A DNA stretch of 64,000 nt, taken from Ignavibacteriota bacterium (GTDB lineage: Bacteria > Bacteroidota > Ignavibacteria > Ignavibacteriales > Melioribacteraceae). Both the position numbers and the translations under genes were made by a program. The stretch covers positions 1 through 64,000 of the forward strand of contig JABFGH010000009.1 in the NCBI GenBank assembly GCA_013112585.1, given 5' to 3'. Shown in pieces: positions 1 through 64,000 of the stretch; positions within the stretch are counted from its first letter, which is position 1, and the number at the start of each line of letters is the position of its first letter. Below the pieces are notes generated by a model. It worked only from the letters and a program-made list of their open reading frames with translations. It did no database searches and had not been told where the DNA came from.

Positions 1-68
1 TCCCAGATGAACTCTCCTTCCGAACTTTTTATTTGTTCTCTTGCTAATATTCTACGACTTTTTCGCAT
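1..68 (-). CDS. N-terminal fragment of an unidentified gene, cut by the window edge
   Basis: An ATG at 66-68 (minus strand) opens a frame that runs off the left edge after 22 codons. A strong Shine-Dalgarno sequence, AGAGGTGA, precedes it with suitable spacing. The readable N-terminus is MRKSRRILAREQIKSSEGEF, very basic, with no signal peptide in the visible part. It starts 53 nt after the stop of the DUF1501 gene on the same strand, so it may be the next gene of that operon. Too little is visible to name a family. The gene call rests on the RBS and the absence of stops, not on similarity. Confidence 0.5.
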   Translation of the reverse strand, partial: MRKSRRILAREQIKSSEGEFIW

Positions 69-121
69 TGGTCACCTCTGTTGTTTTTGCTAATTTAACA
101 CTTTTGAGGCGACATTTGTCG

Positions 122-1651
122 TTATTTAACGAGTGTCATCTTAATTGTTCTTCTATAACTGCCTGAAACTAATCTTGCAAAATAAACTCCGCTTGGGTAA
201 TTGCCCGCTCCGAAAGTGGCTGAGTATAACCCAGCTTCCTTGTATCCTTTATCAAGTGTAACAACCTCGGCTCCGGTTGCATCAAAAACTTTTAATGAAA
301 TTATTTGCGGTACACGCAATGTATAATTTATTTGCGTCGAGGGATTAAACGGATTCGGATAATTTTGGTCCAGCGTAAATGCTTGAGGTCCGCCGGATGT
401 AATACTTTTTACACTTATCAATGGCAGTGCTTCAAACTCCTTAAAGAGAACATTATTCATTACTTCAGGATCAATTGCTAACTGGTCTCTTAAAAGTGAT
501 GAATAAACTTGTCGGAAATCGTGAACATATTTATTGTCGCCGCTGTTATCCAGGTCTGATAGATCGGGGTTGCTGCCGAAGATACCGCCGTTAACATTTT
601 TACCAATAACAAACAGAGGTGCTGCCGAACCATGATCTGTGCCTTGGCTTCCGTTCTGTTCTACAGTTCTTCCGAACTCAGAGAATGTCATAAGCACAAC
701 ACGCTCGTCAACGCCAAGCAGCTTAAGGTCTTGCTGGAACGCTCCAACAGCTTCAGATAATGTGTTCAATAAATTTGAATGTCTTCCAAGCTGATTTGAG
801 TGAGTATCAAATCCGCCCATTGATGTTATGTAAACCGGAGTTTCCATTCCGCCCGCAACAAGTTGCGCAACAATTGCTAACTGATCTGCGAGATTTGTAT
901 TTGGGTAGTTCACCTTGTTCTGAATTGTATCGGCTTTCTCTTTTATTAGCTGCGCATATCTAATTGATCGAGCTGCAACATCTTTTATAAATCTTAACTG
1001 ATTGCCTGCAATAGTATTCGGCGGCGGATCGGTATCGGCTGAACTTCCGTTTATCAATTGGAAAAACTGATTCGGGTCTTCGAACGATACGCCAAGTGAA
1101 CCGGATTGACATGTACATTCAAGCAATGATGATTGAGTTGAACCAAGCTGCACCGCCATTGGGTGATCTTTATTAAAATTAGGATCGTCCAAAACTGCAT
1201 TGCCCAAATATCTTCCAAGCCATCCGTCATTTATTGTTTGATTAGAGTCAGAGCCGGAGAGCCAAATATCAGTTGAACGAAAGTGAGATCGGTTCTGATT
1301 TGGATAACCGACACTTTGCACGATGGCTAAATTTCCATCTTGATAAAGATCATGCATTTCCCCCATTGAGGGATGAAGCCCCGTTAAATTATTTAACTGA
1401 AGTACTTCACTTTTTCCTAATCCAATATTCGGTCGCTTATTGTGGTATATATCATCCTCGTAAGGAATTACTGTATTCAATCCATCATTGCCGCCGCTAA
1501 GCTGAAGCAGAACTAAAACTTTTCCATCAACTGCTTCCGGCTTCATAAAGGAATTTGAAAATGCTCTCAACGGCATATTGCCAATCGAAAGTGAAACTGA
1601 ACCAATTCCCGAAATGATTCCTAAATTTTTTAAAAAATTTCTTCTATCCAT
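122..1651 (-). CDS. DUF1501 family secreted protein with T9SS sorting domain
   Basis: 509 residues. The N-terminus MDRRNFLKNLG is a twin-arginine-like signal followed by a hydrophobic stretch, as is usual for DUF1501 proteins, which are exported and of unknown biochemical function. The family motif region LLQLSGGNDGLNTVIPY (about residues 46-64) and the later TFSEFGRTVEQNGSQGTDHG region fit the DUF1501 (sulfatase-like fold) family. The last ~85 residues (QNYPNPFNPSTQINYTL onward, ending in TIKMTLVK) are a type A T9SS sorting domain, so the product is probably delivered to the cell surface. It lies 12 nt downstream of the DUF1800 gene; this pair is conserved in many phyla and the two are likely co-transcribed. 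A Tat-like signal combined with a T9SS tail is plausible but not proven. Confidence 0.9.
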   Translation of the reverse strand: MDRRNFLKNLGIISGIGSVSLSIGNMPLRAFSNSFMKPEAVDGKVLVLLQLSGGNDGLNTVIPYEDDIYHNKRPNIGLGKSEVLQLNNLTGLHPSMGEMHDLYQDGNLAIVQSVGYPNQNRSHFRSTDIWLSGSDSNQTINDGWLGRYLGNAVLDDPNFNKDHPMAVQLGSTQSSLLECTCQSGSLGVSFEDPNQFFQLINGSSADTDPPPNTIAGNQLRFIKDVAARSIRYAQLIKEKADTIQNKVNYPNTNLADQLAIVAQLVAGGMETPVYITSMGGFDTHSNQLGRHSNLLNTLSEAVGAFQQDLKLLGVDERVVLMTFSEFGRTVEQNGSQGTDHGSAAPLFVIGKNVNGGIFGSNPDLSDLDNSGDNKYVHDFRQVYSSLLRDQLAIDPEVMNNVLFKEFEALPLISVKSITSGGPQAFTLDQNYPNPFNPSTQINYTLRVPQIISLKVFDATGAEVVTLDKGYKEAGLYSATFGAGNYPSGVYFARLVSGSYRRTIKMTLVK

Positions 1652-1663
1652 GTTGCTGCCTTT

Positions 1664-3028
1664 TTAAGTCAGTTGATATTCTGATAATCGTAATAATGCT
1701 TTGAAAAAATCCTTAAGTCGGTCTTCCGCATTTTGATTGTAAGTTGACCAATCATAAACAGCGGCGCCGTCTAATAATATTCCAAGCAAATATGTTTTTC
1801 TATTTTCTGAAAGGGGATAAGCTAAAAAAGTACTTGTTACATCTTCAACAAATTGTACTGCATCCTCGGCACTGCTGTAGGTTCTGGCAAAATCAATAAT
1901 GTTTAAGTCGGAATTTCGACCGCTGATTATGCTGTCGGAAAATATATGTCTTGCAGGTAATGTATTTGTGCTTATCCAAACTTTGTCGCCTTGCCATCCC
2001 GCAACATTAGGGGGTGCAAAAAGTGTCTGCCCAATTTGGTTTGCTTCTCTTCGCATGTAATCATAATCGGGGTTTTGAATATTAAACTGTTTCATCACTC
2101 CAATTATCATTTCAACGGGACTTTTAATTTTTGCTCCCATTATTTCATCAGTATAAAACATTGCCGATTTAAGAAGCGTTGAAAGCAGAGGTTTTATTTC
2201 ATAATTGTTTTCACGAAAAACCTGACCAAGCTGCTGAACAATTGTTTCGTTCGGTTCAAAATGAACAAACTCTTTGAAGAGTTTTCGGCTAATATAGTTG
2301 GCTGTTTCCGGCTGACTAAAAATTATATCAATAATATCAATGTGATTGAAATTGCCTGTTTGTCCCATAAAAGTTTTGTTGGTATCATCAAACCTTTCGG
2401 GATTAAAGTATGAAGTCAAATCTTCAACCTGCCACCCTGTCAATGCCCTAGCAGCTTCCGCAATATCTTGCTCGGTATAATTGCCAATACCAATTGTAAA
2501 AAGTTCATTCAGCTCCCTCGCGTAATTTTCGTTCGGGTCGCCTTTATGATTCTTTGTACCGTCAAGGTAAATTAACATTGCCGGATCAGTTGTTACTTGT
2601 ACTGTCAACTCTTTAAAGTTTCCGAAGCAGTGATCTCTAAACAATTTGTTCTGCCAATACATTCTTTGGGGCAGTCTTACGACTGATAATTCCGACACAA
2701 AATGATTATGAAGAAAAAGAACGATCTTTTCTCTAAAAGACAAACCCTGTGTAAGCATTAAATTGAACCACCAAAAAGTGAGTTCATAATATCTAACATT
2801 ACTGTTTGTGTTTGATGTGTCGGTAACCCAAAACCCCGGACTTTGAGGTGCAGCTTTATCTGCAAGCAAATGGTTGTCAACAAAATCATCCAGAGTAAGC
2901 GAAGTTGCAAACTCCAAATCCTGTTTTGTATAACCGTAAGTTGTTCGCGAGAGTAGGTGTGCGGCAGATTTTAGATCCCAATCCGCAGTTTTATTTAAGC
3001 CGTTACTATTGTAAACTATTGATGCCAT
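1664..3028 (-). CDS. DUF1800 family protein
   Basis: 454 residues, full length for DUF1800. The N-terminal AAHLLSRTTYGYTKQDL segment matches the family's usual LLxRxTFGxT motif. The central block LTVQVTTDPAMLIYLDGTKN, followed by NENYARELNELFTIGIGNYTEQD and ARALTGWQV, is the diagnostic core. FAPPNVAGWQGDKVWIST near residue 340 is the other conserved block. No signal peptide or T9SS tail is visible, unlike its partner at 122-1651, to which it is linked by a 12-nt gap. Function is unknown; the constant pairing with DUF1501 suggests a joint role at the envelope (inference). It could begin slightly further in, but this ATG precedes the conserved block by a reasonable distance. Confidence 0.9.
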   Translation of the reverse strand: MASIVYNSNGLNKTADWDLKSAAHLLSRTTYGYTKQDLEFATSLTLDDFVDNHLLADKAAPQSPGFWVTDTSNTNSNVRYYELTFWWFNLMLTQGLSFREKIVLFLHNHFVSELSVVRLPQRMYWQNKLFRDHCFGNFKELTVQVTTDPAMLIYLDGTKNHKGDPNENYARELNELFTIGIGNYTEQDIAEAARALTGWQVEDLTSYFNPERFDDTNKTFMGQTGNFNHIDIIDIIFSQPETANYISRKLFKEFVHFEPNETIVQQLGQVFRENNYEIKPLLSTLLKSAMFYTDEIMGAKIKSPVEMIIGVMKQFNIQNPDYDYMRREANQIGQTLFAPPNVAGWQGDKVWISTNTLPARHIFSDSIISGRNSDLNIIDFARTYSSAEDAVQFVEDVTSTFLAYPLSENRKTYLLGILLDGAAVYDWSTYNQNAEDRLKDFFKALLRLSEYQLT

Positions 3029-3440
3029 AATTTTCGTTTATTTTTGAAATAATTTTTTTCTGATTTTTCCCATGCTGCTTAACATTTTTTATAAACTTCC
3101 CTTAGTAAGTTAAGATGTGATAAAACGCACAATTTCAATGCCACGGGAATTATGTTTTACTTATTAAATAATTTCGAAGAGTAATTGAGGAATTGAAATA
3201 AAATTACTCAGATCGGTAGATTTTTACAAGTAAAATTTACCTTGTGTCCGATTTAAAAAATACTTTATTGTTTCATTAAAAAGTAAAATAGATTGCTTGT
3301 CCCGCATGGATCACTTTGTGGCAATCTGTTATTAAGTTCGCAGATTGAGATCAATCTACGGTACAAAATTATTAAAAAGTATAAAACCCAGCCCCGGTAA
3401 GTTGGGGATGGATTATTATACTTAGTAGAAGAGAATCTAC
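3029..3440. other. Intergenic stretch with small inverted repeats
   Basis: 412 bp between the barrel-protein stop and the DUF1800 start, with no convincing reading frame. Visible structure: AGATTGC at 3290-3296 pairs with GCAATCT at 3321-3327; AGATTGAGATCAATCT at 3342-3357 is a tight hairpin; and CCCC/GGGG arms near 3393-3408 followed on the minus strand by a T-rich run could be a weak terminator for the barrel gene. The AGATTGC arms resemble those of the better-preserved palindrome at 6040-6151 and may be a decayed copy. Confidence 0.4.
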
Positions 3441-4697
3441 TTAAAATGCCATTCCAGTTGATAAAAACGCAAAGGTTGAACCTCCGCCGCCGATATTATT
3501 AAATCCTTGTCGCAGTACATCCTCATTAATTGTTGCATCAAGGTAAAATGAGCCTAGTTTGAAGCCAACTCCCATTGTCATTCCGCCATTTGCAGGCGAA
3601 TACTGAGTTTTTATTGTTTCATTTACTTCAGTTGCATTTCCTGGGATTGGTGTTTCGTCTGTAACTTTATTTGTACTTACGCTGTATCCCAATCTTGCGG
3701 TAAGCCATTCAAGTAATTCCCATTCAGCGCCGAAGTTCCAAATAGGGAATGAAAACACAGAATTTTCTAATTCAGGATCTCCCGGAATTGCAGGGATTGT
3801 AGTCTTAGCAATTTCGATTGAGGGACCGCCGCTAACGAGTAATTTATCATGTTCGAAAACAATTCCAAACCCGGCTCGAATACGGCTGAGTTCAGGTAAA
3901 TCCGTTGAAGTTATACCTTCATCGTCACCAATGTCCGCACTTCCTTTTGTCGATAGGTAGGAAATTATTGGTACAATAGTAACTTTTTTCGACATGTTAA
4001 TAAATATTCTGGAATTAACACCAATAATTGTCTGATCAAATTTTGTATCATTTACATTTGGTGCTTCGCGGGTTGCACTGGGGGTCATAAAAAATGCAGA
4101 AACCGCTAATCTTATACTTCTAGTAAGTTTTCCCATATAACCCACATTCAGCCCAAATTGACTGGCATTTCCTGCGGTAGTTTGCCCGTTTGCAAGGTTT
4201 TCTTCATTTGTTGAACCTGCATAAGCGATACTTACTCCAATATTATGAACTCCTGCAATGTAGCTTATTAAAAAAACAACATTGTTATCCATCGGAATTA
4301 CCGGAACAGAACCGCCGATGCTGTTAATTTGTCCTGTGATATCAAATGGGTCTAATGCCGCAGTTGAAACACCCGAAAAATCATTGCGAGCTAAAAATGC
4401 ACCCATGGTAAATTGCCTATCCAGCTTAAAATCAGCATAAATGAATTGTCCATTTCCGCCGCTGCCAAAATCATTACCGGTAGATGAACCAATATCACCG
4501 AAAATAAAATCAGTAAATTTTGCGCTCCAGGCAGGGTTATGAGCAATAAAATAAGGGTCTATCAAATAGGGTGAATTTCCCATGCTCATAATTCTTGCAT
4601 AGCCGCCGCTTCTATTTATTTCTTTACCATATTGAGCAAAAGCTAAAGAAGTAAGTGATATTGTTAAAATGAAAATTGTAATTACACGTTTGAACAT
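3441..4697 (-). CDS. Outer-membrane beta-barrel protein, PorV/FadL-like
   Basis: 418 residues. MFKRVITIFILTISLTSLAFAQ is a clear Sec signal peptide. The mature protein starts near YGKEINRSGGYARIMSMGNSPYLIDPYFIAHNPAWSAKF; an early GARxxAMG-like segment followed by a N-P-A motif is typical of PorV/PorQ and FadL-type barrels of this phylum. The rest is alternating beta-strand sequence rich in G, S and aromatics, and the protein ends in ...FLSTGMAF with a C-terminal phenylalanine, as expected for BAM-assembled outer-membrane proteins. It follows ruvA by ~140 bp and may have its own promoter. Specific function unknown; assignment to the PorV-like group is a fold-level guess. Confidence 0.65.
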   Translation of the reverse strand: MFKRVITIFILTISLTSLAFAQYGKEINRSGGYARIMSMGNSPYLIDPYFIAHNPAWSAKFTDFIFGDIGSSTGNDFGSGGNGQFIYADFKLDRQFTMGAFLARNDFSGVSTAALDPFDITGQINSIGGSVPVIPMDNNVVFLISYIAGVHNIGVSIAYAGSTNEENLANGQTTAGNASQFGLNVGYMGKLTRSIRLAVSAFFMTPSATREAPNVNDTKFDQTIIGVNSRIFINMSKKVTIVPIISYLSTKGSADIGDDEGITSTDLPELSRIRAGFGIVFEHDKLLVSGGPSIEIAKTTIPAIPGDPELENSVFSFPIWNFGAEWELLEWLTARLGYSVSTNKVTDETPIPGNATEVNETIKTQYSPANGGMTMGVGFKLGSFYLDATINEDVLRQGFNNIGGGGSTFAFLSTGMAF

Positions 4698-4788
4698 ATT
4701 GTCTCCAAATGTTGGGTATTATTCGATTTTTTTTGAATTACTTTATACTTAATCAAATACTTTGCCAACGTGTGATTTTTGTCACATT

Positions 4789-4826
4789 TTAGGAGTTAGG
4801 CGTTAGGAGTTAGGAGTTGGGAGTTA
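4789..4826. repeat. Short tandem repeat (GGAGTTA units)
   Basis: About five imperfect copies of a 7-8 bp unit (TTAGGAGT) lie just after the ruvA stop, ending with GGAGTTAACTCC, itself a palindrome. Similar short arrays directly follow the stop codons of the genes ending at 54453 and 61399. Confidence 0.7.
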
Positions 4827-4838
4827 ACTCCGTAAATA

Positions 4839-5429
4839 CTACTTATTCAAAATTGACAACGCCTGTTTAACAAGGTCCTCTATTGATGCATCCGGGGTTT
4901 TCTCAAGAATATCACGCACACTTTTTTCTGCTGTTTTAGTGTTGTAACCTAAACTGGTTAAAGCAGAAACCGCATCATTTTTAATTGCAAATTTTGCATT
5001 GGTTACTTCAATAAATTCTTCAGCAAGTTTTTCAACTTTATCCCGTAGTTCAATGAGCATGCGCTCTGCGGTTTTTCTCCCAATGCCGGGTATTGCAACC
5101 AATCTAGAAATATTGCCAACCTGCAGTGCTTCTTTTAATTCCTCAATTTGTATTCCCGATAAAATACTTTGTGCAAGCTTTGGACCAATGCCGCTAACAC
5201 TAATTAGCAGACGAAACATTTCTTTTTCCGCTTCAGTTGAAAATCCATATAGATCCAGCGCATCTTCTTTTACGCTTAAAAATGTATAAAGTGATGCAGT
5301 GCTGTTTTCTTCGCCAAGTTTTTCAAAAGTGGTGATAGAAATATTAACTGAGTACCCAACGCCATTAACATCAAGTAAAATTTGTGTCGGTTTTTTGGAA
5401 ATTATTTTACCTGTCAAAAATCCAATCAT
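4839..5429 (-). CDS. ruvA: Holliday junction branch migration protein RuvA
   Basis: 196 residues, normal RuvA length. RuvA tetramers bind Holliday junctions and load the RuvB motor during recombinational repair in the cytoplasm. The start MIGFLTGKIISKKPTQILLDVNGVGYSV is the OB-fold domain. Two helix-hairpin-helix motifs follow: VSGIGPKLAQSILSG (about residue 79) and IPGIGRKTAERMLIEL (about 114). A C-terminal three-helix domain (VSALTSLGYNTKTAEKSV) binds RuvB. An AGGAGA ribosome-binding site precedes the ATG. ruvC ends 18 nt upstream on the same strand, the usual ruvC-ruvA order; ruvB is not in this window. Confidence 0.97.
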   Translation of the reverse strand: MIGFLTGKIISKKPTQILLDVNGVGYSVNISITTFEKLGEENSTASLYTFLSVKEDALDLYGFSTEAEKEMFRLLISVSGIGPKLAQSILSGIQIEELKEALQVGNISRLVAIPGIGRKTAERMLIELRDKVEKLAEEFIEVTNAKFAIKNDAVSALTSLGYNTKTAEKSVRDILEKTPDASIEDLVKQALSILNK

Positions 5430-5447
5430 TAAAAATTTTCTCCTGAA

Positions 5448-5984
5448 TTAAATAATTACTTTATCGGGATTAGCTTTTATAAATTTTTCCCAGCTTCCGC
5501 TTTTATGCGATGCCGATGAACTTTTAAATGCATGGCAAACGGCAACGGCAAGTGCATCTGTTTCGTCAAATTTCATTTTAATTTTATTTAACTGCAATAA
5601 TTTGTTGATCATAAATTGAACTTGCTCCTTAGAGGCAGCACCCTTTCCAACAACTGATTTCTTGATTTCGCGCGGAGAGTATTCGGCAATATTAATTTTG
5701 TTGTGCACAGCCGCAAGCATTGCTACTCCTCGTGCATATCCAATTTTCATAGTTGATTGAATATTTTTTCCGTAAAAGGCGGTCTCTATTGCAAATTCAT
5801 CGGGATCATGAAGTTTTATGAGACGGTTAAGTTCATCATAAATTTTTTCTATTCGGGGTGCAAGTGCTTTAACGGCGGGAGTTTTAATAATTCCCGCATC
5901 AATAAATTTTACTTCTTTATTATTGTACTCAATTATACCAAACCCCGTTACAATTGTACCGGGGTCAACTCCAATAATTTTCAT
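5448..5984 (-). CDS. ruvC: Crossover junction endonuclease RuvC
   Basis: 178 residues. RuvC resolves Holliday junctions by symmetric nicking, working with RuvAB. The start MKIIGVDPGTIVTGFGIIEY has the RNase H-fold first strand with catalytic D7. The other acidic residues fall where expected: E67 in DEFAIETAF, then D140 and D143 in FDETDALAVAVCHA. Length and motif order match the family, so the enzyme should be active. It lies between yebC (upstream, with a palindromic repeat in the gap) and ruvA (18 nt downstream); yebC-ruvC-ruvA is a common bacterial cluster. Confidence 0.97.
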   Translation of the reverse strand: MKIIGVDPGTIVTGFGIIEYNNKEVKFIDAGIIKTPAVKALAPRIEKIYDELNRLIKLHDPDEFAIETAFYGKNIQSTMKIGYARGVAMLAAVHNKINIAEYSPREIKKSVVGKGAASKEQVQFMINKLLQLNKIKMKFDETDALAVAVCHAFKSSSASHKSGSWEKFIKANPDKVII

Positions 5985-6039
5985 AAAAGTTTTTCATTGA
6001 TTATAAATTATTCGAAACCTTTGAATAAAACTACTAAGT

Positions 6040-6151
6040 GTCATTGCGATGAGTTTTTCCCGCCCTTCCCGCAGTATTGTTTGTGGGGAAGCAATCTGCT
6101 AAAGTTAGAGATTGCTTCATCCCGATAAAAAGCATCGGGATTCGCAATGAC
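6040..6151. repeat. Extragenic palindromic repeat between yebC and ruvC
   Basis: A 112-bp inverted repeat in the 179-bp gap. The outer arms GTCATTGCGA (6040-6049) and TCGCAATGAC (6142-6151) pair perfectly. Inner arms GAAGCAATCT (6088-6097) and AGATTGCTTC (6109-6118) also pair, and CCCGAT/ATCGGG (6121-6140) makes a nested hairpin. It starts 12 nt after the yebC stop. It looks like the dispersed CATTGCGA...TCGCAATG repeats common in bacterial intergenic DNA. Confidence 0.85.
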
Positions 6152-6163
6152 AATATTTGATCT

Positions 6164-6892
6164 CTATTCTTCAACAAATTCTGCGTTTGTATAAACATTT
6201 TGTACATCATCGCTATCTTCTAAAGCATCAATTAGTTTGATAACTTTTTCAGAGTCTTCACCCTGCACATCAACAGTATTTTTTGCTATCCACTGAAGTG
6301 AAGCATTTTCAATTTCGAGTCCCGCCTCAAGCAGTGCTTTTCTAACAGTTTCAAAAGATTCAATAGAGGCGGCAACTTCAAAGAATCCGTCATCAAACTG
6401 CAAATCGTCAGCACCGGCTTCTAATACAATCTCCATTAGGTCATCTTCGGTTTTGCCTTGTTCGGGCAGTGTAATAATTCCTTTATGCTCAAACATCCAT
6501 GCAACAGAACCGGTTTCACCTAAACTTCCGCCGTACTTGCTGAATAAATGTCTTACTTCCGCTACTGTTCTATTTTTATTATCAGTTACACATTCAACAT
6601 AAACTGCAACACCTGCAGGTCCGTAACCTTCGTAATTAAGTTCAAGGTACGTTGCACCTTCAAGTTCGCCCAAAGCTTTTTTAATTGCCCGCTCAATATT
6701 ATCCATTGGCATGTTGGCAGATTTTGCGTTATCAACTGCAAGTCTTAAACGAGGGTTGGCATTAACATCGCCTCCGCCCTGGCGTGCCGCGATAGTTATT
6801 TCTTTTATAAGCTTTGTAAAAATCTTACCGCGTTTTGCATCATTGGCTGCTTTTTTTCTTTTAATGGTAGACCACTTTGAGTGACCTGACAT
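6164..6892 (-). CDS. yebC: YebC/PmpR (TACO1) family regulatory protein
   Basis: 242 residues. The start MSGHSKWSTIKRKKAANDAKRGKIFTKLIKEI is the family's hallmark N-terminus. The blocks NPRLRLAVDNAKSANMPMDNIERAIKK and YEGYGPAGVAVYVECVTDNKNRTVAEVRH follow in order, with a three-domain layout of usual length. Family members have been described as DNA-binding transcriptional regulators and, for TACO1/YebC, as translation factors that help ribosomes through difficult sequences. An AGGAG ribosome-binding site precedes the ATG. It sits 22 nt downstream of recJ and upstream of ruvC, a standard neighbourhood. The palindromic repeat at 6040-6151 separates it from ruvC. Confidence 0.95.
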   Translation of the reverse strand: MSGHSKWSTIKRKKAANDAKRGKIFTKLIKEITIAARQGGGDVNANPRLRLAVDNAKSANMPMDNIERAIKKALGELEGATYLELNYEGYGPAGVAVYVECVTDNKNRTVAEVRHLFSKYGGSLGETGSVAWMFEHKGIITLPEQGKTEDDLMEIVLEAGADDLQFDDGFFEVAASIESFETVRKALLEAGLEIENASLQWIAKNTVDVQGEDSEKVIKLIDALEDSDDVQNVYTNAEFVEE

Positions 6893-6914
6893 AGTAACTC
6901 CTGATAAATTATTT

Positions 6915-8636
6915 TTACTGAACTCTCTCTTTGATCCGCATATCTTTTAATCTTAGCTGCGGATATTCTTTTCCGTCTTTTGTAATTTTTTCAATTGTGT
7001 AAACAATATCTACTAAATTTTTTTCTTTATCAATTACATTGGCAAATGAACCAAGATTAAACCCAATTGAATCGAAAACTTTGTCTGTTCCGTTCTGCCT
7101 AAAGTAAGCTACAAAATGATTGCGCCCTACAACTCTCGGATTGTAAACAAGTTCAACATCTTCACTTAAAAATACCGGTCGCATATTACCGGGTCCATAA
7201 GGTGCAAACTGGTCAAGTACCCTAACAAACTTAGGTGTAATTTCTGAAAGAGAAATTTTTGTATCAATATTTATTTCGGGAAAAATTTGTTTGTCGCTTA
7301 AATTTTCTTTTAAGTAATCATTAAACCTTTTTCTAAACTCAGGAATGTTTCCAATTTCAATTGCTAAACCGGCAGCGGCTTCATGCCCGCCGAATTGTAT
7401 TAGTAAATCATCACAGCTTTCTAATGCTTTGTAAATATTAAAGCCGGAAATACTTCGTGCCGAACCTTTAGCAACCCCATCAATTGTACTTAGCATAACA
7501 GAGGGTCTGTAATATTTTTCTACCAATCTTGATGCAACAATACCAATAACACCGGGATGCCAATTATCCTGATGAAGAACAATTCCAAAGTCTTCTTCCA
7601 TATTGGTTATCAGCTCAAGTTCCCGCAGAGCATCGGTAAAGGTGCTTTCATCAATTTTTCTTCTTTCAAGATTTTCATCTTCTAAAACCCTGGCTAATTT
7701 TATCGCGTCCTGATAATCATCGGTAATAAATAAATCCACGGCACGATTTGCATCACCCAGTCTGCCTACTGCATTAATGCGGGGTGCAAGTGTAAATACA
7801 ATTTGTCCGGCAGATAAATTACCAGGCTCCATTCTTGCACTTTTAATTAATGCTAAAATTCCGGGTCGGGGATTTTGATTTATCTGTTCAATACCTTCCC
7901 GTACTAAAACTCTGTTTTCGTCAACAAGGGGAACAATATCAGCAGCAGCGGCAAGTGCAACTAAGTCGAGATATTTAAGAGCAATATCCCGCCGACCAAA
8001 TCTATCGCCAACGGCTCTTGCCAATTTGAACGCAACACCCGCACCCGATAGATACTTAAACGGGTAATCGCAGCCGGGCTTTAACGGATCAAGCACGGCA
8101 ACTGCGTTTGGTATTTCATCCTTTGGTTTATGATGATCGCAAATAATTGTATCTATCCCCAACGAATTTGCATACTCAACCTCTTCGACCGCAGTAATTC
8201 CGCAATCAACAGAAATCATTAACGCAGCATTTTTCGATTTCACATTATCGACTCCCTCTTTTGAAAGTCCATAACCATCGGTTATTCTGTTGGGAATATA
8301 AATTTCGGCATTACCGCCGAGCTCTTTTAAAAAGAGGTACATTAATGATGCGGAACAAGTACCGTCAACATCATAATCGCCGTAAACAACAATTTTTTCG
8401 TTGGTTGTAATTGCCTCAATTACCCGTTTAGCGGCTTCTTCCATTCCGTTCATTAAAAGAGGATCGTGTAAAGTTTCCATTGAGGGACGGAAATAATTTT
8501 TTGCCTCGAAAAAGTTTTTTACACCTCTGCGGATTAGCAAATCGGCAAGCACATTGGAAATGTTTAAGGTATCGGCTAAAGCAAGCACTTCATTTTCATC
8601 TGCCTGCTCTCTAAGCTTCCATAGTTTTTTTAACAT
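6915..8636 (-). CDS. recJ: Single-stranded-DNA-specific exonuclease RecJ
   Basis: 573 residues, typical for RecJ. RecJ degrades single-stranded DNA 5' to 3' in recombination and mismatch repair. Metal-binding motifs of the DHH phosphoesterase superfamily are visible: VVYGDYDVDGTCSAS, ISVDCGITA and ICDHHKPKDEIP. The DHHA1 half contains PRINAVGRLGDA and the FGGHEAAAGLAI motif, followed by a C-terminal OB-fold domain. The gene starts only 27 nt after the 3' end of the RNase P RNA on the same strand, so it may be transcribed by read-through from rnpB. yebC follows after 22 nt. Confidence 0.96.
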   Translation of the reverse strand: MLKKLWKLREQADENEVLALADTLNISNVLADLLIRRGVKNFFEAKNYFRPSMETLHDPLLMNGMEEAAKRVIEAITTNEKIVVYGDYDVDGTCSASLMYLFLKELGGNAEIYIPNRITDGYGLSKEGVDNVKSKNAALMISVDCGITAVEEVEYANSLGIDTIICDHHKPKDEIPNAVAVLDPLKPGCDYPFKYLSGAGVAFKLARAVGDRFGRRDIALKYLDLVALAAAADIVPLVDENRVLVREGIEQINQNPRPGILALIKSARMEPGNLSAGQIVFTLAPRINAVGRLGDANRAVDLFITDDYQDAIKLARVLEDENLERRKIDESTFTDALRELELITNMEEDFGIVLHQDNWHPGVIGIVASRLVEKYYRPSVMLSTIDGVAKGSARSISGFNIYKALESCDDLLIQFGGHEAAAGLAIEIGNIPEFRKRFNDYLKENLSDKQIFPEINIDTKISLSEITPKFVRVLDQFAPYGPGNMRPVFLSEDVELVYNPRVVGRNHFVAYFRQNGTDKVFDSIGFNLGSFANVIDKEKNLVDIVYTIEKITKDGKEYPQLRLKDMRIKERVQ

Positions 8637-8663
8637 ATTATTATAGAAGCAAAAAATAGTTAA

Positions 8664-9091
8664 CGGACCCGGTTTATAAGCCGAATTCTGTATTCTCTAA
8701 AAAGAGAATGGCAATTATTTGTCTCGATCCTAAATTACTTCAGGACTCCAGCGGTCTACCCGAAGGGACACAAAGCGAACAACCTTGATCCGACGTATCG
8801 GATACCCTTCTTACTTGACCTTGCTCCAGGCGGGGTTTGCAATGATCCCGAAATTCTTCGGGACTCTCTTTAAAGAGACCCCTGGTATTACTACCAGGGC
8901 GGTAGGCTCTTAACCTGCCATTTCACCCTTATCCCGATTGAATCGGGACGGTATTTTTTCTGTTGCACTTTCCGTTACCGATAGCTTTAACCATCGGCAC
9001 CCGGGTGTTACCCGGCACCTTGTTCTGCGGAGTTCGGACTTTCCTCTATTCACGGAATAATCCATTGAATAGCAACTGCCCAACCGGATCC
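8664..9091 (-). ncRNA. rnpB: RNase P RNA (M1 RNA), bacterial class A
   Basis: Read on the minus strand, the RNA begins GGATCCGGTT at 9091 and ends AACCGGGTCC near 8664; these ends pair as a perfect 10-bp P1 helix (with one G-U). Inside are the universal RNase P segments GAGGAAAGTCCGAACTCCGC, followed by ACAAGGTGCCGGGTAAC, then AACGGAAAGTGCAACAG, GGTGAAATGGCAGG, and near the 3' end AGACCGCTGGAGTCC and a 3'-terminal GCTTATAAACCGGG. The length of ~428 nt suits class A. A TATAAT hexamer at 9135-9140 on the minus strand is a candidate -10 box ~45 nt upstream; no clear -35 is seen. No terminator separates it from recJ. Confidence 0.96.
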
Positions 9092-9197
9092 ATTAACAGC
9101 ATTTTCACTTTTTCTTTTTATTAAATTAACATTTATTATATCGTTGCTAATATAATAAAAAGCATTCCAGAATTCATTATTAAAAATTTATAAATCA

Positions 9198-9269
9198 ACC
9201 TCACCCTGTGTCCCTCTCCCCAGCCTGTCCGGCAGGCAGGTTGGCAAGGAGAGGGATTTAGGGTGAGGT
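9198..9269. repeat. CCTCACCCT palindrome with a second palindrome inside its loop
   Basis: Arms ACCTCACCCT (9198) and AGGGTGAGGT (ending 9269), plus inner CCCTCTCC/GGAGAGGG, match the element at 19369-19419. Here the loop is enlarged by ~26 nt reading CCTGTCCGGCAGGCAGG, itself palindromic and related to CCTGCC-type repeats at 12481 and 32196. One extragenic palindrome therefore appears to have entered the loop of another. The rest of the 9092-9711 gap holds the hairpin element at 9448-9703 and no gene. Confidence 0.85.
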
Positions 9270-9447
9270 CGAAAAACAACTTAGCATTAACGAAATAAGA
9301 TAAATATAAATGAAGCCCATGGAACTGAAAATGATATTTGATGCTAAACTACCTGAGGAGTTGAATTAATATTACCATTATAATTAAAATTTCACCCCTT
9401 ACAATAATTTGGTTGAACCGCTCTGCGCTTCGATGCTTTTCGTTCTG

Positions 9448-9703
9448 CTTTTTGCCACAAACATTTAACCCCTACAGGGTTATAAACTTTGCAGTTTTGA
9501 TTATTCTATCAAATATTTGTTTAGTTCAAGTCAAGTTTTAATGAGTTAAACTCTTACACTAAACTCGTTGCAGTAACTTCTAAACTACAAAGTAGTTGAA
9601 TATAAATAACCTTTGGTGAAGCCAATGCAGATAAAGGAAATAGAATATAACTGCAATCTGTACGTGGTTAAAGAATAATTGCTCTTATAATTAGAGCTTA
9701 GCC
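9448..9703 (-). repeat. Stop-proximal multi-hairpin repeat, copy 1
   Basis: Starts 8 nt after the stop of the AI-2E family gene (stop at 9712) and runs in that gene's direction. On the minus strand it reads GGCTAAGCTCTAATTATAAG, then AGCAATTATTCTT, a weak hairpin, CTATTTCCTTTAT, a TTGG/CCAA hairpin, GGTTATTTATATT, and the AACTAC-N3-GTAGTT hairpin (9583-9597). After ~100 nt without match to copy 2, homology resumes at AAAGTTTATAACC with an AACCC/GGGTT hairpin (9468-9482) and ends GTGGCAAAAAG. The linkers match copy 2 (42256-42436) closely; the hairpins do not, yet mostly remain able to pair. Confidence 0.75.
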
Positions 9704-9711
9704 GAATTTCA

Positions 9712-10851
9712 CTAATTACCCATCAAATCACTTAAAAATTTCATGTTTTTAGAGTTCGAGTTTGAGATTGTAATTTTTACTATTGCCGTTAGAGGCACAG
9801 ATAAAAACATTCCTACAATTCCCCAAATATAACCCCAAACAAGTAGTGATAACAAAATTACAAGCGGATTTAACCCTAATTGATCGCCGACAATTTTTGG
9901 TTCTAAAATATTACCGATAACATTCTGCACACCTATAATTATTAATATAATCAAAATTGTGTAGCCGAATGATTCGAATTGAACCAATGTCATTAAGCCG
10001 GGCAATATTACAGCGATAACTGATCCGATATTTGGGATAAAGTTAAGCAGAAATGTAAGTACACCCCAAACAACAACAAAGTCAACTCCAAAAAGCCAAA
10101 GTATTACACTTACTAAAGCTCCGGTGGTTAAGCTAATAAGAAATTTAGTAGCAATGTAACCTTGTATTTGTGAGGTGATATCTCTAAAGGTACCTTCGAT
10201 AACTGCTGCACGTGTTTTTTTAATCTGTTCAAGTTCCCCATTAATATCGCCATTTTGATCTGTTTCAGACTTCGGTTTTCTTTTCTTTTTAAATTCTTCT
10301 AATGAAGAGTCAACATTTTTTTCAACGAAACGTTTTTTAATTGCCTCTAAAATATTTTTATGACCTGTACTTACAAAAATGAAAAAGAACAAAACAAAAA
10401 ATACAGTTGAAAAAAGGGAAAGTGTTGAACTGAAAAATCCGCTTGCAATACCGCCGTAATCTAATTCACTTAAGAGTGAGTTAAAATTAAACTCACTGAA
10501 AAACTCATCGTTTAACCCGAATGATTTTGCCGTTTTAATTATTATACTATCAAGTTTTTGCTGGTAGTATGGCAGTTCTTCACCAAGCCTGCTGAATGAA
10601 TCTACTATTACTCTGGATATTGCCCAGAGCACACCTACAATTAAAACTATATCTGCAAATATTGCAATCCCGTATGGTATTTTCTTTTTCGTTAAAAAAT
10701 TGTTTAAAGGCTCAAATACAAAGAAGAGGAAATAAGCTATAACAAGAGGTATAAAAATATGCTGAAGTTCCTTCAAAACTATAAAGATTACAATTATGCC
10801 AACAACACTAATAAAAAATTTTATTCCCGGATCAGAAAATACTTTTTTCAT
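9712..10851 (-). CDS. AI-2E family transporter (UPF0118, PerM/TqsA-like permease)
   Basis: 379 residues. Hydrophobic segments near residues 9-45, 60-85 and 150-175, then four more after residue 235, give the family's seven-to-eight-helix layout. The C-terminal region holds the conserved sequence TFLLNFIPNIGSVIAVILPG and the segment IGNILEPKIVGDQLGLNPLVILLSLLVWG, both typical of this family. A charged cytoplasmic insertion (about 185-220, rich in K and E) separates the halves. Family members include the AI-2 exporter TqsA and Na+/H+ antiporters, so the substrate cannot be predicted. The gene stands alone; a multi-hairpin repeat begins 8 nt after its stop. Confidence 0.9.
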   Translation of the reverse strand: MKKVFSDPGIKFFISVVGIIVIFIVLKELQHIFIPLVIAYFLFFVFEPLNNFLTKKKIPYGIAIFADIVLIVGVLWAISRVIVDSFSRLGEELPYYQQKLDSIIIKTAKSFGLNDEFFSEFNFNSLLSELDYGGIASGFFSSTLSLFSTVFFVLFFFIFVSTGHKNILEAIKKRFVEKNVDSSLEEFKKKRKPKSETDQNGDINGELEQIKKTRAAVIEGTFRDITSQIQGYIATKFLISLTTGALVSVILWLFGVDFVVVWGVLTFLLNFIPNIGSVIAVILPGLMTLVQFESFGYTILIILIIIGVQNVIGNILEPKIVGDQLGLNPLVILLSLLVWGYIWGIVGMFLSVPLTAIVKITISNSNSKNMKFLSDLMGN

Positions 10852-10968
10852 TTAATCTTTCCTTTATAGTTTGATTAACAAAAATATCAATAAATATTAA
10901 ATTTTCTAAAAGTTATTTGTAATTTTCACTAATTTACATCTCATTGAATTAATATTTGGAAGAAAACA

Positions 10969-12327
10969 TTGAGAACCAAAAGCCGTTTATTTTTTTCAGC
11001 AATTATACTTTCATTTTTATTTGCAAATAGCTGCTCAACAGCAAATAACAAAGCCGAAAAAATCACCCGCCCTGAATGGAGCAAAAATGCTTCAATTTAT
11101 GAAGTGAATATAAGACAGTACACGCCCGAAGGTACATTCAAAGCTTTTGAAAAACATTTACCCCGTTTAAAGGAAATGGGGATTGATATTCTATGGCTAA
11201 TGCCCATACATCCTATTGGTGAAAAAAATAGGAAAGGTACACTTGGAAGTTATTATTCTGTTAAAGATTATAAAGGTGTAAATCCAAGTTTCGGCACGCA
11301 TGAAGATTTTCGTAACCTGGTAGATAAAATTCACGATATGGGGATGTATGTAATTATTGATTGGGTGGCAAACCATACTGCTTGGGATCACCCTTGGACT
11401 GAAAGCAATCCTGAATTTTATACAAAAGATGAAAGTGATAAATTTATTTCCCCGGTTGATGATTGGTTTGATGTGATTGACTTAAACTATGATAACAAGG
11501 AATTATGGACTGAGATGATAGATGCTTTAAAATTTTGGGTTGATGATTATAACATTGACGGCTACCGCTGTGATGTCGCTGCTATGGTTCCAACAGAATT
11601 TTGGGAAGAGGCGCGCACAGAACTTGATAAGGTAAAACCAGTTTTTATGTTAGCAGAAGCGCATGAACCTGATCTGCATAAAGCCTTTGATATGACCTAC
11701 GGCTGGCAGTTAAAAGATTTAATGAATGATATTGCCGCCGGAAAGAAAAATGCCTTAGACATAGTAAAATTTGTTGAAGCTGAAAAAGAAGAATATCCTT
11801 CTGATGCTTATAGGATGCTATTCTCTACAAACCATGATGAAAACACATGGAACGGAACTGTGTTTGAAAGACTGGGCGATGCGGCGGAAGTTTTCGCAGT
11901 TCTTTTTTCAACATTGGAGGGAATGCCTTTGGTTTACAGCGGACAAGAAGCCGGCCTGGATAAAAGGTTAGATTTTTTTGAAAAAGATTTAATTGAGTGG
12001 AAGGATCATAAATTTTACGAGATTTTTACAAAGCTATTTAAACTAAAAAAAGAAAATGAAGCTTTATGGAATGGAAATTTTGGCGGTGAGGTAATGCCGA
12101 TTGAAAGCGGCATTAGTGAATCAGTATTTTCTTTTTACCGTACAAAAAATAATCACACAATAATTGCAGTTCTAAATTTTTCAAATCAAAAACAAAATGT
12201 TGAACTTAAAAACAGTTATATTAACGGTACATATATTAGTTTGTTCGAAAATGATGAACAAATATTTAACGGAGATGATAAATTAACTCTCGAACCGTTC
12301 TCTTATAAAGTTTACTTCAAAAAATAG
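10969..12327 (+). CDS. GH13 alpha-amylase-type lipoprotein
   Basis: 452 residues. The start is a TTG with GGAAGA placed 5 nt upstream; no in-frame ATG occurs before the signal peptide. MRTKSRLFFSAIILSFLFANSC is a lipoprotein signal with Cys22, so the enzyme is probably membrane-anchored. The four GH13 regions are present: DWVANH (131-136), GYRCDVAAM with nucleophile D202, LAEAHE with acid/base E230, and STNHDEN with D290. A short beta-sandwich domain ends the protein. It should hydrolyse alpha-1,4-glucans or maltodextrins, though the exact substrate is not readable. It is transcribed divergently from the AI-2E family gene. Confidence 0.92.
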   Translation: MRTKSRLFFSAIILSFLFANSCSTANNKAEKITRPEWSKNASIYEVNIRQYTPEGTFKAFEKHLPRLKEMGIDILWLMPIHPIGEKNRKGTLGSYYSVKDYKGVNPSFGTHEDFRNLVDKIHDMGMYVIIDWVANHTAWDHPWTESNPEFYTKDESDKFISPVDDWFDVIDLNYDNKELWTEMIDALKFWVDDYNIDGYRCDVAAMVPTEFWEEARTELDKVKPVFMLAEAHEPDLHKAFDMTYGWQLKDLMNDIAAGKKNALDIVKFVEAEKEEYPSDAYRMLFSTNHDENTWNGTVFERLGDAAEVFAVLFSTLEGMPLVYSGQEAGLDKRLDFFEKDLIEWKDHKFYEIFTKLFKLKKENEALWNGNFGGEVMPIESGISESVFSFYRTKNNHTIIAVLNFSNQKQNVELKNSYINGTYISLFENDEQIFNGDDKLTLEPFSYKVYFKK

Positions 12328-12400
12328 TGGCAATAAAAAAATAAATTTCTGAACTCTTTATACGTTATTGCTTTATAACATTTAACTGCAAAAATTAAAA

Positions 12401-12432
12401 AGCCGCTAATCTTTTTAAGAAGAAAAGCGGCT
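12401..12432 (-). terminator. Rho-independent terminator for the S8 protease gene
   Basis: AGCCGCT (12401-12407) pairs with AGCGGCT (12426-12432) around an 18-nt loop. On the minus strand the stem is followed by TTTTTAATTTTT, and it lies ~90 nt beyond the stop of the gene at 12519-15437. On the plus strand it could also slow transcription from the amylase gene. Confidence 0.75.
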
Positions 12433-12480
12433 CTAAATAATTTAGTAAGCATTATTATTTATTATTGCTATCTCCTAAAT

Positions 12481-12500
12481 CCTGCCAGCCGTCAGGCGGG
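12481..12500. repeat. CCTGCC-type palindrome remnant
   Basis: CCTGCCAGCCGTCAGGCGGG forms an imperfect hairpin and belongs with the GCAGGCAGG/CCTGCCTGCC sequences at 9221-9241 and 32196-32250. Confidence 0.5.
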
Positions 12501-12518
12501 TCTAACTACTTACTACTT

Positions 12519-15437
12519 TTACTTCGCCAGCAACATTTTCTTTGATGATACAAAATCATTTGCTCGTAATCTATAAATGTAGATTCCGCTTGCTAAATCA
12601 CTTGCATCAAAACTAATTTTATAAATTCCGGCATTCTTGGTTTCATTTATTAGATCTGCTACTTCTCTGCCAATTACGTCATAGACTTTCAAAGAAACGA
12701 AACCTGGTTCTTTCAATTGGAAGTTGATGATGGTTGTTGGATTAAATGGATTTGGATAATTACCAAGCAGTTTTGTTTCTGTTGGAATAATTTCCTCCAC
12801 ACCATTTTCTTTTTGGCTGCCTTTTTTCATTTCACCAACATTATCCCGCTCGTACCTGCCCGCAGATTTTAGTATGTAAGCAGTTTTTTCATCCGTACTG
12901 CTTGCACTTTCAAATGTAAAGTCTATTCTTTCACCGGGTAATATTTCGCTGTAGTTTTTATCGATGTTCAATACCAAAGATTTTACATCACCATTTTTAC
13001 TGTGAACAGCTTCAAGGAGTTTTAGTTTATTCACCTTGGCTGTTTTCTCATTCTTTACTATCGATATAAAATCAATTTCAACATCTTGTAAAAATTCTAT
13101 TGTAAGTTTATTCTGTATATTTTTATCCAACTTTATACCTACAACTGATTTTTCGGGTCTTAAATAAATATCCTTGTTATTATTTGCACTTGATGTTTTA
13201 CCGAGACCGGTTGTACTTAAAACTCCGGCTGTTTTATCTTTGTAGATTGGTCCTTCCCCATCGATTACAAAATACAAGTCATCCTTAGTTTGAGTACTTA
13301 TTTGATCCGAGTAAATTATTAAGGAATCACCGGCAATAAACTGTGCTTTATTATTATCGTTTGATGATAATAATGAACCAATGTCCTCTTTCCCGCCTAA
13401 AGAAAATGTTATTCTTTCTCTTGATAACTTATAGTTTACAATCTCTCCTTCTTCACTAACAGAAACATATTCATTAGGATTAACTTTTACTTCCATTAGT
13501 TCTACCTGATCTAAATATGTATGCTCTACGGCAGGTTCGTGGATTAGTAATTTTATTTTTTTATCTGTTTTAGCCACTTCATTTTGAACAAGGTAATAGT
13601 CTGTTACATCTGGTTTGCTTGAAACCGATTTTGTTAAAATTGGATTATCATTTACAATTTTGCCATTGTGCTCAAAAGCTAATGTCGGGCATTGGCTTCC
13701 GCAATCGTTATCAAAATATACTGACCTTGATTCCGTATCTGAACCGGCAGAGTTTGTTACTATGCAAGTAATCTCATTTACCGGAGCCATTATTTTATCT
13801 GAACTTCCATCGCTCGATTTTGCTGTGTTTGGATATGTAACTTTACACCTATTCCCCAAAGGAGTAATATATGCACCCGAAGGTAAATCTGCAGCTGTCC
13901 ATGTATAGCTTAAATTACCGTTGCCTTGTGATAGATTACAGTAAACATAGCCGTGTGAACCTTGACAGATTGGGTCTGGGCTTTGGGTGAGGCTGGTGAT
14001 GATTGGGGGAGCAAGTCCTATTCCCAACACAGCGTAATTAAGTCCTCCATCAACATGAGGGTTCCATGGTATCCATTTATTTACAGACCCTGAAGGTACT
14101 TCATGTTTTACATAATAAAAATAAGTACCAAAATAAAAAGAGTTGCTGGCTATATTGGATGATAAATAATAACTATGAGATATAGTCGAGCTTCCCTCAT
14201 AATATCCGTATCCTTTCATTCCTAAATACCAGGTATTAGCATCTATTATAGAGTGATTTACGGTTTTTTGTGCAATATATCTATCTACTATATAACGACC
14301 GGCTGCAACTCCACTAGGAGGAGTATGATTTAGTGTAATATATATGTCTGAAGCTTGTTTCGATAAATCTAAATTTCCTGAGAGTAAAGTAGATTGAGGA
14401 TTTTTATCTACGTATAACTCTGATAAAGCATTAAAAGCATTTACCAAACCATATCCGGTTTTATGGTCAAAGCCTGTTTCTCCAACATCATTAACTGAGT
14501 TTATTATTCTGCTTTTTATCTGTGCTGGGGTAAGGTTTTTGTCAACTGATAACATTAGTGCTGCTAAACCAGCTACTATTGGGCTGGAATATGAAGTCCC
14601 GTCATCACTTGCGTAACCATTATTTGGAATTGTGGTCCATATATCTGTACCAGGTGCACAAACAGTTACCTCGGGTCCATAGCAAGAAAATTCGTTTGCC
14701 CATCGACCCATTTTATTTATTGATGCAACTGAAATTACATTATTATAGTTTACGGAATATTTGGCGGGATAGAGGACATCAAAACCACTATATGCATTCC
14801 AGTTACCCGCACCAGCAACTACCAGAATGTTATTCGATTGTGCTAAAGAGATTGCACTTTCTAATACAGTCTCATTTTCTTTAAATCCAATACTAATATT
14901 AATAACAAAACGTAATTCGGAATGCTGGTTTTTATAATTTACAATATCAATTATGGAATCGTATATTCTTTGTGCCCATTCGTCCTTTTTATCATCATTT
15001 CCTTCCATAACTTTATAAATCATTAATTTGCATTCAGGTGCAATGCCTGCTATTCCCTCACTATTATTCGTTTCTGCTCCCGCAATCCCTGTAACTCTTG
15101 TACCATGCCCTCTGGTATCATTAAAAGGTGTAGAATCATTAGCATAGTCTTCCCCAAAAATGATTCTATTTGAGTTCTTCAAATCATTATGTGAAGGTAA
15201 ACCATTAGACATTGGTATGCCTGAATCTAAAATTACTATAACTACATTCAGGTCACCTTTAGTAATATCCCACCCTTCCAATATATCTATATCAACATCA
15301 TTTCTTAACGAAGAATTTCCAGAATAATCATTATGAATGTTCCATTGACTACCATCTTGATACTTAGGATCATTTGGATAATTCTGTGAAAAAATAACAC
15401 TTGAAAATAAAATTAGACACAATACTATATGTTTCAT
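12519..15437 (-). CDS. Subtilisin-like (S8) secreted protease with T9SS sorting domain
   Basis: 972 residues. A Sec signal (MKHIVLCLILFSSVIFSQ) leads directly to the peptidase domain with little propeptide. The catalytic triad is visible: D71 in VIVILDSGIP, H111 in TRGHGTRVTGIAG, S282 in DDGTSYSSPIVAGL, with an oxyanion Asn in GAGNWN. The middle (about 470-600) is Ig/PKD-like with several cysteines, then beta-rich sequence with no family I recognise. The C-terminus (GNYPNPFNPTTIINFQL to KMLLAK) is a type A T9SS sorting domain. The likely role is a surface or secreted protease for protein breakdown. It lies 69 nt downstream of a small barrel protein on the same strand and ends before a terminator. 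Confidence 0.93.
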   Translation of the reverse strand: MKHIVLCLILFSSVIFSQNYPNDPKYQDGSQWNIHNDYSGNSSLRNDVDIDILEGWDITKGDLNVVIVILDSGIPMSNGLPSHNDLKNSNRIIFGEDYANDSTPFNDTRGHGTRVTGIAGAETNNSEGIAGIAPECKLMIYKVMEGNDDKKDEWAQRIYDSIIDIVNYKNQHSELRFVINISIGFKENETVLESAISLAQSNNILVVAGAGNWNAYSGFDVLYPAKYSVNYNNVISVASINKMGRWANEFSCYGPEVTVCAPGTDIWTTIPNNGYASDDGTSYSSPIVAGLAALMLSVDKNLTPAQIKSRIINSVNDVGETGFDHKTGYGLVNAFNALSELYVDKNPQSTLLSGNLDLSKQASDIYITLNHTPPSGVAAGRYIVDRYIAQKTVNHSIIDANTWYLGMKGYGYYEGSSTISHSYYLSSNIASNSFYFGTYFYYVKHEVPSGSVNKWIPWNPHVDGGLNYAVLGIGLAPPIITSLTQSPDPICQGSHGYVYCNLSQGNGNLSYTWTAADLPSGAYITPLGNRCKVTYPNTAKSSDGSSDKIMAPVNEITCIVTNSAGSDTESRSVYFDNDCGSQCPTLAFEHNGKIVNDNPILTKSVSSKPDVTDYYLVQNEVAKTDKKIKLLIHEPAVEHTYLDQVELMEVKVNPNEYVSVSEEGEIVNYKLSRERITFSLGGKEDIGSLLSSNDNNKAQFIAGDSLIIYSDQISTQTKDDLYFVIDGEGPIYKDKTAGVLSTTGLGKTSSANNNKDIYLRPEKSVVGIKLDKNIQNKLTIEFLQDVEIDFISIVKNEKTAKVNKLKLLEAVHSKNGDVKSLVLNIDKNYSEILPGERIDFTFESASSTDEKTAYILKSAGRYERDNVGEMKKGSQKENGVEEIIPTETKLLGNYPNPFNPTTIINFQLKEPGFVSLKVYDVIGREVADLINETKNAGIYKISFDASDLASGIYIYRLRANDFVSSKKMLLAK

Positions 15438-15506
15438 CCCTACTCCTTATTATGTTTCAATTTTGTTAATTGTGAGTGATTGGTAAGAATATATTTTTTA
15501 TAATTT

Positions 15507-16100
15507 TCAATATTTGAATGAAAGAACAAAAGAATTCTTAACTTGATTATGCAGCAAATCACTATTGCTTAAAGGTATTTGAGCTATATATCTCGGAACA
15601 ATTGCTATTCCCCAAATTTTTGCAATTTTATATTCTGCACCTAAATCAATATAAAGGCGGGTTTCATTTTCATCTGAGACAAAATTTAGCGGTACCGGCC
15701 CAAGGGGGTCCACATAATCCAAATACACAAAATGGAGAGAAAAGCCAGAGATTAATCTAGGCAAATAATTATTATTTAAGACTTTGGAAGAATTAATAAT
15801 TAATCTTGTTGATAAGATATAATCCTTACTGTTGTAATTTGCCCTGCTAGATTCTATCTCCTCAGGGTCTAATCCATCATTAAGGTATCCAAATGCAAGT
15901 TCCCAATTGAGATATTGGGAAAAGAAATTATTTGAAATTGAAATTTCCGGATAAAAAGAATAAGCACTATTAGATGATTCTTCTGGTGAATAGTTTTTCA
16001 TTATTCCTAAACTAACTCCAAGTTCTTGTGAAAGAATATTGTGATAGAACAATATCATAGTTAAGGTTGCTATTATTCCCCATATTTTTAATTTTTTCAC
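15507..16100 (-). CDS. Hypothetical outer-membrane beta-barrel protein
   Basis: 197 residues. The N-terminus MKKLKIWGIIATLTMILFYHNILSQ is a signal peptide. The mature part alternates polar and hydrophobic residues, with repeated short strands such as RLYIDLGAEYKIAKIWGIAIVPRYIAQIPL, and ends in SFVLSFKY, an aromatic terminus like that of small outer-membrane barrels. I do not recognise a named family. It is 69 nt upstream of the S8 protease on the same strand and probably co-transcribed, but no functional link can be read from the sequence. Confidence 0.6.
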   Translation of the reverse strand: MKKLKIWGIIATLTMILFYHNILSQELGVSLGIMKNYSPEESSNSAYSFYPEISISNNFFSQYLNWELAFGYLNDGLDPEEIESSRANYNSKDYILSTRLIINSSKVLNNNYLPRLISGFSLHFVYLDYVDPLGPVPLNFVSDENETRLYIDLGAEYKIAKIWGIAIVPRYIAQIPLSNSDLLHNQVKNSFVLSFKY

Positions 16101-16498
16101 ATAACCTCCAAAATTACATCTGTTATTTCAATTGTATTGTATTTGCTGTTTGTCGTCAGCGAAAAGTAATTTTACTTTTAGTGGTTTGAAAATACTTATT
16201 TACAACTTTTTTCATACGCCTAAGCATTACCCAACAGCTCAGTTTTAAAATTACCTTACTATAAAAACATGATTTTATCGTTTAAATGCAATTGAAATTT
16301 ATTTCTTGCTAATGGCTCTTTTACTTTCTTCTTTTTTGTACTTCCATAGGCACCCTTGCTTTTTCAATATAACAATTATTTTTGGTATCTAGTATTTTGG
16401 GGGAAGTTCACAGGTTTCACTCTTTATTTTTTACCTTTCACTTTTCACTTTTTACATTTCACATCTATACCAAGTTGTTTTCGTAACTATATTAAAAA
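16101..16498. other. Intergenic region between divergent genes
   Basis: 398 bp separating the minus-strand barrel gene from the plus-strand kinase. No reading frame or stable hairpin stands out. 16414-16463 is a pyrimidine-rich run of imperfect TTTCACTTTT units (about five), a simple-repeat type seen elsewhere in such genomes. Promoters for both genes must lie here, but I see no confident -35/-10 pair. Confidence 0.4.
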
Positions 16499-18796
16499 AT
16501 GATTATTTTAGGTTTACTTTTTCTAATAAAATGCTTAGCTGCCGTGGAAAACACTGATAATTTTAAAGACATGAACATTGAAGAAGAAATATTCCGATCA
16601 ATTTTTAATAACGCCGGATTTGCTGTTGCGTTAGTAGATTTGGATGGGAATTTAATTCTTGTAAATAATTTTTTCAAAGAGCTGCTCGGTTATGAATTAG
16701 ATGATCAAATGAAAAGCAGAATTTTTGATTTTGTTTATCCCGGTGACATGGGAGAAGCAGAGAAATTATTTAAGGAATTAACAAGCGGAATTGTAAGTTC
16801 ATATACTAAAAATCACAGGTACCTTAAACAAAACGGTGATGTTTTTTGGGGACACTTAACTGCAATAGCAATTAAAAACAATGAGGGAAACACTGAGTAC
16901 ACAGTTGAGCTTATAAAAGATATAACTGAACAGCGTCAGATTGAAATGAAATTTGAACGTGAGCAGAGATTACTAAAAGCTCTTATGGATAACCTATCGG
17001 ATAGTATTTATTTCAAAGACCTCAATAGTTATTTCATCAACCTAAATAAAGCTTCTGCAAAAAAAATGGGGTATGATAATCCCGATGAATTGGTTGGTAA
17101 AAGTGATCATGATATATTCTCGAAAGAGCATGCTGAAAAAGCCCTTAAAGATGAACAAGATATAATAAGCAGCGGCAAACCGAAAGAAGGCATAGTTGAA
17201 AAAGAGATTTGGCAGGATGGATCATACACCTGGGCATCAACTACTAAAATGCCGTTAAGAGATGAAAGTAATAGAATAATCGGTACCTTTGGAATAACAC
17301 GCGACATTACAGAAGAGCGCAATGCTTTATTAAAATTAAAGTACCAGGCAAAATTATTAAATGATTTAAATGATGCACTTGTTGCTGTTGATAACGAATA
17401 TAAAATCACATCGTGGAATAAAGGGGCTGAACAGATGTACGGCGTTGTAACCGCCGATGCACTCGGACAAGACATAAGTAAATTATTAGTAGCAAAAATG
17501 CCTGATGAGGATAGACAGGAGATTAGAAGAATTGTTGTAACAAATGGCAGCTGGCGCGGTGAGGCAATTCACTTTGATAAGAATAAAAATGAAATTGATG
17601 TTGATTGGTCGATAAACGCTGTGCATGATTCTGAAGGTAAGCTGATTGGTAACGTTGCGATTATACGTGACATTACCGAGCGAAACAAAATGGTTGCCGA
17701 GCTTACCAGAAGTGAAGAAAGATTTAGAGCACTTTATGAGAATGCAACAATCGGGTTGTACCGCTCATCCCCGGATGGCAAAATTGAATTAGCAAACCCT
17801 GCCTTGCTGAGAATGTTCGGATACTCTACTCTTGAGGAATTTTTAAGTGTTGATATTGCAAAAGATGGTTATGAAAAGGGTGAAACACGAGATGAGTTTT
17901 TAAAGCAATTAAATCAGAATGAGGAAATAAGAGGATTTGAGAATACCTGGAAAACTAAAAACGGTAAAATAATTTCTATTAGAGAAAGCGCAAAACTTAT
18001 AAAAGATAAAAAAGGAAAACCTCTTTATATTGAAGGCACAGTTGAAGATATATCAGAAAGAGTTTTGGCTGAAGAAAAAATTAAAAAGTACAACGAAGAG
18101 TTAAAAATACTTAACGCTAATAAAGATAAATTCTTCTCGATAATTGCTCATGATTTAAGAAGCCCTTTTACCGCACTGCTTGGTTACTCGGATTTAATTG
18201 TAAATGAATTTGATGAAATGGAAAGTGATGAGATTAAGCAATTTGTAAAATACATTAATGATGAAGCGAAAAATGTTTACGGCTTACTCGATAATTTATT
18301 AGCATGGTCTAGAATTCAGAGAGGACAGTTTGCTTATTCACCAAGTGATTTTTCGATAAGTTCAACAATTGAAAAGGCTATTACCTTATTTAAGGATACT
18401 GCTAAAAACAAAAATGTGGAATTAACTACTGCCGTCACAAATAATTTTTCGGTTTTTGCAGATGAAAATTCATTCTTCACCGCTCTGCGGAATCTTATTT
18501 CCAATGCAATTAAGTTTACTCCCGATGGCGGAAAAATTACCATTGACGCAAGTGTGAATGATAACTTTGTTGAAGTATCGGTTGAAGATACCGGCGTTGG
18601 TATAAATGAAACAGATATCAAAAAACTTTTCAAACCGGATGTGCATCATACGACAATTGGAACATCAAATGAAAAAGGTACCGGACTTGGACTGCTTTTA
18701 TGTAAAGAACTGATTGAAAAAAATGACGGCGAGATCAGTGTTAGCAGCGAAGTTGGCAAAGGAACTAAATTTACCTTAAAGCTCCCAACAGATTAG
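16499..18796 (+). CDS. Four-PAS sensor histidine kinase
   Basis: 765 residues from the first ATG. Four PAS domains are visible, each ending in a PAC-type linker: about 30-150 (ending VELIKDITEQRQIEM), 155-280, 290-400 and 405-525 (EGTVEDISERVLAEEKI). Then comes the dimerisation/phosphoacceptor domain with H551 in FFSIIAHDLRSPFTALLGYSDL, and an HATPase_c domain with N box FFTALRNLISNAIKFTPDGG, DTGVG and GTGLGLLLCKEL. There is no receiver domain and no response regulator nearby. The first 24 residues (MIILGLLFLIK...) are hydrophobic but may be untranslated; a second ATG at 16571 (MNIEEEIFRSIF) begins exactly at the first PAS domain. Neither start has a clear RBS. The signal sensed is unknown. 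Confidence 0.9.
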   Translation: MIILGLLFLIKCLAAVENTDNFKDMNIEEEIFRSIFNNAGFAVALVDLDGNLILVNNFFKELLGYELDDQMKSRIFDFVYPGDMGEAEKLFKELTSGIVSSYTKNHRYLKQNGDVFWGHLTAIAIKNNEGNTEYTVELIKDITEQRQIEMKFEREQRLLKALMDNLSDSIYFKDLNSYFINLNKASAKKMGYDNPDELVGKSDHDIFSKEHAEKALKDEQDIISSGKPKEGIVEKEIWQDGSYTWASTTKMPLRDESNRIIGTFGITRDITEERNALLKLKYQAKLLNDLNDALVAVDNEYKITSWNKGAEQMYGVVTADALGQDISKLLVAKMPDEDRQEIRRIVVTNGSWRGEAIHFDKNKNEIDVDWSINAVHDSEGKLIGNVAIIRDITERNKMVAELTRSEERFRALYENATIGLYRSSPDGKIELANPALLRMFGYSTLEEFLSVDIAKDGYEKGETRDEFLKQLNQNEEIRGFENTWKTKNGKIISIRESAKLIKDKKGKPLYIEGTVEDISERVLAEEKIKKYNEELKILNANKDKFFSIIAHDLRSPFTALLGYSDLIVNEFDEMESDEIKQFVKYINDEAKNVYGLLDNLLAWSRIQRGQFAYSPSDFSISSTIEKAITLFKDTAKNKNVELTTAVTNNFSVFADENSFFTALRNLISNAIKFTPDGGKITIDASVNDNFVEVSVEDTGVGINETDIKKLFKPDVHHTTIGTSNEKGTGLGLLLCKELIEKNDGEISVSSEVGKGTKFTLKLPTD

Positions 18797-18914
18797 AAAT
18801 AAATTGTTTAACTGTTTAATTGCTGAATTGTTAAAAACAATTATGGTGATGAGTTTATCACTCCCCATTTATACCCTCAAATAGTGTATTGAAAAGGTTG
18901 ACCTAATAGGAAAA

Positions 18915-19205
18915 CTTTAGAATCTTCTCTCTGCGGTCTTTGCGTTTTTTTATCTCTGCGTCCTCTGCGTGAAAAAGCCTTTCACGCTAAGACTACTAAG
19001 CAGAAATACGCAAAGAAAGAACTACTTTCTCGCTTCCGGTGTTTTCTTTAATATCTGATTAACCGCAGCAGGGTTTGCTTTCTCTTTGCTATCCTTCATT
19101 ACTTGCCCTACTAAAAACCCAATCTTGCTGAAAAGGGACGATAATTAACAGAAAATAATAGATATTATTAATAATAATTTCTAAGGTGGCACGATGACGA
19201 AAACA
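18915..19205 (-). repeat. Dispersed unit carrying a gatB tail, copy A
   Basis: Read on the minus strand: ~75 bp starting TCATCGTGCCACC, the last 35 codons of gatB, then a palindromic tail in which TCTTTGCG pairs with CGCAAAGA and GCGTGAAA with TTTCACGC. The same succession occurs on the plus strand near 34900-35165. The tail resembles the CGCAGAGAACGCAGAG repeats common in Bacteroidota intergenic DNA. The surrounding gap (18797-19723) contains no other gene. Confidence 0.8.
19022..19129 (-). pseudogene. Remnant of the 3' end of gatB (Asp/Glu-tRNA amidotransferase subunit B)
   Basis: On the minus strand an open stretch reads SKIGFLVGQVMKDSKEKA followed by NPAAVNQILKK and a stop (TAG, 19024-19022). 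This is the conserved C-terminal YqeY-like tail of GatB, in which GFLVGQVMKxxxGKANPxxVNxIL is diagnostic. Upstream in frame there is a TAA only four codons before the match, with no start codon, so this is not a gene but a captured or left-behind 3' end. It is embedded in a repeat unit that recurs at 34983-35084. The parental gatB is not in the window. Confidence 0.8.
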
Positions 19206-19313
19206 GGAAAACTTCGATTTGAAATTCGTAATTCGATATTGGATATTCGTTATTGCCTTATAAATTTTAATATTGAAAATTAAAAACTCAGCTTGTTATA
19301 ACCCTTGTTTGTA

Positions 19314-19419
19314 TCGAGGAATGGTCCTCGACACCCTTGAAGAAAACATTTGAGAAAATCATAAATCAACCTCACCCTCTGTCCCTCTCCTTAAGAAGGA
19401 GAGGGATTTAGGGTGAGGT
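19314..19419. repeat. TCGAGGA hairpin and CCTCACCCT palindrome
   Basis: TCGAGGA (19314) and TCCTCGA (ending 19331) form a 7-bp stem with an ATGG loop. At 19369-19419 ACCTCACCCT pairs with AGGGTGAGGT and CCCTCTCCTT with AAGGAGAGGG; this is the compact form of the element at 9198-9269 and is related to the in-gene copy at 26581-26629. Confidence 0.85.
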
Positions 19420-19723
19420 CAAAAAAAATAGTTTTGCAATGACAAACTCATAAAAATAAAACATGAATTATTAATAGAACTGCAATTTATATTGCATTGC
19501 CCGTCAACAATGTTCTGCTATTGGCGGTTAAAAAGCTACCTGCCGTACAGTAGAGTTTTTTGTAATATGATGTAAAATAAATCTAAAATAATAATTCAAT
19601 TATTGTTATTTGATATTTATTATAGCTCTTGCTGTTGACAATGCAGCCGTTAAACAATTTAGCAATACGAATTATTAATTTAATAAAATGAGCAAATGAT
19701 TATCCAACTAGGTACTCGGCAAA
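19420..19723. other. Intergenic tail with no gene
   Basis: ~300 bp downstream of the DUF5686 gene stop. I see no reading frame. A segment CAGCCGTTAAACAATTTAGCAAT near 19649 resembles AATTCAGCCGTTAAACCATTTG near 23876, another short shared intergenic sequence. Confidence 0.35.
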
Positions 19724-22147
19724 TCAAAGCGCAAAAGTATTTATTCCGAAAACAAAATTGTTATCACCCCGCTTAGTTACTTTCCAGGTAAATTCAAGTT
19801 TTAGTGGAAGAAGCATTTGTCCAATGCTAAAGCCGGCTTCAATAAAGGGCGACTTAAAAATATTATCCGGCTGCTCAATTAAAATATTTCTACTGCTGTT
19901 GGAAATATCAAGCCAGGCAATATTTGCATGAACACCAAACAGCAATTGCAAATCTTTGAGAAATGGGAAATTTAAAAGTCTGAAAAACTCATCTCTGAAA
20001 TCATGTTTAAGCCCAACCGAAACAGAACGGTCGCCGTAAACCTCTCCAATCCTTAATGTTCTAAAAGTAAACTCTTTACCGCCGGATTGAATATTACCCG
20101 GCAAAGCATTCAGCATCTGAAATGGTATTGGTCCGTTTGAATAAACACCGGAAATTTCGTAACCAAAATAGGCAGACTCAAATGAAGATACTCTTCCGGT
20201 TAAGTTAGCTTTATACATTTCAAAATTAAGTTTACTCTTTAAAGTTTTTTTATCGCTGAATAGCCCTTCAATTTTTAATGCCGGAATAATGCTTCTCGAA
20301 CCAACTCTTCTTCTGAAATAACCATCTTCAATATATTTTCTAAAATCAAACTGCAGACTAACATTTACCGCATTAATTTTTGTTTCATAAATCGGCTTAA
20401 CATCCCTGTATGTTTTACTTCTATTAAAAATTGAAAAATCACTATTTAGAAAACCGCTGTTATCAGTTCTGTTTAAGTAGCCAAATCCAAATTTAATTAC
20501 GGGAAAAACTTCACCCGCATAATTTATTTTAACTCCTTTTGAATAATAGTAGTCTCTAAAATCATACTTGCTGATTAAATTAAATAGTGTGGATGTTAAT
20601 TGATTATAATTTATCGATTCACCAAAAAGATCATCGAGGCGGCTGAATGCATTTATTGATAATTTGTGTGTACGGTATTTACCAAATAAATATTCACCAT
20701 ATAATTCCGATTTAATTATTTTATCGGCAAATCCGTAACCAATTTCAAATGAGCCGTCAAATCTTTTGTCCATCAAATTATTTACAAACAGTCCGGCATT
20801 AATTGCATTACCTTCAACTCTGTTAAAATGATATAAGCTTAGCGGACCCGTGATTGAAACATTATCCGCGACTTGAGTTCGTGTATCCAAAAAAGAAAAT
20901 CTATCCCAAAATGTAACCGGTATTGCTTCAAGACTGTCAATTCTTTTATATGCCTCAACCTCTTCAATTGATGTTGGAATACTTTGAGTAGTTTCCCAAT
21001 AAGTACTCTCTTTTGAATCTGCATCGGGCATTACAGTAATGATCGCCATGTCAAAGAAGTCTTCATCAATTTCTGAATTGATTTTATAGTCATAAAATAT
21101 TGAGCTAACCTCAAAACCGAATTTCGCAATACCGAGCACATTGCCTTCAACAAAGAGCCGGTAATCGATAGGCATGTAAATATTATCTTGGTAAGGTAGG
21201 AATTGCTGAAGCACATTTACCTTTGTAAAAATTCCGCCGGGGTTTGCAGCGGCATTAAGGTATGCATCAATTTGCACCAGACTAAAAATGCTGTCTGCAA
21301 TAAATAACCTTCCAAAAAATCCCGGGTCTGATGCATCATCGGGACCAAAGAATATTTGAAATACATTTTGATTATCCATTGCAAGAGTGTCTTCAATGTA
21401 AAAATAGTAATAGTCTAAAGCAGCATCAGCAATTGGGCTAAGCATGGGTCTGCCGAAAAACTGAATATCATCGCTGTAAAAATTCTGTATTAGTCTGCCG
21501 CCTGTTAAAATATTTATTGAAGAAGGAGCATTTGAACTCTGCTTGCGTGCAATAATTTCTTCTTTATAATTACCTGGCTTAAGATAATATCCCTTGCTCT
21601 CATTCTCTATAATTCCGGTAATTTTTAATTCGGCAGTATCTAATTCAAATCCTCCTAATGAAAAACCAACCGATCTATCGCCGGTTGTAATATCCCGTGT
21701 GGTTTTAATTAATCCTTTAGTGTAGGCATTAAAAATATATGAGTTTAATTTTTCATTTCTGATTTTTTTAGCTTCAATAGTTTTTTTAATTACTTCAATA
21801 GCAGGATTAACCCCCGGCAGAATAGTTACTTCAGGTAAATCGAGTATTACAGGGTTTAGCTCTATACTTAATTCCCTGCCGGATGTTAAATTAATTTTTG
21901 ATGTATCGGTTTTAAAACCGAGATAAGAAGTAATTAAATTATAGCTGCCCTTTTCAAGTCTAATTTGGAATTCTCCGCCGGCATTTGCCGATGTTCCCTC
22001 GAAGCTGTTTTGCAGGCGGATATTTGCAAAGCTTAAAGGCGCCTTGCTAACCGAGTTTATAATTTTTCCGGTTATTAAATATTTTTGTGCAAAGATTGAC
22101 TGAAAGCAAATTAATAGAAGGCTTAATACCAGAAAAACTTTCCTCAT
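19724..22147 (-). CDS. Carboxypeptidase-regulatory-like / DUF5686 outer-membrane protein
   Basis: 807 residues. After the signal peptide MRKVFLVLSLLLICFQSIFAQ comes a CarboxypepD_reg-like domain (about 24-105: ITGKIINSVSKAPLSFANIRLQNSFEGTSANAGGEF). This is followed by the DUF5686 region, opening with AIEVIKKTIEAKKIRNEKLNSYIFNAYTKG, the conserved family segment. The remaining ~500 residues are strand-rich and end in NFVFGINTFAL, consistent with a large outer-membrane barrel. Family function is unknown; these proteins are common in Bacteroidota envelopes. It is monocistronic and divergent from the TIGR01777 gene. Confidence 0.85.
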   Translation of the reverse strand: MRKVFLVLSLLLICFQSIFAQKYLITGKIINSVSKAPLSFANIRLQNSFEGTSANAGGEFQIRLEKGSYNLITSYLGFKTDTSKINLTSGRELSIELNPVILDLPEVTILPGVNPAIEVIKKTIEAKKIRNEKLNSYIFNAYTKGLIKTTRDITTGDRSVGFSLGGFELDTAELKITGIIENESKGYYLKPGNYKEEIIARKQSSNAPSSINILTGGRLIQNFYSDDIQFFGRPMLSPIADAALDYYYFYIEDTLAMDNQNVFQIFFGPDDASDPGFFGRLFIADSIFSLVQIDAYLNAAANPGGIFTKVNVLQQFLPYQDNIYMPIDYRLFVEGNVLGIAKFGFEVSSIFYDYKINSEIDEDFFDMAIITVMPDADSKESTYWETTQSIPTSIEEVEAYKRIDSLEAIPVTFWDRFSFLDTRTQVADNVSITGPLSLYHFNRVEGNAINAGLFVNNLMDKRFDGSFEIGYGFADKIIKSELYGEYLFGKYRTHKLSINAFSRLDDLFGESINYNQLTSTLFNLISKYDFRDYYYSKGVKINYAGEVFPVIKFGFGYLNRTDNSGFLNSDFSIFNRSKTYRDVKPIYETKINAVNVSLQFDFRKYIEDGYFRRRVGSRSIIPALKIEGLFSDKKTLKSKLNFEMYKANLTGRVSSFESAYFGYEISGVYSNGPIPFQMLNALPGNIQSGGKEFTFRTLRIGEVYGDRSVSVGLKHDFRDEFFRLLNFPFLKDLQLLFGVHANIAWLDISNSSRNILIEQPDNIFKSPFIEAGFSIGQMLLPLKLEFTWKVTKRGDNNFVFGINTFAL

Positions 22148-22287
22148 TTATACCTCAAATAAAATTCAATGGAACTAAATAGATCTAAAATTACTTTATT
22201 ATTTTAGATATATAAATTAAATATATTTATTGATTGTAAATTAGAGATAGTATTTTGTTTCAACAAATAATTATTTTTTTTTGAGAG

Positions 22288-23202
22288 ATGGACAAAAACA
22301 TTTTAATAACCGGGGCAACCGGTTTAGTAGGAAGAAACTTAATAGGCAAACTTATTGAAAGAGGCGATAAAGTTTTTGTAATATCACGCTCTGCCGATAA
22401 AGCAAAAAAACAATTGGCTGATATTTCAGATGCCGCTTCATGGGATGATGAAGAAAAGATAATTCAGTTAATTAATAATGCAGATTCGATAGTTAATTTA
22501 GCCGGCGAAAATGTAATGGCGCAAAGATGGAACGAAGATCATAAAAAAAATATTTATGACAGCCGAATAAACACTACCGCAAAACTTATTCAATTAATTA
22601 AAAGAGCTGAGTCTAAACCGGATTCATTTGTTTCTGCATCTGCAGTTGGTTATTACGGAACCGGGCGTAACAAGGAATGTACAGAAGACGCACCGCCCGG
22701 AGATGATTTTCTTGCAAAGGTAACAATGGATTGGGAGGCTGAAGCTCAGAAAGTTGAGAGCGCAGGTGTTCGCAGAGTCAGTTTGCGTATCGGAATTGTA
22801 CTTTCAACTGAAGATGGCGCTTTGGCAAAAATGATTACACCGTTTAAGTATTTTATCGGCGGTCCGCTTGGCTCAGGCAAGCAATGGTTTCCCTGGATTC
22901 ACATAAGTGACTTAACTGATTTTTTTATTTATGCCATTAATATGAATATGCTTTCGGGTCCCTTTAATGCTGTTTCGCCCGGCATAGTTACAATGAAAGA
23001 ATTTTGCAAAACTATGGGTAAGGTTATGAGCCGCCCGTCATTTTTCAATGTACCTTCTTTTGTAATTAAACTTATCTTTGGCGAAGGAGCAGGTGCCGTA
23101 CTTTCGGGCAATAAAATTATACCGGAAAATACCTTAGTGCGGGGATTTAGCTTTACGTATAAACACCATGAAGAGGCACTAAAAAATTTATTAAAAGATT
23201 AA
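22288..23202 (+). CDS. TIGR01777 family NAD(P)-binding epimerase-like protein
   Basis: 304 residues. The N-terminus NILITGATGLVGRNLIGKLIERGDKVFVISRS is an extended-SDR Rossmann motif (GATGLVG). The family blocks VNLAGENVMAQRWNEDHKKNIYDSRINTT, ASAVGYYGTG, WEAEAQ, LRIGIVLS and GGPLGSGKQWFPWIHISDL are all present. A C-terminal DUF1731-like domain follows (FNVPSFVIKLIFGEGA... VLSGNKIIPENTL). Relatives include E. coli YfcH and the plant chloroplast SulA homologue; no substrate is established. It converges on the DoxX-like gene with a 9-bp gap. Confidence 0.92.
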   Translation: MDKNILITGATGLVGRNLIGKLIERGDKVFVISRSADKAKKQLADISDAASWDDEEKIIQLINNADSIVNLAGENVMAQRWNEDHKKNIYDSRINTTAKLIQLIKRAESKPDSFVSASAVGYYGTGRNKECTEDAPPGDDFLAKVTMDWEAEAQKVESAGVRRVSLRIGIVLSTEDGALAKMITPFKYFIGGPLGSGKQWFPWIHISDLTDFFIYAINMNMLSGPFNAVSPGIVTMKEFCKTMGKVMSRPSFFNVPSFVIKLIFGEGAGAVLSGNKIIPENTLVRGFSFTYKHHEEALKNLLKD

Positions 23203-23211
23203 GTTAATTTA

Positions 23212-23688
23212 TTATTTATTTTCACTCTCTCTGCTAACAATTTTTCCGCCGCGTACTGTGCCGCCTAAAACTAATCCCGCACCAATTAATACTAAATTTT
23301 TAATGATGTACTGCCCCTCTAACGTAAGCCCGAATGGGAAATGAGTCCACACCACTTCGGGTAATACTAAAAGGGGTAATGCGGTGCCCGGCATTTGTAA
23401 AAATAATAGCAGCAGAGTTGTACGCATAAACTTTCCGGTAATTAATCCTATACCGATTAAAGACTCCCACAAGGCAAGCACGTAAATAAATAGATCGGGA
23501 TCAATAAAGTAAACTGTGTTTCTTACCAGATCTTCTGCCGGACTTAAACCCGGGAAAAACTTTAACATGCCGAACCATAAAAAAATGATTCCTAAACCTA
23601 ATCTCAAAACTATCATTCCATAATCAGCCATAAAACTTGTAATCTTTAAATCGATTAAGTTATACTTTTTCTTTAATTCTGTTTCCAT
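23212..23688 (-). CDS. DoxX/DUF417-like integral membrane protein
   Basis: 158 residues with four hydrophobic segments: about 23-45 ([21 protein letters not shown]), 66-88 ([21 protein letters not shown]), 92-110 and 128-145. The first helix with [16 protein letters not shown] and the helix with [16 protein letters not shown] match the DoxX-like superfamily, closest in feel to DUF417/YkgB. These small four-helix proteins have been linked to redox or membrane stress in some bacteria, but nothing here fixes a role. The last residues are charged ([13 protein letters not shown]). Confidence 0.75.
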
Positions 23689-23946
23689 AATTATTTTTCA
23701 TTTTTTTTTAATATGTTAATTTAATAACCAAAATTAGCAAAAATTAAGATCAAACATCTAATTCAAAAAATTATTCTAAAAATAGATTAGTCATTTTAAT
23801 TCGATAAAATTGCTTATTAGTAAAAAAAGTTTAGATTCATCACAACTAACTATACATAAAATTGTAATTAAGCAATTCAGCCGTTAAACCATTTGTTGTT
23901 TTGAATTGTCAAACATCTATTACAAACTTTTAATTATTGGATATTT

Positions 23947-26385
23947 ATGAAATTTACATCAATACTAATTATTATTTTTACTCTACTTTTTACAACTATA
24001 AATTTTTCGCAAAGAGGTATGGGAAACTTTGGAGGCTCTGTTACAGGACAAGTAATTGACAATGCCGACAGCAGCCCCGTTGAGTATGCAAATGTTGTAC
24101 TTTTTAATCTGGCAGATAGTATGCAGGCAAACGGTACAATCTCCAACGAACAGGGAATATTTAAATTAGAAAAAATTCGACCCGGGACTTACTACTTAAA
24201 AGTCAGCTTTATCGGATACGAATCAATTTTTGTTGAAAGCTTTGAGATAAATAGAAACAATAGAACTTTAGATTTGGGCGAAATTCTTTTACCGCGCATT
24301 GCCTATCAGATGGAAGAAGCGGAAGTTACAGCCGACAAGCCCCCAATTGAATATAAGATTGATAAAAAAGTAGTTAATGCGGCTGAGTATTATTCCGCAA
24401 CAACCGGAACCGCAGTAGATATTTTAGAAAATGTTCCCTCAATAACTGTTGACATCGAAGGAAATGTTCAGCTAAGGGGCAGTGGAAGTTTTACAGTTTT
24501 AATAGACGGGCGACCAACAATATTAGATGCAAACGATGCACTTCAGCAAATATCCGCAAATATGATTGAGAATATTGAAATCATCACCAACCCATCTGCC
24601 AAGTTCGATTCAGAAGGTGAAACCGGAATTATTAATATTATTTTGAAAGAAGAACGAAGCTCCGGAATTACAGGAATCGTAAATATGAATGCAGGCTTTG
24701 ATGATAAGTATGGCGGGGATTTTTTATTCAACTACAGAAATTCAAAATTCAGTGTAAACTTAGGCGGTGATTACAATAACCGAACTTACCCCGGTTCAAG
24801 TTTGGAAGAACGAAAAACCTTTATTAACGATACTACAATTTTTACAAACTCAAGCGGCAGTAATGATAGAGATAGATTGCGATGGGGATTAAAAGGAGGT
24901 ATCGATTATAACCTTACTCCAAATGATCTTTTTAGTTTTTCTATACAATACGGTTCGCGCAGTTACAGAAACCTCTCTAATATTTCATTTGCTGAATTTA
25001 CAGACCCCGTAAGTCTATCGAACTATTACTTGAGTAGAAATGATAGAGATAGAGGGGGAACATATTATGCAGGCAGTTTCGATTACGATCGTAAATTTAA
25101 TAATGATGGTCATTTGCTTAAGGCACAAATTTATTTTAGTGAAAGAGATTTTAGTGAAGAATCTATTAATGAATTAGTTGACAATAATGATATTACAACA
25201 AGCGGAAGAAAATTAACTGAGGACGGTCCTTCAGAATCCAAACAATTTAAAGTTGATTATGAGTTGCCATTTAATGAAACAAATAAATTTGAAGCAGGCG
25301 GACAACTTCGATTTAATAAAAGGGAAGACAATAATAACCTTTACGATTACTTACCCGCTGAAGGTTTATTCATTTTACAGCCGCAATTCAGTTCGGATGT
25401 AAATTATGATAGAAATATTCATGCTCTTTACGGAATTTATTCAGGTGAAATAAACGGGCTGGGATATCAGGCGGGACTAAGAAGTGAATATACCGATAGA
25501 ACAATCTCTTTGGTTACGAATAATAATGATTTTGAAATTAATCGCTGGGACTATTTCCCTACGCTTCACTTCTCTTACGAAATTTCTGCTATACAGCAGG
25601 TTATGCTTAGTTATACATCAAGAATAAGAAGACCCCGCGGATGGCAGCTTGAGCCGTTTGAAACATGGACTGATGCATTTAATGTACGTAAGGGTAATCC
25701 CGGTTTAAAGCCCCAGTATATCGATTCTTTTGAAATGGGATTGCAGACATTTTGGAAGAGTAATTTGATTTCATTAGAAGCTTATTACAGGAAAACAAAT
25801 AATAATATTGAGCGTATTAGATCGGTTTACGAATCTAATGTTACCCTTTCTACATATGAGAATATTGGAACAACATCAGCTCTCGGCGGCGAATTGATGC
25901 TGAACTCCAAAGCTTTTCCATTTTGGACATTCAATCTATTAGGTAATTTTTATCATTATGAAATTGACGGTACACTTGGAGGAAAAGATATCAATCGAAG
26001 TAATTTCAATTGGAATGTAAGATTAAATAATACATTTATTTTTGATAACACAACTAGGGTTCAAATTAACTCAAGGTACAACGCACCAAGTGTTTCAGCC
26101 CAGGGTGAAAGAGAAGGATACTTTTCAACCAGCTTCTCTATCCGTAAAGACTTACTAGATAAAATGCTGACAGCAACCTTGCAGGTTCGAGATGTATTTA
26201 GTACAGCTAAATGGGAGTCATCAATCGATGCATTAGATTTTTCATCTTATAGTGAATTTAAACGAAAGTCGCCCATGGTAATGCTGAATTTAAAATTTAA
26301 TATCAACCATTATAAAAATGATAAAAAACGCAATGGCGATAGAGATGGCGGAGGAGATGATGAAGGTTTGGGTGAAGAGTTTTAG
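23947..26385 (+). CDS. TonB-dependent receptor-like outer-membrane protein
   Basis: 812 residues. After a signal peptide (MKFTSILIIIFTLLFTTINFSQ) comes a CarboxypepD_reg domain (about 34-115: VTGQVIDNADSSPVEYANVVLFNLADS). A plug-like domain follows (about 130-225: SATTGTAVDILENVPSITVDIEGNVQLRG... VLIDGRP... IITNPSAKFDSEGETGIINIIL). The rest is a ~600-residue barrel of the Bacteroidota OMP_b-brl_3 type, including the RNP-like stretch MLSYTSRIRRPRGWQLEPF near 555. The C-terminus is an acidic tail (GDRDGGGDDEGLGEEF) rather than the usual aromatic end, which is odd. The substrate is unknown and no SusD partner is adjacent. A TonB box was not identified. Confidence 0.88.
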   Translation: MKFTSILIIIFTLLFTTINFSQRGMGNFGGSVTGQVIDNADSSPVEYANVVLFNLADSMQANGTISNEQGIFKLEKIRPGTYYLKVSFIGYESIFVESFEINRNNRTLDLGEILLPRIAYQMEEAEVTADKPPIEYKIDKKVVNAAEYYSATTGTAVDILENVPSITVDIEGNVQLRGSGSFTVLIDGRPTILDANDALQQISANMIENIEIITNPSAKFDSEGETGIINIILKEERSSGITGIVNMNAGFDDKYGGDFLFNYRNSKFSVNLGGDYNNRTYPGSSLEERKTFINDTTIFTNSSGSNDRDRLRWGLKGGIDYNLTPNDLFSFSIQYGSRSYRNLSNISFAEFTDPVSLSNYYLSRNDRDRGGTYYAGSFDYDRKFNNDGHLLKAQIYFSERDFSEESINELVDNNDITTSGRKLTEDGPSESKQFKVDYELPFNETNKFEAGGQLRFNKREDNNNLYDYLPAEGLFILQPQFSSDVNYDRNIHALYGIYSGEINGLGYQAGLRSEYTDRTISLVTNNNDFEINRWDYFPTLHFSYEISAIQQVMLSYTSRIRRPRGWQLEPFETWTDAFNVRKGNPGLKPQYIDSFEMGLQTFWKSNLISLEAYYRKTNNNIERIRSVYESNVTLSTYENIGTTSALGGELMLNSKAFPFWTFNLLGNFYHYEIDGTLGGKDINRSNFNWNVRLNNTFIFDNTTRVQINSRYNAPSVSAQGEREGYFSTSFSIRKDLLDKMLTATLQVRDVFSTAKWESSIDALDFSSYSEFKRKSPMVMLNLKFNINHYKNDKKRNGDRDGGGDDEGLGEEF

Positions 26386-26398
26386 ATATATCTAGTGA

Positions 26399-29300
26399 TT
26401 ATTTCAGCAGCAGCATCTTCTTATTAATTTTTACATCACCTGCTTGAAGAGAATAAAAATATACTCCGCTCGAATAAGAGTCGGCATTCCACTCAACTTC
26501 ATAACTGCCCGGTGATTTTTGTTCGTTCACAAGTGTTGCAACTTCGTTACCGAGTATATCGTAAATTTTCAGAGTAACAAACCCCACCCTTACTCCCTCC
26601 CCTTGGTAAGGGGAGGGCTGGGGTGGGGTAGTGAATTTTATTTTTGTGGACGGGTTAAACGGATTAGGGTAATTCTGAGAAAGATAAAATTCAGTCGGCA
26701 AGTTTTCCGAGTCTTCAATTTCAACCGAGGTTGGAACATCAAAAAAATCTATAATTTTGCTCATTAAACTATTTCGGATCTCTTCAGGGTAAATTGTTTC
26801 AAACGGAATACCGAGTGAAATTATTTTTCCCTCAGATGTACCTCCACTAAACATGCCGTTAAAATATGTTCCGGCTCCACCGTAGCTTGCAGCAAATCCA
26901 TCGTACAGAAGACAGAGGCTGCTGCCGTTTATGCCTTTCACTACATCGGGATAATCAACATCAATAGTACCGTGCGTTCCATCATCAAAGGAAAATAACG
27001 GTATGTCATTAAAAGGAGTTCCTGAAATTCCAATTGCATTGTAGTGAGCTCCTGCTGTACCGCCGGGTGCGTCAGCCACATATTCCATCTTCAAAAAATT
27101 GTGGATAAAACTTTTATCACTCGCTGATCCTTTCCAATCCAGGTCCCAGGCAATTTCACTTCCGGATACAAAAAGTTTACCTCCATTCTTCAAATAGTCA
27201 ATGATGATCAGTTGTTCTGCATCGCTGAATGTTTCATCTGCGGTGCTTTCATCTCCGAGTATATAATCAACTGCCGCATAATCTTGCAGATTCACAATTC
27301 CATCCAACACTGCTTCATTCGTTGCCGATTCAAATAATACGCCTTTATTCATCAAAGCTTCGGAATGCTGACGGACGAAGTTATATGTATTTCCTTCCGA
27401 GGGTCTATCGAACCCGTTTACAATTAATATTTTAGTATTGGATTCACCGGCAGTAATAATTGATAACACCTCCGAATCCGGAGAAGTACCGAACGAGTTT
27501 TCGGCAGCAATTTTAATATAGTAATGTCTATTTGCGGGAAGATTTGTAACGCGAATAACATTTGAGTTGCCGACTATAGGCGGATCAAAATTCACTCCGT
27601 CATCACTCGGATAAACAATGTATCTGCTCGCAAAAGGGTCTTCATCAAGAATTACTTTTAACTCATTGTCACCTTCGCTTATTATCCCAAATGATTTTGG
27701 CTTTTGAGGCACAAGGCTGCCGGATGAAATGTAGGTCGGCTGAATCATCACACCTGTTTCATCACTTAAAATTTTATAAAGGTTGGGTGTAGATAAAATC
27801 TCTGCAATATCTTTCACTTCGCCATCCAAAAGAAATTGAGAATTTAAGAATCTTATCCCATGGCTGTAATCAACGTAAGTATTAAAGTGTCCGTTGTATA
27901 AGGGCTGAATCGCAACTCCGTTAAGCCGGTGCCAGCCGTAAATTGTAACATGGTGTGTTCTGCTTGGATCAATTATCTTATTGCTCAGCACAACATCCTT
28001 TTTTGTTCCGCCTGTTAGCTGACCCAGCGCACCGCCTGCACTTACTCTCTGCTGTTCGATTGCTGTGTTGTGTTCAATAAATTTAGGCACCAATTCATTT
28101 TGATTCCCTACCGGTGTATATGTTACCGGGGCTAACTTTATTTCACAATTTGAATAAATATTATTAACAAGTTTTCTTGTAGGCATTACCGCACCGAAAA
28201 GATCAGCTAAATTTTGTGCGGTTATTGGTCCCATTGGAATTCTGCAAAAGTCCTCATCGGAACCGATTGCAAGATAATCGGGCATTACTTCATATTGAAT
28301 TGTGTGGGGTGTTCCGTTCTCATCGTTAAATGATGCTTCAATAGTTGTAAGCTCACGTAAAAAATTCGGTATGTTGCCCGATGAAATTTCATTATAAATT
28401 TCAGTCTCTCTATCAGCAAAGCTCATGTTCATCACACTCTGCATAAATTCTGAGCCTGTCATTGCGTTAGGTGAGCGGGGAGGTATTGCAAGATCATTCA
28501 GATGAACAGCATTTGATTGAATAAAATTAGGATAAGCTCTCTCACCATAATAAGAATAATCAACTCCTTCATCATCTGTCCCGGAAACCATGCCCTGAAT
28601 AAATCCATTTCGCTCAACTTGTACCGTATGAAGAATAGCCTGAGTTGGGTTCTTTTTGAGAATGAATTTTATTCTTCCATCAAGTGCGGTATGCCGAATA
28701 AAATCATTATCCTCTTCGTCAGTAAAAGTAAAACTGCTCGACATATAATTTTTCATTATTCTGCTTCTGTACCAGGTTCCGCCGGTTGGTGAAACGATCG
28801 GCTCACCATTATAAAGAGCAACACTATCATTATAAGCAATAACACTTAAGTAATTATCAGTTGATGCATTAAGCCATTCAATAATTTTATTTCCGTAAGA
28901 ATGCTCGTATCCATAATTGCTATCGAGGAAGGATATTCGTTTAACATAAGCCGGTATTGAAGAAAACGCATCCATGAAACTGAATGTAAATCTGCCGCCG
29001 CCGCTATGCCCGGTTAACACAATAAAGGGATTATAGTCATTGAACAATGATTTTAAATATTCAACCATTCCCTTAATAATTTGTGCATGATCGGAATGTG
29101 CGGCTTTCCAGGCAGGCCAGCTTTTCTGTTCCGTCTCTAGATAAACCGTTACAACATTGTAATCGGTTACATGCTCTCGTAAAAATCTTGTCTGCGCACC
29201 TATGTGCTGAATATCGAAATGCCAATCATCACCCGGTTCCATTATTTTTCCAACAGTTTGCTCAATTGTGTTTCCATTAGGCAGAGCAAATAGTGCAATG

Positions 29301-29509
29301 CCTACAGGTAAAGCAGGATTAAAATCATTTATTGAGGGAGCGTTAATGTGAATTCTAACTTCGGGTTCATAATTGAATGTGATCACTTGTTCATCAAAGT
29401 ATGGACTTACGCTAAATCCGGGTAGAGTTAGACTTTGAGAGTTATTTGATGGAAAAATGAAATTAGAAGATAGAACTAAAAAGAGAAATAAGAGTAGACT
29501 GCTTTTCAT
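26399..29509 (-). CDS. Secreted alpha/beta-hydrolase (esterase-like) with FN3 and T9SS domains
   Basis: 1036 residues with a signal peptide (about 1-24). The N-terminal part is an alpha/beta-hydrolase-like domain with nucleophile motif GHSGGG (S169) after ITGVL-type strands. The middle to ~600 includes further hydrolase or accessory sequence with HHVTIYGWHRLNG. A fibronectin III domain lies about 610-695 (YIKIAAENSFGTSPDSEV). Then ILIVNGFDRPSEGNTY through NGGKLFVSGSEIAWDLD is a glutamine-amidotransferase-like fold of the kind seen beside golvesin/xanthan-lyase proteins. A type A T9SS domain ends the protein (NYPNPFNPSTKIKF to KMLLLK). That domain is split by a 49-bp palindrome encoding PPQPSPYQGEGVRVG. 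The substrate is unknown; it converges on the TonB-type receptor gene, 13 bp away. Confidence 0.78.
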   Translation of the reverse strand: MKSSLLLFLFLVLSSNFIFPSNNSQSLTLPGFSVSPYFDEQVITFNYEPEVRIHINAPSINDFNPALPVGIALFALPNGNTIEQTVGKIMEPGDDWHFDIQHIGAQTRFLREHVTDYNVVTVYLETEQKSWPAWKAAHSDHAQIIKGMVEYLKSLFNDYNPFIVLTGHSGGGRFTFSFMDAFSSIPAYVKRISFLDSNYGYEHSYGNKIIEWLNASTDNYLSVIAYNDSVALYNGEPIVSPTGGTWYRSRIMKNYMSSSFTFTDEEDNDFIRHTALDGRIKFILKKNPTQAILHTVQVERNGFIQGMVSGTDDEGVDYSYYGERAYPNFIQSNAVHLNDLAIPPRSPNAMTGSEFMQSVMNMSFADRETEIYNEISSGNIPNFLRELTTIEASFNDENGTPHTIQYEVMPDYLAIGSDEDFCRIPMGPITAQNLADLFGAVMPTRKLVNNIYSNCEIKLAPVTYTPVGNQNELVPKFIEHNTAIEQQRVSAGGALGQLTGGTKKDVVLSNKIIDPSRTHHVTIYGWHRLNGVAIQPLYNGHFNTYVDYSHGIRFLNSQFLLDGEVKDIAEILSTPNLYKILSDETGVMIQPTYISSGSLVPQKPKSFGIISEGDNELKVILDEDPFASRYIVYPSDDGVNFDPPIVGNSNVIRVTNLPANRHYYIKIAAENSFGTSPDSEVLSIITAGESNTKILIVNGFDRPSEGNTYNFVRQHSEALMNKGVLFESATNEAVLDGIVNLQDYAAVDYILGDESTADETFSDAEQLIIIDYLKNGGKLFVSGSEIAWDLDWKGSASDKSFIHNFLKMEYVADAPGGTAGAHYNAIGISGTPFNDIPLFSFDDGTHGTIDVDYPDVVKGINGSSLCLLYDGFAASYGGAGTYFNGMFSGGTSEGKIISLGIPFETIYPEEIRNSLMSKIIDFFDVPTSVEIEDSENLPTEFYLSQNYPNPFNPSTKIKFTTPPQPSPYQGEGVRVGFVTLKIYDILGNEVATLVNEQKSPGSYEVEWNADSYSSGVYFYSLQAGDVKINKKMLLLK
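26581..26629. repeat. Palindromic repeat inserted in frame within a coding sequence
   Basis: 49 bp with arms ACCCCACCC and GGGTGGGGT and inner arms TCCCTCCCCTT / AAGGGGAGGG. It has the same architecture as the intergenic elements at 9198-9269 and 19369-19419. Read on the minus strand in the host gene's frame it encodes TPPQPSPYQGEGVRVG between IKFT and FVTLKIYD of the T9SS sorting domain. The other sorting domains in this window (for example at 12519 and 32501) run across this point without such an insert. Confidence 0.85.
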
Positions 29510-29625
29510 TTAAAGACTCGTATTGTTTAAAAAATAATGTGACTCAAATTTAATAATTGTTGTTCAAATTCTACTGTCAAGTAATGGTCATTAACAGTCA
29601 TAGAACACAATAATAATTCTCAAAC

Positions 29626-30621
29626 TTACCCCTCGTTCTCCTCAATAAATTCCAGCAAATGCTTTAACTTTGTTTCATAAAGTTCTATTAAAAAATCTTT
29701 GTCATCTTTATAAAGCTTTATCAAATCAGTTGAGTTAATAATTGCCTGCGCCGGAGTTTTTATTCCCGGAATAACTGTTGAGATTTGTGGAAAACTTAGG
29801 ATAAAACTTAAACTTAACGCTGTCTTAGAAATTTCATAATTGTCGCATAATTCCCATACCTCTGCTAAATCGTCAATCGCACGTTCAAGTACTTCCGGCT
29901 TCAATCTAAATTGCCGATGATCATTTTCTTGAAATTTTTTATTCGCATCAAACTTTCCGGTAAGCAGCCCAAACTGCAGCGGCATACGGGCAATTATTCC
30001 GAAACCGTTATTTGATGCAGTATCAAGCAGGCTAAGCGCACGCTGGTTAATTACATTGAACACTAATTGAAATCCGGAACCCAATTTATTTTTAATCATA
30101 AATTCAGCTTCGGGAAAAGGATTATAAGTGCTTAACGAAATTCCCCAATAGCGTATCTTCCCTTTCTCTTTTAGTTCTTCCATCGCTTCAATACATTCAC
30201 CGTTTTCCAAATGCTCAAGCTTTGCAGAATGAAGCTGATAATAATCAATTACTTCTCTGTCTAATCTTTTCAAACTATTATCACAAGCTTGTAAAATATG
30301 TTCTTTTGAATAATCGAGAAAAATGGATTTATCCTTTGCAAGTCTATGCCCTACCTTTGTAGCAATTATCACTTCGCCGCTATTACCGAATGTTGAACCA
30401 ATTAGTTTTTCGGAATGACCTAAGCCGTAAAAGTCGGCAGTATCAATAAAGTTCATTCCTCTATCAACAGCGGTTTTTAATGATTTAACAGAAATTGAAT
30501 CATCAACATTGCCCCAGCCTATCGGCACATCTCCCGCCATAGCCGGTCCGCCGATACCCCATGCACCAAAACCAACTTCGCTAACAGTTAAATCGGTATT
30601 ACCAAATTGTCTTTCTTTCAT
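29626..30621 (-). CDS. Aldo/keto reductase
   Basis: 331 residues, a TIM-barrel NAD(P)H-dependent oxidoreductase. The catalytic tetrad is intact: D60 and Y65 in NFIDTADFYGLGHSE, K89 in IIATKVGH, H131 in YYQLHSAKLE. The C-terminal nucleotide-binding stretch SFILSFPQISTVIPGIKTPAQ is typical. It reduces carbonyls or oxidises sugars; the substrate cannot be told from sequence. There is no signal peptide, so it is cytoplasmic. It follows the GH3 gene by 27 nt on the same strand, which may point to sugar metabolism (inference). Confidence 0.93.
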   Translation of the reverse strand: MKERQFGNTDLTVSEVGFGAWGIGGPAMAGDVPIGWGNVDDSISVKSLKTAVDRGMNFIDTADFYGLGHSEKLIGSTFGNSGEVIIATKVGHRLAKDKSIFLDYSKEHILQACDNSLKRLDREVIDYYQLHSAKLEHLENGECIEAMEELKEKGKIRYWGISLSTYNPFPEAEFMIKNKLGSGFQLVFNVINQRALSLLDTASNNGFGIIARMPLQFGLLTGKFDANKKFQENDHRQFRLKPEVLERAIDDLAEVWELCDNYEISKTALSLSFILSFPQISTVIPGIKTPAQAIINSTDLIKLYKDDKDFLIELYETKLKHLLEFIEENEG

Positions 30622-30648
30622 AAACTCCTCATAATTTTTATACGTAAT

Positions 30649-32028
30649 CTATTTTAACAGTATAATTTTTCCGGTAGTAAATTTACCGGGTATATCAATG
30701 CGAACAATATACATTCCCGATGACAAATTATCGGCATTAAATCTTACAACATTTCTACCGGATTTCATTGTAGCATATTTCTTTTTATAAATCAACCTTC
30801 CTGTAACATCAAATATTTTTACCTCAACAGGATTTGCCTCATTTAAGTTAATTACAATATTTGTAGAAATGTTAAACGGGTTTGGGTACGCCTGCATACT
30901 GAAAGTATTGGGTATCAGCTCATCGTTGTTTTCTTTAATTCCGGTAAGTGTACTTTTTAATGCAGCAATTCTCTGGTATGATTCATCAATTGAATTGATT
31001 GAAATTTCACCATCAGTAATTTTTTGTTTAACGAGATCAATTACTTCGGCAACAAGTGAACTGCCGTTTCTTTCGTTAGTGCTGAAAAGTAGTATATCTG
31101 TACCGGCTTTTATTGTGAGTATTACCGATTCTTCAAAACTATAGTTTTGAGAAACTGCAGGCATGAAAAGTTCATCACTAATTATAACTCCGCTAAACCC
31201 AAGTGTATCTCTTAACAAACCATTTAGTACATTTGCCGAAAGTGATGCCGGATGATTTTCATCCCAATTAGAGTTGAAAATATGAGCTGTCATCACCATT
31301 CCGCTGTAACCATCAGCAAAAAGCTCCTGGTATGGAATTAATTCTGAATCTGCCCAGGTGGCTGTTACATCGGTAAAACCTAAGTGTGTGTCAGTTTCTG
31401 CCGAGCCGTGACCGGGAAAATGTTTTAGTGCGGTAAGAATATTAGCGTTTTCATATTCATCAATTGTCCATGCAGAATGCTGATATACAGTCATAGGATC
31501 TGATGAAAAACTTCTTCCCCATCTTCCAATTGCCGGACTTAAAGGATTTACATCCACATCAACAACAGGAGCTAAGTTTGTATTTATGCCTGCATCGTTA
31601 AGCCAAGATGCCATTAGACTTGCCTGCGCTCTTGTTGAATCTTCAATATTAAAAACTGTTCCTAATTTATAAGCAGAATGAGTTTTGATGTAGCCGTTGT
31701 TTTCATCAAGGCGTGCAACAATTCCTCCCTCCTGATCTGTTGCAATAAGCAGCGGTGTAGATGCATAGCTTTTTAATTGCTCCGTTAATGCTGCTATTTG
31801 CACCGGACTATCAATGTTATAAGCAAATAAAACTACTCCGCCCAAATTTCTATTTTGAATATCATAAAAAAGTGTGTCCTCAAAACCATTGTTGGTTGAA
31901 TACCCAACCATTATCATTTGCCCGATTTTTTCATCGAGAGTTTGAGCCTGATTTTTAGAGGAGAGAATGAAGGCTAATATAAAAAATGCAGCAAGGGAGT
32001 AAATGTTTTTAAAAGTCATTTCAGTCAT
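30649..32028 (-). CDS. Secreted GH3 (NagZ-like) glycosidase with T9SS sorting domain
   Basis: 459 residues. After MTEMTFKNIYSLAAFFILAFILSSKNQAQ comes a single GH3 N-terminal barrel. The NagZ-type signature KHFPGHG (202-208) with D213/H215 (ETDTHLGF) supplies the acid/base dyad, and D285 in VIISDELFMPAV is the nucleophile. ATDQEGGIVARL is the conserved substrate-binding loop. These point to beta-N-acetylhexosaminidase activity. NagZ enzymes are usually cytoplasmic peptidoglycan-recycling enzymes; here a signal peptide and C-terminal T9SS domain (AYPNPFNISTNIVINL to KIILLK) send it to the surface, which suggests use on external chitin or peptidoglycan fragments. A second in-frame ATG nine bases on gives an equally good signal peptide. 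Confidence 0.9.
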   Translation of the reverse strand: MTEMTFKNIYSLAAFFILAFILSSKNQAQTLDEKIGQMIMVGYSTNNGFEDTLFYDIQNRNLGGVVLFAYNIDSPVQIAALTEQLKSYASTPLLIATDQEGGIVARLDENNGYIKTHSAYKLGTVFNIEDSTRAQASLMASWLNDAGINTNLAPVVDVDVNPLSPAIGRWGRSFSSDPMTVYQHSAWTIDEYENANILTALKHFPGHGSAETDTHLGFTDVTATWADSELIPYQELFADGYSGMVMTAHIFNSNWDENHPASLSANVLNGLLRDTLGFSGVIISDELFMPAVSQNYSFEESVILTIKAGTDILLFSTNERNGSSLVAEVIDLVKQKITDGEISINSIDESYQRIAALKSTLTGIKENNDELIPNTFSMQAYPNPFNISTNIVINLNEANPVEVKIFDVTGRLIYKKKYATMKSGRNVVRFNADNLSSGMYIVRIDIPGKFTTGKIILLK

Positions 32029-32500
32029 TCGGCTATTCTATTTAATATTTTTTTGAATAGCCAATTTAGATAAAAATGAGTAAAAGCAAATGATAAACTT
32101 CGAAAAACAAGTTCCAAAGAACAAGTTCAAAAGAACAAATTCCAAAGAACAAATTCAAAAAAACAAATTCCAAAAAACAAAGAAGGAAGAACGAACCTGC
32201 CTGCCGGAAGGCGGGTGGCAAATGACAAACCTGCCTGCCCGTTGCCGGAATTACTGATTTCTGTAATTCGGAATTCAAAATTCGGAGTTCGTTATTCATA
32301 ATTGTCTTTACATTTTTTTGTTTTTTCAATGTTGGAGCCCCAATGCTTTCCAAAGATATCATCTCTTCCAGAGATGCCATCTTTAAAATAAATAAACCGC
32401 CTATCTAAAAGTGAAAGGCGGCTTGGAAAGTCTTTTGGTTTTTCGTTTTTTGTTTTGCTTTTATTCTGACTACTAGCTACTGACTACTGAATTCTGTCTC
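32029..32500. other. Repeat-rich intergenic region
   Basis: 472 bp with no real gene; a 104-codon open frame on the minus strand here is made largely of repeat DNA. 32102-32180 is a tandem array of imperfect 13-15 bp units (AACAAATTCCAAAG, AACAAGTTC and variants). 32196-32250 carries two CCTGCCTGCC palindromes. 32262-32300 is an AATTCGGAATTC-type simple repeat. A terminator for the BNR-propeller gene lies at 32397-32421. Confidence 0.65.
32397..32421 (-). terminator. Probable rho-independent terminator of the BNR-propeller gene
   Basis: CCGCCT (minus strand, 32421-32416) pairs with AGGCGG (32402-32397) over a 13-nt loop and is followed on the minus strand by TTTATTTATTTT. It lies ~80 nt after the stop at 32501. 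Confidence 0.65.
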
Positions 32501-34636
32501 CTATTTTATAAGAATTGCTTTTTTTGTTTGGTTAAGTTTACCGCTATTCAATCTATAAAAATAAACTCCGCTTGGCATATCGCCTGCATCCCAATTAAAA
32601 TTATAATTACCTGCCGGCAGTTCTTTGTTCACCAGAGTCTCAACAACTTCACCAAGTGAATTGTATATTTTCAATTCAGTATAACCGCTTTTTGATAATC
32701 CAAAACTGAATGTAGTTGATGGGTTGAAAGGATTAGGGAAATTTTGATAAAGGCTGTAGCTGTCGGGCGTTTTATCATCTAACTGCTTAATAGATGTTAC
32801 TGTTCCGTTTTGATATAGCCCTCCGCCTCTAGTGCCTGCAAATAGATTTCCCGATGAATCGGCACCTAATACATAAACTTCACTGCCGTTTATTCCTGAG
32901 TTAGTTGGCACCCAAGTGTCACCGTCATCTGTTGACTTAAAAATACTTCCGCCCCCAACGGTCAACATTTCTCCCGCAGCCTCAGTTCTTAGTGTTCTTC
33001 TAAAAATTATTTGATCAAGATAAAGATATGTTAATCCGACAATTATTGCTGTCCATGTAAGTCCAACATCGTTAGACCGAAAAACACCTCCTCCGCTTGT
33101 TGCGGCAAATAATACACCCAACGAATTAATAGTTAATGAAGTTACCCAAAGTGTTGTTAACCCGCTTACTACTGCCGTCCATGTAAGAAGTGTTAAATCC
33201 AATTTAAAAATGCCCGCATCTTGAGTTCCGGCAAATAGGTATCCTAACGGATGGAGTACAAGTGAAGTAATTAACACACTTGTAATTCCTGCTGTAAGCG
33301 GTTCCCATAAATCGCCATCATTTGTGGAGCGGAAAACTCCGGCGTATGTCCCGATGAATAAATGTCCTACAGAATTAATTACCAGCGATGTAATGAATCC
33401 AAAAGGTAAACCATTATTAATTTGAGCCCATATTCCTGTACTTCTTGTTAAACGCCAAACGCTGCCGAATGTAGTTGCGACGAATAAGTATGATACAGTT
33501 GCCGCCATTATATTAGCATGAAAAAATGGAAACGGCGGAGCAATTTCCGACCACAATCCTCCTACTGCAAGAGACCAAAACCCCATGTTGGTACCAAGAA
33601 AAAGAGTTTGAAGTACATTAGAATAGAAAATTAAATTGATAGCATATGCTGTTAAAAGTAAACTCTTTTTTGTCCAGGTAACACCATTATCTATTGAACG
33701 ATGTACGCCGCCCCAATCCTCACCTATAAAGATATGGTCGAGAGAATTTATAATAATCGCCGCTACAAATAATGTCGTAAAGTCGGGAATATTAAGCAGC
33801 ACCCAGGTAGTAGCTAATGCATAATGAACGAACACTCCTTCAGGGGTTCCGGCAAAAAGATCGCCGAGACTATTTATTGCTAATGACCGTATATTCAGAA
33901 TTGTTAAACCGGTTAGATATGCAATCCAGGTATTTAGAACTCTATCGTACCTAAACACTCCTCCGGTTGTTGCGGCAAACAGTTCCGTACGAGCTTGTTT
34001 ATTGCTCGAAGGTCCTAATTCTAAATCGGTTACAAATTGGTTTGTTAAATTAGTATTTATTTCTGTCCAGTTATCTCCTCCATCGGTTGATTCATAAACT
34101 CCGGTTGCTGTACCGGCAATTACAACTCCATTATCATCAACAACAAAATCATTAACAACAGCGGTAGGAAAGTTCGGCAGCACCATCCATGTCTGTCCGT
34201 TATCGGTAGATTTATAAGCACCGAAACTTGAACCGGTAAAAATATGATTGGAGGCATCTACAGCAATTGCGTTTAAGGTAACTCCCGATAAAGTTCCTGA
34301 AATATTCTGCCAGGTTTCCCCGTTGTCGGTCGATTTTGATATTCCGCCTTGATTTGTAGCAACAAATATTTCATCGAGGTTATTAATCCCAATTGCCGTA
34401 ATGTATGGATTATTAATAGTGAAATAAACAGGACTTAACTGCATCCAGCTTTCACCATTGTCGGTTGACTTAAAAAGACCATCGAAACAGCCGCCGAAGA
34501 TGTGGTCTTGTGAATTAACTGCAAAGTGCTGAATATTGCCGCCGTCCGGGCTATCGGCAGGCTCCCAATAATTTTGTGATAAAATAATTGTGAAATGAAA
34601 TAACAAAAGTAATACGGTGAGAAAAAATCTATTCAT
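32501..34636 (-). CDS. Secreted BNR/Ycf48-like beta-propeller protein with T9SS domain
   Basis: 711 residues. I start at the ATG 34634-34636 because GGGGAG lies 7 nt upstream; a longer frame from a TTG at 34651 would swallow that site. The signal peptide is MNRFFLTVLLLLFHFTIILSQ. At least twelve repeats of about 43-45 residues follow, each with KSTDNGxxW (Asp-box/BNR) and a IAINSxGxLFAGT-type strand, as in sialidase/Ycf48-like propellers. The C-terminus (QNFPNPFNPSTTFSFGL to KKAILIK) is a type A T9SS domain. No catalytic residues are evident. It is probably a surface binding or structural protein; a terminator follows. Confidence 0.88.
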   Translation of the reverse strand: MNRFFLTVLLLLFHFTIILSQNYWEPADSPDGGNIQHFAVNSQDHIFGGCFDGLFKSTDNGESWMQLSPVYFTINNPYITAIGINNLDEIFVATNQGGISKSTDNGETWQNISGTLSGVTLNAIAVDASNHIFTGSSFGAYKSTDNGQTWMVLPNFPTAVVNDFVVDDNGVVIAGTATGVYESTDGGDNWTEINTNLTNQFVTDLELGPSSNKQARTELFAATTGGVFRYDRVLNTWIAYLTGLTILNIRSLAINSLGDLFAGTPEGVFVHYALATTWVLLNIPDFTTLFVAAIIINSLDHIFIGEDWGGVHRSIDNGVTWTKKSLLLTAYAINLIFYSNVLQTLFLGTNMGFWSLAVGGLWSEIAPPFPFFHANIMAATVSYLFVATTFGSVWRLTRSTGIWAQINNGLPFGFITSLVINSVGHLFIGTYAGVFRSTNDGDLWEPLTAGITSVLITSLVLHPLGYLFAGTQDAGIFKLDLTLLTWTAVVSGLTTLWVTSLTINSLGVLFAATSGGGVFRSNDVGLTWTAIIVGLTYLYLDQIIFRRTLRTEAAGEMLTVGGGSIFKSTDDGDTWVPTNSGINGSEVYVLGADSSGNLFAGTRGGGLYQNGTVTSIKQLDDKTPDSYSLYQNFPNPFNPSTTFSFGLSKSGYTELKIYNSLGEVVETLVNKELPAGNYNFNWDAGDMPSGVYFYRLNSGKLNQTKKAILIK

Positions 34637-34875
34637 AACTAAACTCCCCAATTTGTTAAGTGATTTGTTTTAATGTTGGTAAAGTAAAATCAAATTCTTG
34701 CGTATCAACTCGGTGTACTCTGATAAAGTAACTTTTGAAATTTCAAATTTTCATTTCATCATTAACGAGTTCAATAAAAGTGGAGCCGGGAGTGTGGGTA
34801 AATCGTTATGAACTAGGGGAAATATAAATAATATCAGACATATTATCTAATATTTTTTTTATAAAAATTTAAATT

Positions 34876-35315
34876 GGAAATGCCCGATTTGCAAATTAAC
34901 ACTTGTTTTCATCATCGTGACACCTCAGGAATTATTTTTAATAGCATCTATTATTTTCATTTGATTAACGCCCACTTTATACAAGATTAGGTTTTTAATT
35001 TGACAAGTAAAAGAGGAAAGCAAAGAGAAAGCAATATCTTATGCTGTTAATCAGATATTAGAGAAAAATCTGGAAGCGGGTAAGCTTTTCTTTCTTTGCG
35101 TTAAAGGTTTTTTCACGCAGAGAACGCGGAGATAAAAAAACGCAAAGACCGCCAAGAGAAGCTTGTAGTAACCTACACATAACCGGTACACATTTTTCTA
35201 ATCAGCCTATTTTCCGTATCGGGACACCCAATATAAAAGTTGATTTGTTGATCTAATTGCTTTGCGTTTCATTTTCAAAGTGTGATGAATACAGGAAGGA
35301 AATGCCCGATTTGCA
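34876..35315. repeat. gatB-tail unit, copy B, between 18-bp direct repeats
   Basis: GGAAATGCCCGATTTGCA occurs exactly at 34876-34893 and 35298-35315, both followed by a variant of CACTTG. Between them, from about 34905 to 35165 on the plus strand, lies a second copy of the unit at 18915-19205: TCATCGTGACACC leader, decayed gatB tail, then TCTTTGCG...CGCAAAGA palindrome. The rest of the 34637-35347 gap (about 710 bp) has no gene that I can see. Confidence 0.8.
34983..35084 (+). pseudogene. Second, decayed remnant of the gatB 3' end
   Basis: In frame the plus strand reads KIRFLI, a stop, then QVKEESKEKAISYAVNQILE and KNLEAGK. Without any indel it aligns to the remnant at 19022-19129 (KIGFLVGQVMKDSKEKANPA and onward). 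The internal TGA and several substitutions show it is not translated. Conservation of AVNQIL and SKEKA identifies it as GatB C-terminal sequence. Flanking sequence is homologous on both sides, so a larger unit was duplicated. Confidence 0.75.
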
Positions 35316-35347
35316 GTTTCCACTTGCGTACCGGGCTTAAGAATATT

Positions 35348-35578
35348 TTAGGCTGGTCTGTTTTCTGCGGTTAGGTCTCTTGCGGCATTTCTGCTTTCTA
35401 ATTGATTTTTAACATCTTTAACAACATTCGCCCATTTGTTCATTCGGGCAGCAGCATTTTCAAAATATATTTTTGATTTTTCGTAGTCCTGTGATTCAGG
35501 CTTATTCATTATCGCTTCAACTAATTCCAAATAAATTTCATCCAGCATTTTAATTTCTTTGTTAAAATCTTTTTCCAT
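35348..35578 (-). CDS. Small hypothetical protein
   Basis: 76 residues, MEKDFNKEIKMLDEIYLELV onward, predicted mostly helical and highly charged (K, E, N rich), without signal peptide or membrane segment. A GGAG ribosome-binding site with 7-nt spacing precedes the ATG, which is why I accept this short gene. It lies ~110 bp downstream of the lamin-tail gene on the same strand but has its own RBS. I recognise no family; the size and helix content would suit a small regulatory or four-helix-type protein, which is only a guess. Confidence 0.6.
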   Translation of the reverse strand: MEKDFNKEIKMLDEIYLELVEAIMNKPESQDYEKSKIYFENAAARMNKWANVVKDVKNQLESRNAARDLTAENRPA

Positions 35579-35689
35579 AAAAAACTCCGGTCTGTAATTA
35601 TTATTCTACCATTTATTATTAAAAGTACTTTCAAAGATAAATAATTGATATCAATTTTATAAACTTCTTTTTCTTAATAGTTAAAACAA

Positions 35690-38600
35690 TTAAAGTTTTC
35701 TTGCTACTACAACAACCTCTTTCATTTGATCAATTACACCGGATGAAGAATTAAGTGCTTCAATAAATAAAATATAAATTCCAATCCGCAATGGATTCCC
35801 ATCATCATCCAGCCCGTCAAAAATTATAGTTCCGCTTGCACCGCTCGGCTGATTATTCAAAAGAGTCCTTCGCAATCTTCCCTTGCTGTCATAAACTTTA
35901 ACCCGCATTTGAGCAACCGGCTGAGTTAGATTATAATTTATGACTGTAAAATCTTCAAAGCCGTCGTTATCCGGAGAAAAAGGATTCGGGCTGACGGATA
36001 ATTTTGCCGCAGTTGAAATGCTTTCTGTATAAATTGAATTTTGCACTCCGGGACTTGCACCGCCGGCGCTTACCGATGTGCTCCAATTTGCAGCATCATT
36101 TGAGCTGATGTTCGGGTTCAATCTTTCTAAAGATTTATTTTTTGTAATGTTGATATTTTGATTATGCCAGTCATCAGAATAATACACGGAGTCTATCGTA
36201 TTTCCGAAAAGATCTTTAAGCATGATCATCTCCCCGGTGTTTATTAAACCTAAACTCGATTCATCAACAATAAATTTATTAGCAAAATCATTTAAGTTGG
36301 AATAATTAAAAAGAATGGATGAATCAGCGGCGAGGAGATAAAATTCATTCGGCGGAAGAATAAAACTCGAATTAGAAAGCGGATAGGAATTTCCGGCTTC
36401 ATCTGTAATCGTAAAACCGCCAAGTTCTATAAATTCACTGCTGCGGTTAAACAGTTCAATAAATTCTGAATTGTCCGTATCCGGTTCAAACATTATTTCG
36501 TTTATTACAATATCCATATTTGCAGAAGGGGTAATTGAAAGAATTGAATTAGCTGCACCCGGCGTGCTTCCTGTTTCTGAGAGTGATGTAGTCCAATTTG
36601 ATTGTTCATTAGTTTCCGCTTCTAATGAAATTCGTTCAAGCGATATTCCTTTTCCTCCGCCCCAGTTTGATTTGTAATTTAAACTGTCAATAATAGCATC
36701 ACGAAAATCATAAACAATAAAACCATCTTCGGTATTGCTTAAGGTTCCAAAATTCACTTCAAAAACTTTTACTCCGTTTAAGTTTTCAAAAAATCTTTTA
36801 TTTGAGGTGACTATAAATATTTCACCAGCGTCAATTAGTGAATCCCCGAAAGCAATTATGTTTTTTGTCGGCGAGGAGAGTAAATCGCTTACGAACCAGT
36901 TATTTATATTCAATTGATCGTTAGTAGTATTAATTAACTCAACCCATTCCGGTTCACCTTCAAGGGGATCATACATTATTTCGTTTATCAATACAATGTT
37001 TTGTGCGAAACCGGGAACAACCTCTCGTTCTGCATAATTGTTAAGTGTGTCTTCATCCAAATCAAATTTAATTTTTACTGCTGTCAGAGTTGTATCGTTC
37101 AGTTTAAAAGAATTTGCCGAGGTGATAAAAACCGAATCACCCCCGGCTGCATTAAGGTTTAGCGATTGACTAAGCAGAGTAAATGAACCATTAACGGCAG
37201 TAAAAAATTCTAAGGTGAAATTAGTAGCAGCTTCACTTCCATTATTTTTAATTTTAGCACTTATAAAAACATCATCGCCCTCTAAAGGAAAGCGGGGTGA
37301 AAAATTTATTGCGGCAATTGATAGATCATAATTTTTAGGGGTAAGACTATTTATTCTGCCCGGTGTACTCTGTTCAATATCTGTTGATGCACCCCAATTA
37401 AAAATTGAATTTGACTGAAGCTCTGAATCTTTTCGCTCAACAGAATAGCCGGCAATGCCTCCGAAATTAGCATCGTAAAAAACCGAATCGATTGTTAAGC
37501 CCCGGCTGTCTCTAATTACAACACCGTCGGCATCATTATTTAAGTTTGCAAAATTAAGTTCAATTATTTGTGAAGGAATTACACGATGAAAATTTGTTAT
37601 TGTTCCGCTCTTAGAAATAACTAAATACATTTGCGGATCCAAAATAAAATCTTCTTCAATTATAATTTCTTCAACGGGTGTTGTAATTACGTCACTAATT
37701 TTCCAGCCGTTTATATTAATTGCATTTTCACTTCGGTTAAATATTTCAATCCATTCCGGTTCGCTGTTTTCAGGTCTGTACATTATTTCATTAATTACAA
37801 TTGATGAAGGTGGAAAACCGGGCGCAATTTTTTGATAGACATAATTATTTGTAGTGTCTTGATCATTATTAAACTCAGCAACCACTGCAAAGCCGCGTTC
37901 TGATTGCAGGTTTTCAATCGAGTAATTGAAATTATAAATAATCGAATCACTCGAATTTAACGTCAGGTTTAGGGATGATTCCCGAAAAGTATTTGCCGCG
38001 CTGTCAAGATTTATATCTTCGTACAAAGTAAGATCAAACACAGCTTGCTGTTTGCCTATGTTAATAATTTTTACTGATACAGAAAGAGTATCTCCGCTTA
38101 GAGGAAATTTGGGATCGAACAAAATTTCGGCAGCAAGCAGATCAAAATCTTTTTGTGTAACGGAGTTAATACCGCCTGGTGTTGCCCCTAATGGATTTTT
38201 TGAAGATGCCCAATTATTTTCATCATTTGATAATGCGGAAGATTCAATTTTTTCCAACGACTTTTCCGATTCCCCGCCCCAATTAGAAAAATAATTTACC
38301 GAGTCAATCACTCTATTTAAGGAGTCGAGAATTACAACATTATCATCAGAATTATTTAATGCAGGGAAGGATGTGATATATGAATTTTCGATCGTTCCGT
38401 ATTTTTCAAAAATGGAACTGTCTTTTGCAACAATAAAATATTCATTTGGATTAAGAAGAACTGAAACGGGCAAAACCTTTGCTGTATCATTGTAATCGGC
38501 AATCTGATAATTTTTTAGATCTATTATTTTATTGCTGATATTCAATATTTCAATCCATTCAGGCTCGGGGTTTTGCGGTGCGTACATAATTTCGTTGATA

Positions 38601-40363
38601 ACTAAATCGCCCGGCACTTCGTTAATTGTTACGGCATTAAAACTAAAATAGTTTAAGTTGTTGCCGGTGAATTCATCTCCTGCAAATATTATTTCTGCTA
38701 TCAAATAATTTAGTCCGGCACTGTAGTTCGCTAAATCATAATTAAAAACTATGCTGTCACCACCGGCTAAATTGCTGCCGTTAAATGTGGTAATTAATTC
38801 TCCCTGCTGAATTACAGAATCTGCATTTGCGTCGAAGTATAAATTAAGTTCAAAATTAGCGGCTGCTTCTAAACCAATATTTTTCACCTCGGCAAACAGG
38901 GGCATTGTTTCATTTACAATTCCAAAATCATTTGATGAAGAAAATTTTGTAATTGCCAAATCTTTATTTTTCGGCGATACCGAATTTATGGAACCGGGAG
39001 TAGCTTTATCAATGCTCGTTGATGTCTGCCAATTATTTTCATCAATACTGCTGCCGTCCACACTAATTCTTTCTAAAGATCTGCCTTCGGTGCTTCCGCC
39101 CCACGACGGCAGGTACTCAAGACTGTCAATCGGTTTACCGGAACCATCCGATAATTTTATAACATCTCCTGAATTGTTTAATGCCGGAAGATTAAGCACA
39201 ATGATTTGTGAAGGGATGGAATAAAAATTCGTAATTGAAATGTTGTCGGCAATAACAATAAATTCTCCCGGTGCAATAATAATTGAATCACCAATTTCTA
39301 CATCGGAACTGTTATCGGCAACTCTCCATGATTGCAGATTCCATTCAGTTTCACTCCGGTTATATAATTCAATCCACTCGGGTTCACCGGAGGAAGGTGC
39401 ATACATAATTTCATTTACAACAATGTCATTTACTTCAGCCGGTTCGGTAAAAACTGTAAATGACTTAAAGCCAATATTGTTAGTATTGATTTCATCTTCA
39501 GGATAATTAATTGATGCAATAATATTTTTCACTCCGGCAGAAACACTTTCCCAATCATAATACATGGTTAAAGAATCGCCGCTCAATAAACCGCTAAAAT
39601 TCTGCTCAGATAATAGTTCATTCTGCTGCCCGATTGAATCATTGTCGGCATCATTAAAAATACTTACAGAAAAATTTGATGCATCGGAAACGCCTACATT
39701 AAAAATTTTAGCACTTATAATTATCGTATCACCGGCAATAGGATTAAGAGGAAAAATATTAATACCGCCAACGGAAAGATCAAATAACCGGGGTGCAACA
39801 GAGTTACGAAAACCGGGAGTGCCATTTGCAATGATCGAGTTGCTCCAATTTGCAGGAGCGTTGTCTTTACTCAATGATATTTTTTCATCGGATATACCGC
39901 TTGAATTATTTGACGAATAAGTATATACATCAAGCGTATCATCGGCAGCATTCAAAATCCTTACGGTTCTGTCGCTCGTGTTTGCCATGCCGGAAGAACC
40001 GAATGCATTATTATCAATTTTTAATACCAGTGCTTCATCGGGCACTAAACCGTTGTAAATTCCCGTAGTAATATCATAGTCGCCTTCAAAAATTATTGCA
40101 TATTGATTTGGCTGCAATATTGTTCCTTCATCTGTGGGAATAATTAAATCAGCATTTGAGGTTTGATATTGGATTTTAAAATTTTGCAGATCAATAGGCT
40201 CTGCATCCGACAAATTAAATATTTCAACGAACTCACTATTTGTACCTGATGCAGTGTTAAACATCACTTCAGTTAATGTTAAAAGCGAATCCGGCTGCGC
40301 AAATAAAGATGATGTGAAAATGGCTGATAATAAAAAAGCAGAAAAGACTTTAATAATTTTCAT
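35690..40363 (-). CDS. Large modular surface protein: lamin-tail and CARDB domains
   Basis: 1557 residues from the ATG at 40361-40363, chosen because MKIIKVFSAFLLSAIFTSSLFAQ is a standard signal peptide; a TTG 33 nt upstream is possible. Six lamin-tail (LTD) domains begin with variants of VINEIMYxPxxxEPEWIELxN (first one LTEVMFNTASGTNSEFVEIF). After each of the first four comes a CARDB-like adhesive domain (for example FPLNPIAGDTIIISAKIFNVG). The order is LTD-CARDB four times, then LTD-LTD. The C-terminus (SVSPNPFSPDNDGFEDFTVI to EVVVVARKL) is a FlgD-like/CHU-type secretion-associated domain, different from the NYPNPFNP tails of its neighbours. The likely role is a cell-surface adhesin or scaffold. 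Bacterial LTDs are often next to nuclease domains, but none is seen here. Confidence 0.88.
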   Translation of the reverse strand: MKIIKVFSAFLLSAIFTSSLFAQPDSLLTLTEVMFNTASGTNSEFVEIFNLSDAEPIDLQNFKIQYQTSNADLIIPTDEGTILQPNQYAIIFEGDYDITTGIYNGLVPDEALVLKIDNNAFGSSGMANTSDRTVRILNAADDTLDVYTYSSNNSSGISDEKISLSKDNAPANWSNSIIANGTPGFRNSVAPRLFDLSVGGINIFPLNPIAGDTIIISAKIFNVGVSDASNFSVSIFNDADNDSIGQQNELLSEQNFSGLLSGDSLTMYYDWESVSAGVKNIIASINYPEDEINTNNIGFKSFTVFTEPAEVNDIVVNEIMYAPSSGEPEWIELYNRSETEWNLQSWRVADNSSDVEIGDSIIIAPGEFIVIADNISITNFYSIPSQIIVLNLPALNNSGDVIKLSDGSGKPIDSLEYLPSWGGSTEGRSLERISVDGSSIDENNWQTSTSIDKATPGSINSVSPKNKDLAITKFSSSNDFGIVNETMPLFAEVKNIGLEAAANFELNLYFDANADSVIQQGELITTFNGSNLAGGDSIVFNYDLANYSAGLNYLIAEIIFAGDEFTGNNLNYFSFNAVTINEVPGDLVINEIMYAPQNPEPEWIEILNISNKIIDLKNYQIADYNDTAKVLPVSVLLNPNEYFIVAKDSSIFEKYGTIENSYITSFPALNNSDDNVVILDSLNRVIDSVNYFSNWGGESEKSLEKIESSALSNDENNWASSKNPLGATPGGINSVTQKDFDLLAAEILFDPKFPLSGDTLSVSVKIINIGKQQAVFDLTLYEDINLDSAANTFRESSLNLTLNSSDSIIYNFNYSIENLQSERGFAVVAEFNNDQDTTNNYVYQKIAPGFPPSSIVINEIMYRPENSEPEWIEIFNRSENAININGWKISDVITTPVEEIIIEEDFILDPQMYLVISKSGTITNFHRVIPSQIIELNFANLNNDADGVVIRDSRGLTIDSVFYDANFGGIAGYSVERKDSELQSNSIFNWGASTDIEQSTPGRINSLTPKNYDLSIAAINFSPRFPLEGDDVFISAKIKNNGSEAATNFTLEFFTAVNGSFTLLSQSLNLNAAGGDSVFITSANSFKLNDTTLTAVKIKFDLDEDTLNNYAEREVVPGFAQNIVLINEIMYDPLEGEPEWVELINTTNDQLNINNWFVSDLLSSPTKNIIAFGDSLIDAGEIFIVTSNKRFFENLNGVKVFEVNFGTLSNTEDGFIVYDFRDAIIDSLNYKSNWGGGKGISLERISLEAETNEQSNWTTSLSETGSTPGAANSILSITPSANMDIVINEIMFEPDTDNSEFIELFNRSSEFIELGGFTITDEAGNSYPLSNSSFILPPNEFYLLAADSSILFNYSNLNDFANKFIVDESSLGLINTGEMIMLKDLFGNTIDSVYYSDDWHNQNINITKNKSLERLNPNISSNDAANWSTSVSAGGASPGVQNSIYTESISTAAKLSVSPNPFSPDNDGFEDFTVINYNLTQPVAQMRVKVYDSKGRLRRTLLNNQPSGASGTIIFDGLDDDGNPLRIGIYILFIEALNSSSGVIDQMKEVVVVARKL

Positions 40364-40576
40364 AGCGAATTTTATTTTTTTAAAGATGAAGTTCAAATTA
40401 TTGCTTCACTAAATTAAAAATTAATTCAGATAAGAAATCTTTTATTTAAGCAGTTAAGTTATTATTTTAATTTATAACAGAGCATAGCAATTATCCCCTT
40501 AACAATTTAAGTAATTTTTCTTAAAGCATTAAGAGATTGCAGAAATAATTTTTAATATTTGAAAGGGAAAAATCAA

Positions 40577-41533
40577 ATGGCTATTAACATAGATAAAACC
40601 TTACGCTTACCCGACAGCGAGATACAAAACAGTATAAATGAAAAAACCGGAATTTGCCTGCACCATACTGTTGGAGGCACAGCAAAATCATCTTTCAACT
40701 GGTGGCTTAATGATAATAGAATGGTTGGTACTGCATATTTAATTGCTCGCGATGGCAAAATACATGAAGTGTTTGATCCGAAAAAATGGGCTTGGCAGTT
40801 CGGGTTAAAATGGGAACGCGAAAAAAAAATTAAATTTGAAAAAAGATTTATTGGAATTGAAATTGCCAGCGAAGGCGGGTTAACAGAAAAAGACGGAAAG
40901 CTTTATTGCTTTGATGTTGTTTCTGATAGAACATTGAAAAACCCCGATGAAGTTTTTGACTACAAAAAACCTTACCGCGGTTACCGGTACTTCGATAAAT
41001 ATGAACCTGCACAAATTGATTCAGTTATTAAATTAGTAAATCACCTTTGCAATAAATTTAATATCGAAAGAAAAATACCGAAAGATTATCTGGCATATTA
41101 CGGAGAGAAATTGGAAAATTTTAAAGGAGTTATAGGGCATGTTAACGTGCGTAAAGATAAGTCGGACCCAATGCCGGATAAAAAATTTTGGGAAAAAATT
41201 ATAAACGAATGTAACCTTGTAAAGACGAGCATTAGTAAAAAGGAAACTGCAGTGAAACTTTTAACCGAAAAAGAGATTGATGATTTATTTGAAAACAATG
41301 TTCAGCAGATAAATAAAATGCATGTACCCGCAGGGAGTATGATCAAAGGATTAATAATGGAGTTATCATTCAGTTCATCACCAACATACATTAAACTGAA
41401 AGATGCCGTCAAGAACGGTCATAAAGTTTCTTATGAATTTGTTCAAGGAGATCCCGGTTTGGTTTTTAGAATCGGAACTGCGCTTGGATTGAAATCAGTA
41501 ACTGAAGATAAACTTGAGGTACATAATGGTTAA
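40577..41533 (+). CDS. N-acetylmuramoyl-L-alanine amidase (Amidase_2/PGRP type)
   Basis: 318 residues from the ATG at 40577, which has AAAGGG 7 nt upstream; a TTG at 40559 would place the RBS inside the gene. The amidase_2 fold is visible: zinc ligand His in ICLHHTVGG (residues 28-29), FIGIEIASEGG, then GVIGHVNVRKDKSDPMPDKKFW providing the second His and the Asp ligand. It cleaves the amide bond between MurNAc and the peptide stem. There is no signal peptide, as in phage endolysins. About 100 extra C-terminal residues (LLTEKEIDDLFENNVQQINK onward) are unassigned and may bind the wall. Its last 8 bp overlap the next gene. Confidence 0.88.
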   Translation: MAINIDKTLRLPDSEIQNSINEKTGICLHHTVGGTAKSSFNWWLNDNRMVGTAYLIARDGKIHEVFDPKKWAWQFGLKWEREKKIKFEKRFIGIEIASEGGLTEKDGKLYCFDVVSDRTLKNPDEVFDYKKPYRGYRYFDKYEPAQIDSVIKLVNHLCNKFNIERKIPKDYLAYYGEKLENFKGVIGHVNVRKDKSDPMPDKKFWEKIINECNLVKTSISKKETAVKLLTEKEIDDLFENNVQQINKMHVPAGSMIKGLIMELSFSSSPTYIKLKDAVKNGHKVSYEFVQGDPGLVFRIGTALGLKSVTEDKLEVHNG

Positions 41534-42251
41534 AACAGTTCTGCCATGGGCGCTGCTTGCCGTACTTGCTGTTGCAGCAGCATATTACTTTGGCGATAAT
41601 CAAAATAAGGAAGAGATTGCCAGAGTTGAAAAACAAATCGTTGAGATGAAAAGTCAGCGTGATTCTATTAAAAACTTGGTGGCAGTAAAAGATTCTATTC
41701 AAAAAATATTACAAAGCCGTGTAACAGAATTAAAAATTGATGCCGATAATTTACGCGGACAGGTTTCTGCTTTAGAAGAATTAAGGAGAGAGCAGCAATT
41801 GAATGTTAGAAGAATAAGAACGCCCGATGATCTGCTGATAAAATTTTCAGATACTTTTCCTGAATTACCGAAAGATAAAATTAGAGTGTTTGAAGAATAT
41901 TTTAGGGAAACCGATGTTACTCTTAAATATTTTGGCGTGCCTATTTGGTTTAGCGAAACATTTATTATCGAACATCAAAATTCTGAAAACTATAAACAGC
42001 AGCGGGATAAACTTGAAACATTGGATTCGCTTAATGTTGAAGTAATTGCTTTGAATGATAAAGTCTTACTCCTTGAAAAAGAAAAAGCGCAGGCGTATAA
42101 AACCGGCTATGATAGTGCTTATGTTAATTATATGGATATTAGTCGTTTGTACATTGATGAACTTGAAAAACCTCGATTCGGATTACCTCATTGGGGAGTA
42201 ATAGCAGGGGCTGCAGCGGCAGGATTTTTAGCAGGGAATGCGGGTAAGTAA
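41526..42251 (+). CDS. Membrane-anchored coiled-coil protein, spanin-like position
   Basis: 241 residues from the ATG at 41526, which overlaps the amidase stop by 8 bp and has GAGG 6 nt upstream, so translation is probably coupled. The first 22 residues (MVKTVLPWALLAVLAVAAAYYF) are one membrane helix, followed by a long coiled coil (about 25-90: EIARVEKQIVEMKSQRDSIK). A middle globular stretch and a C-terminal Gly/Ala-rich hydrophobic segment (GVIAGAAAAGFLAGN) follow. No family is recognised. The arrangement of endolysin plus overlapping single-pass coiled-coil protein resembles a phage lysis cassette with an inner-membrane spanin, but no holin or other phage gene is present. A multi-hairpin repeat begins 4 nt after its stop. 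Confidence 0.65.
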   Translation: MVKTVLPWALLAVLAVAAAYYFGDNQNKEEIARVEKQIVEMKSQRDSIKNLVAVKDSIQKILQSRVTELKIDADNLRGQVSALEELRREQQLNVRRIRTPDDLLIKFSDTFPELPKDKIRVFEEYFRETDVTLKYFGVPIWFSETFIIEHQNSENYKQQRDKLETLDSLNVEVIALNDKVLLLEKEKAQAYKTGYDSAYVNYMDISRLYIDELEKPRFGLPHWGVIAGAAAAGFLAGNAGK

Positions 42252-42255
42252 AAAT

Positions 42256-42436
42256 GGCGAAGTTCTAATTATAACAGCAATTATTCTTCAACCCCGCTGG
42301 GGTTGCGGGTATATGCTATTTACTTTATTCCATAGGATTCTCCTATGGTTATTTATATTTGACTACTTCGTAGTCGTACAAAATTACCCCAAAGAGGTAA
42401 AAGTTTAATAACCACGGATAAAATCCGTGGCAAAAG
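42256..42436 (+). repeat. Stop-proximal multi-hairpin repeat, copy 2
   Basis: Begins 4 nt after the stop of the coiled-coil gene and runs in its direction. Linker GGCGAAGTTCTAATTATAAC then AGCAATTATTCTT, hairpin CAACCCC-GCT-GGGGTTG (42289-42305), linker CTATTTACTTTAT, hairpin CCATAGGA-TTC-TCCTATGG (42330-42348), linker TTATTTATATTT, hairpin GACTAC-TTC-GTAGTC (42361-42375), then TTACC/GGTAA (42384-42400), AAAGTTTAATAA, CCACGGAT-AAA-ATCCGTGG (42412-42430) and CAAAAG. Linkers match copy 1 nearly base for base, while the stems differ. Confidence 0.85.
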
Positions 42437-42468
42437 ATGACAATGCGAGAATGAACTACTCCGTAGTT

Positions 42469-44040
42469 CCAGGTTGTTGAAAAACCCTGCTTTTATTTGC
42501 CAGGTTTTAATTTTCTTGATAAATAATTTAGTATTGTAAACTAACCCTATCTTTTGCTATAATTTTCAATATTTGGTCAAAAATATTTTTTAAGAGATGT
42601 TTAGTCAGCATAAAACCGATTTTATTCAATAAATCAAAGCTATGAAGAGCTATCTTCTTCATATTCTGACAAGCAGCAGTCAACAAGGCTTGTTCGATTA
42701 CTTTTGCCAAACCACGCATTCGTGCATAACGATGCCCATGAAGTTGTTTTGCATCGGCAAAACTTCTCTCTACTGTTTCTTTTCTCCTGATATATATCTT
42801 CTTCCCTCTTTCTGTCAATCGATGTTCATCTACTGCATCTTTGTAGCCTTGCCATAGATGACGACTAATTATTTTTTGCTGCTTTTTACTTTTTGTACAA
42901 ACTCTTAAGTATTTACATTGCCTGCATACTTTCGGATTGGAGGCATATGTTCTATAGCCGTCTCTTCCTGTTGTTCTATATTCTAACTTTTCTTCTGCCG
43001 GACATATGTAGCAATTATTCTCCTGATCATATTTGTAATCTCTTCTTCTAAATTCCCCTTTTCTTCCTCCAGGACGGCTATAACCTATTACGCCATATAT
43101 TTCTCTTTCTTCTAGACCTTTACATATTGCTGATGTTGAATATCCTGCATCAAGTCCTACAGATTCTACATTAAAATTAAATTTATCTATTTGATAATCT
43201 AATCTTTCCAGATATGGGGTACTGTCATTTACATTACCCGGCGTTACATAGGTATCGGTTATTATGTTAAACTTGCTATCTACGGTGCGATGATCTAAGT
43301 AGAAAAACCCTTTCGGCTTCCCGTCTCTTACCATATAACCGCTTTCCGGGTCTGTTGTGCTTTCTTTTATCTCTTTGGATTCTTCTGTTTTTTTTATTTC
43401 CTTTAACGGCTTTTTTGATTGTGCTTGCCTATCCTTTATTATATCTTTTTCTAAGGATTCTAAATATTCCTTTGTCGTTTTTTGTACTTGCTTTCGTACA
43501 TGTTTGTTTTTATTTGCATTTGCTTTCAGATGGGTCGAGTCTGTGTATAATGTTTTACCATCTACCATTTTTTTCTTTATTGCTCTTATTACTATCTCAT
43601 CAAATATCTCTTGGTATATATTGCTCTCAGCAAAGCGTCTCCTTCGGTTCTGACTTATTGTAGAGTGATGAGGTACTTTGCTTTGTAGACTAAAGCCTAA
43701 AAACCAACGGTAGGCTACGTTAACTTCTATTTCTTTTATTAACTGACGCTCACTTCGAACCCCGTATAGATATCCGATAAACAGCATTTTGAATAATACT
43801 ACCGGGTCTACACTTGGTCTTCCATTGTCTTTACAATAAAGTTCTTTTACTTTTTCTCGTATAAAACTGAAGTCTATTGTTTTGGCTATCTTGCGTAAAA
43901 GATGATCTCTCGGAACTAGTGATTCTATTGTCACAAATTCCATTTCGTTTTGTATTATATTTTCCCTTAGCATATCTGCAATTTATTTAAAATGTTAAAG
44001 CCTTGCAATTAATTATTTATTAGCTTTGTCAACAGTCTGG
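42469..44040 (-). mobile_element. IS1182-family insertion sequence, apparently complete
   Basis: 1572 bp containing one intact transposase gene. Terminal inverted repeats CCAGGTTGTTGAAAAACC (42469-42486) and, reversed, CCAGACTGTTGACAAAGC (44040-44023) match at 14 of 18 positions. Both flanks are the same 15-bp palindrome in opposite orientation: AACTACTCCGTAGTT (42454-42468) on the left and AACTACGGAGTAGTT (44041-44055) on the right. The right flank is the hairpin of copy 3 of the multi-hairpin repeat. No simple direct target duplication is visible. No second copy of the IS is in the window. Confidence 0.88.
42528..43973 (-). CDS. IS1182 family transposase
   Basis: 481 residues, full length for the family. 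The N-terminal DUF772-like region reads GRPSVDPVVLFKMLFIGYLYGVRSERQLIKEIEVNVAYRWFLGF. The DDE residues are visible: first D in KTLYTDSTHLKANANKNK, second D in SVGLDAGYSTSAICKG, E in KETVERSFADAKQLHGHRYAR. A cysteine cluster (CPAEEK, CRQCKYLRVC) lies between the second D and the E, as in other IS1182 members. There is no frameshift or internal stop, so the element may still move. It carries its own start codon ~67 nt inside the right terminal repeat. Confidence 0.94.
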   Translation of the reverse strand: MLRENIIQNEMEFVTIESLVPRDHLLRKIAKTIDFSFIREKVKELYCKDNGRPSVDPVVLFKMLFIGYLYGVRSERQLIKEIEVNVAYRWFLGFSLQSKVPHHSTISQNRRRRFAESNIYQEIFDEIVIRAIKKKMVDGKTLYTDSTHLKANANKNKHVRKQVQKTTKEYLESLEKDIIKDRQAQSKKPLKEIKKTEESKEIKESTTDPESGYMVRDGKPKGFFYLDHRTVDSKFNIITDTYVTPGNVNDSTPYLERLDYQIDKFNFNVESVGLDAGYSTSAICKGLEEREIYGVIGYSRPGGRKGEFRRRDYKYDQENNCYICPAEEKLEYRTTGRDGYRTYASNPKVCRQCKYLRVCTKSKKQQKIISRHLWQGYKDAVDEHRLTERGKKIYIRRKETVERSFADAKQLHGHRYARMRGLAKVIEQALLTAACQNMKKIALHSFDLLNKIGFMLTKHLLKNIFDQILKIIAKDRVSLQY

Positions 44041-44097
44041 AACTACGGAGTAGTTCAAGTATAAATTTATTTTTGCTGTTACTAATGGAACTTAGCC
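44041..44097 (-). repeat. Stop-proximal multi-hairpin repeat, copy 3 (truncated)
   Basis: Begins 7 nt after the stop of the PAS kinase gene (stop at 44105). On the minus strand it reads GGCTAAGTTCCATTAGTAAC, AGCAAAAATAAATTTATAC and ends in the AACTAC-N3-GTAGTT hairpin. Compared with copies 1 and 2 the middle part with the first two hairpins is missing. The IS terminal repeat abuts the hairpin directly. Confidence 0.75.
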
Positions 44098-44104
44098 GTA
44101 AAAA

Positions 44105-45715
44105 TTAATTTGCCGATTCAAATAGTATTGTAAATTTAGTTCCTGCTCCTTTTTTACTTTCAACTTGAATTTTGGCGTTGTTGAGTTCGCAGTATTTTTT
44201 TACTAATGCTAATCCTAAACCGGCGCCTTCAAACTTACGCGTGTAGCCTTGTTCTTCCTGGGTAAAGGGCTGAAAGATAACTTTCATATACTCTTCGGTC
44301 ATACCAATTCCCGTATCAACAACTTCAACACGTGTTAAATGTTTTTTCTCAAATATATTAACTGATATTTCTCCGCTTGCTGTATATTTAATGGCGTTAT
44401 CAATTAAATTTCTGAAAACCTGATGTACGGAATATTCATCTGCAAATACAGGAAATACATTACCTTTTGTGAGCAGTTTAAGTTCAAGATTATTTGAATC
44501 GGCAATGTTAAGGTATTCGGTGTAAACGGAATTGAGTGTGTCTAAAAGGTTTATTCTTTTTATGTTTGTTTTAAAACTGCCGGTCTGCAATTCAGACATA
44601 TTTAAAATCGAGTCAATAGTTTTAACTATTCTGCTGCCTGCGCTTACCTGGTAACCGAAATACTGTTTAAGTTGATCCGTAAGGTCATCTTTTATCTCTT
44701 CTCTTATCAAGCTCGAAAAACTTAACAGGGTATTTATTGGAGTTCTTATTTCATGAGACATTTGTGTAAGGAACTCACTCTTCAAATCGTTTGCTCTTTC
44801 CGCTTCCTCTTTTGCTTTTACTAATTCCTTTTCATGCTGGTTCTGCAGGGTAATATTTCTGATGATGCCTTGATATCCGATAATTTTATCATTCTCATCT
44901 CTTCTTCCGAAAGCCGTCAAAATACCGTCAAATGGTTTGTTGTTTTTCCTAATAAATCTTGTTTTATAATCTTTGATAAATCCATCTTCTAGAATGGAAT
45001 TGATGAAAATTTTTGCACCGGTCTTTTGTTCAAAGTAAATTGAAAAATGTCTGCCGATCACTTCTTTTCTATTCAATTCAAAAAGAGAAAGTCCCGCATC
45101 ATTTACGTCAATTATTCTGCCGTTAGCATTAGTTAAAAATATACAATCATAAGAATCTTCAAAAACAGAGCGGAACTTTTTTTCACTTTGGATTAATTCA
45201 TTTTCTACAATCATCCTTTCGGTAATATCTTCAGCAACAACGGCTACTTTAACAACATTTCCCTTTTCATCAAAAATTGCCCAGCCTCTATCGTGTATAT
45301 AGCGTATCTCTCCATCAGGTCTTATAACTCGATATTCCCGTTCCTCAACATTGCTGCCGTTAACAATTTTTGTAAATGAATTGTTAGCCTTTTCTTTATC
45401 GTCATCATGAATTGAGTTCAGCCATAAGCCGGCAGCTTTTGAATAATCATCTATCTCAATTCCCCAAATAGTTTTGAATGCGGGACTTACATAAAGTGTT
45501 CTATCATCTACGGTATCGTGCAGCCAAAATACTTCTTTAATATTTTCAGCTATCTGAAGTAATAATTCATAGTTCCAGTTTTGCTGATTTATTGGTAACC
45601 TGCCCGATGGCGTTCCTGAATCAACTTCTTTTTTCGCTGCTTCAAGTTCTTTATTAAGCCGCTTAATTTCAGCTGCAAGGTCCTTCTTGCTCATATTTTC
45701 AAAATCTGCATTCAA
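44105..45715 (-). CDS. PAS-PAS sensor histidine kinase
   Basis: 536 residues. I keep the TTG start at 45715 because GAGGA lies 7-8 nt upstream; an ATG at 45694 (MSKKDLAAEIKRLN) is the alternative. A coiled coil (residues 8-35) leads to a first PAS (about 50-170, ending VAVVAEDITERMIVENEL) and a second PAS (about 178-300, ending GIIRNITLQNQHEKEL). The HisKA domain has H321 in FLTQMSHEIRTPINTLLSFS, and the HATPase_c domain has VFRNLIDNAIKYTASG, DTGIGMTEEYM and GAGLGLALVKKYCELNNA. There is no membrane segment, receiver or output domain. The second PAS and the kinase core are clearly paralogous to the C-terminus of the neighbouring 1749-residue kinase. Confidence 0.93.
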   Translation of the reverse strand: MNADFENMSKKDLAAEIKRLNKELEAAKKEVDSGTPSGRLPINQQNWNYELLLQIAENIKEVFWLHDTVDDRTLYVSPAFKTIWGIEIDDYSKAAGLWLNSIHDDDKEKANNSFTKIVNGSNVEEREYRVIRPDGEIRYIHDRGWAIFDEKGNVVKVAVVAEDITERMIVENELIQSEKKFRSVFEDSYDCIFLTNANGRIIDVNDAGLSLFELNRKEVIGRHFSIYFEQKTGAKIFINSILEDGFIKDYKTRFIRKNNKPFDGILTAFGRRDENDKIIGYQGIIRNITLQNQHEKELVKAKEEAERANDLKSEFLTQMSHEIRTPINTLLSFSSLIREEIKDDLTDQLKQYFGYQVSAGSRIVKTIDSILNMSELQTGSFKTNIKRINLLDTLNSVYTEYLNIADSNNLELKLLTKGNVFPVFADEYSVHQVFRNLIDNAIKYTASGEISVNIFEKKHLTRVEVVDTGIGMTEEYMKVIFQPFTQEEQGYTRKFEGAGLGLALVKKYCELNNAKIQVESKKGAGTKFTILFESAN

Positions 45716-45773
45716 AAATTTTTCCTCTAATCAATAACACTTTTTAGCAGCAACATACCGATTGATACATTTA

Positions 45774-45799
45774 CCGAAAATCTTCTAATATATTTTCGG
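45774..45799 (-). terminator. Hairpin between the two kinase genes
   Basis: CCGAAAAT and ATTTTCGG form an 8-bp stem 4 nt after the stop of the large kinase (45803). No U-tract follows, so it may be an mRNA 3' stabiliser or a weak terminator. Confidence 0.4.
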
Positions 45800-45802
45800 A
45801 AA

Positions 45803-48800
45803 TTATTTCATTAAGTTAAATGAAACTATAAATTTTGATCCAATATTTTTTTTACTCTCCACACTTATTGCGGCATTATTAAAGTCGCAATATTTTTTAA
45901 CAAGTGAAAGTCCAAGACCGGAACCTTCAAATTTACGGGTATAGCCTTGTTCTTCTTGAGTAAATGGTTGGAAAATATTTCGCAGATATTCTTCAGTCAT
46001 TCCGATTCCGGTATCAATTACTTCAATTATAGCTTTCTTATTTTCTTTTTTTGCGATTAGTGTTATGCTTCCATCGGGAGTGTATTTTATTGAGTTATCA
46101 ATTAGATTGCTGAATATTTGATGAACGGAATATTCATCGGCTTTTATTATTAAACTATCTTCTTGTGAAAATAAATTTATAACCAAGCCGTTCTGTTCTG
46201 CAATACTTTTATAATCATTATAAATTTCAGCAATTAAATCGGCTAAGTTAAACTCAGAAGTGCTTAGCTCAAAAGATCCGGTTTGTATTTCGGACATATT
46301 AAGCACCAGGTCTATTGTTCTTATTATTCTATTGCCTGCACTTAATTGAAATTGAAAATATTGTTTTAGATCTTCAGTCAGGTGCTCTTGTAATTCTTCT
46401 CTGATCAAACTTGAAAAACTTAACAAAGTATTTATCGGAGTTCTAATTTCATGAGACATCTGTGCGAGGAATTCAGTTTTAACTCTATTGGCGCGCTCTG
46501 CTTGTTCTTTTGCAAGAACCAGTTCTTTTTCAGATTTTTTCTGTTCGGTAATGTCTCTAATTATTCCTTGATAACTTAAAATTTTCCCATCGGCATCTTT
46601 TTTTACCGATGCGGTTATCAAACAGTCGAGTTCAAAATTCATTGTATCTTTAAGTTTAACAGAATAATCTTTAACGAATCCTTTTCTATTTATTTTTTCG
46701 ATAAACTTAAGGCGGTCTTCCGTCTTGCTGTATAACTCTGCTACATTTGTCTCATCAACCTCATCTCTATTTATTTTGAAGAGTTGTAAACCGGCATCAT
46801 TTATATTTATTAGTTTACCATCTACAGATGCTACATATATACAATCGTGAGAATCAGAAAAAACAGATCGGAATTTTTGTTCGCTCTCTTTAAGTGCTTG
46901 TTCGGCAATATGTTTTTCGGTAATGTCATAAACTACAACAACTTCAGCTTGCCTATTATTAAATAGAACTGAGTTTGAAGTTACTTCCACATGTATTATT
47001 TCACCGTTTTTCTTTTTGTGCCTATAGCCGGTTGATCGTGTAATTCCATCATCTAATCTGGAAACAACTTTCATCATTGCAGGAATATCTTCCTTCGGAC
47101 GAATATCTTTAATCGTCATTTCTAAAAATTCTTTATGAGAATATCCGTAATGATTAACGGCAGCTTCATTTGCATCTAAAAACTTAAATGTTTCTCTATC
47201 CCAAACAAACATAGGGTTTGGGTTGCCTGCAAATAATAATCTGTACTGCTCAGCACTTTCGCGCAAAGCAATTTGTGCCTTTCTTTTTTCAGTTATATCT
47301 TCTGCAACAGCCATATGAAATTCTTTCTTTTCATTTGGTTCCCACAACGGAGATACTGTTACATCTACCCATACTATCGATCCATTTTTATGGAAGTATC
47401 TTTTTTCTACAGAAAATTCATTTATTGATCCCTCTCTTAATTTCCTCATGTTGTCTTTATCCTTTTCATAATCATCGGGATGCGTAATCTTTTGAAAAGT
47501 TAAGTCTAACATTTCGTTCATTTTATAACCAAGTATTGAAGCATACTTTTTATTTACTCTATAAAACTTTCCGCTGCCGGTATAAATTTGTGCAACTCCC
47601 ATTGCAGAGTGTTCAAATAAACTTCTAAATCTTTTTTCACTTTCCTTGATTGCCTCATTAGCTTTCTTTTGTTCTGTTATATCCTGCTGTGTGCCCCATA
47701 TTTCAACAAGCATTTTGTTATTCACAATGCCAACATAGTTATTACGGAAATATTTTTGATTACCCTGTTTATCATATTCCATAGTTTCAATATTAATCAT
47801 CTTTAAGTTATTCTGTAAAAATTCCTCAAAGGCTCTAATCGATAATTCTTCATTCCAGTCTTTCTGAATTTCATATAGGAAAAGTCCTTTCATATCTTCT
47901 GCTGATTTAAACCCGTACATACTTGCCAAAACTTCATTGCATTCCAAAACATAAAAGCTGCCGAAACTTATTTTCGATGCACTAATATCTTTATCGTTCA
48001 GCTTAATTGGTTTAACGCTTCCTAATCTATAAAATCCATCTGAAGTTTGATCAACAAAGTATTTGTATCTCAGTTCACTTTCCTGCAATGCCTTTTCAGC
48101 AGTTTTTCTATCCGTTATATTAGTATGTGTGCCCAGCATTCTAACCGGTTTGCCTTTATCGTTCCATTCAACAATTTTTCCTTGAGATAAAACCCAAACC
48201 CATTTATTCGATTTAGTTTTTTGTCTGAACTCAACACTGTACTCATCAATTTTTCCGCTGATATAATCAGAATATTTTTTTAATGTCTCTGTGTGATCAT
48301 CCGGGTGAAGTCTTTTAAGCCAATTATCATTTGACTCCTTAAATGATCTGGGACTATATCCCAGCATAGCGGCATATTCAGCACTTACAATAGCATCTCC
48401 GGTTTCAACATTTAAATCATATAAGCCTTGCTTTGCAGATTTCAACGCCAGTCTTAATCTCTCTTCACTCTCTTTTAATGCTTCCCCGGCATATTTTTTT
48501 TCTGTAATATTTTCATAGGTTCCTAAAAGTCCTATTATATTACCGGCTCTATCCTTAAAAGGTATTTTTTTTATCTGAAGCCAAATTTCGCCGTTATCTG
48601 TGGAAAAATTTTGTTCATAATTTAATTCCGGAATTATATTTTCAACAATTTTTTCATCCTCTTTTCTAAAGCGGGGTGCATATTTTTTCCATGCTACTTC
48701 AAAATCAGTTTTACCAATAATATCGTTTGACGATTTTAAGCCTGCATCTTTCAGCAGTAATTTATTGCAGCCGAGATATCTGAAATTTTTATCTTTCCAA

Positions 48801-51052
48801 AAAATTCTTATAGGTATATTATCAATTACCAATGAGAGCATATTGTTAGATTCCCAAAGAGCAATTTCAGCTTTTTTCTTTTCGGAGATATCAATAACAA
48901 TCCCTTCATAAAAAATAATTTTCCTTTTCCTATCTCTAATTATATTAACTCTTCCATCAACCCAAAATATTTTATCTTTTTTATTTACCAGCCTAAATTC
49001 TAATCTGAAATTTTTATGACCTGCTTTTGAATTTTTATTTATTTCTCTAATAACCCTTTTTGAATCATCGGGGTGAATCATATCGGCGAACATTACTGTT
49101 CCATCTATTAGCTCTTGCTGAGTATAGCCGAATTGTTCAACATTATGTGAGACAAAATCAACAGGTAGTTCCCGTTCAGCCTTCCATCTAAATAATACAG
49201 CCGGTGAATTTTCGATAACTTTGTTGGCAAGCATTAATAATTGTTCTGCATTTTTGCGGGCTTCCGATTGAGCCATCAAACGGAGAGCCAGTGAAATATC
49301 TCCGGCTAATTCATCCAGCAAAGCAATTACATCTTTGTTTAATTCATCTCCATCCAGAAAATGAACATTAATAACGCCGATAATTTTTTTCTCAAGTCTT
49401 AATGGAAACGCCGCAGAAGTTCTATAGCCTAAATCCTTTGCTTCTTTCCTCCACTTTGAAAACCTTTTATCAGTTTCAATATTTCCGGAAGTGATATTTT
49501 TACCGGTTTTAATTGCTGTACCTGCAATACCTCTTCCTTCGGGTGAATCATCAAATTTAATACTTAAATTTTCTAAATAATTTTTTGGGAATCCGCTTTG
49601 TGCAACGGGAATTATTTTGGAAGATGAATAATCAGCCATTCCAATCCATGCCATGTGGAATTTTCCCATTTCCACTAATATTCTGCACGTTTCTTGTAAT
49701 AGCTTATCTTTTTTAGTCTCTCGAACAATAAGCTGATTTATCTCTGAAATTGTTTTAAGTGTTCTATTGAGTTGATAAATTTTTTGTTCTGCCAGTTTTT
49801 GCTCTGTTATATCCTGCATTGCCCCGTAAATATATTCTACCTTGCCGGTGGTTCTATTTAATTTCGATTTTGAATAATCACGCACCCAGAGTAATTTACC
49901 GGCTCTATTGATAATTCTGTATTCTACTATTTGCGGTATTCCTTTAAAAAGTTGGTTTAATTGAGCATCAACAATATGTTTATCATCTTTGAAAATTAAT
50001 TTTTTCCATCCGCCTATTTCTGTTAATTCATCTCTATTATAGCCGGTTATCTTTTTCAATGCCCCGCTTACCCATTCTGTTTTAGCGGTTCCTTTATTAT
50101 CAAATTTAAATGAGTATGCAAAATCACTTGTCAGTTCACTTACAGTCTTAAATCTGTCTTCACTTCGTTTTAGTGATTGCTCAATTTTTTTCTTTTCGCT
50201 AATATCAAAAGAAGTAGTAAGTAAATATTTTTTTTCCCCGCTAATTGATATAAGTTCTGCTGATACCAAAACCCATTTTTCTTTGCCGGTTTTAGTTTTA
50301 ATTATCATTTCAAAATTTTCTACAACGCCTTTTTGTTTTGCAGTTTTCACAAATCTTTTTCTGTCACTTAAATTTTTCCATAATCCTAAATCTGTAGTCC
50401 GTTTTCCGATTAAATATTTTCTGCTGTAGCCAACCAATTTGCCGAATGCTTCATTTGCCTCAATAATTTCACCATCTGCTGCCTTACTTAATGTAAGTGC
50501 ATTGGCAGAGTTATTTAAAATACTTATGAATTTTTCTTCACTTTCCCATTTATCAGTATCGATTTTTTTTATCTGAGTAATATCCTGTGTGGTTCCCAAA
50601 ATTTCATGAGGTATTCCATCTTTAAAATATACCTTCCCACTTAGGTATAGTAATTTGATTTTTCTTTTTGGAGTAATTATTCTATAAGCATTTTGAATTT
50701 TAGACCCTTTACTTAAAGCATTCTCAAGGGTTGTTTTAACATCAACTCTATCTGTTGGATGAATAAAATCTAAGAAGTTATCAAAAGTTAATTCAACACC
50801 ATCCTTTTGCATTTCAAAAATATTATAAATTTCATCTGATAATTCAAACGAGAATTCAGGAAGCTTAATTTTCCAATTAGCCACTTTTGATATCGATTCT
50901 AACTCATTTGTTTTTTCACTCAATTCGTAATATGATTTTTTAATTTCATTGAGTTTCTTAATTCGCTTTTTATAATTGCCATTCTGCTTTTGCAGTTTGG
51001 CAGCAAGCTGAATTAGTTCAGATTTTTTTAGGTGCGAGAATGAGTCTGACAT
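45803..51052 (-). CDS. Giant multi-PAS/GAF sensor histidine kinase
   Basis: 1749 residues, unusually long and without any membrane segment. By counting PAC-type linkers (xDITExKxAE), I find ten PAS domains and one GAF domain: PAS 1-3 (about 50-425), GAF (about 440-600: MGKFHMAWIGMADYSSSKII... GYRTSAAFPL), then PAS 4-10 (about 610-1510). The HisKA domain carries H1534 in FLAQMSHEIRTPINTLLSFS, then HATPase_c with IFSNLIDNSIKYTPDG, DTGIGMTEEYL and GSGLGLSLVKKYC. It has no receiver domain. The last PAS and the kinase core resemble the neighbouring 536-residue kinase closely, so one arose from the other. It would integrate several cytoplasmic signals; none can be named. Cofactor-binding residues were not checked. 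Confidence 0.93.
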   Translation of the reverse strand: MSDSFSHLKKSELIQLAAKLQKQNGNYKKRIKKLNEIKKSYYELSEKTNELESISKVANWKIKLPEFSFELSDEIYNIFEMQKDGVELTFDNFLDFIHPTDRVDVKTTLENALSKGSKIQNAYRIITPKRKIKLLYLSGKVYFKDGIPHEILGTTQDITQIKKIDTDKWESEEKFISILNNSANALTLSKAADGEIIEANEAFGKLVGYSRKYLIGKRTTDLGLWKNLSDRKRFVKTAKQKGVVENFEMIIKTKTGKEKWVLVSAELISISGEKKYLLTTSFDISEKKKIEQSLKRSEDRFKTVSELTSDFAYSFKFDNKGTAKTEWVSGALKKITGYNRDELTEIGGWKKLIFKDDKHIVDAQLNQLFKGIPQIVEYRIINRAGKLLWVRDYSKSKLNRTTGKVEYIYGAMQDITEQKLAEQKIYQLNRTLKTISEINQLIVRETKKDKLLQETCRILVEMGKFHMAWIGMADYSSSKIIPVAQSGFPKNYLENLSIKFDDSPEGRGIAGTAIKTGKNITSGNIETDKRFSKWRKEAKDLGYRTSAAFPLRLEKKIIGVINVHFLDGDELNKDVIALLDELAGDISLALRLMAQSEARKNAEQLLMLANKVIENSPAVLFRWKAERELPVDFVSHNVEQFGYTQQELIDGTVMFADMIHPDDSKRVIREINKNSKAGHKNFRLEFRLVNKKDKIFWVDGRVNIIRDRKRKIIFYEGIVIDISEKKKAEIALWESNNMLSLVIDNIPIRIFWKDKNFRYLGCNKLLLKDAGLKSSNDIIGKTDFEVAWKKYAPRFRKEDEKIVENIIPELNYEQNFSTDNGEIWLQIKKIPFKDRAGNIIGLLGTYENITEKKYAGEALKESEERLRLALKSAKQGLYDLNVETGDAIVSAEYAAMLGYSPRSFKESNDNWLKRLHPDDHTETLKKYSDYISGKIDEYSVEFRQKTKSNKWVWVLSQGKIVEWNDKGKPVRMLGTHTNITDRKTAEKALQESELRYKYFVDQTSDGFYRLGSVKPIKLNDKDISASKISFGSFYVLECNEVLASMYGFKSAEDMKGLFLYEIQKDWNEELSIRAFEEFLQNNLKMINIETMEYDKQGNQKYFRNNYVGIVNNKMLVEIWGTQQDITEQKKANEAIKESEKRFRSLFEHSAMGVAQIYTGSGKFYRVNKKYASILGYKMNEMLDLTFQKITHPDDYEKDKDNMRKLREGSINEFSVEKRYFHKNGSIVWVDVTVSPLWEPNEKKEFHMAVAEDITEKRKAQIALRESAEQYRLLFAGNPNPMFVWDRETFKFLDANEAAVNHYGYSHKEFLEMTIKDIRPKEDIPAMMKVVSRLDDGITRSTGYRHKKKNGEIIHVEVTSNSVLFNNRQAEVVVVYDITEKHIAEQALKESEQKFRSVFSDSHDCIYVASVDGKLININDAGLQLFKINRDEVDETNVAELYSKTEDRLKFIEKINRKGFVKDYSVKLKDTMNFELDCLITASVKKDADGKILSYQGIIRDITEQKKSEKELVLAKEQAERANRVKTEFLAQMSHEIRTPINTLLSFSSLIREELQEHLTEDLKQYFQFQLSAGNRIIRTIDLVLNMSEIQTGSFELSTSEFNLADLIAEIYNDYKSIAEQNGLVINLFSQEDSLIIKADEYSVHQIFSNLIDNSIKYTPDGSITLIAKKENKKAIIEVIDTGIGMTEEYLRNIFQPFTQEEQGYTRKFEGSGLGLSLVKKYCDFNNAAISVESKKNIGSKFIVSFNLMK

Positions 51053-51570
51053 ACCAATTCCTGTTTCAGTTTAATTGTTTTCCATAACCCTAAATTTATT
51101 AGCTTCATACTATAATAAATTCTATTTATTATAAGACTGGACGTTAATATCTGTAATATAAAAATATTTTATTTAATTGAAAGAGGTGAACGCCACGAAT
51201 TTAATTTTATAAAAATATATTGAAGTAAAAAAATGTTGTAAATACTTATTAAGGGTATTAATTTGACAATTAGAAACCCGGTCGCAACTTTTATTTTGAA
51301 TGGGAATTAGTCATTGCAAGTTTCTCCGCTTTGTTTGCCGGCTTGCAGCCGTGGTGGAGAGTTCTTCCACTTATTCAGCAGTATTATTTTACGGGAAAGT
51401 AATCTTTTATTTAAGCAAGATTTCTTCATCATGAAAAGCTACAGCGGAATTTCAATGACAAAATCGGTTAAGAAGATGGTTCACACATCTAATAACAATT
51501 GCGGAATATTACTTTGTGCAAATTTAGGGATATAATAATTTGTTAAGAATAAATTCATTTGGGAGTCAGT
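51053..51570. other. Intergenic region between divergent genes
   Basis: 518 bp upstream of both the giant kinase and the membrane-protein operon. A 73-codon open frame at 51314-51535 has no ribosome-binding site or recognisable product and I do not accept it. A TTGACA at 51263-51268 is present but no good -10 follows at 17 nt. No hairpin or repeat stands out. Confidence 0.4.
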
Positions 51571-52566
51571 ATGCAATCCGGAATTAAATCTATGAGTCTT
51601 GGTGATATTTTAGAGAGCCTATTTAAACTTGCGGGTAAAACAGTTTTAAGAAATCTTATTGTAATCGTAATACTAATTTTGCCGGCTTCTCTAATTTTTA
51701 TTTATGGTATCGATACTTTTTTCAATTCAATTGCAAACCTTGTTGAACATAAAGATGAATACGGCGGGATGACAGGTGAAACAATTACATCTCTCATTTC
51801 AATGATTGTTCTTTATGGATTTTCGATTTTCATTTTTACTATTGGAACAGTGCTTGCAACATTGGCTGTTACCATTATCAGCGCTAATCAATTTGCGGGT
51901 AACCAAATTAGCTGGCAGGAAGGATTCCGCCAGACATTCAGTATGAAATTTTGGCGAATGCTGGGTGTCTCAATTATAGAAAGCTTTGCGGTGGTTGGAG
52001 TATTTGTGATTCCAATAATTATTTTTATTTCTTTGGTTTCTACTGAAAATAGTTTTGCAATATTTTTTGCAGTAATAATTTTATTAGCAGCAATTGCTGC
52101 TGTTATTTATATAGCAATCAGATGGTCATTTGTTTTTCCAGCCCTCGCTTATGAAGATACCGGAGTGATTGATTCACTGAAAAGAAGCTGGAATTTGGTA
52201 ACCGGTTACTGGTGGAGGACGTTCGGCATTCTTATTCTGCTTCACATTATTGTTTCATTCGCAGTTTCAATTATAACAACACCTCTTTCCTTTGTGGTTA
52301 TGTGGGATATTTTCGCAGAACTTTTCAGTAAAATGGATTTTAATACTTATGAAGAACCTAACCCGAAAGAAGTATTCACTTTATTTTCCTCAATGGGTTT
52401 GCGAATTGGAATTATATCCGCAATCAGTTCAATACTTAGCCTGCTGATAACACCTCTCATTTCCGTTGTAATGTATTTTGATCTACGAGCAAAGAATAAT
52501 GAATTTGCTGATGATCAAACTCCGGAAGAACCAAGCGAACCTGACAACAGCATTGACCTATTCTAA
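51571..52566 (+). CDS. Hypothetical multi-pass membrane protein
   Basis: 331 residues from the ATG at 51571, which has GGGAG 5 nt upstream (a TTG 12 nt earlier would overlap that site). About six hydrophobic segments are visible: NLIVIVILILPASLIFIYGI, ISMIVLYGFSIFIFTIGTVL, a pair around 155-195, one at 225-250 and one at 290-315. Between them, AYEDTGVIDSLKRSWNLVTGYWWRTFGILIL resembles the glycerophosphodiester phosphodiesterase membrane-domain/YciC-like family, in which this helix-loop repeats. The C-terminal tail is acidic (DDQTPEEPSEPDNSIDLF). It lies 12 nt upstream of the CPBP protease gene, with which it is probably co-transcribed. Function unknown. Confidence 0.75.
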   Translation: MQSGIKSMSLGDILESLFKLAGKTVLRNLIVIVILILPASLIFIYGIDTFFNSIANLVEHKDEYGGMTGETITSLISMIVLYGFSIFIFTIGTVLATLAVTIISANQFAGNQISWQEGFRQTFSMKFWRMLGVSIIESFAVVGVFVIPIIIFISLVSTENSFAIFFAVIILLAAIAAVIYIAIRWSFVFPALAYEDTGVIDSLKRSWNLVTGYWWRTFGILILLHIIVSFAVSIITTPLSFVVMWDIFAELFSKMDFNTYEEPNPKEVFTLFSSMGLRIGIISAISSILSLLITPLISVVMYFDLRAKNNEFADDQTPEEPSEPDNSIDLF

Positions 52567-52578
52567 AACCGGAACCTT

Positions 52579-53514
52579 ATGGATATTCAAGAATATATAA
52601 GCGAACTGAATGAAACTGAGAAACCCGCACCTGAATTTGAAGGAAAGTGGGAAAGGAAAAATCGCAATTTAAATGTAGCGGCAATTGTTGGTCTGCTTGG
52701 CATTGGAGCTTTGTATTTTAATATGCAGAGCATACTTGCAGCCATTACCACATTAATAACAATGTCACTTGGTCCGGAGCTGCAAACCGAAGGAAATTAT
52801 TTTGAAAGACTTGCAGCAAATATGGAAGTGTTTAATGGTCCGCTTAGAGTTGTTGTCTTCATTACTCAATTCCTATTTATGCTTCTGCCAACTGTTTTAC
52901 TTGTAAAATGGTGGCATACAAAAAATGTTAAAAAATATATCCGTTTGAATAAGACTTCATTCGGCGAAATTATTCTTGCAGTGCTGGCAACTTTGGCGAT
53001 TATACCTGCCGGCAATTATGTTTCAAATGAATTAGTTCGCTGGATAAACATTCCCGATTTTTATTTAGAAATTGCCGTGATGTTCTTCAAAGCAAACTCT
53101 CCGCTGGAGTTTATCTGGTTAATTTTTGTAGTTGCGATTACTCCGGCTATTTGTGAAGAAGTTTTCTTTAGAGGTTATGTTCAGCGGACTTTTGAACGGA
53201 CGATAAAATTTAAAAGTGTTCTTCTCGTTGGATTTATATTCGGGCTTTTTCACATGCAGCCGCTTGGTTTATTTACACTTTCATTACTCGGTATGCTGTT
53301 CGGATATTTTTATTATAAAAGTGAAAGTCTGCTGCCGGCGATGGCTGCACACTTTACAAATAATTTTCTTGCTGTTCTAATTTTGTATAACCCGGAACCA
53401 ATGCAACAATTTAATCTTGCGGCAATTGAACAAATTCCACTGGAATGGATTTTACTAACTTTGCCGATTGGGATTGGGTTGGTCTATCTATATAAAATTG
53501 TTGCGGAGAGATGA
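52579..53514 (+). CDS. CPBP family intramembrane glutamic endopeptidase
   Basis: 311 residues, multi-pass. The CAAX-protease/bacteriocin-processing (CPBP, Abi) signature is intact: EExxxR as E193, E194 and R198 in AICEEVFFRGYVQRTFER, the FGLFHM motif, and HFTNN near residue 255. These residues form the active site within the membrane. Bacterial members process membrane peptides or confer bacteriocin immunity; the substrate here is unknown. The first 30 residues are charged and cytoplasmic. It follows the six-helix protein by 12 nt. A short GTTAGCAAGTTAG repeat and a palindrome cluster begin right after its stop. Confidence 0.9.
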   Translation: MDIQEYISELNETEKPAPEFEGKWERKNRNLNVAAIVGLLGIGALYFNMQSILAAITTLITMSLGPELQTEGNYFERLAANMEVFNGPLRVVVFITQFLFMLLPTVLLVKWWHTKNVKKYIRLNKTSFGEIILAVLATLAIIPAGNYVSNELVRWINIPDFYLEIAVMFFKANSPLEFIWLIFVVAITPAICEEVFFRGYVQRTFERTIKFKSVLLVGFIFGLFHMQPLGLFTLSLLGMLFGYFYYKSESLLPAMAAHFTNNFLAVLILYNPEPMQQFNLAAIEQIPLEWILLTLPIGIGLVYLYKIVAER

Positions 53515-53535
53515 GTTAGCAAGTTAGTGATATAA

Positions 53536-53660
53536 TTTAAAACCGTACACCACGGCGTATAAATTAAAACGGTTGTACTATTATTAAGTCATTATTAACC
53601 CACGACTTAAGTCGTGGGTTAATAGAAATAGAGAGACTACCCATAACGGTTTTAACCGTT
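53536..53660. repeat. Palindrome cluster after the CPBP gene
   Basis: A perfect 28-bp palindrome TTAACCCACGACTT/AAGTCGTGGGTTAA (53595-53622) is followed by AACGGTT-TT-AACCGTT (53645-53660), and preceded by AAACCGT and related AAAACGG sequences. The spacing of hairpins and a loosely similar linker (ATTATTAAGTCATTATTAA against ATTATAACAGCAATTATT) suggest a distant relative of the multi-hairpin repeat, again downstream of a stop codon. Confidence 0.7.
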
Positions 53661-53688
53661 TTCATAACTTAAAAGAAATAAAAATTCT

Positions 53689-54453
53689 ATGTTCACAAAA
53701 GCAATTACAAGAATACCGGCGCGAAGTTTTGCTAACGGATTAACAACTAGCAAGCTTGGTAATCCGGACTATGACCTCATGCTCCAGCAGCATTACAAGT
53801 ATGTTGAGGCACTTGTCAATCTTGGACTCGAAGTTACACAGCTAGAACCCTTTAATGATTTTCCCGATGCACATTTTGTTGAAGATGTTGCGGTGGTTAC
53901 AAACGAAATTGGAGTTATAACTAATCCGGGTGCACCGGAAAGGAATGGCGAAAAGTTTTTTATTAAAGCACCTCTTTCAAAATTCCGTGATCTAGAATTT
54001 ATAGAATCGCCCGGTACATTGGATGGCGGTGATGTTCTGCAGATCGGCAAACATTTTTTTATCGGAATTTCCGAGCGGACAAATGAAGAAGGTGCAAATC
54101 AGCTCGCTTCTATTCTAAAAAAATTTGGTTATACTTTTACTAATGTTAAAGTGGGTCCCGGACTTCACTTCAAATCGAGTGTAAACTATGTAGGTAAAAA
54201 TTCTATTTTAATTACAGATCATTTTTTCAGCAATCCAATTTTTGATGCATACAACAAAATATTAGTTGATAAAGATGAAGAGTATGCTGCAAATTCTTTA
54301 TTCATAAACGATACCATCTTAACTCCCAAGGGTTACCCTAAAACAAAAGCCAAACTTAGTAAACTCGATTTCCCAATAATTGAATTAGATATGAGTGAAG
54401 TCCAAAAAATGGATGGCGGGCTTACTTGTTTATCTATTAGGTTTGCAGGTTAG
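53689..54453 (+). CDS. Dimethylarginine dimethylaminohydrolase / amidinotransferase-fold enzyme
   Basis: 254 residues, the usual length of DDAH. The pentein catalytic residues are present: the FVEDVAVV motif (E65/D66), GTLDGGDVL (110-116) with the guanidino-binding Asp, H160 in GPGLHFKSS, and nucleophile C247 in MDGGLTCLSIRF. Such enzymes hydrolyse methylated arginines to citrulline and amines; others of similar length act on related guanidines, so the substrate is not certain. No signal peptide is present. Its stop codon lies inside a tandem AGGTTAGA repeat, so the last codons may derive from the repeat. Confidence 0.9.
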   Translation: MFTKAITRIPARSFANGLTTSKLGNPDYDLMLQQHYKYVEALVNLGLEVTQLEPFNDFPDAHFVEDVAVVTNEIGVITNPGAPERNGEKFFIKAPLSKFRDLEFIESPGTLDGGDVLQIGKHFFIGISERTNEEGANQLASILKKFGYTFTNVKVGPGLHFKSSVNYVGKNSILITDHFFSNPIFDAYNKILVDKDEEYAANSLFINDTILTPKGYPKTKAKLSKLDFPIIELDMSEVQKMDGGLTCLSIRFAG

Positions 54454-54479
54454 AAGGTTAGAAGGTTAGAAGGTTAGAA
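54445..54479. repeat. Tandem AGGTTAGA array overlapping a stop codon
   Basis: About four units of AGGTTAGA. The first contributes the GGT codon and TAG stop of the DDAH gene. The following region up to 54690 (about 210 bp) shows no gene or clear structure. Confidence 0.75.
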
Positions 54480-54690
54480 TAAATTGAAAGATTATAAGGA
54501 TTGAAAGATAATTCGTACTACCTCACATCTGAAATCAAAAATCGTTACTCTTAAATCATTTTTTTCATTAACAGGATTAAAGGTTTGCAAGTTTTTATAA
54601 CAATTAGCTTCCTACCAATCTAGCATTCAGTTTTTCAAGTTTCGTAATTTAGGTTTCCAAATCTCAATCTCACACTATTTGCCGCCGGTA

Positions 54691-54818
54691 TTTCGATACA
54701 TCCAATAAAATACATTGGGATTACTCAATCACCGGCTTAGTGCTTAATTAATCTTGAATAACCTCTACACCTAAGGTAGTTGAGTAATATCGCCGCAGTT
54801 TGGCGATATGTATCGAAA
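54691..54818. other. Candidate four-way-junction structure
   Basis: Four helices abut with at most one unpaired base: TTTCGATACAT (54691-54701) with ATGTATCGAAA (54808-54818); CCAAT (54702) with ATTGG (ending 54718); ATTACTCAA (54720-54728) with TTGAGTAAT (54780-54788), enclosing a ~50-nt loop; ATCGCC (54789) with GGCGAT (ending 54807). It lies ~95 nt beyond the metH stop and ~240 nt after the DDAH gene. It could be a structured RNA, a decayed mobile-element end or a folded-DNA site. I recognise no family. Confidence 0.55.
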
Positions 54819-54913
54819 CAACCGCCATGCACTATTTCAATCCGCAAGTTGGTTTCCGGGATTCTGGATGCTTTTACTTTTACCCCGCCAGTAAGCAGGA
54901 TTCCCATCTCACA

Positions 54914-57900
54914 TCAATAATTAAGCACCGGTGCCAACCACTTCTCACATTCTTCAAGGCTCATGATTTTACGGGCGGCATAATCTTGAACCTGGTCTTT
55001 ACTTATTTTGCCTGTCGTAAAATATTTAGCATCAGGGTGAGCAATATAAATTCCGGATACACTTGCCGCGGGATTCATTGCCAGTGTTTCTGTAAGGCAG
55101 ATTGATGTATTCTCTTCGGCATTAAGCAATTTAAATATTGTCAGCTTTTCGGTGTGGTCCGGCTGGGCAGGGTAACCCGCCGCGGGACGAATACCTGTAT
55201 AACTTTCTTTTATTAAATCGTTGTTGCTTAATTCTTCACCCGGTGCATACCCCCAAAATTCTTTTCTAACTTTTTCATGCAGCATTTCAGCGAATGCCTC
55301 TGCAAGTCTATCTGCTAAAGCTTTTACCATAATTGCATTGTAATCATCATGGTCGGATTCATATATTTTAACTAAATCAAGTGCACCAATTCCGGTTGTA
55401 ACTGCAAACGCGCCAACGTAATCATTTTTTCCGGAATCTTTTGGAGCCACAAAATCTGCAAGCGCAATGTTATTATTTTTTTTAGATTTTTTCTGCTGCT
55501 GTCTTATTGAATGAAGCACATCTAAAATTTCCGCACGTGAGTCATCAGTGTAAAGTTCAATATCATCATGGCTGTTAGCGTTTGCAGGGAACAATCCATA
55601 AACCCCGTTTGCGGTTAATATCTTTTCATCAACAATTTTATTTAATAATTTTTTTGCATCATCAAAAAGTTTTTTAGCTTCTTCGCCTACTCCTTCTTTC
55701 TCAAATATTTCCGGGTAGCGTCCTTTTAATTCCCATGTTAAAAAGAACGGAGTCCAATCAATATATTTTACCAGCTCATCGAGCGGAAAGTTTTTTAGTA
55801 CATGAACGCCCAGCTTTTTAGGAGTTGTAATTTGTGCCGCATCCCAATCGACTTTAATTTTATTTTCTCTGGCTTCAGCAAGAGTAATGTACTTTTTATC
55901 ATCATGTCTTTTAGCATGTTTTTCTCTTAAATCACTATACTCATCTGAAACTGCACTAGCATAATCTTTATTTTTTGCTATCAAGTTTCCAACTACAGAA
56001 ACACTTTTTGAAGCATCGAGAACATGCACAGTAGTTCCGGAAAAGCTTGGCGCAATTTTAACCGCCGTATGAATTCTCGATGTAGTTGCTCCGCCTATCA
56101 TCAATGGCAGATTGATATTCTGTCTTTCCATCTCTTTTGCAACGTGAACCATTTCTTCGAGCGAGGGAGTGATCAATCCGCTTAGCCCAATAATATCAGC
56201 ACCTTTTTCAACTGCGGTTGATAAAATTTTATCGGATGGGACCATTACGCCGAGATCGATAATGTCGTAGTTGTTGCAGCCGAGCACAACTCCAACAATG
56301 TTTTTGCCGATATCGTGAACATCGCCTTTAACGGTTGCGAGCAGAATTTTTCCTTTAGCGGAATTGTCGCCGGATTCTTTTTTTTCCGCTTCAATAAAAG
56401 GCAAAAGATATGCAACTGCTTTTTTCATAACGCGAGCACTTTTTACAACCTGCGGTAAAAACATTTTACCCGAACCGAATAATTCACCGACAACATCCAT
56501 TCCGTCCATTAGCGGACCTTCAATAACCATTAATGCAGATGGATATTTTTGACGCGCTTCTTCAACGTCTTCGTCTATAAAATCAACAATGCCTCTAACA
56601 AGGGAGTGGCTAAGTCTGCTTTCTACATTTTCATTTCTCCACTCCATATCGGTTTTCGATTTTTTCCCTTTCTGCTTAACATTTTCTGCAAACTCAATCA
56701 GCCGTTCGGTCGAGTCGGGTCTTCTGTTTAGAATAACATCTTCAACAAGTTCTAAAAGATCTTTCGGAACTTCTTCGTAAATCTCCAACTGTCCGGCATT
56801 GACAATCCCCATATCCATACCGGCTTTTATTGCATGATACAAAAATGCGGAATGAATTGCTTCGCGAACGGTATTGTTGCCGCGGTAGGAAAATGAAACA
56901 TTGCTTACACCGCCCGAAACTTTAGCGAGGGGTAAATTTTCTTTAATCCACTTTGTTGCGTTTATAAAATCGACTGCATAATTGTTATGTTCTTCAATGC
57001 CCGTTGCAATGGCAAAAATATTCGGATCAAAAATAATATCCTGCGGTTTAAAGCCTACTTCATTTACTAAAATTTTATAAGCACGTTCACAAATTTCAGT
57101 CTTCCGCTCAAATGTATCCGCCTGCCCCTGTTCATCAAACGCCATTACAATAACTGCCGCACCGTATTTAAGAATTTTACGTGCTTGTTCTTTAAAAAGC
57201 TCCTCTCCTTCTTTCATGCTTATCGAATTTACAATTCCTTTACCCTGCAGACACTTCAATCCGGTTTCAAGCACAGTCCATTTAGATGAATCAAGCATTA
57301 TCGGCAGTTTGGCAATTTCCGGTTCCGATGCAACAAGATTCAAAAACTTAAACATAGCTTTTTCCGAATCGATCATCGCTTCATCCATGTTTACATCAAT
57401 TATCTGCGCTCCGCCTTCAACTTGGTCGCGGGCAACTGAAAGAGCCTCTTCATAATTTTCTTCTTTAATTAATCGTGCAAACTTTTTAGAGCCGGCAACA
57501 TTTGTCCGCTCGCCAACATTTACAAAATTTGTATTTGGTCTAAAAACTAATGGTTCAAGTCCGCTTAACCGCAAATAATTTTCCACTGCTGGTACTTCGC
57601 GCGGTTTAAAATTCGGCGCCATTTCAGCAAATGCTTTGATGTGTTCGGGAGTAGTTCCGCAGCATCCGCCAACTAAATTGAAGAATCCTTCTTCTGCATA
57701 TTCTTCCAAAACTTTTACCATCATTTCTGGAGTATCATCATACCCGCCAAACTCGTTCGGCAATCCTGCATTAGGGTAAAGACTTACGAAGCAGTCGGCA
57801 ATGGTGGAAAGTTCTTCAATGTATGGTCTCATTTGTGCCGGACCCAATGAGCAGTTCAACCCAACACTAAGTAAATTTTTAATGTGTGAAATTGATATCC

Positions 57901-58591
57901 AGAACGCCTCTGTTGTTTGTCCGGAAAGAGTTCTGCCGCTTTGATCAACAATAGTCCCCGATATCATTATTGGAATTTCCTGCCCGATTTCTTCCAGCAG
58001 TTCTTGAATTCCGAACAGTGCGGCTTTTGCGTTAAGCGTATCAAAAATAGTTTCAACAAGAAGAATATCCGCCCCGCCGTCAATAAGTCCGCGCGCTTCT
58101 TCTTTATAAGCATCTCTAAATTCTTCAAATGTTACCGCTCTAAAACCGGGATCGTTAACGTCGGGCGACATTGAAGCAGTTTTATTTGTTGGTCCCAATG
58201 CACCTGCAACAAAGCGGGGTTTATCGGGATTTAATTTTGTGAATTCCTCTGCGGCTTCTTTTGCAAGTTTAGCCGATTCAAAATTTATTTCGTAAGCAAG
58301 TTTTTCCATTCCGTAATCTGCCTGCGAAATTGATGTGCCGTTAAAAGTGTTTGTTTCAATTATATCGGCACCAGCTTCTAAATATTCACGATGAATATTT
58401 TTGATTATTTCCGGCTGGGTGATCGAGAGTAAATCGTTATTTCCTTTTAAGTCGGAGGGGTGGTCTTTAAATCTCTCCCCGCGAAAATCCTCTTCACTAA
58501 GCTGATGACGTTGAATCATCGTTCCCATTGCGCCGTCGAGTACTAAAATTCTCTCTTTTAATATGTTTTTTATTTGATGAAACTTATTCAT
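54914..58591 (-). CDS. metH: Cobalamin-dependent methionine synthase
   Basis: 1225 residues, complete four-module MetH. It transfers a methyl group from methyltetrahydrofolate to homocysteine through cob(I)alamin. The homocysteine domain starts [13 protein letters not shown] and has zinc ligands C247 (LNCSLG), C310 and C311 ([10 protein letters not shown]). The folate domain includes [16 protein letters not shown] and [10 protein letters not shown]. The B12 domain has the cobalt-binding H759 in [12 protein letters not shown], plus IGLSGLI. The C-terminal activation domain (AdoMet-binding) includes [17 protein letters not shown]. These residue numbers equal those of the E. coli enzyme. Only 118 bp separate it from the divergent hldD; no cobalamin riboswitch fits there. 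Confidence 0.98.
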
Positions 58592-58709
58592 AGCAAATCC
58601 TTTTCAGTCGATAATTTGTATTGATAGATAGTTTACCATCTTTTGAAGATGAGCGGTAATATAGTTAAATTAGTTTTGATTTAAAATTACATATTATAAG
58701 GAAATTGAA

Positions 58710-59684
58710 ATGATAGTAGTAACAGGCGGAGCGGGATTTATCGGCAGTGCAGTGGTTTGGAGATTGAATCAGCTTGGCGAAGAAAATATTATTATTGTTG
58801 ATGAATTGCGCAGCGGAGATAAATGGAAAAATTTGAACGGATTGAAATTTACTGATCTATTTCATAAGGATGATTTTTTTGATTTTCTAATTGATGATCA
58901 AATGCCTTTTGAAATTGATGCGGTAATTCATCTTGGAGCATGTTCGGCAACAACCGAAAAAGATGCCGACTATCTTCTTGATAATAATTATAAATACTCG
59001 CAGGAAATTGCAAAGTACTGTTTAGCCAATAAAGCACGATTTATTTATGCTTCATCCGCGGCAACTTATGGTGATGGAAAATTCGGCTATGATGATGAAG
59101 CCGAGATTGAAAAATTGTGCCCGCTGAATATGTACGGATATTCAAAACATTTGTTCGACACATGGATTGCCAAATCCGGCTATTCAAACAAAGTGGTTGG
59201 GTTAAAGTATTTTAATGTTTACGGACCGAATGAATTTCATAAGGGTGATATGAGAAGCGTTGTTCACAAAGCATTTGAGCAGGTTATGGAAACCGGCAAA
59301 GTGAAACTGTTTAAATCCTACCACAAAGATTATAAAGACGGTGAGCAGAAACGAGATTTTATTTATGTAAAAGATGCTGTTGATATGACACTTTACTTTT
59401 TAGAGCACACAAATATTAACGGACTATTTAATGTCGGAACGGGAAATGCGCGAACTTGGAATGACTTAGTTACGGCACTTTTTGAAGCTATGAATAAACC
59501 GGTTAATATTGAATACACCGAAATGCCCGATCATCTGAAAGGGAAATATCAATACTTTACTGAGGCTGCAATTAAAAAGATTTCTGATGCCGGATATGAC
59601 AAACCAATCAGCTCCTTAGAATACGGAGTTACCGATTATGTGCAGAAGTATTTGATGAAAGAGCAGTATTTAGGATTAAGCTGA
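58710..59684 (+). CDS. hldD: ADP-L-glycero-D-manno-heptose 6-epimerase
   Basis: 324 residues. It makes ADP-L-glycero-D-manno-heptose for the lipopolysaccharide inner core, supporting a Gram-negative envelope. The extended-SDR Rossmann motif GGAGFIGS (6-13), the HldD-specific HLGACSATTEKDADYLLDNN block, and catalytic Y142/K146 in MYGYSKHLFD are present. The stretch KYFNVYGPNEFHKGDMRSV and the RDFIYVKDAV motif are also typical. AAGGAA precedes the ATG with good spacing. It is transcribed divergently from metH and no other heptose gene lies nearby. Confidence 0.95.
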   Translation: MIVVTGGAGFIGSAVVWRLNQLGEENIIIVDELRSGDKWKNLNGLKFTDLFHKDDFFDFLIDDQMPFEIDAVIHLGACSATTEKDADYLLDNNYKYSQEIAKYCLANKARFIYASSAATYGDGKFGYDDEAEIEKLCPLNMYGYSKHLFDTWIAKSGYSNKVVGLKYFNVYGPNEFHKGDMRSVVHKAFEQVMETGKVKLFKSYHKDYKDGEQKRDFIYVKDAVDMTLYFLEHTNINGLFNVGTGNARTWNDLVTALFEAMNKPVNIEYTEMPDHLKGKYQYFTEAAIKKISDAGYDKPISSLEYGVTDYVQKYLMKEQYLGLS

Positions 59685-59733
59685 CATATTTTTCTGATTC
59701 AACTATCAAAAACACTATTATCTTAAATTAACT

Positions 59734-59811
59734 GGAAACCGTGGAAACTATTTCTTGACAAATTGGTTTCCTTGTGTTATCTTGGAAACTAAAAAAACGA
59801 TAATAGTTTCG
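59734..59811 (+). promoter_or_regulatory. Promoter and multi-site operator of the tetR efflux operon
   Basis: TTGACA (59755-59760), a 17-nt spacer and TATCTT (59778-59783) form a good sigma-70-type promoter. The half-site GGAAAC occurs at 59734, 59743 and 59784, and its complement GTTTCC at 59766 (GTTTC also at 59806). The GTTTCC/GGAAAC pair 59766-59789 straddles the -10 box, and the 59734/59743 copies lie upstream of the -35. This is what an autorepressed TetR operator would look like. Confidence 0.7.
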
Positions 59812-60444
59812 ATGGTTAAATTAAAATCAGAAAAAGATAGGATTCTCAATCACTGTTTTACAAAATTTTTAGGTGAAGGATTTAGAAAAACTTCAATGGA
59901 GGTTCTTGCAAAGGAATTGGGAATCAGCAAAAAGACACTTTATAAGCATTTTTCATCAAAAGAGCATTTAATTGATGCAACATTAGAGGTAGCTTTCAAA
60001 ACGCTTAAACAAAACCTCAATCACATTGTCGTTCAAAATACCAATGCAGTTGTAAAGCTTAGAATGATAGCTGAATTTATTTTAAGCTTTGCAGTACGGG
60101 TAAATGAAAAATGGCTGAATGATTTGCGGCATCATGGAAACAACCGCTGGAAAAAAGTAGATGAAAATAGGCGGAAATTGATTGAGGAGAATTTCGACAA
60201 AATTATCGATCAGGGAAAAGCTGACGGGACGATTATTGACAGACCAAATTTATTGATACTGCAAATCTTAATTTCTGCAATTGAAGGTGTCATAAATCCA
60301 AGCTTTTTAATTAATAACGAAATATCCCTCAAGCAGGCAGGTGAGTTTACATTTGATATTTTGTTCAGCGGCATCTTGACAAAAAAAGGAAGAAAAATTT
60401 ATAAACAGTATAAATCGGGAAATCAAAATGAAATTAAGTTTTAG
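59812..60444 (+). CDS. TetR/AcrR family transcriptional regulator
   Basis: 210 residues from the ATG at 59812. A longer frame begins inside the promoter's TTGACA box, so I reject it. The N-terminal helix-turn-helix reads FRKTSMEVLAKELGISKKTLYKHFSSKEHLID, standard TetR. The C-terminal ligand domain is divergent, as usual. The 3' end overlaps the start of the adaptor gene by 17 bp, so regulator and efflux genes share one transcript and probably translational coupling. It most likely represses its own operon through the GGAAAC sites just upstream and is released by an exported compound (inference). Confidence 0.93.
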   Translation: MVKLKSEKDRILNHCFTKFLGEGFRKTSMEVLAKELGISKKTLYKHFSSKEHLIDATLEVAFKTLKQNLNHIVVQNTNAVVKLRMIAEFILSFAVRVNEKWLNDLRHHGNNRWKKVDENRRKLIEENFDKIIDQGKADGTIIDRPNLLILQILISAIEGVINPSFLINNEISLKQAGEFTFDILFSGILTKKGRKIYKQYKSGNQNEIKF

Positions 60445-61399
60445 CTCAGCGCTTATTTTAAGTCTGATCATTTTATCATCATGCGGCGGCAAAGGCGGAA
60501 GTGATGTGATCGAAGAATCGGGAACTATAGAAACAACAAACTCCATTGTAAGCTCACAAGCTGTTGGTCCGGTAAAAAACATACTGGTTAATGAAGGCAG
60601 TTTTGTGAAATCGGGCGATACGGTTTTAATTATTGATCATGAAAAATATGAACTTCAGCTCGATCAAGCATTAGCAGCAAAAAGTGCCGCACAAGCTCAA
60701 CTAAATTTAATTAGAAAAGGTGCGCGTGAAGAAGATATTCTATTAGTGAAAGAAAAATTAAAACAGGCAAAATCAAATTTCGAATCTGCGCAAAAAGATA
60801 AAATGCGTTTTGAAAAACTTTTGGAATCGCAGGCAATTACACAAAAGCAATTTGATGATGCTGCAACTAGGTTCGACGTCGCATCGTCTCAATTAGCATC
60901 GGCAAAGGAAAATTTAAATAAAATAAAAAACATTGCCCGTCCCGAAGAAATAAAACAAGCCGAAGCAAACTTTAAAAAGGCGCAAGCCTCGGCAGCGTTA
61001 ATACAAAAATCAATACGCGACTGTTTTGTTACTTCCCCATTTGATGGATACATAGTAAACCAATTTGTTGAAAAAGGGGAAATGCTTTCCATGATGTCTT
61101 CACTTTTCAAAGTATCCGATCTCTCGCAAGTTGAGCTTGTAGTTTATGTTTCAGGAGAAGATCTTGGTAAAGTTAAACTTGGTCAGACTGCTGAAGTTTC
61201 AACCGACAGTTATAAAGATAAAATTTATGAAGGCAAAGTATTTTATATTTCATCGGAAGCAGAATTCACCCCGAAAAACATTCAAACAAAAGATGAACGC
61301 ACAAAACTAGTCTATGCCGTAAAAATTAAAATTCCAAATCCCGATTTTGAATTAAAAGCCGGAATGCCGGGGGATGCGGGGATACTATTAAGGGAATAG
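60428..61399 (+). CDS. HlyD/RND-type periplasmic adaptor lipoprotein
   Basis: 323 residues. MKLSFSSALILSLIILSSC is a lipoprotein signal with Cys19. The first lipoyl half-motif (VGPVKNILVNEGSFVKSGDTVLIIDHEKYELQLDQA) is followed by a long alpha-helical coiled-coil hairpin (about 75-195), then DCFVTSPFDGYIVNQFVEKGEML (second lipoyl half) and a beta-barrel domain (VSDLSQVELVVYVSGEDLGKVKLGQTAEVSTD). It would link an inner-membrane ABC exporter to a TolC-type channel across the periplasm. It overlaps tetR by 17 bp. The stop is followed at once by a tandem GCAGGTTA array. Confidence 0.93.
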   Translation: MKLSFSSALILSLIILSSCGGKGGSDVIEESGTIETTNSIVSSQAVGPVKNILVNEGSFVKSGDTVLIIDHEKYELQLDQALAAKSAAQAQLNLIRKGAREEDILLVKEKLKQAKSNFESAQKDKMRFEKLLESQAITQKQFDDAATRFDVASSQLASAKENLNKIKNIARPEEIKQAEANFKKAQASAALIQKSIRDCFVTSPFDGYIVNQFVEKGEMLSMMSSLFKVSDLSQVELVVYVSGEDLGKVKLGQTAEVSTDSYKDKIYEGKVFYISSEAEFTPKNIQTKDERTKLVYAVKIKIPNPDFELKAGMPGDAGILLRE

Positions 61400-61456
61400 T
61401 TGGCAGGTTGCAGGTTACAAGTTAGCAGGTTACAGGTTAGCAGGTTGCAGGTTGGT
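61400..61456 (+). repeat. Tandem GCAGGTTA array, left flank of the IVS-type gene
   Basis: About seven imperfect 8-9 bp units (GCAGGTTGCAGGTTACAAGT and variants) starting directly after the hlyD stop. A shorter array in inverted orientation lies beyond the next gene, at 61899-61932. Confidence 0.8.
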
Positions 61457-61476
61457 AAGATAAATATGAGGAAGCT

Positions 61477-61842
61477 ATGACAGTTAAAAGTTTTGAGGAT
61501 TTAACAATTTGGAAAGATGCTAGAAGTATAGTCGGATCAATTTATTTGTTAACTCAAAATGATCTGGTCAAAAAAGATTTCGGGTTTAAAGATCAACTAC
61601 AGAGAGCCGCAGTTTCAATAATGAATAATATCTCTGAAGGATTTGAAAGAGATAATAATAAAGAATTTATCAGGTTTCTATCTTATGCGAAAGGCTCGGC
61701 TGGAGAGGTGAGAAGCATGCTATATATTGCTCTAGACTTAAAATATATAAATAAATCAGAGTTTGATAAACTTTATAAGAATTGTATATCCCTAATAAAG
61801 AAAATAGCAAAATTAATAGACTATCTAAAAACCAAAATTTAA
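61477..61842 (+). CDS. Four-helix-bundle protein (23S rRNA intervening-sequence type, TIGR02436)
   Basis: 121 residues. The family pattern is clear: SFEDLTIWKDARSIVGSIYLLT, FGFKDQLQRAAVSIMNNISEGFER, then EFIRFLSYAKGSAGEVRSMLYIALDLKYI. Members were first found inside intervening sequences of 23S rRNA genes and occur widely as single genes, with no firm function. Related structures form pentamers and have been proposed to bind nucleic acid. GAGGAAG precedes the ATG. It sits between adaptor and ATPase genes of the efflux operon, to which it has no evident link, and is bracketed by inverted short-repeat arrays, suggesting insertion. Confidence 0.92.
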   Translation: MTVKSFEDLTIWKDARSIVGSIYLLTQNDLVKKDFGFKDQLQRAAVSIMNNISEGFERDNNKEFIRFLSYAKGSAGEVRSMLYIALDLKYINKSEFDKLYKNCISLIKKIAKLIDYLKTKI

Positions 61843-61898
61843 TTGGATTATAATTATATGCTCCTAGTTTATGTAAATATTTATTCTTTCATGTTTTT

Positions 61899-61932
61899 TA
61901 ACCTGCAACCTGAAACTTGCCAACATGCAACT
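61899..61932 (-). repeat. Inverted partner array, right flank of the IVS-type gene
   Basis: TAACCTGCAACCTGAAACTTGCCAAC-type sequence; its reverse complement (GTTGGCAAGTTTCAGGTTGC) matches the units at 61400-61456 (GTTGGCAGGTTGCAGG). Confidence 0.7.
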
Positions 61933-61959
61933 ATGACTATGAAATCTTGAAATTTTGTA

Positions 61960-62874
61960 ATGCAGTCAATAATTAAAATATCGAACCTCCAAAAAAAGTA
62001 CGACACATTAACTGCCGTTAAGAATTTAAATTTGGAGATCTTCCACGGCGAAATGTTCGGCTTGGTTGGACCGGATGGTGCGGGTAAAACTACAACGATA
62101 CGAATACTTTGCGGATTGCTTGGGTTTGATAGCGGCGAGGTGAGTCTGCTTGGAGAAGATATTAAAAAAAGCAAAAAGAAAATTCAAAACAATATTGGGT
62201 ATTTATCACAAAAATTTAGTTTGTACGGCGATTTAACAATTGATGAAAATATTGAATTTTTTGCCGACATACATAATGTTAAAAATTTTAAAGAACGGCG
62301 TGATGAACTGCTTGAGTTTACACGGCTTACACCTTTTAGGGATAGGCTTGCGGATAAACTCTCCGGCGGAATGAAACAAAAACTTGCACTCTCTTGCAGT
62401 TTAATTCACAAACCAAAAATTCTTTTCCTTGATGAACCAACGACAGGAGTTGACCCGGTATCGCGAAGAGATTTTTGGAAAATTCTATCAGACTTAAAAA
62501 AGGATGGTATAACAATTTTAATGACCACTCCCTACTTAGATGAAGCGGAAAGATGTAACCGTGTTGCAATGATGAACAATGGTGAAATAATTGCGGTTGA
62601 TACTCCGCAGAACATAAAAATTTCAATTAACAAAGTTGTTGTGGAAGTTGTATGCTCGCCGATTAGAAAAGCTTACGAAATTCTTAAAGAGAAAACTGAA
62701 TTTGACATTCAGCTTTTCGGAGATAGAATAAACATTGTGATAAATAATTTTGAGAGCGAATTTCCTTCAATAGAAAAAATGCTGATTGATGAAGGAATAA
62801 CAATAGCGGGCAGCAGAACAATTACACCAACTTTAGAAAATGTTTTTATTTATTTAATTAAAGAAGCCGGTTAA
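61960..62874 (+). CDS. ABC transporter ATP-binding protein (exporter type)
   Basis: 304 residues. Walker A GPDGAGKT (37-44), Q-loop in IGYLSQKFSLYGDLT, signature LSGGMKQKLALS, Walker B ILFLDEPTTGVDP and an H-loop position occupied by TTPYLDEAERC. Threonine rather than histidine in the usual THYMDEA position is also seen in YbhF-type ATPases. A ~75-residue C-terminal extension ends the protein. It should power an ABC-2-type exporter with the adaptor at 60428 and the channel at 62890; the permease genes are probably beyond the window's right edge. The next gene's first in-frame ATG abuts its stop (TAAATG). Confidence 0.92.
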   Translation: MQSIIKISNLQKKYDTLTAVKNLNLEIFHGEMFGLVGPDGAGKTTTIRILCGLLGFDSGEVSLLGEDIKKSKKKIQNNIGYLSQKFSLYGDLTIDENIEFFADIHNVKNFKERRDELLEFTRLTPFRDRLADKLSGGMKQKLALSCSLIHKPKILFLDEPTTGVDPVSRRDFWKILSDLKKDGITILMTTPYLDEAERCNRVAMMNNGEIIAVDTPQNIKISINKVVVEVVCSPIRKAYEILKEKTEFDIQLFGDRINIVINNFESEFPSIEKMLIDEGITIAGSRTITPTLENVFIYLIKEAG

Positions 62875-62889
62875 ATGTATGGTAACAAC

Positions 62890-64000
62890 ATGAAAAGAAT
62901 ATTATTGATAAACATAATCTTAAGCTCAATACTTATTGGGCAGATCAAACAATTAACTCTTGAAGAAAGTCTGGAACTTGGACTAAGAAGCAGCAAAGAA
63001 TTAAAAATTTCGCAATCGAAAGTAACAGCATCGGATGCGAAAATAAGTGAAGTAGGATCAATGCTTCTTCCAAAGCTTTCGCTGAATGCAAGCTATACAA
63101 GGTTAAGCGAGGTTGATCCGTTTCAAGTAACAGTGCCATTTTCGCCTATGCCGATACAAATACAAGAATCAATTTTTGATAATTATGGATTGCAGCTAAG
63201 TCTTCAGCAGCCTTTGTTTACCGGCTTTAAGCTGATGTCCCTTCGCAAAGCAGCAAAGTATTCCTTTGAAGCTCAAACTGTTGAGCATACAAAAGAAATT
63301 AATGAAACTGCATTAAGAATTAGAACCGCGTTTTGGAGTTTTTACAAAGCACAAAAAGTATCGGAGCTAATCGAAGAAAACTTAAAAGCACTAGCAAAGC
63401 ATTTGAAGAACACACGCGAATTTTTGGAAAACGGATTAGTAACCAAAAATGATTTGCTGAAAATCGATGTTCAATATTCCAACTTAAAGCTGAAAAAGAT
63501 TGATGCCCAAAATAATGTAAATCTTGCAAGGGTTAATTTTAATAAGGCTGTTGGACTCCGGTTAGATGAGCCGACACAAATAAAAATTGACGATAATTTT
63601 TTTGACGTAACGGTTTATAAATATGATGACTTATTAAATGAAGCATTAGAAAAACGGGAAGAACTGAAAGCGCTCGGCTTGAAAATTAAAGCAGGTGAAG
63701 AAAATATTAGTGCGGCACAATCCGGCTGGTTCCCGGCTTTCTACTTGTTTGGACATATAAATTATAACAAACCCAATCAAAGAATATTGCCTCTCGAAAA
63801 TAAATTTAACAGCACATGGGGTGTTGGTGTTTCTATGAATTGGAGTTTGTGGGATTGGGGAAATACAAAGGCAAAAACAATTCAAGCAGAACAGCAGGTA
63901 ATTCAAACAGAAGAAATGCTTAAACTTTTGAAAGAAGGAGTTGAAACAGAAGTCTACCGCAATTACTTAAAGCTGATTAGCGAATCAGATAAAGTTGAGG
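62890..64000 (+). CDS. TolC-family outer-membrane efflux channel, 3' end outside the window
   Basis: 370 codons are visible, open to the right edge. I start at the ATG 62890 because MKRILLINIILSSILIGQ is a typical signal peptide; an in-frame ATG at 62875, directly after the ATPase stop, would add five residues. The mature protein opens QLTLEESLELGLRSSKELKI, the classic first helix of outer-membrane efflux proteins. It contains LLPKLSLNASYTRL and a second repeat (YDDLLNEALEKREELKALGLKIKAGEENISAAQSGWFPAF) with GVGVSMNWSLWDWGNTKAK. It would form the exit channel for the HlyD-ABC system upstream. Confidence 0.93.
   Translation, partial: MKRILLINIILSSILIGQIKQLTLEESLELGLRSSKELKISQSKVTASDAKISEVGSMLLPKLSLNASYTRLSEVDPFQVTVPFSPMPIQIQESIFDNYGLQLSLQQPLFTGFKLMSLRKAAKYSFEAQTVEHTKEINETALRIRTAFWSFYKAQKVSELIEENLKALAKHLKNTREFLENGLVTKNDLLKIDVQYSNLKLKKIDAQNNVNLARVNFNKAVGLRLDEPTQIKIDDNFFDVTVYKYDDLLNEALEKREELKALGLKIKAGEENISAAQSGWFPAFYLFGHINYNKPNQRILPLENKFNSTWGVGVSMNWSLWDWGNTKAKTIQAEQQVIQTEEMLKLLKEGVETEVYRNYLKLISESDKVE

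Follow-up and report, generated by a model that had tools for sequence, protein, structure and literature searches.

In Rickettsia, palindromic elements are described that lie in frame within translated genes and add a short peptide to the product (Ogata 2002; Claverie and Ogata 2003, both as cited in PMC3733652). REPs tagged with GTAG or CGTC are short interspersed palindromes that are mostly intergenic and sometimes found in genes (Di Nocera 2013, PMC3733652); in recB, two Xanthomonas species have different REPs at roughly the same position, the nearest precedent for a site shared between repeats (PMC3733652). For the CTD of T9SS cargo proteins, passages of PMC11285876 name loop Lbeta3-beta4 and the C-terminus as the essential motifs. 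According to the same passages, the other loops differ greatly in length; Lbeta2-beta3 is variable, and in the mirolase CTD it bears a 13-residue appendage.

The palindrome studied here lies in frame in a T9SS tail, in a window of 64,000 nucleotides (the whole stretch of DNA that was analyzed) from the 4.94-Mb genome of an Ignavibacteria-related bacterium. The features concerned are as follows:

26581..26629, minus strand: two-stem palindrome of 49 bp, in frame in a T9SS tail (covariance model, 69.7 bits; fold z-score -4.4)
26582..26626, minus strand: codons of PPQPSPYQGEGVRVG, residues 962-976, placed in loop Lbeta2-beta3 of the sorting domain by translation and AlphaFold model
26411..26671, minus strand: T9SS type A sorting domain (Por_Secre_tail), from profile matches
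26399..29509, minus strand: host gene, 1036 aa, a T9SS cargo, from the open frame and orthologues
9198..9269, no strand assigned: non-coding member of this palindrome family, whose loop contains a second, nested palindrome, CCTGTCCGGCAGGCAGG (covariance model, fold)
19369..19419, no strand assigned: non-coding copy of the same palindrome family (covariance model, fold)

Read on the minus strand, the palindrome at 26581-26629 is ACCCCACCCCAGCCCTCCCCTTACCAAGGGGAGGGAGTAAGGGTGGGGT. Folded as DNA it reaches -20.7 kcal/mol, where shuffled sequences average -11.4 (z = -4.4), and none of 200 shuffles equals it, which rules out a chance palindrome. Both other elements (9198-9269 and 19369-19419) share its two-stem design (fold z-scores of -6.3 and -8.1), and the boundaries drawn by the covariance model are exactly those of the three elements. 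Sequence, fold z-scores, and covariance model thus agree with the initial annotation, which had recognized a 49-bp palindrome built like the two others. No Rfam model matches at 26581 at the gathering score; the sole match in the window is a bacterial RNase P class A RNA gene at 8661-9091 (minus strand), with the 9198 palindrome ~100 nt upstream.

Further palindromes were observed alongside this family. The CCTGTCCGGCAGGCAGG palindrome of the 9198 copy is also nested in the family's loop in two T9SS tails (C3:97651 and C7:42290; L001:1501-1544 and L003:1501-1544). There its codons read QPVRQAG, so that one repeat lies within another and both lie within a protein. The TCGAGGAATGGTCCTCGA palindrome at 19310-19340 adjoins the 19369 element and matches palindromes flanking two Y1 transposase genes (L055 and L056), so it is probably a separate, RAYT-linked REP. 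A perfect inverted repeat, TATTAACCCACGACTT/AAGTCGTGGGTTAATA, at 53593-53624 recurs at L133:9027-9056 and represents another interspersed family.

The host tail scores 33.2 bits with PF18962 (cut-off 27) and 30.6 bits with TIGR04183 (cut-off 23) over residues 947-1033 of 1036, and the genome encodes the T9SS sortase PorU (NF033707, 990.8 bits; cut-off 420). An AlphaFold model (108 residues, from an alignment of 82 tails) has seven strands at a mean pLDDT of 86, the seven-stranded Ig-like beta-sandwich of a T9SS type A sorting domain. A PDB search with the model returned Ig-like domains, including PorZ (5m11) and the mirolase CTD (8qb1), at modest TM-scores of ~0.5-0.6. The insert, residues 34-48 of the model, is flanked by strands 26-33 and 48-56 and has lower confidence. 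In alignment, the YDILGNE segment corresponds to FDMNGRR of RgpB, a stretch that the excerpted text of PMC11285876 assigns to loop Lbeta3-beta4 and describes as required for secretion. By alignment and model, the insert therefore falls in the preceding loop, Lbeta2-beta3, adjoining the essential Lbeta3-beta4 motif. In the predicted protein it would form an extended surface loop on the secretion signal, and we propose no new activity for it.

The loop is 19 aa long in the window tail; the commonest length in this genome is 8 aa, found in 96 of the 122 distinct tails collected after dropping duplicated flanks (the genome holds at least 150 T9SS tails). A turn of ~5 codons has thus been replaced, for a net gain of 11 codons. 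The initial annotation had about 15 residues simply added between beta strands: the reading frame, the peptide PPQPSPYQGEGVRVG, and the position between two strands of the model are as it described, but the size of the gain is not.

A strict pattern finds 18 copies of the family genome-wide (0 for the reversed control pattern), and the covariance model finds 21: nine in frame in T9SS tails, two in decayed tails, and 10 non-coding, outside convincing genes. The nine in-frame copies belong to nine different tails and lie at one position, between the segments KF(T/S)(IP) and (V/I)TLK(V/I)YD, with identical orientation and phase; every in-frame copy in this genome is thus in one loop of one domain family. 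The two further copies (C17:25444 and C8:121832) occupy the same loop position, but their tails are disrupted by stops or frameshifts. In this genome the CCCC-type subfamily, to which the window copy belongs, is confined to tails and tail remnants (C9:26581, C9:97665, C12:151698, C17:25444, and C8:121832), which makes another tail the more likely immediate donor of the window copy. That the repeat family can enter coding DNA and is tolerated in a loop of the sorting domain, as initially proposed, is supported at the level of sequence by the nine copies at one loop. The proposal that an extragenic palindrome had become protein is right as to the in-frame palindrome but too narrow, since there are at least nine intact and two decayed insertions, several families are involved, and a tail is the likelier donor.

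Palindromes unrelated to this family are found among the longer loops of the same genome, GTAGGGACAAGTCGCGACTTGTC, GTAGAGACGTTTGGAAAAACGTCTC, and GAACGAAAATTTTCGTTC among others. Both exact genomic copies of GTAGGGACAAGTCGCGACTTGTC are in tail loops. Some tail-loop palindromes of this genome or its relatives (GTAGGGACAAGTCGCGACTTGTC, GTAGAGACGTTT, and GTAGCACAGAAT) have GTAG at their foot. By shuffle test, five of the 18 other long loops here are palindromic at p <= 0.05 and three at p <= 0.01, compared with four of 95 short loops and three of 122 control coding windows; loops are therefore not always lengthened by a palindrome. One T9SS cargo gene cluster (L117; G000:C6:195065-208290) has tails with several loop types: a GTAGGG palindrome, AACGAAAATTTTCGTT, the 26581 family, and long loops that are not palindromic.

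The covariance model has matches in 20 of 38 related genomes (its own included), several of them at the same tail loop in other genera and families. Genome G017 has a different, GTAG-tagged repeat (GTAGCACAGAAT...ATTCTGTGC; 19 exact copies, five in tail loops), and G016 has a CCCCCC repeat, TCCCCCCTTTGCTAAAGGGGGGA, in three tails. We also scanned ~85,000 genomes across GTDB for the tail motif and then for this kind of palindrome, with no open frame required downstream. The 72 stretches found, in ~32 assemblies, come from Ignavibacteria-type or unclassified Bacteroidetes MAGs, the exception being one non-tail chance match titled Anaerolineaceae. With the loci collected earlier there are 83 cases. 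Most of the genomes are metagenome assemblies, but an assembly or contamination artefact is unlikely, given that many contigs and ~32 independent assemblies show the arrangement. The in-frame tails have the palindrome in each of its three phases (42, 21, and 11 tails), and the frame is kept in ~80 of 82 tails (p ~1e-35 against an expectation of one third, although the tails are not independent). When the apparently broken cases were inspected, L277 and L278 were the only ones in which the frame is convincingly lost; L271 and L314 are cut by the ends of their loci. Frame retention is not built into this result, because the scan imposed no downstream open frame.

Loop contents differ between orthologous tails. 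The closest orthologues of the window gene, in G017 and G013 (both 63% identical), have, respectively, a GCACAGAACATTATTCTGTGC palindrome in the loop and no insert; in G014 (59%) the tail is broken upstream of the loop; of two orthologues in G030 (both 56%), that on C24 has a related 49-mer whose 3' junction differs, and that on C112 has no palindrome. Vertical inheritance of the palindrome in the window gene is not supported by this distribution. An insert shared without palindromy, the observation named in the initial annotation as contrary to its reading, was not found among the orthologues compared (63-56% identity). In the G014 orthologue (L181), a sequence with CCCGCC/GGCGGG arms splits NYPNP from FNP and brings in an early stop, apparently a palindrome that destroyed a tail. 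Two orthologues have short tandem repeats around the loop and no palindrome (TTATCAGTTATCAGC in L190 and GTATAAGGTATCAAGTAT in L182).

A BNR-type protein provides closer comparisons: L340 carries the 26581 kind of palindrome, L341 (77%) another, and L342 and L343 (76-77%) GTCACTCTTCGACAGGCTCAGAGTGAC, so that orthologues 76-77% identical in protein have three different palindromes at the loop. More distant homologues have GTCATTCTGAGCGAAGCGAAGAATCTC, GTCACCCTGAGCGAAGTCGAAGGGTCAC, or nothing there. We found no pair of close strains in which one has the site empty; the nearest relatives are other genera, and insertion has thus never been seen directly.

Within a genome, inserts of the same class have a synonymous codon identity of 0.89-0.94, while their flanks beyond four codons have 0.43-0.69 and the insert-free background 0.42-0.48. 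In the four codons nearest the insert, identity is mostly raised, which fits a short co-copied patch or a target-sequence preference alike. Near-identical inserts between flanks that are synonymously saturated beyond ~12 nt make duplication of whole tails unlikely. They bear directly on the idea that a palindrome was gained once and that the loaded tails were then multiplied by gene or domain duplication. This would explain why, within a genome, copies mostly agree in phase and sequence class, and why loaded tails share some amino-acid features (KIKF, LKVYDILGNE). However, the flanks largely refute it, most of the loaded host proteins are not close paralogues of each other, and three phases and unrelated palindromes demand many origins; we consider such a history highly improbable.

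Among 31 aligned inserts, two stem positions change jointly on both sides (in 11 and 14 sequences), giving a covariation score of 0.111 against 0.073 when shuffled; none of 500 shuffles, nor any slid register, scores as high, although the inserts are related and their count is not one of independent events. The paired changes indicate that the nucleic-acid structure has been maintained even though the DNA codes for protein. Such retention of palindromy could mean that the loop is useful, its peptides or hairpins being selected, for example, for secretion-tag diversity or for stabilization of the mRNA 3' end. We think this very unlikely: most tails in this genome have the short loop, loop contents are replaced from one orthologue to another, the reading frame and the peptide are arbitrary, and paired changes are expected also if distinct mobile subfamilies are copied.

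The family does not appear to be a REP driven by a RAYT. Eight Y1_Tnp genes are present in the genome, and their neighborhoods hold other palindromes or none, never the 26581 family. Four Y1 (RAYT-like) transposase genes (L049-L052; G000 C25, C24, C13, and C1) each lie amid their own palindromes (CCCCGCCATnnATGGCGGGG, CTATGGATnnnATCCATAG, CCAATGGTTnnAACCATTGG, and CAACTGCnnnGCAGTTG), which points to several separate REP/RAYT systems in one genome.

One way for one loop to accumulate such repeats would be tolerance: insertion is random, and coding copies are purged except in a dispensable loop that is present in hundreds of copies. Perfect stems of at least 9 bp and at least 40% GC occur at 2.9 per kb in tail loops, 0.53 in non-coding DNA, and 0.004 in other coding DNA, densities taken from ~0.53 Mb of sampled regions that were partly chosen for holding tails or copies of the window's family. 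With that family left out, there are three loop palindromes in 3.5 kb, while 463 kb of other coding DNA contain two, of which the first (L120:863) may lie just beyond a tail. The near absence of such palindromes from other coding DNA is what tolerance predicts, as are the strongly kept frame and the use of the loop by several unrelated families, and Lbeta2-beta3 is, in passages of PMC11285876, naturally variable and not a known essential motif. Tolerance also predicts, however, that loops should be no denser in palindromes than non-coding DNA. If the 21 copies of the 26581 family had landed evenly on ~600 kb of non-coding DNA (an extrapolated figure) and ~6 kb of loops, ~0.2 would be expected in loops; instead, there are 9-11 in the loops and 10 in the non-coding DNA (binomial p ~1e-13). 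Moreover, copies within one genome have one phase and near-identical sequence. Tolerance alone is insufficient for the excess, and as the whole explanation we find it doubtful; tail-to-tail copying after a few captures could account for the excess.

The account that we favor, and consider probable, is that the beta2-beta3 turn of T9SS type A tails is a recurrent landing site for palindromes in this order: rare capture in a dispensable turn, followed by short-patch or element-driven copying, with the frame under selection. A palindromic repeat would first enter the turn of one of the at least 150 tails, replacing ~3-5 codons; the outcome of this step is visible in the tails, its mechanism is not. 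The insert would survive because Lbeta2-beta3 is not among the two CTD motifs shown to be essential elsewhere and because the frame is kept. Other tails of the genome, although already diverged, then show near-identical copies at this loop with only ~12 nt of flank, a pattern that may have arisen through short-patch gene conversion, template switching between tails, or an element that inserts with a flank preference. Finally, turnover of the loop contents would leave orthologous tails with different palindromes. It is also conceivable, but in our judgment unlikely, that a lineage of mobile palindromes targets the beta2-beta3 turn: the element or its mover would recognize the DNA of the turn and preferentially insert into it, and tail-adapted variants, with an internal spacing suited to the reading frame, would spread between tails and genera.

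Recurrent capture and copying at one loop would amount to a rare replicated natural experiment, in which a single homologous site has received many insertions, in three frames, and insert-free paralogues serve as controls. Questions that become testable are how REP-like repeats select targets and spread, and where the T9SS signal may vary. There is also reason for caution in annotation: where predicted proteins contain peptides such as PSPYQGEG and PLLSKERG, these are DNA repeats read through in translation, not conserved protein motifs.

Our search of open-access full text for palindromes in connection with T9SS or Ignavibacteria found no description of this arrangement. As with the Rickettsia elements, the 26581 palindrome is in frame inside a predicted protein gene; but those elements are reported, in the text cited, from many unrelated genes and positions, whereas here one homologous loop takes several palindrome families in three phases. 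Some of the other tail-loop palindromes resemble GTAG REPs in the tag at their foot, whereas the 26581 family ends in ACCTCACC.../...GGTGAGGT, lacks the tag, and has no linked Y1 (tyrosine) transposase here. Of its 21 interspersed copies, only 10 lie outside tails and tail remnants. The shared site in recB is one gene, and the shared site here is a domain loop in hundreds of genes. Nematomorph mitochondria likewise have inverted repeats inside protein-coding genes (PMC6649704), but these are long perfect repeats, and the abstract does not describe a shared domain loop. The CTD loop variation of PMC11285876 concerns the same variable loop, and in the excerpted text it is described in protein terms, with no palindromic-repeat origin reported. 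Palindromic repeats are regarded as extragenic with scattered exceptions; here a secretion-tag loop in hundreds of genes per genome gathers unrelated families across an order. In-frame palindromes and intragenic REPs are already known, and what is new is the reuse of one domain loop across many genes and genera, by several repeat families, and in three phases.
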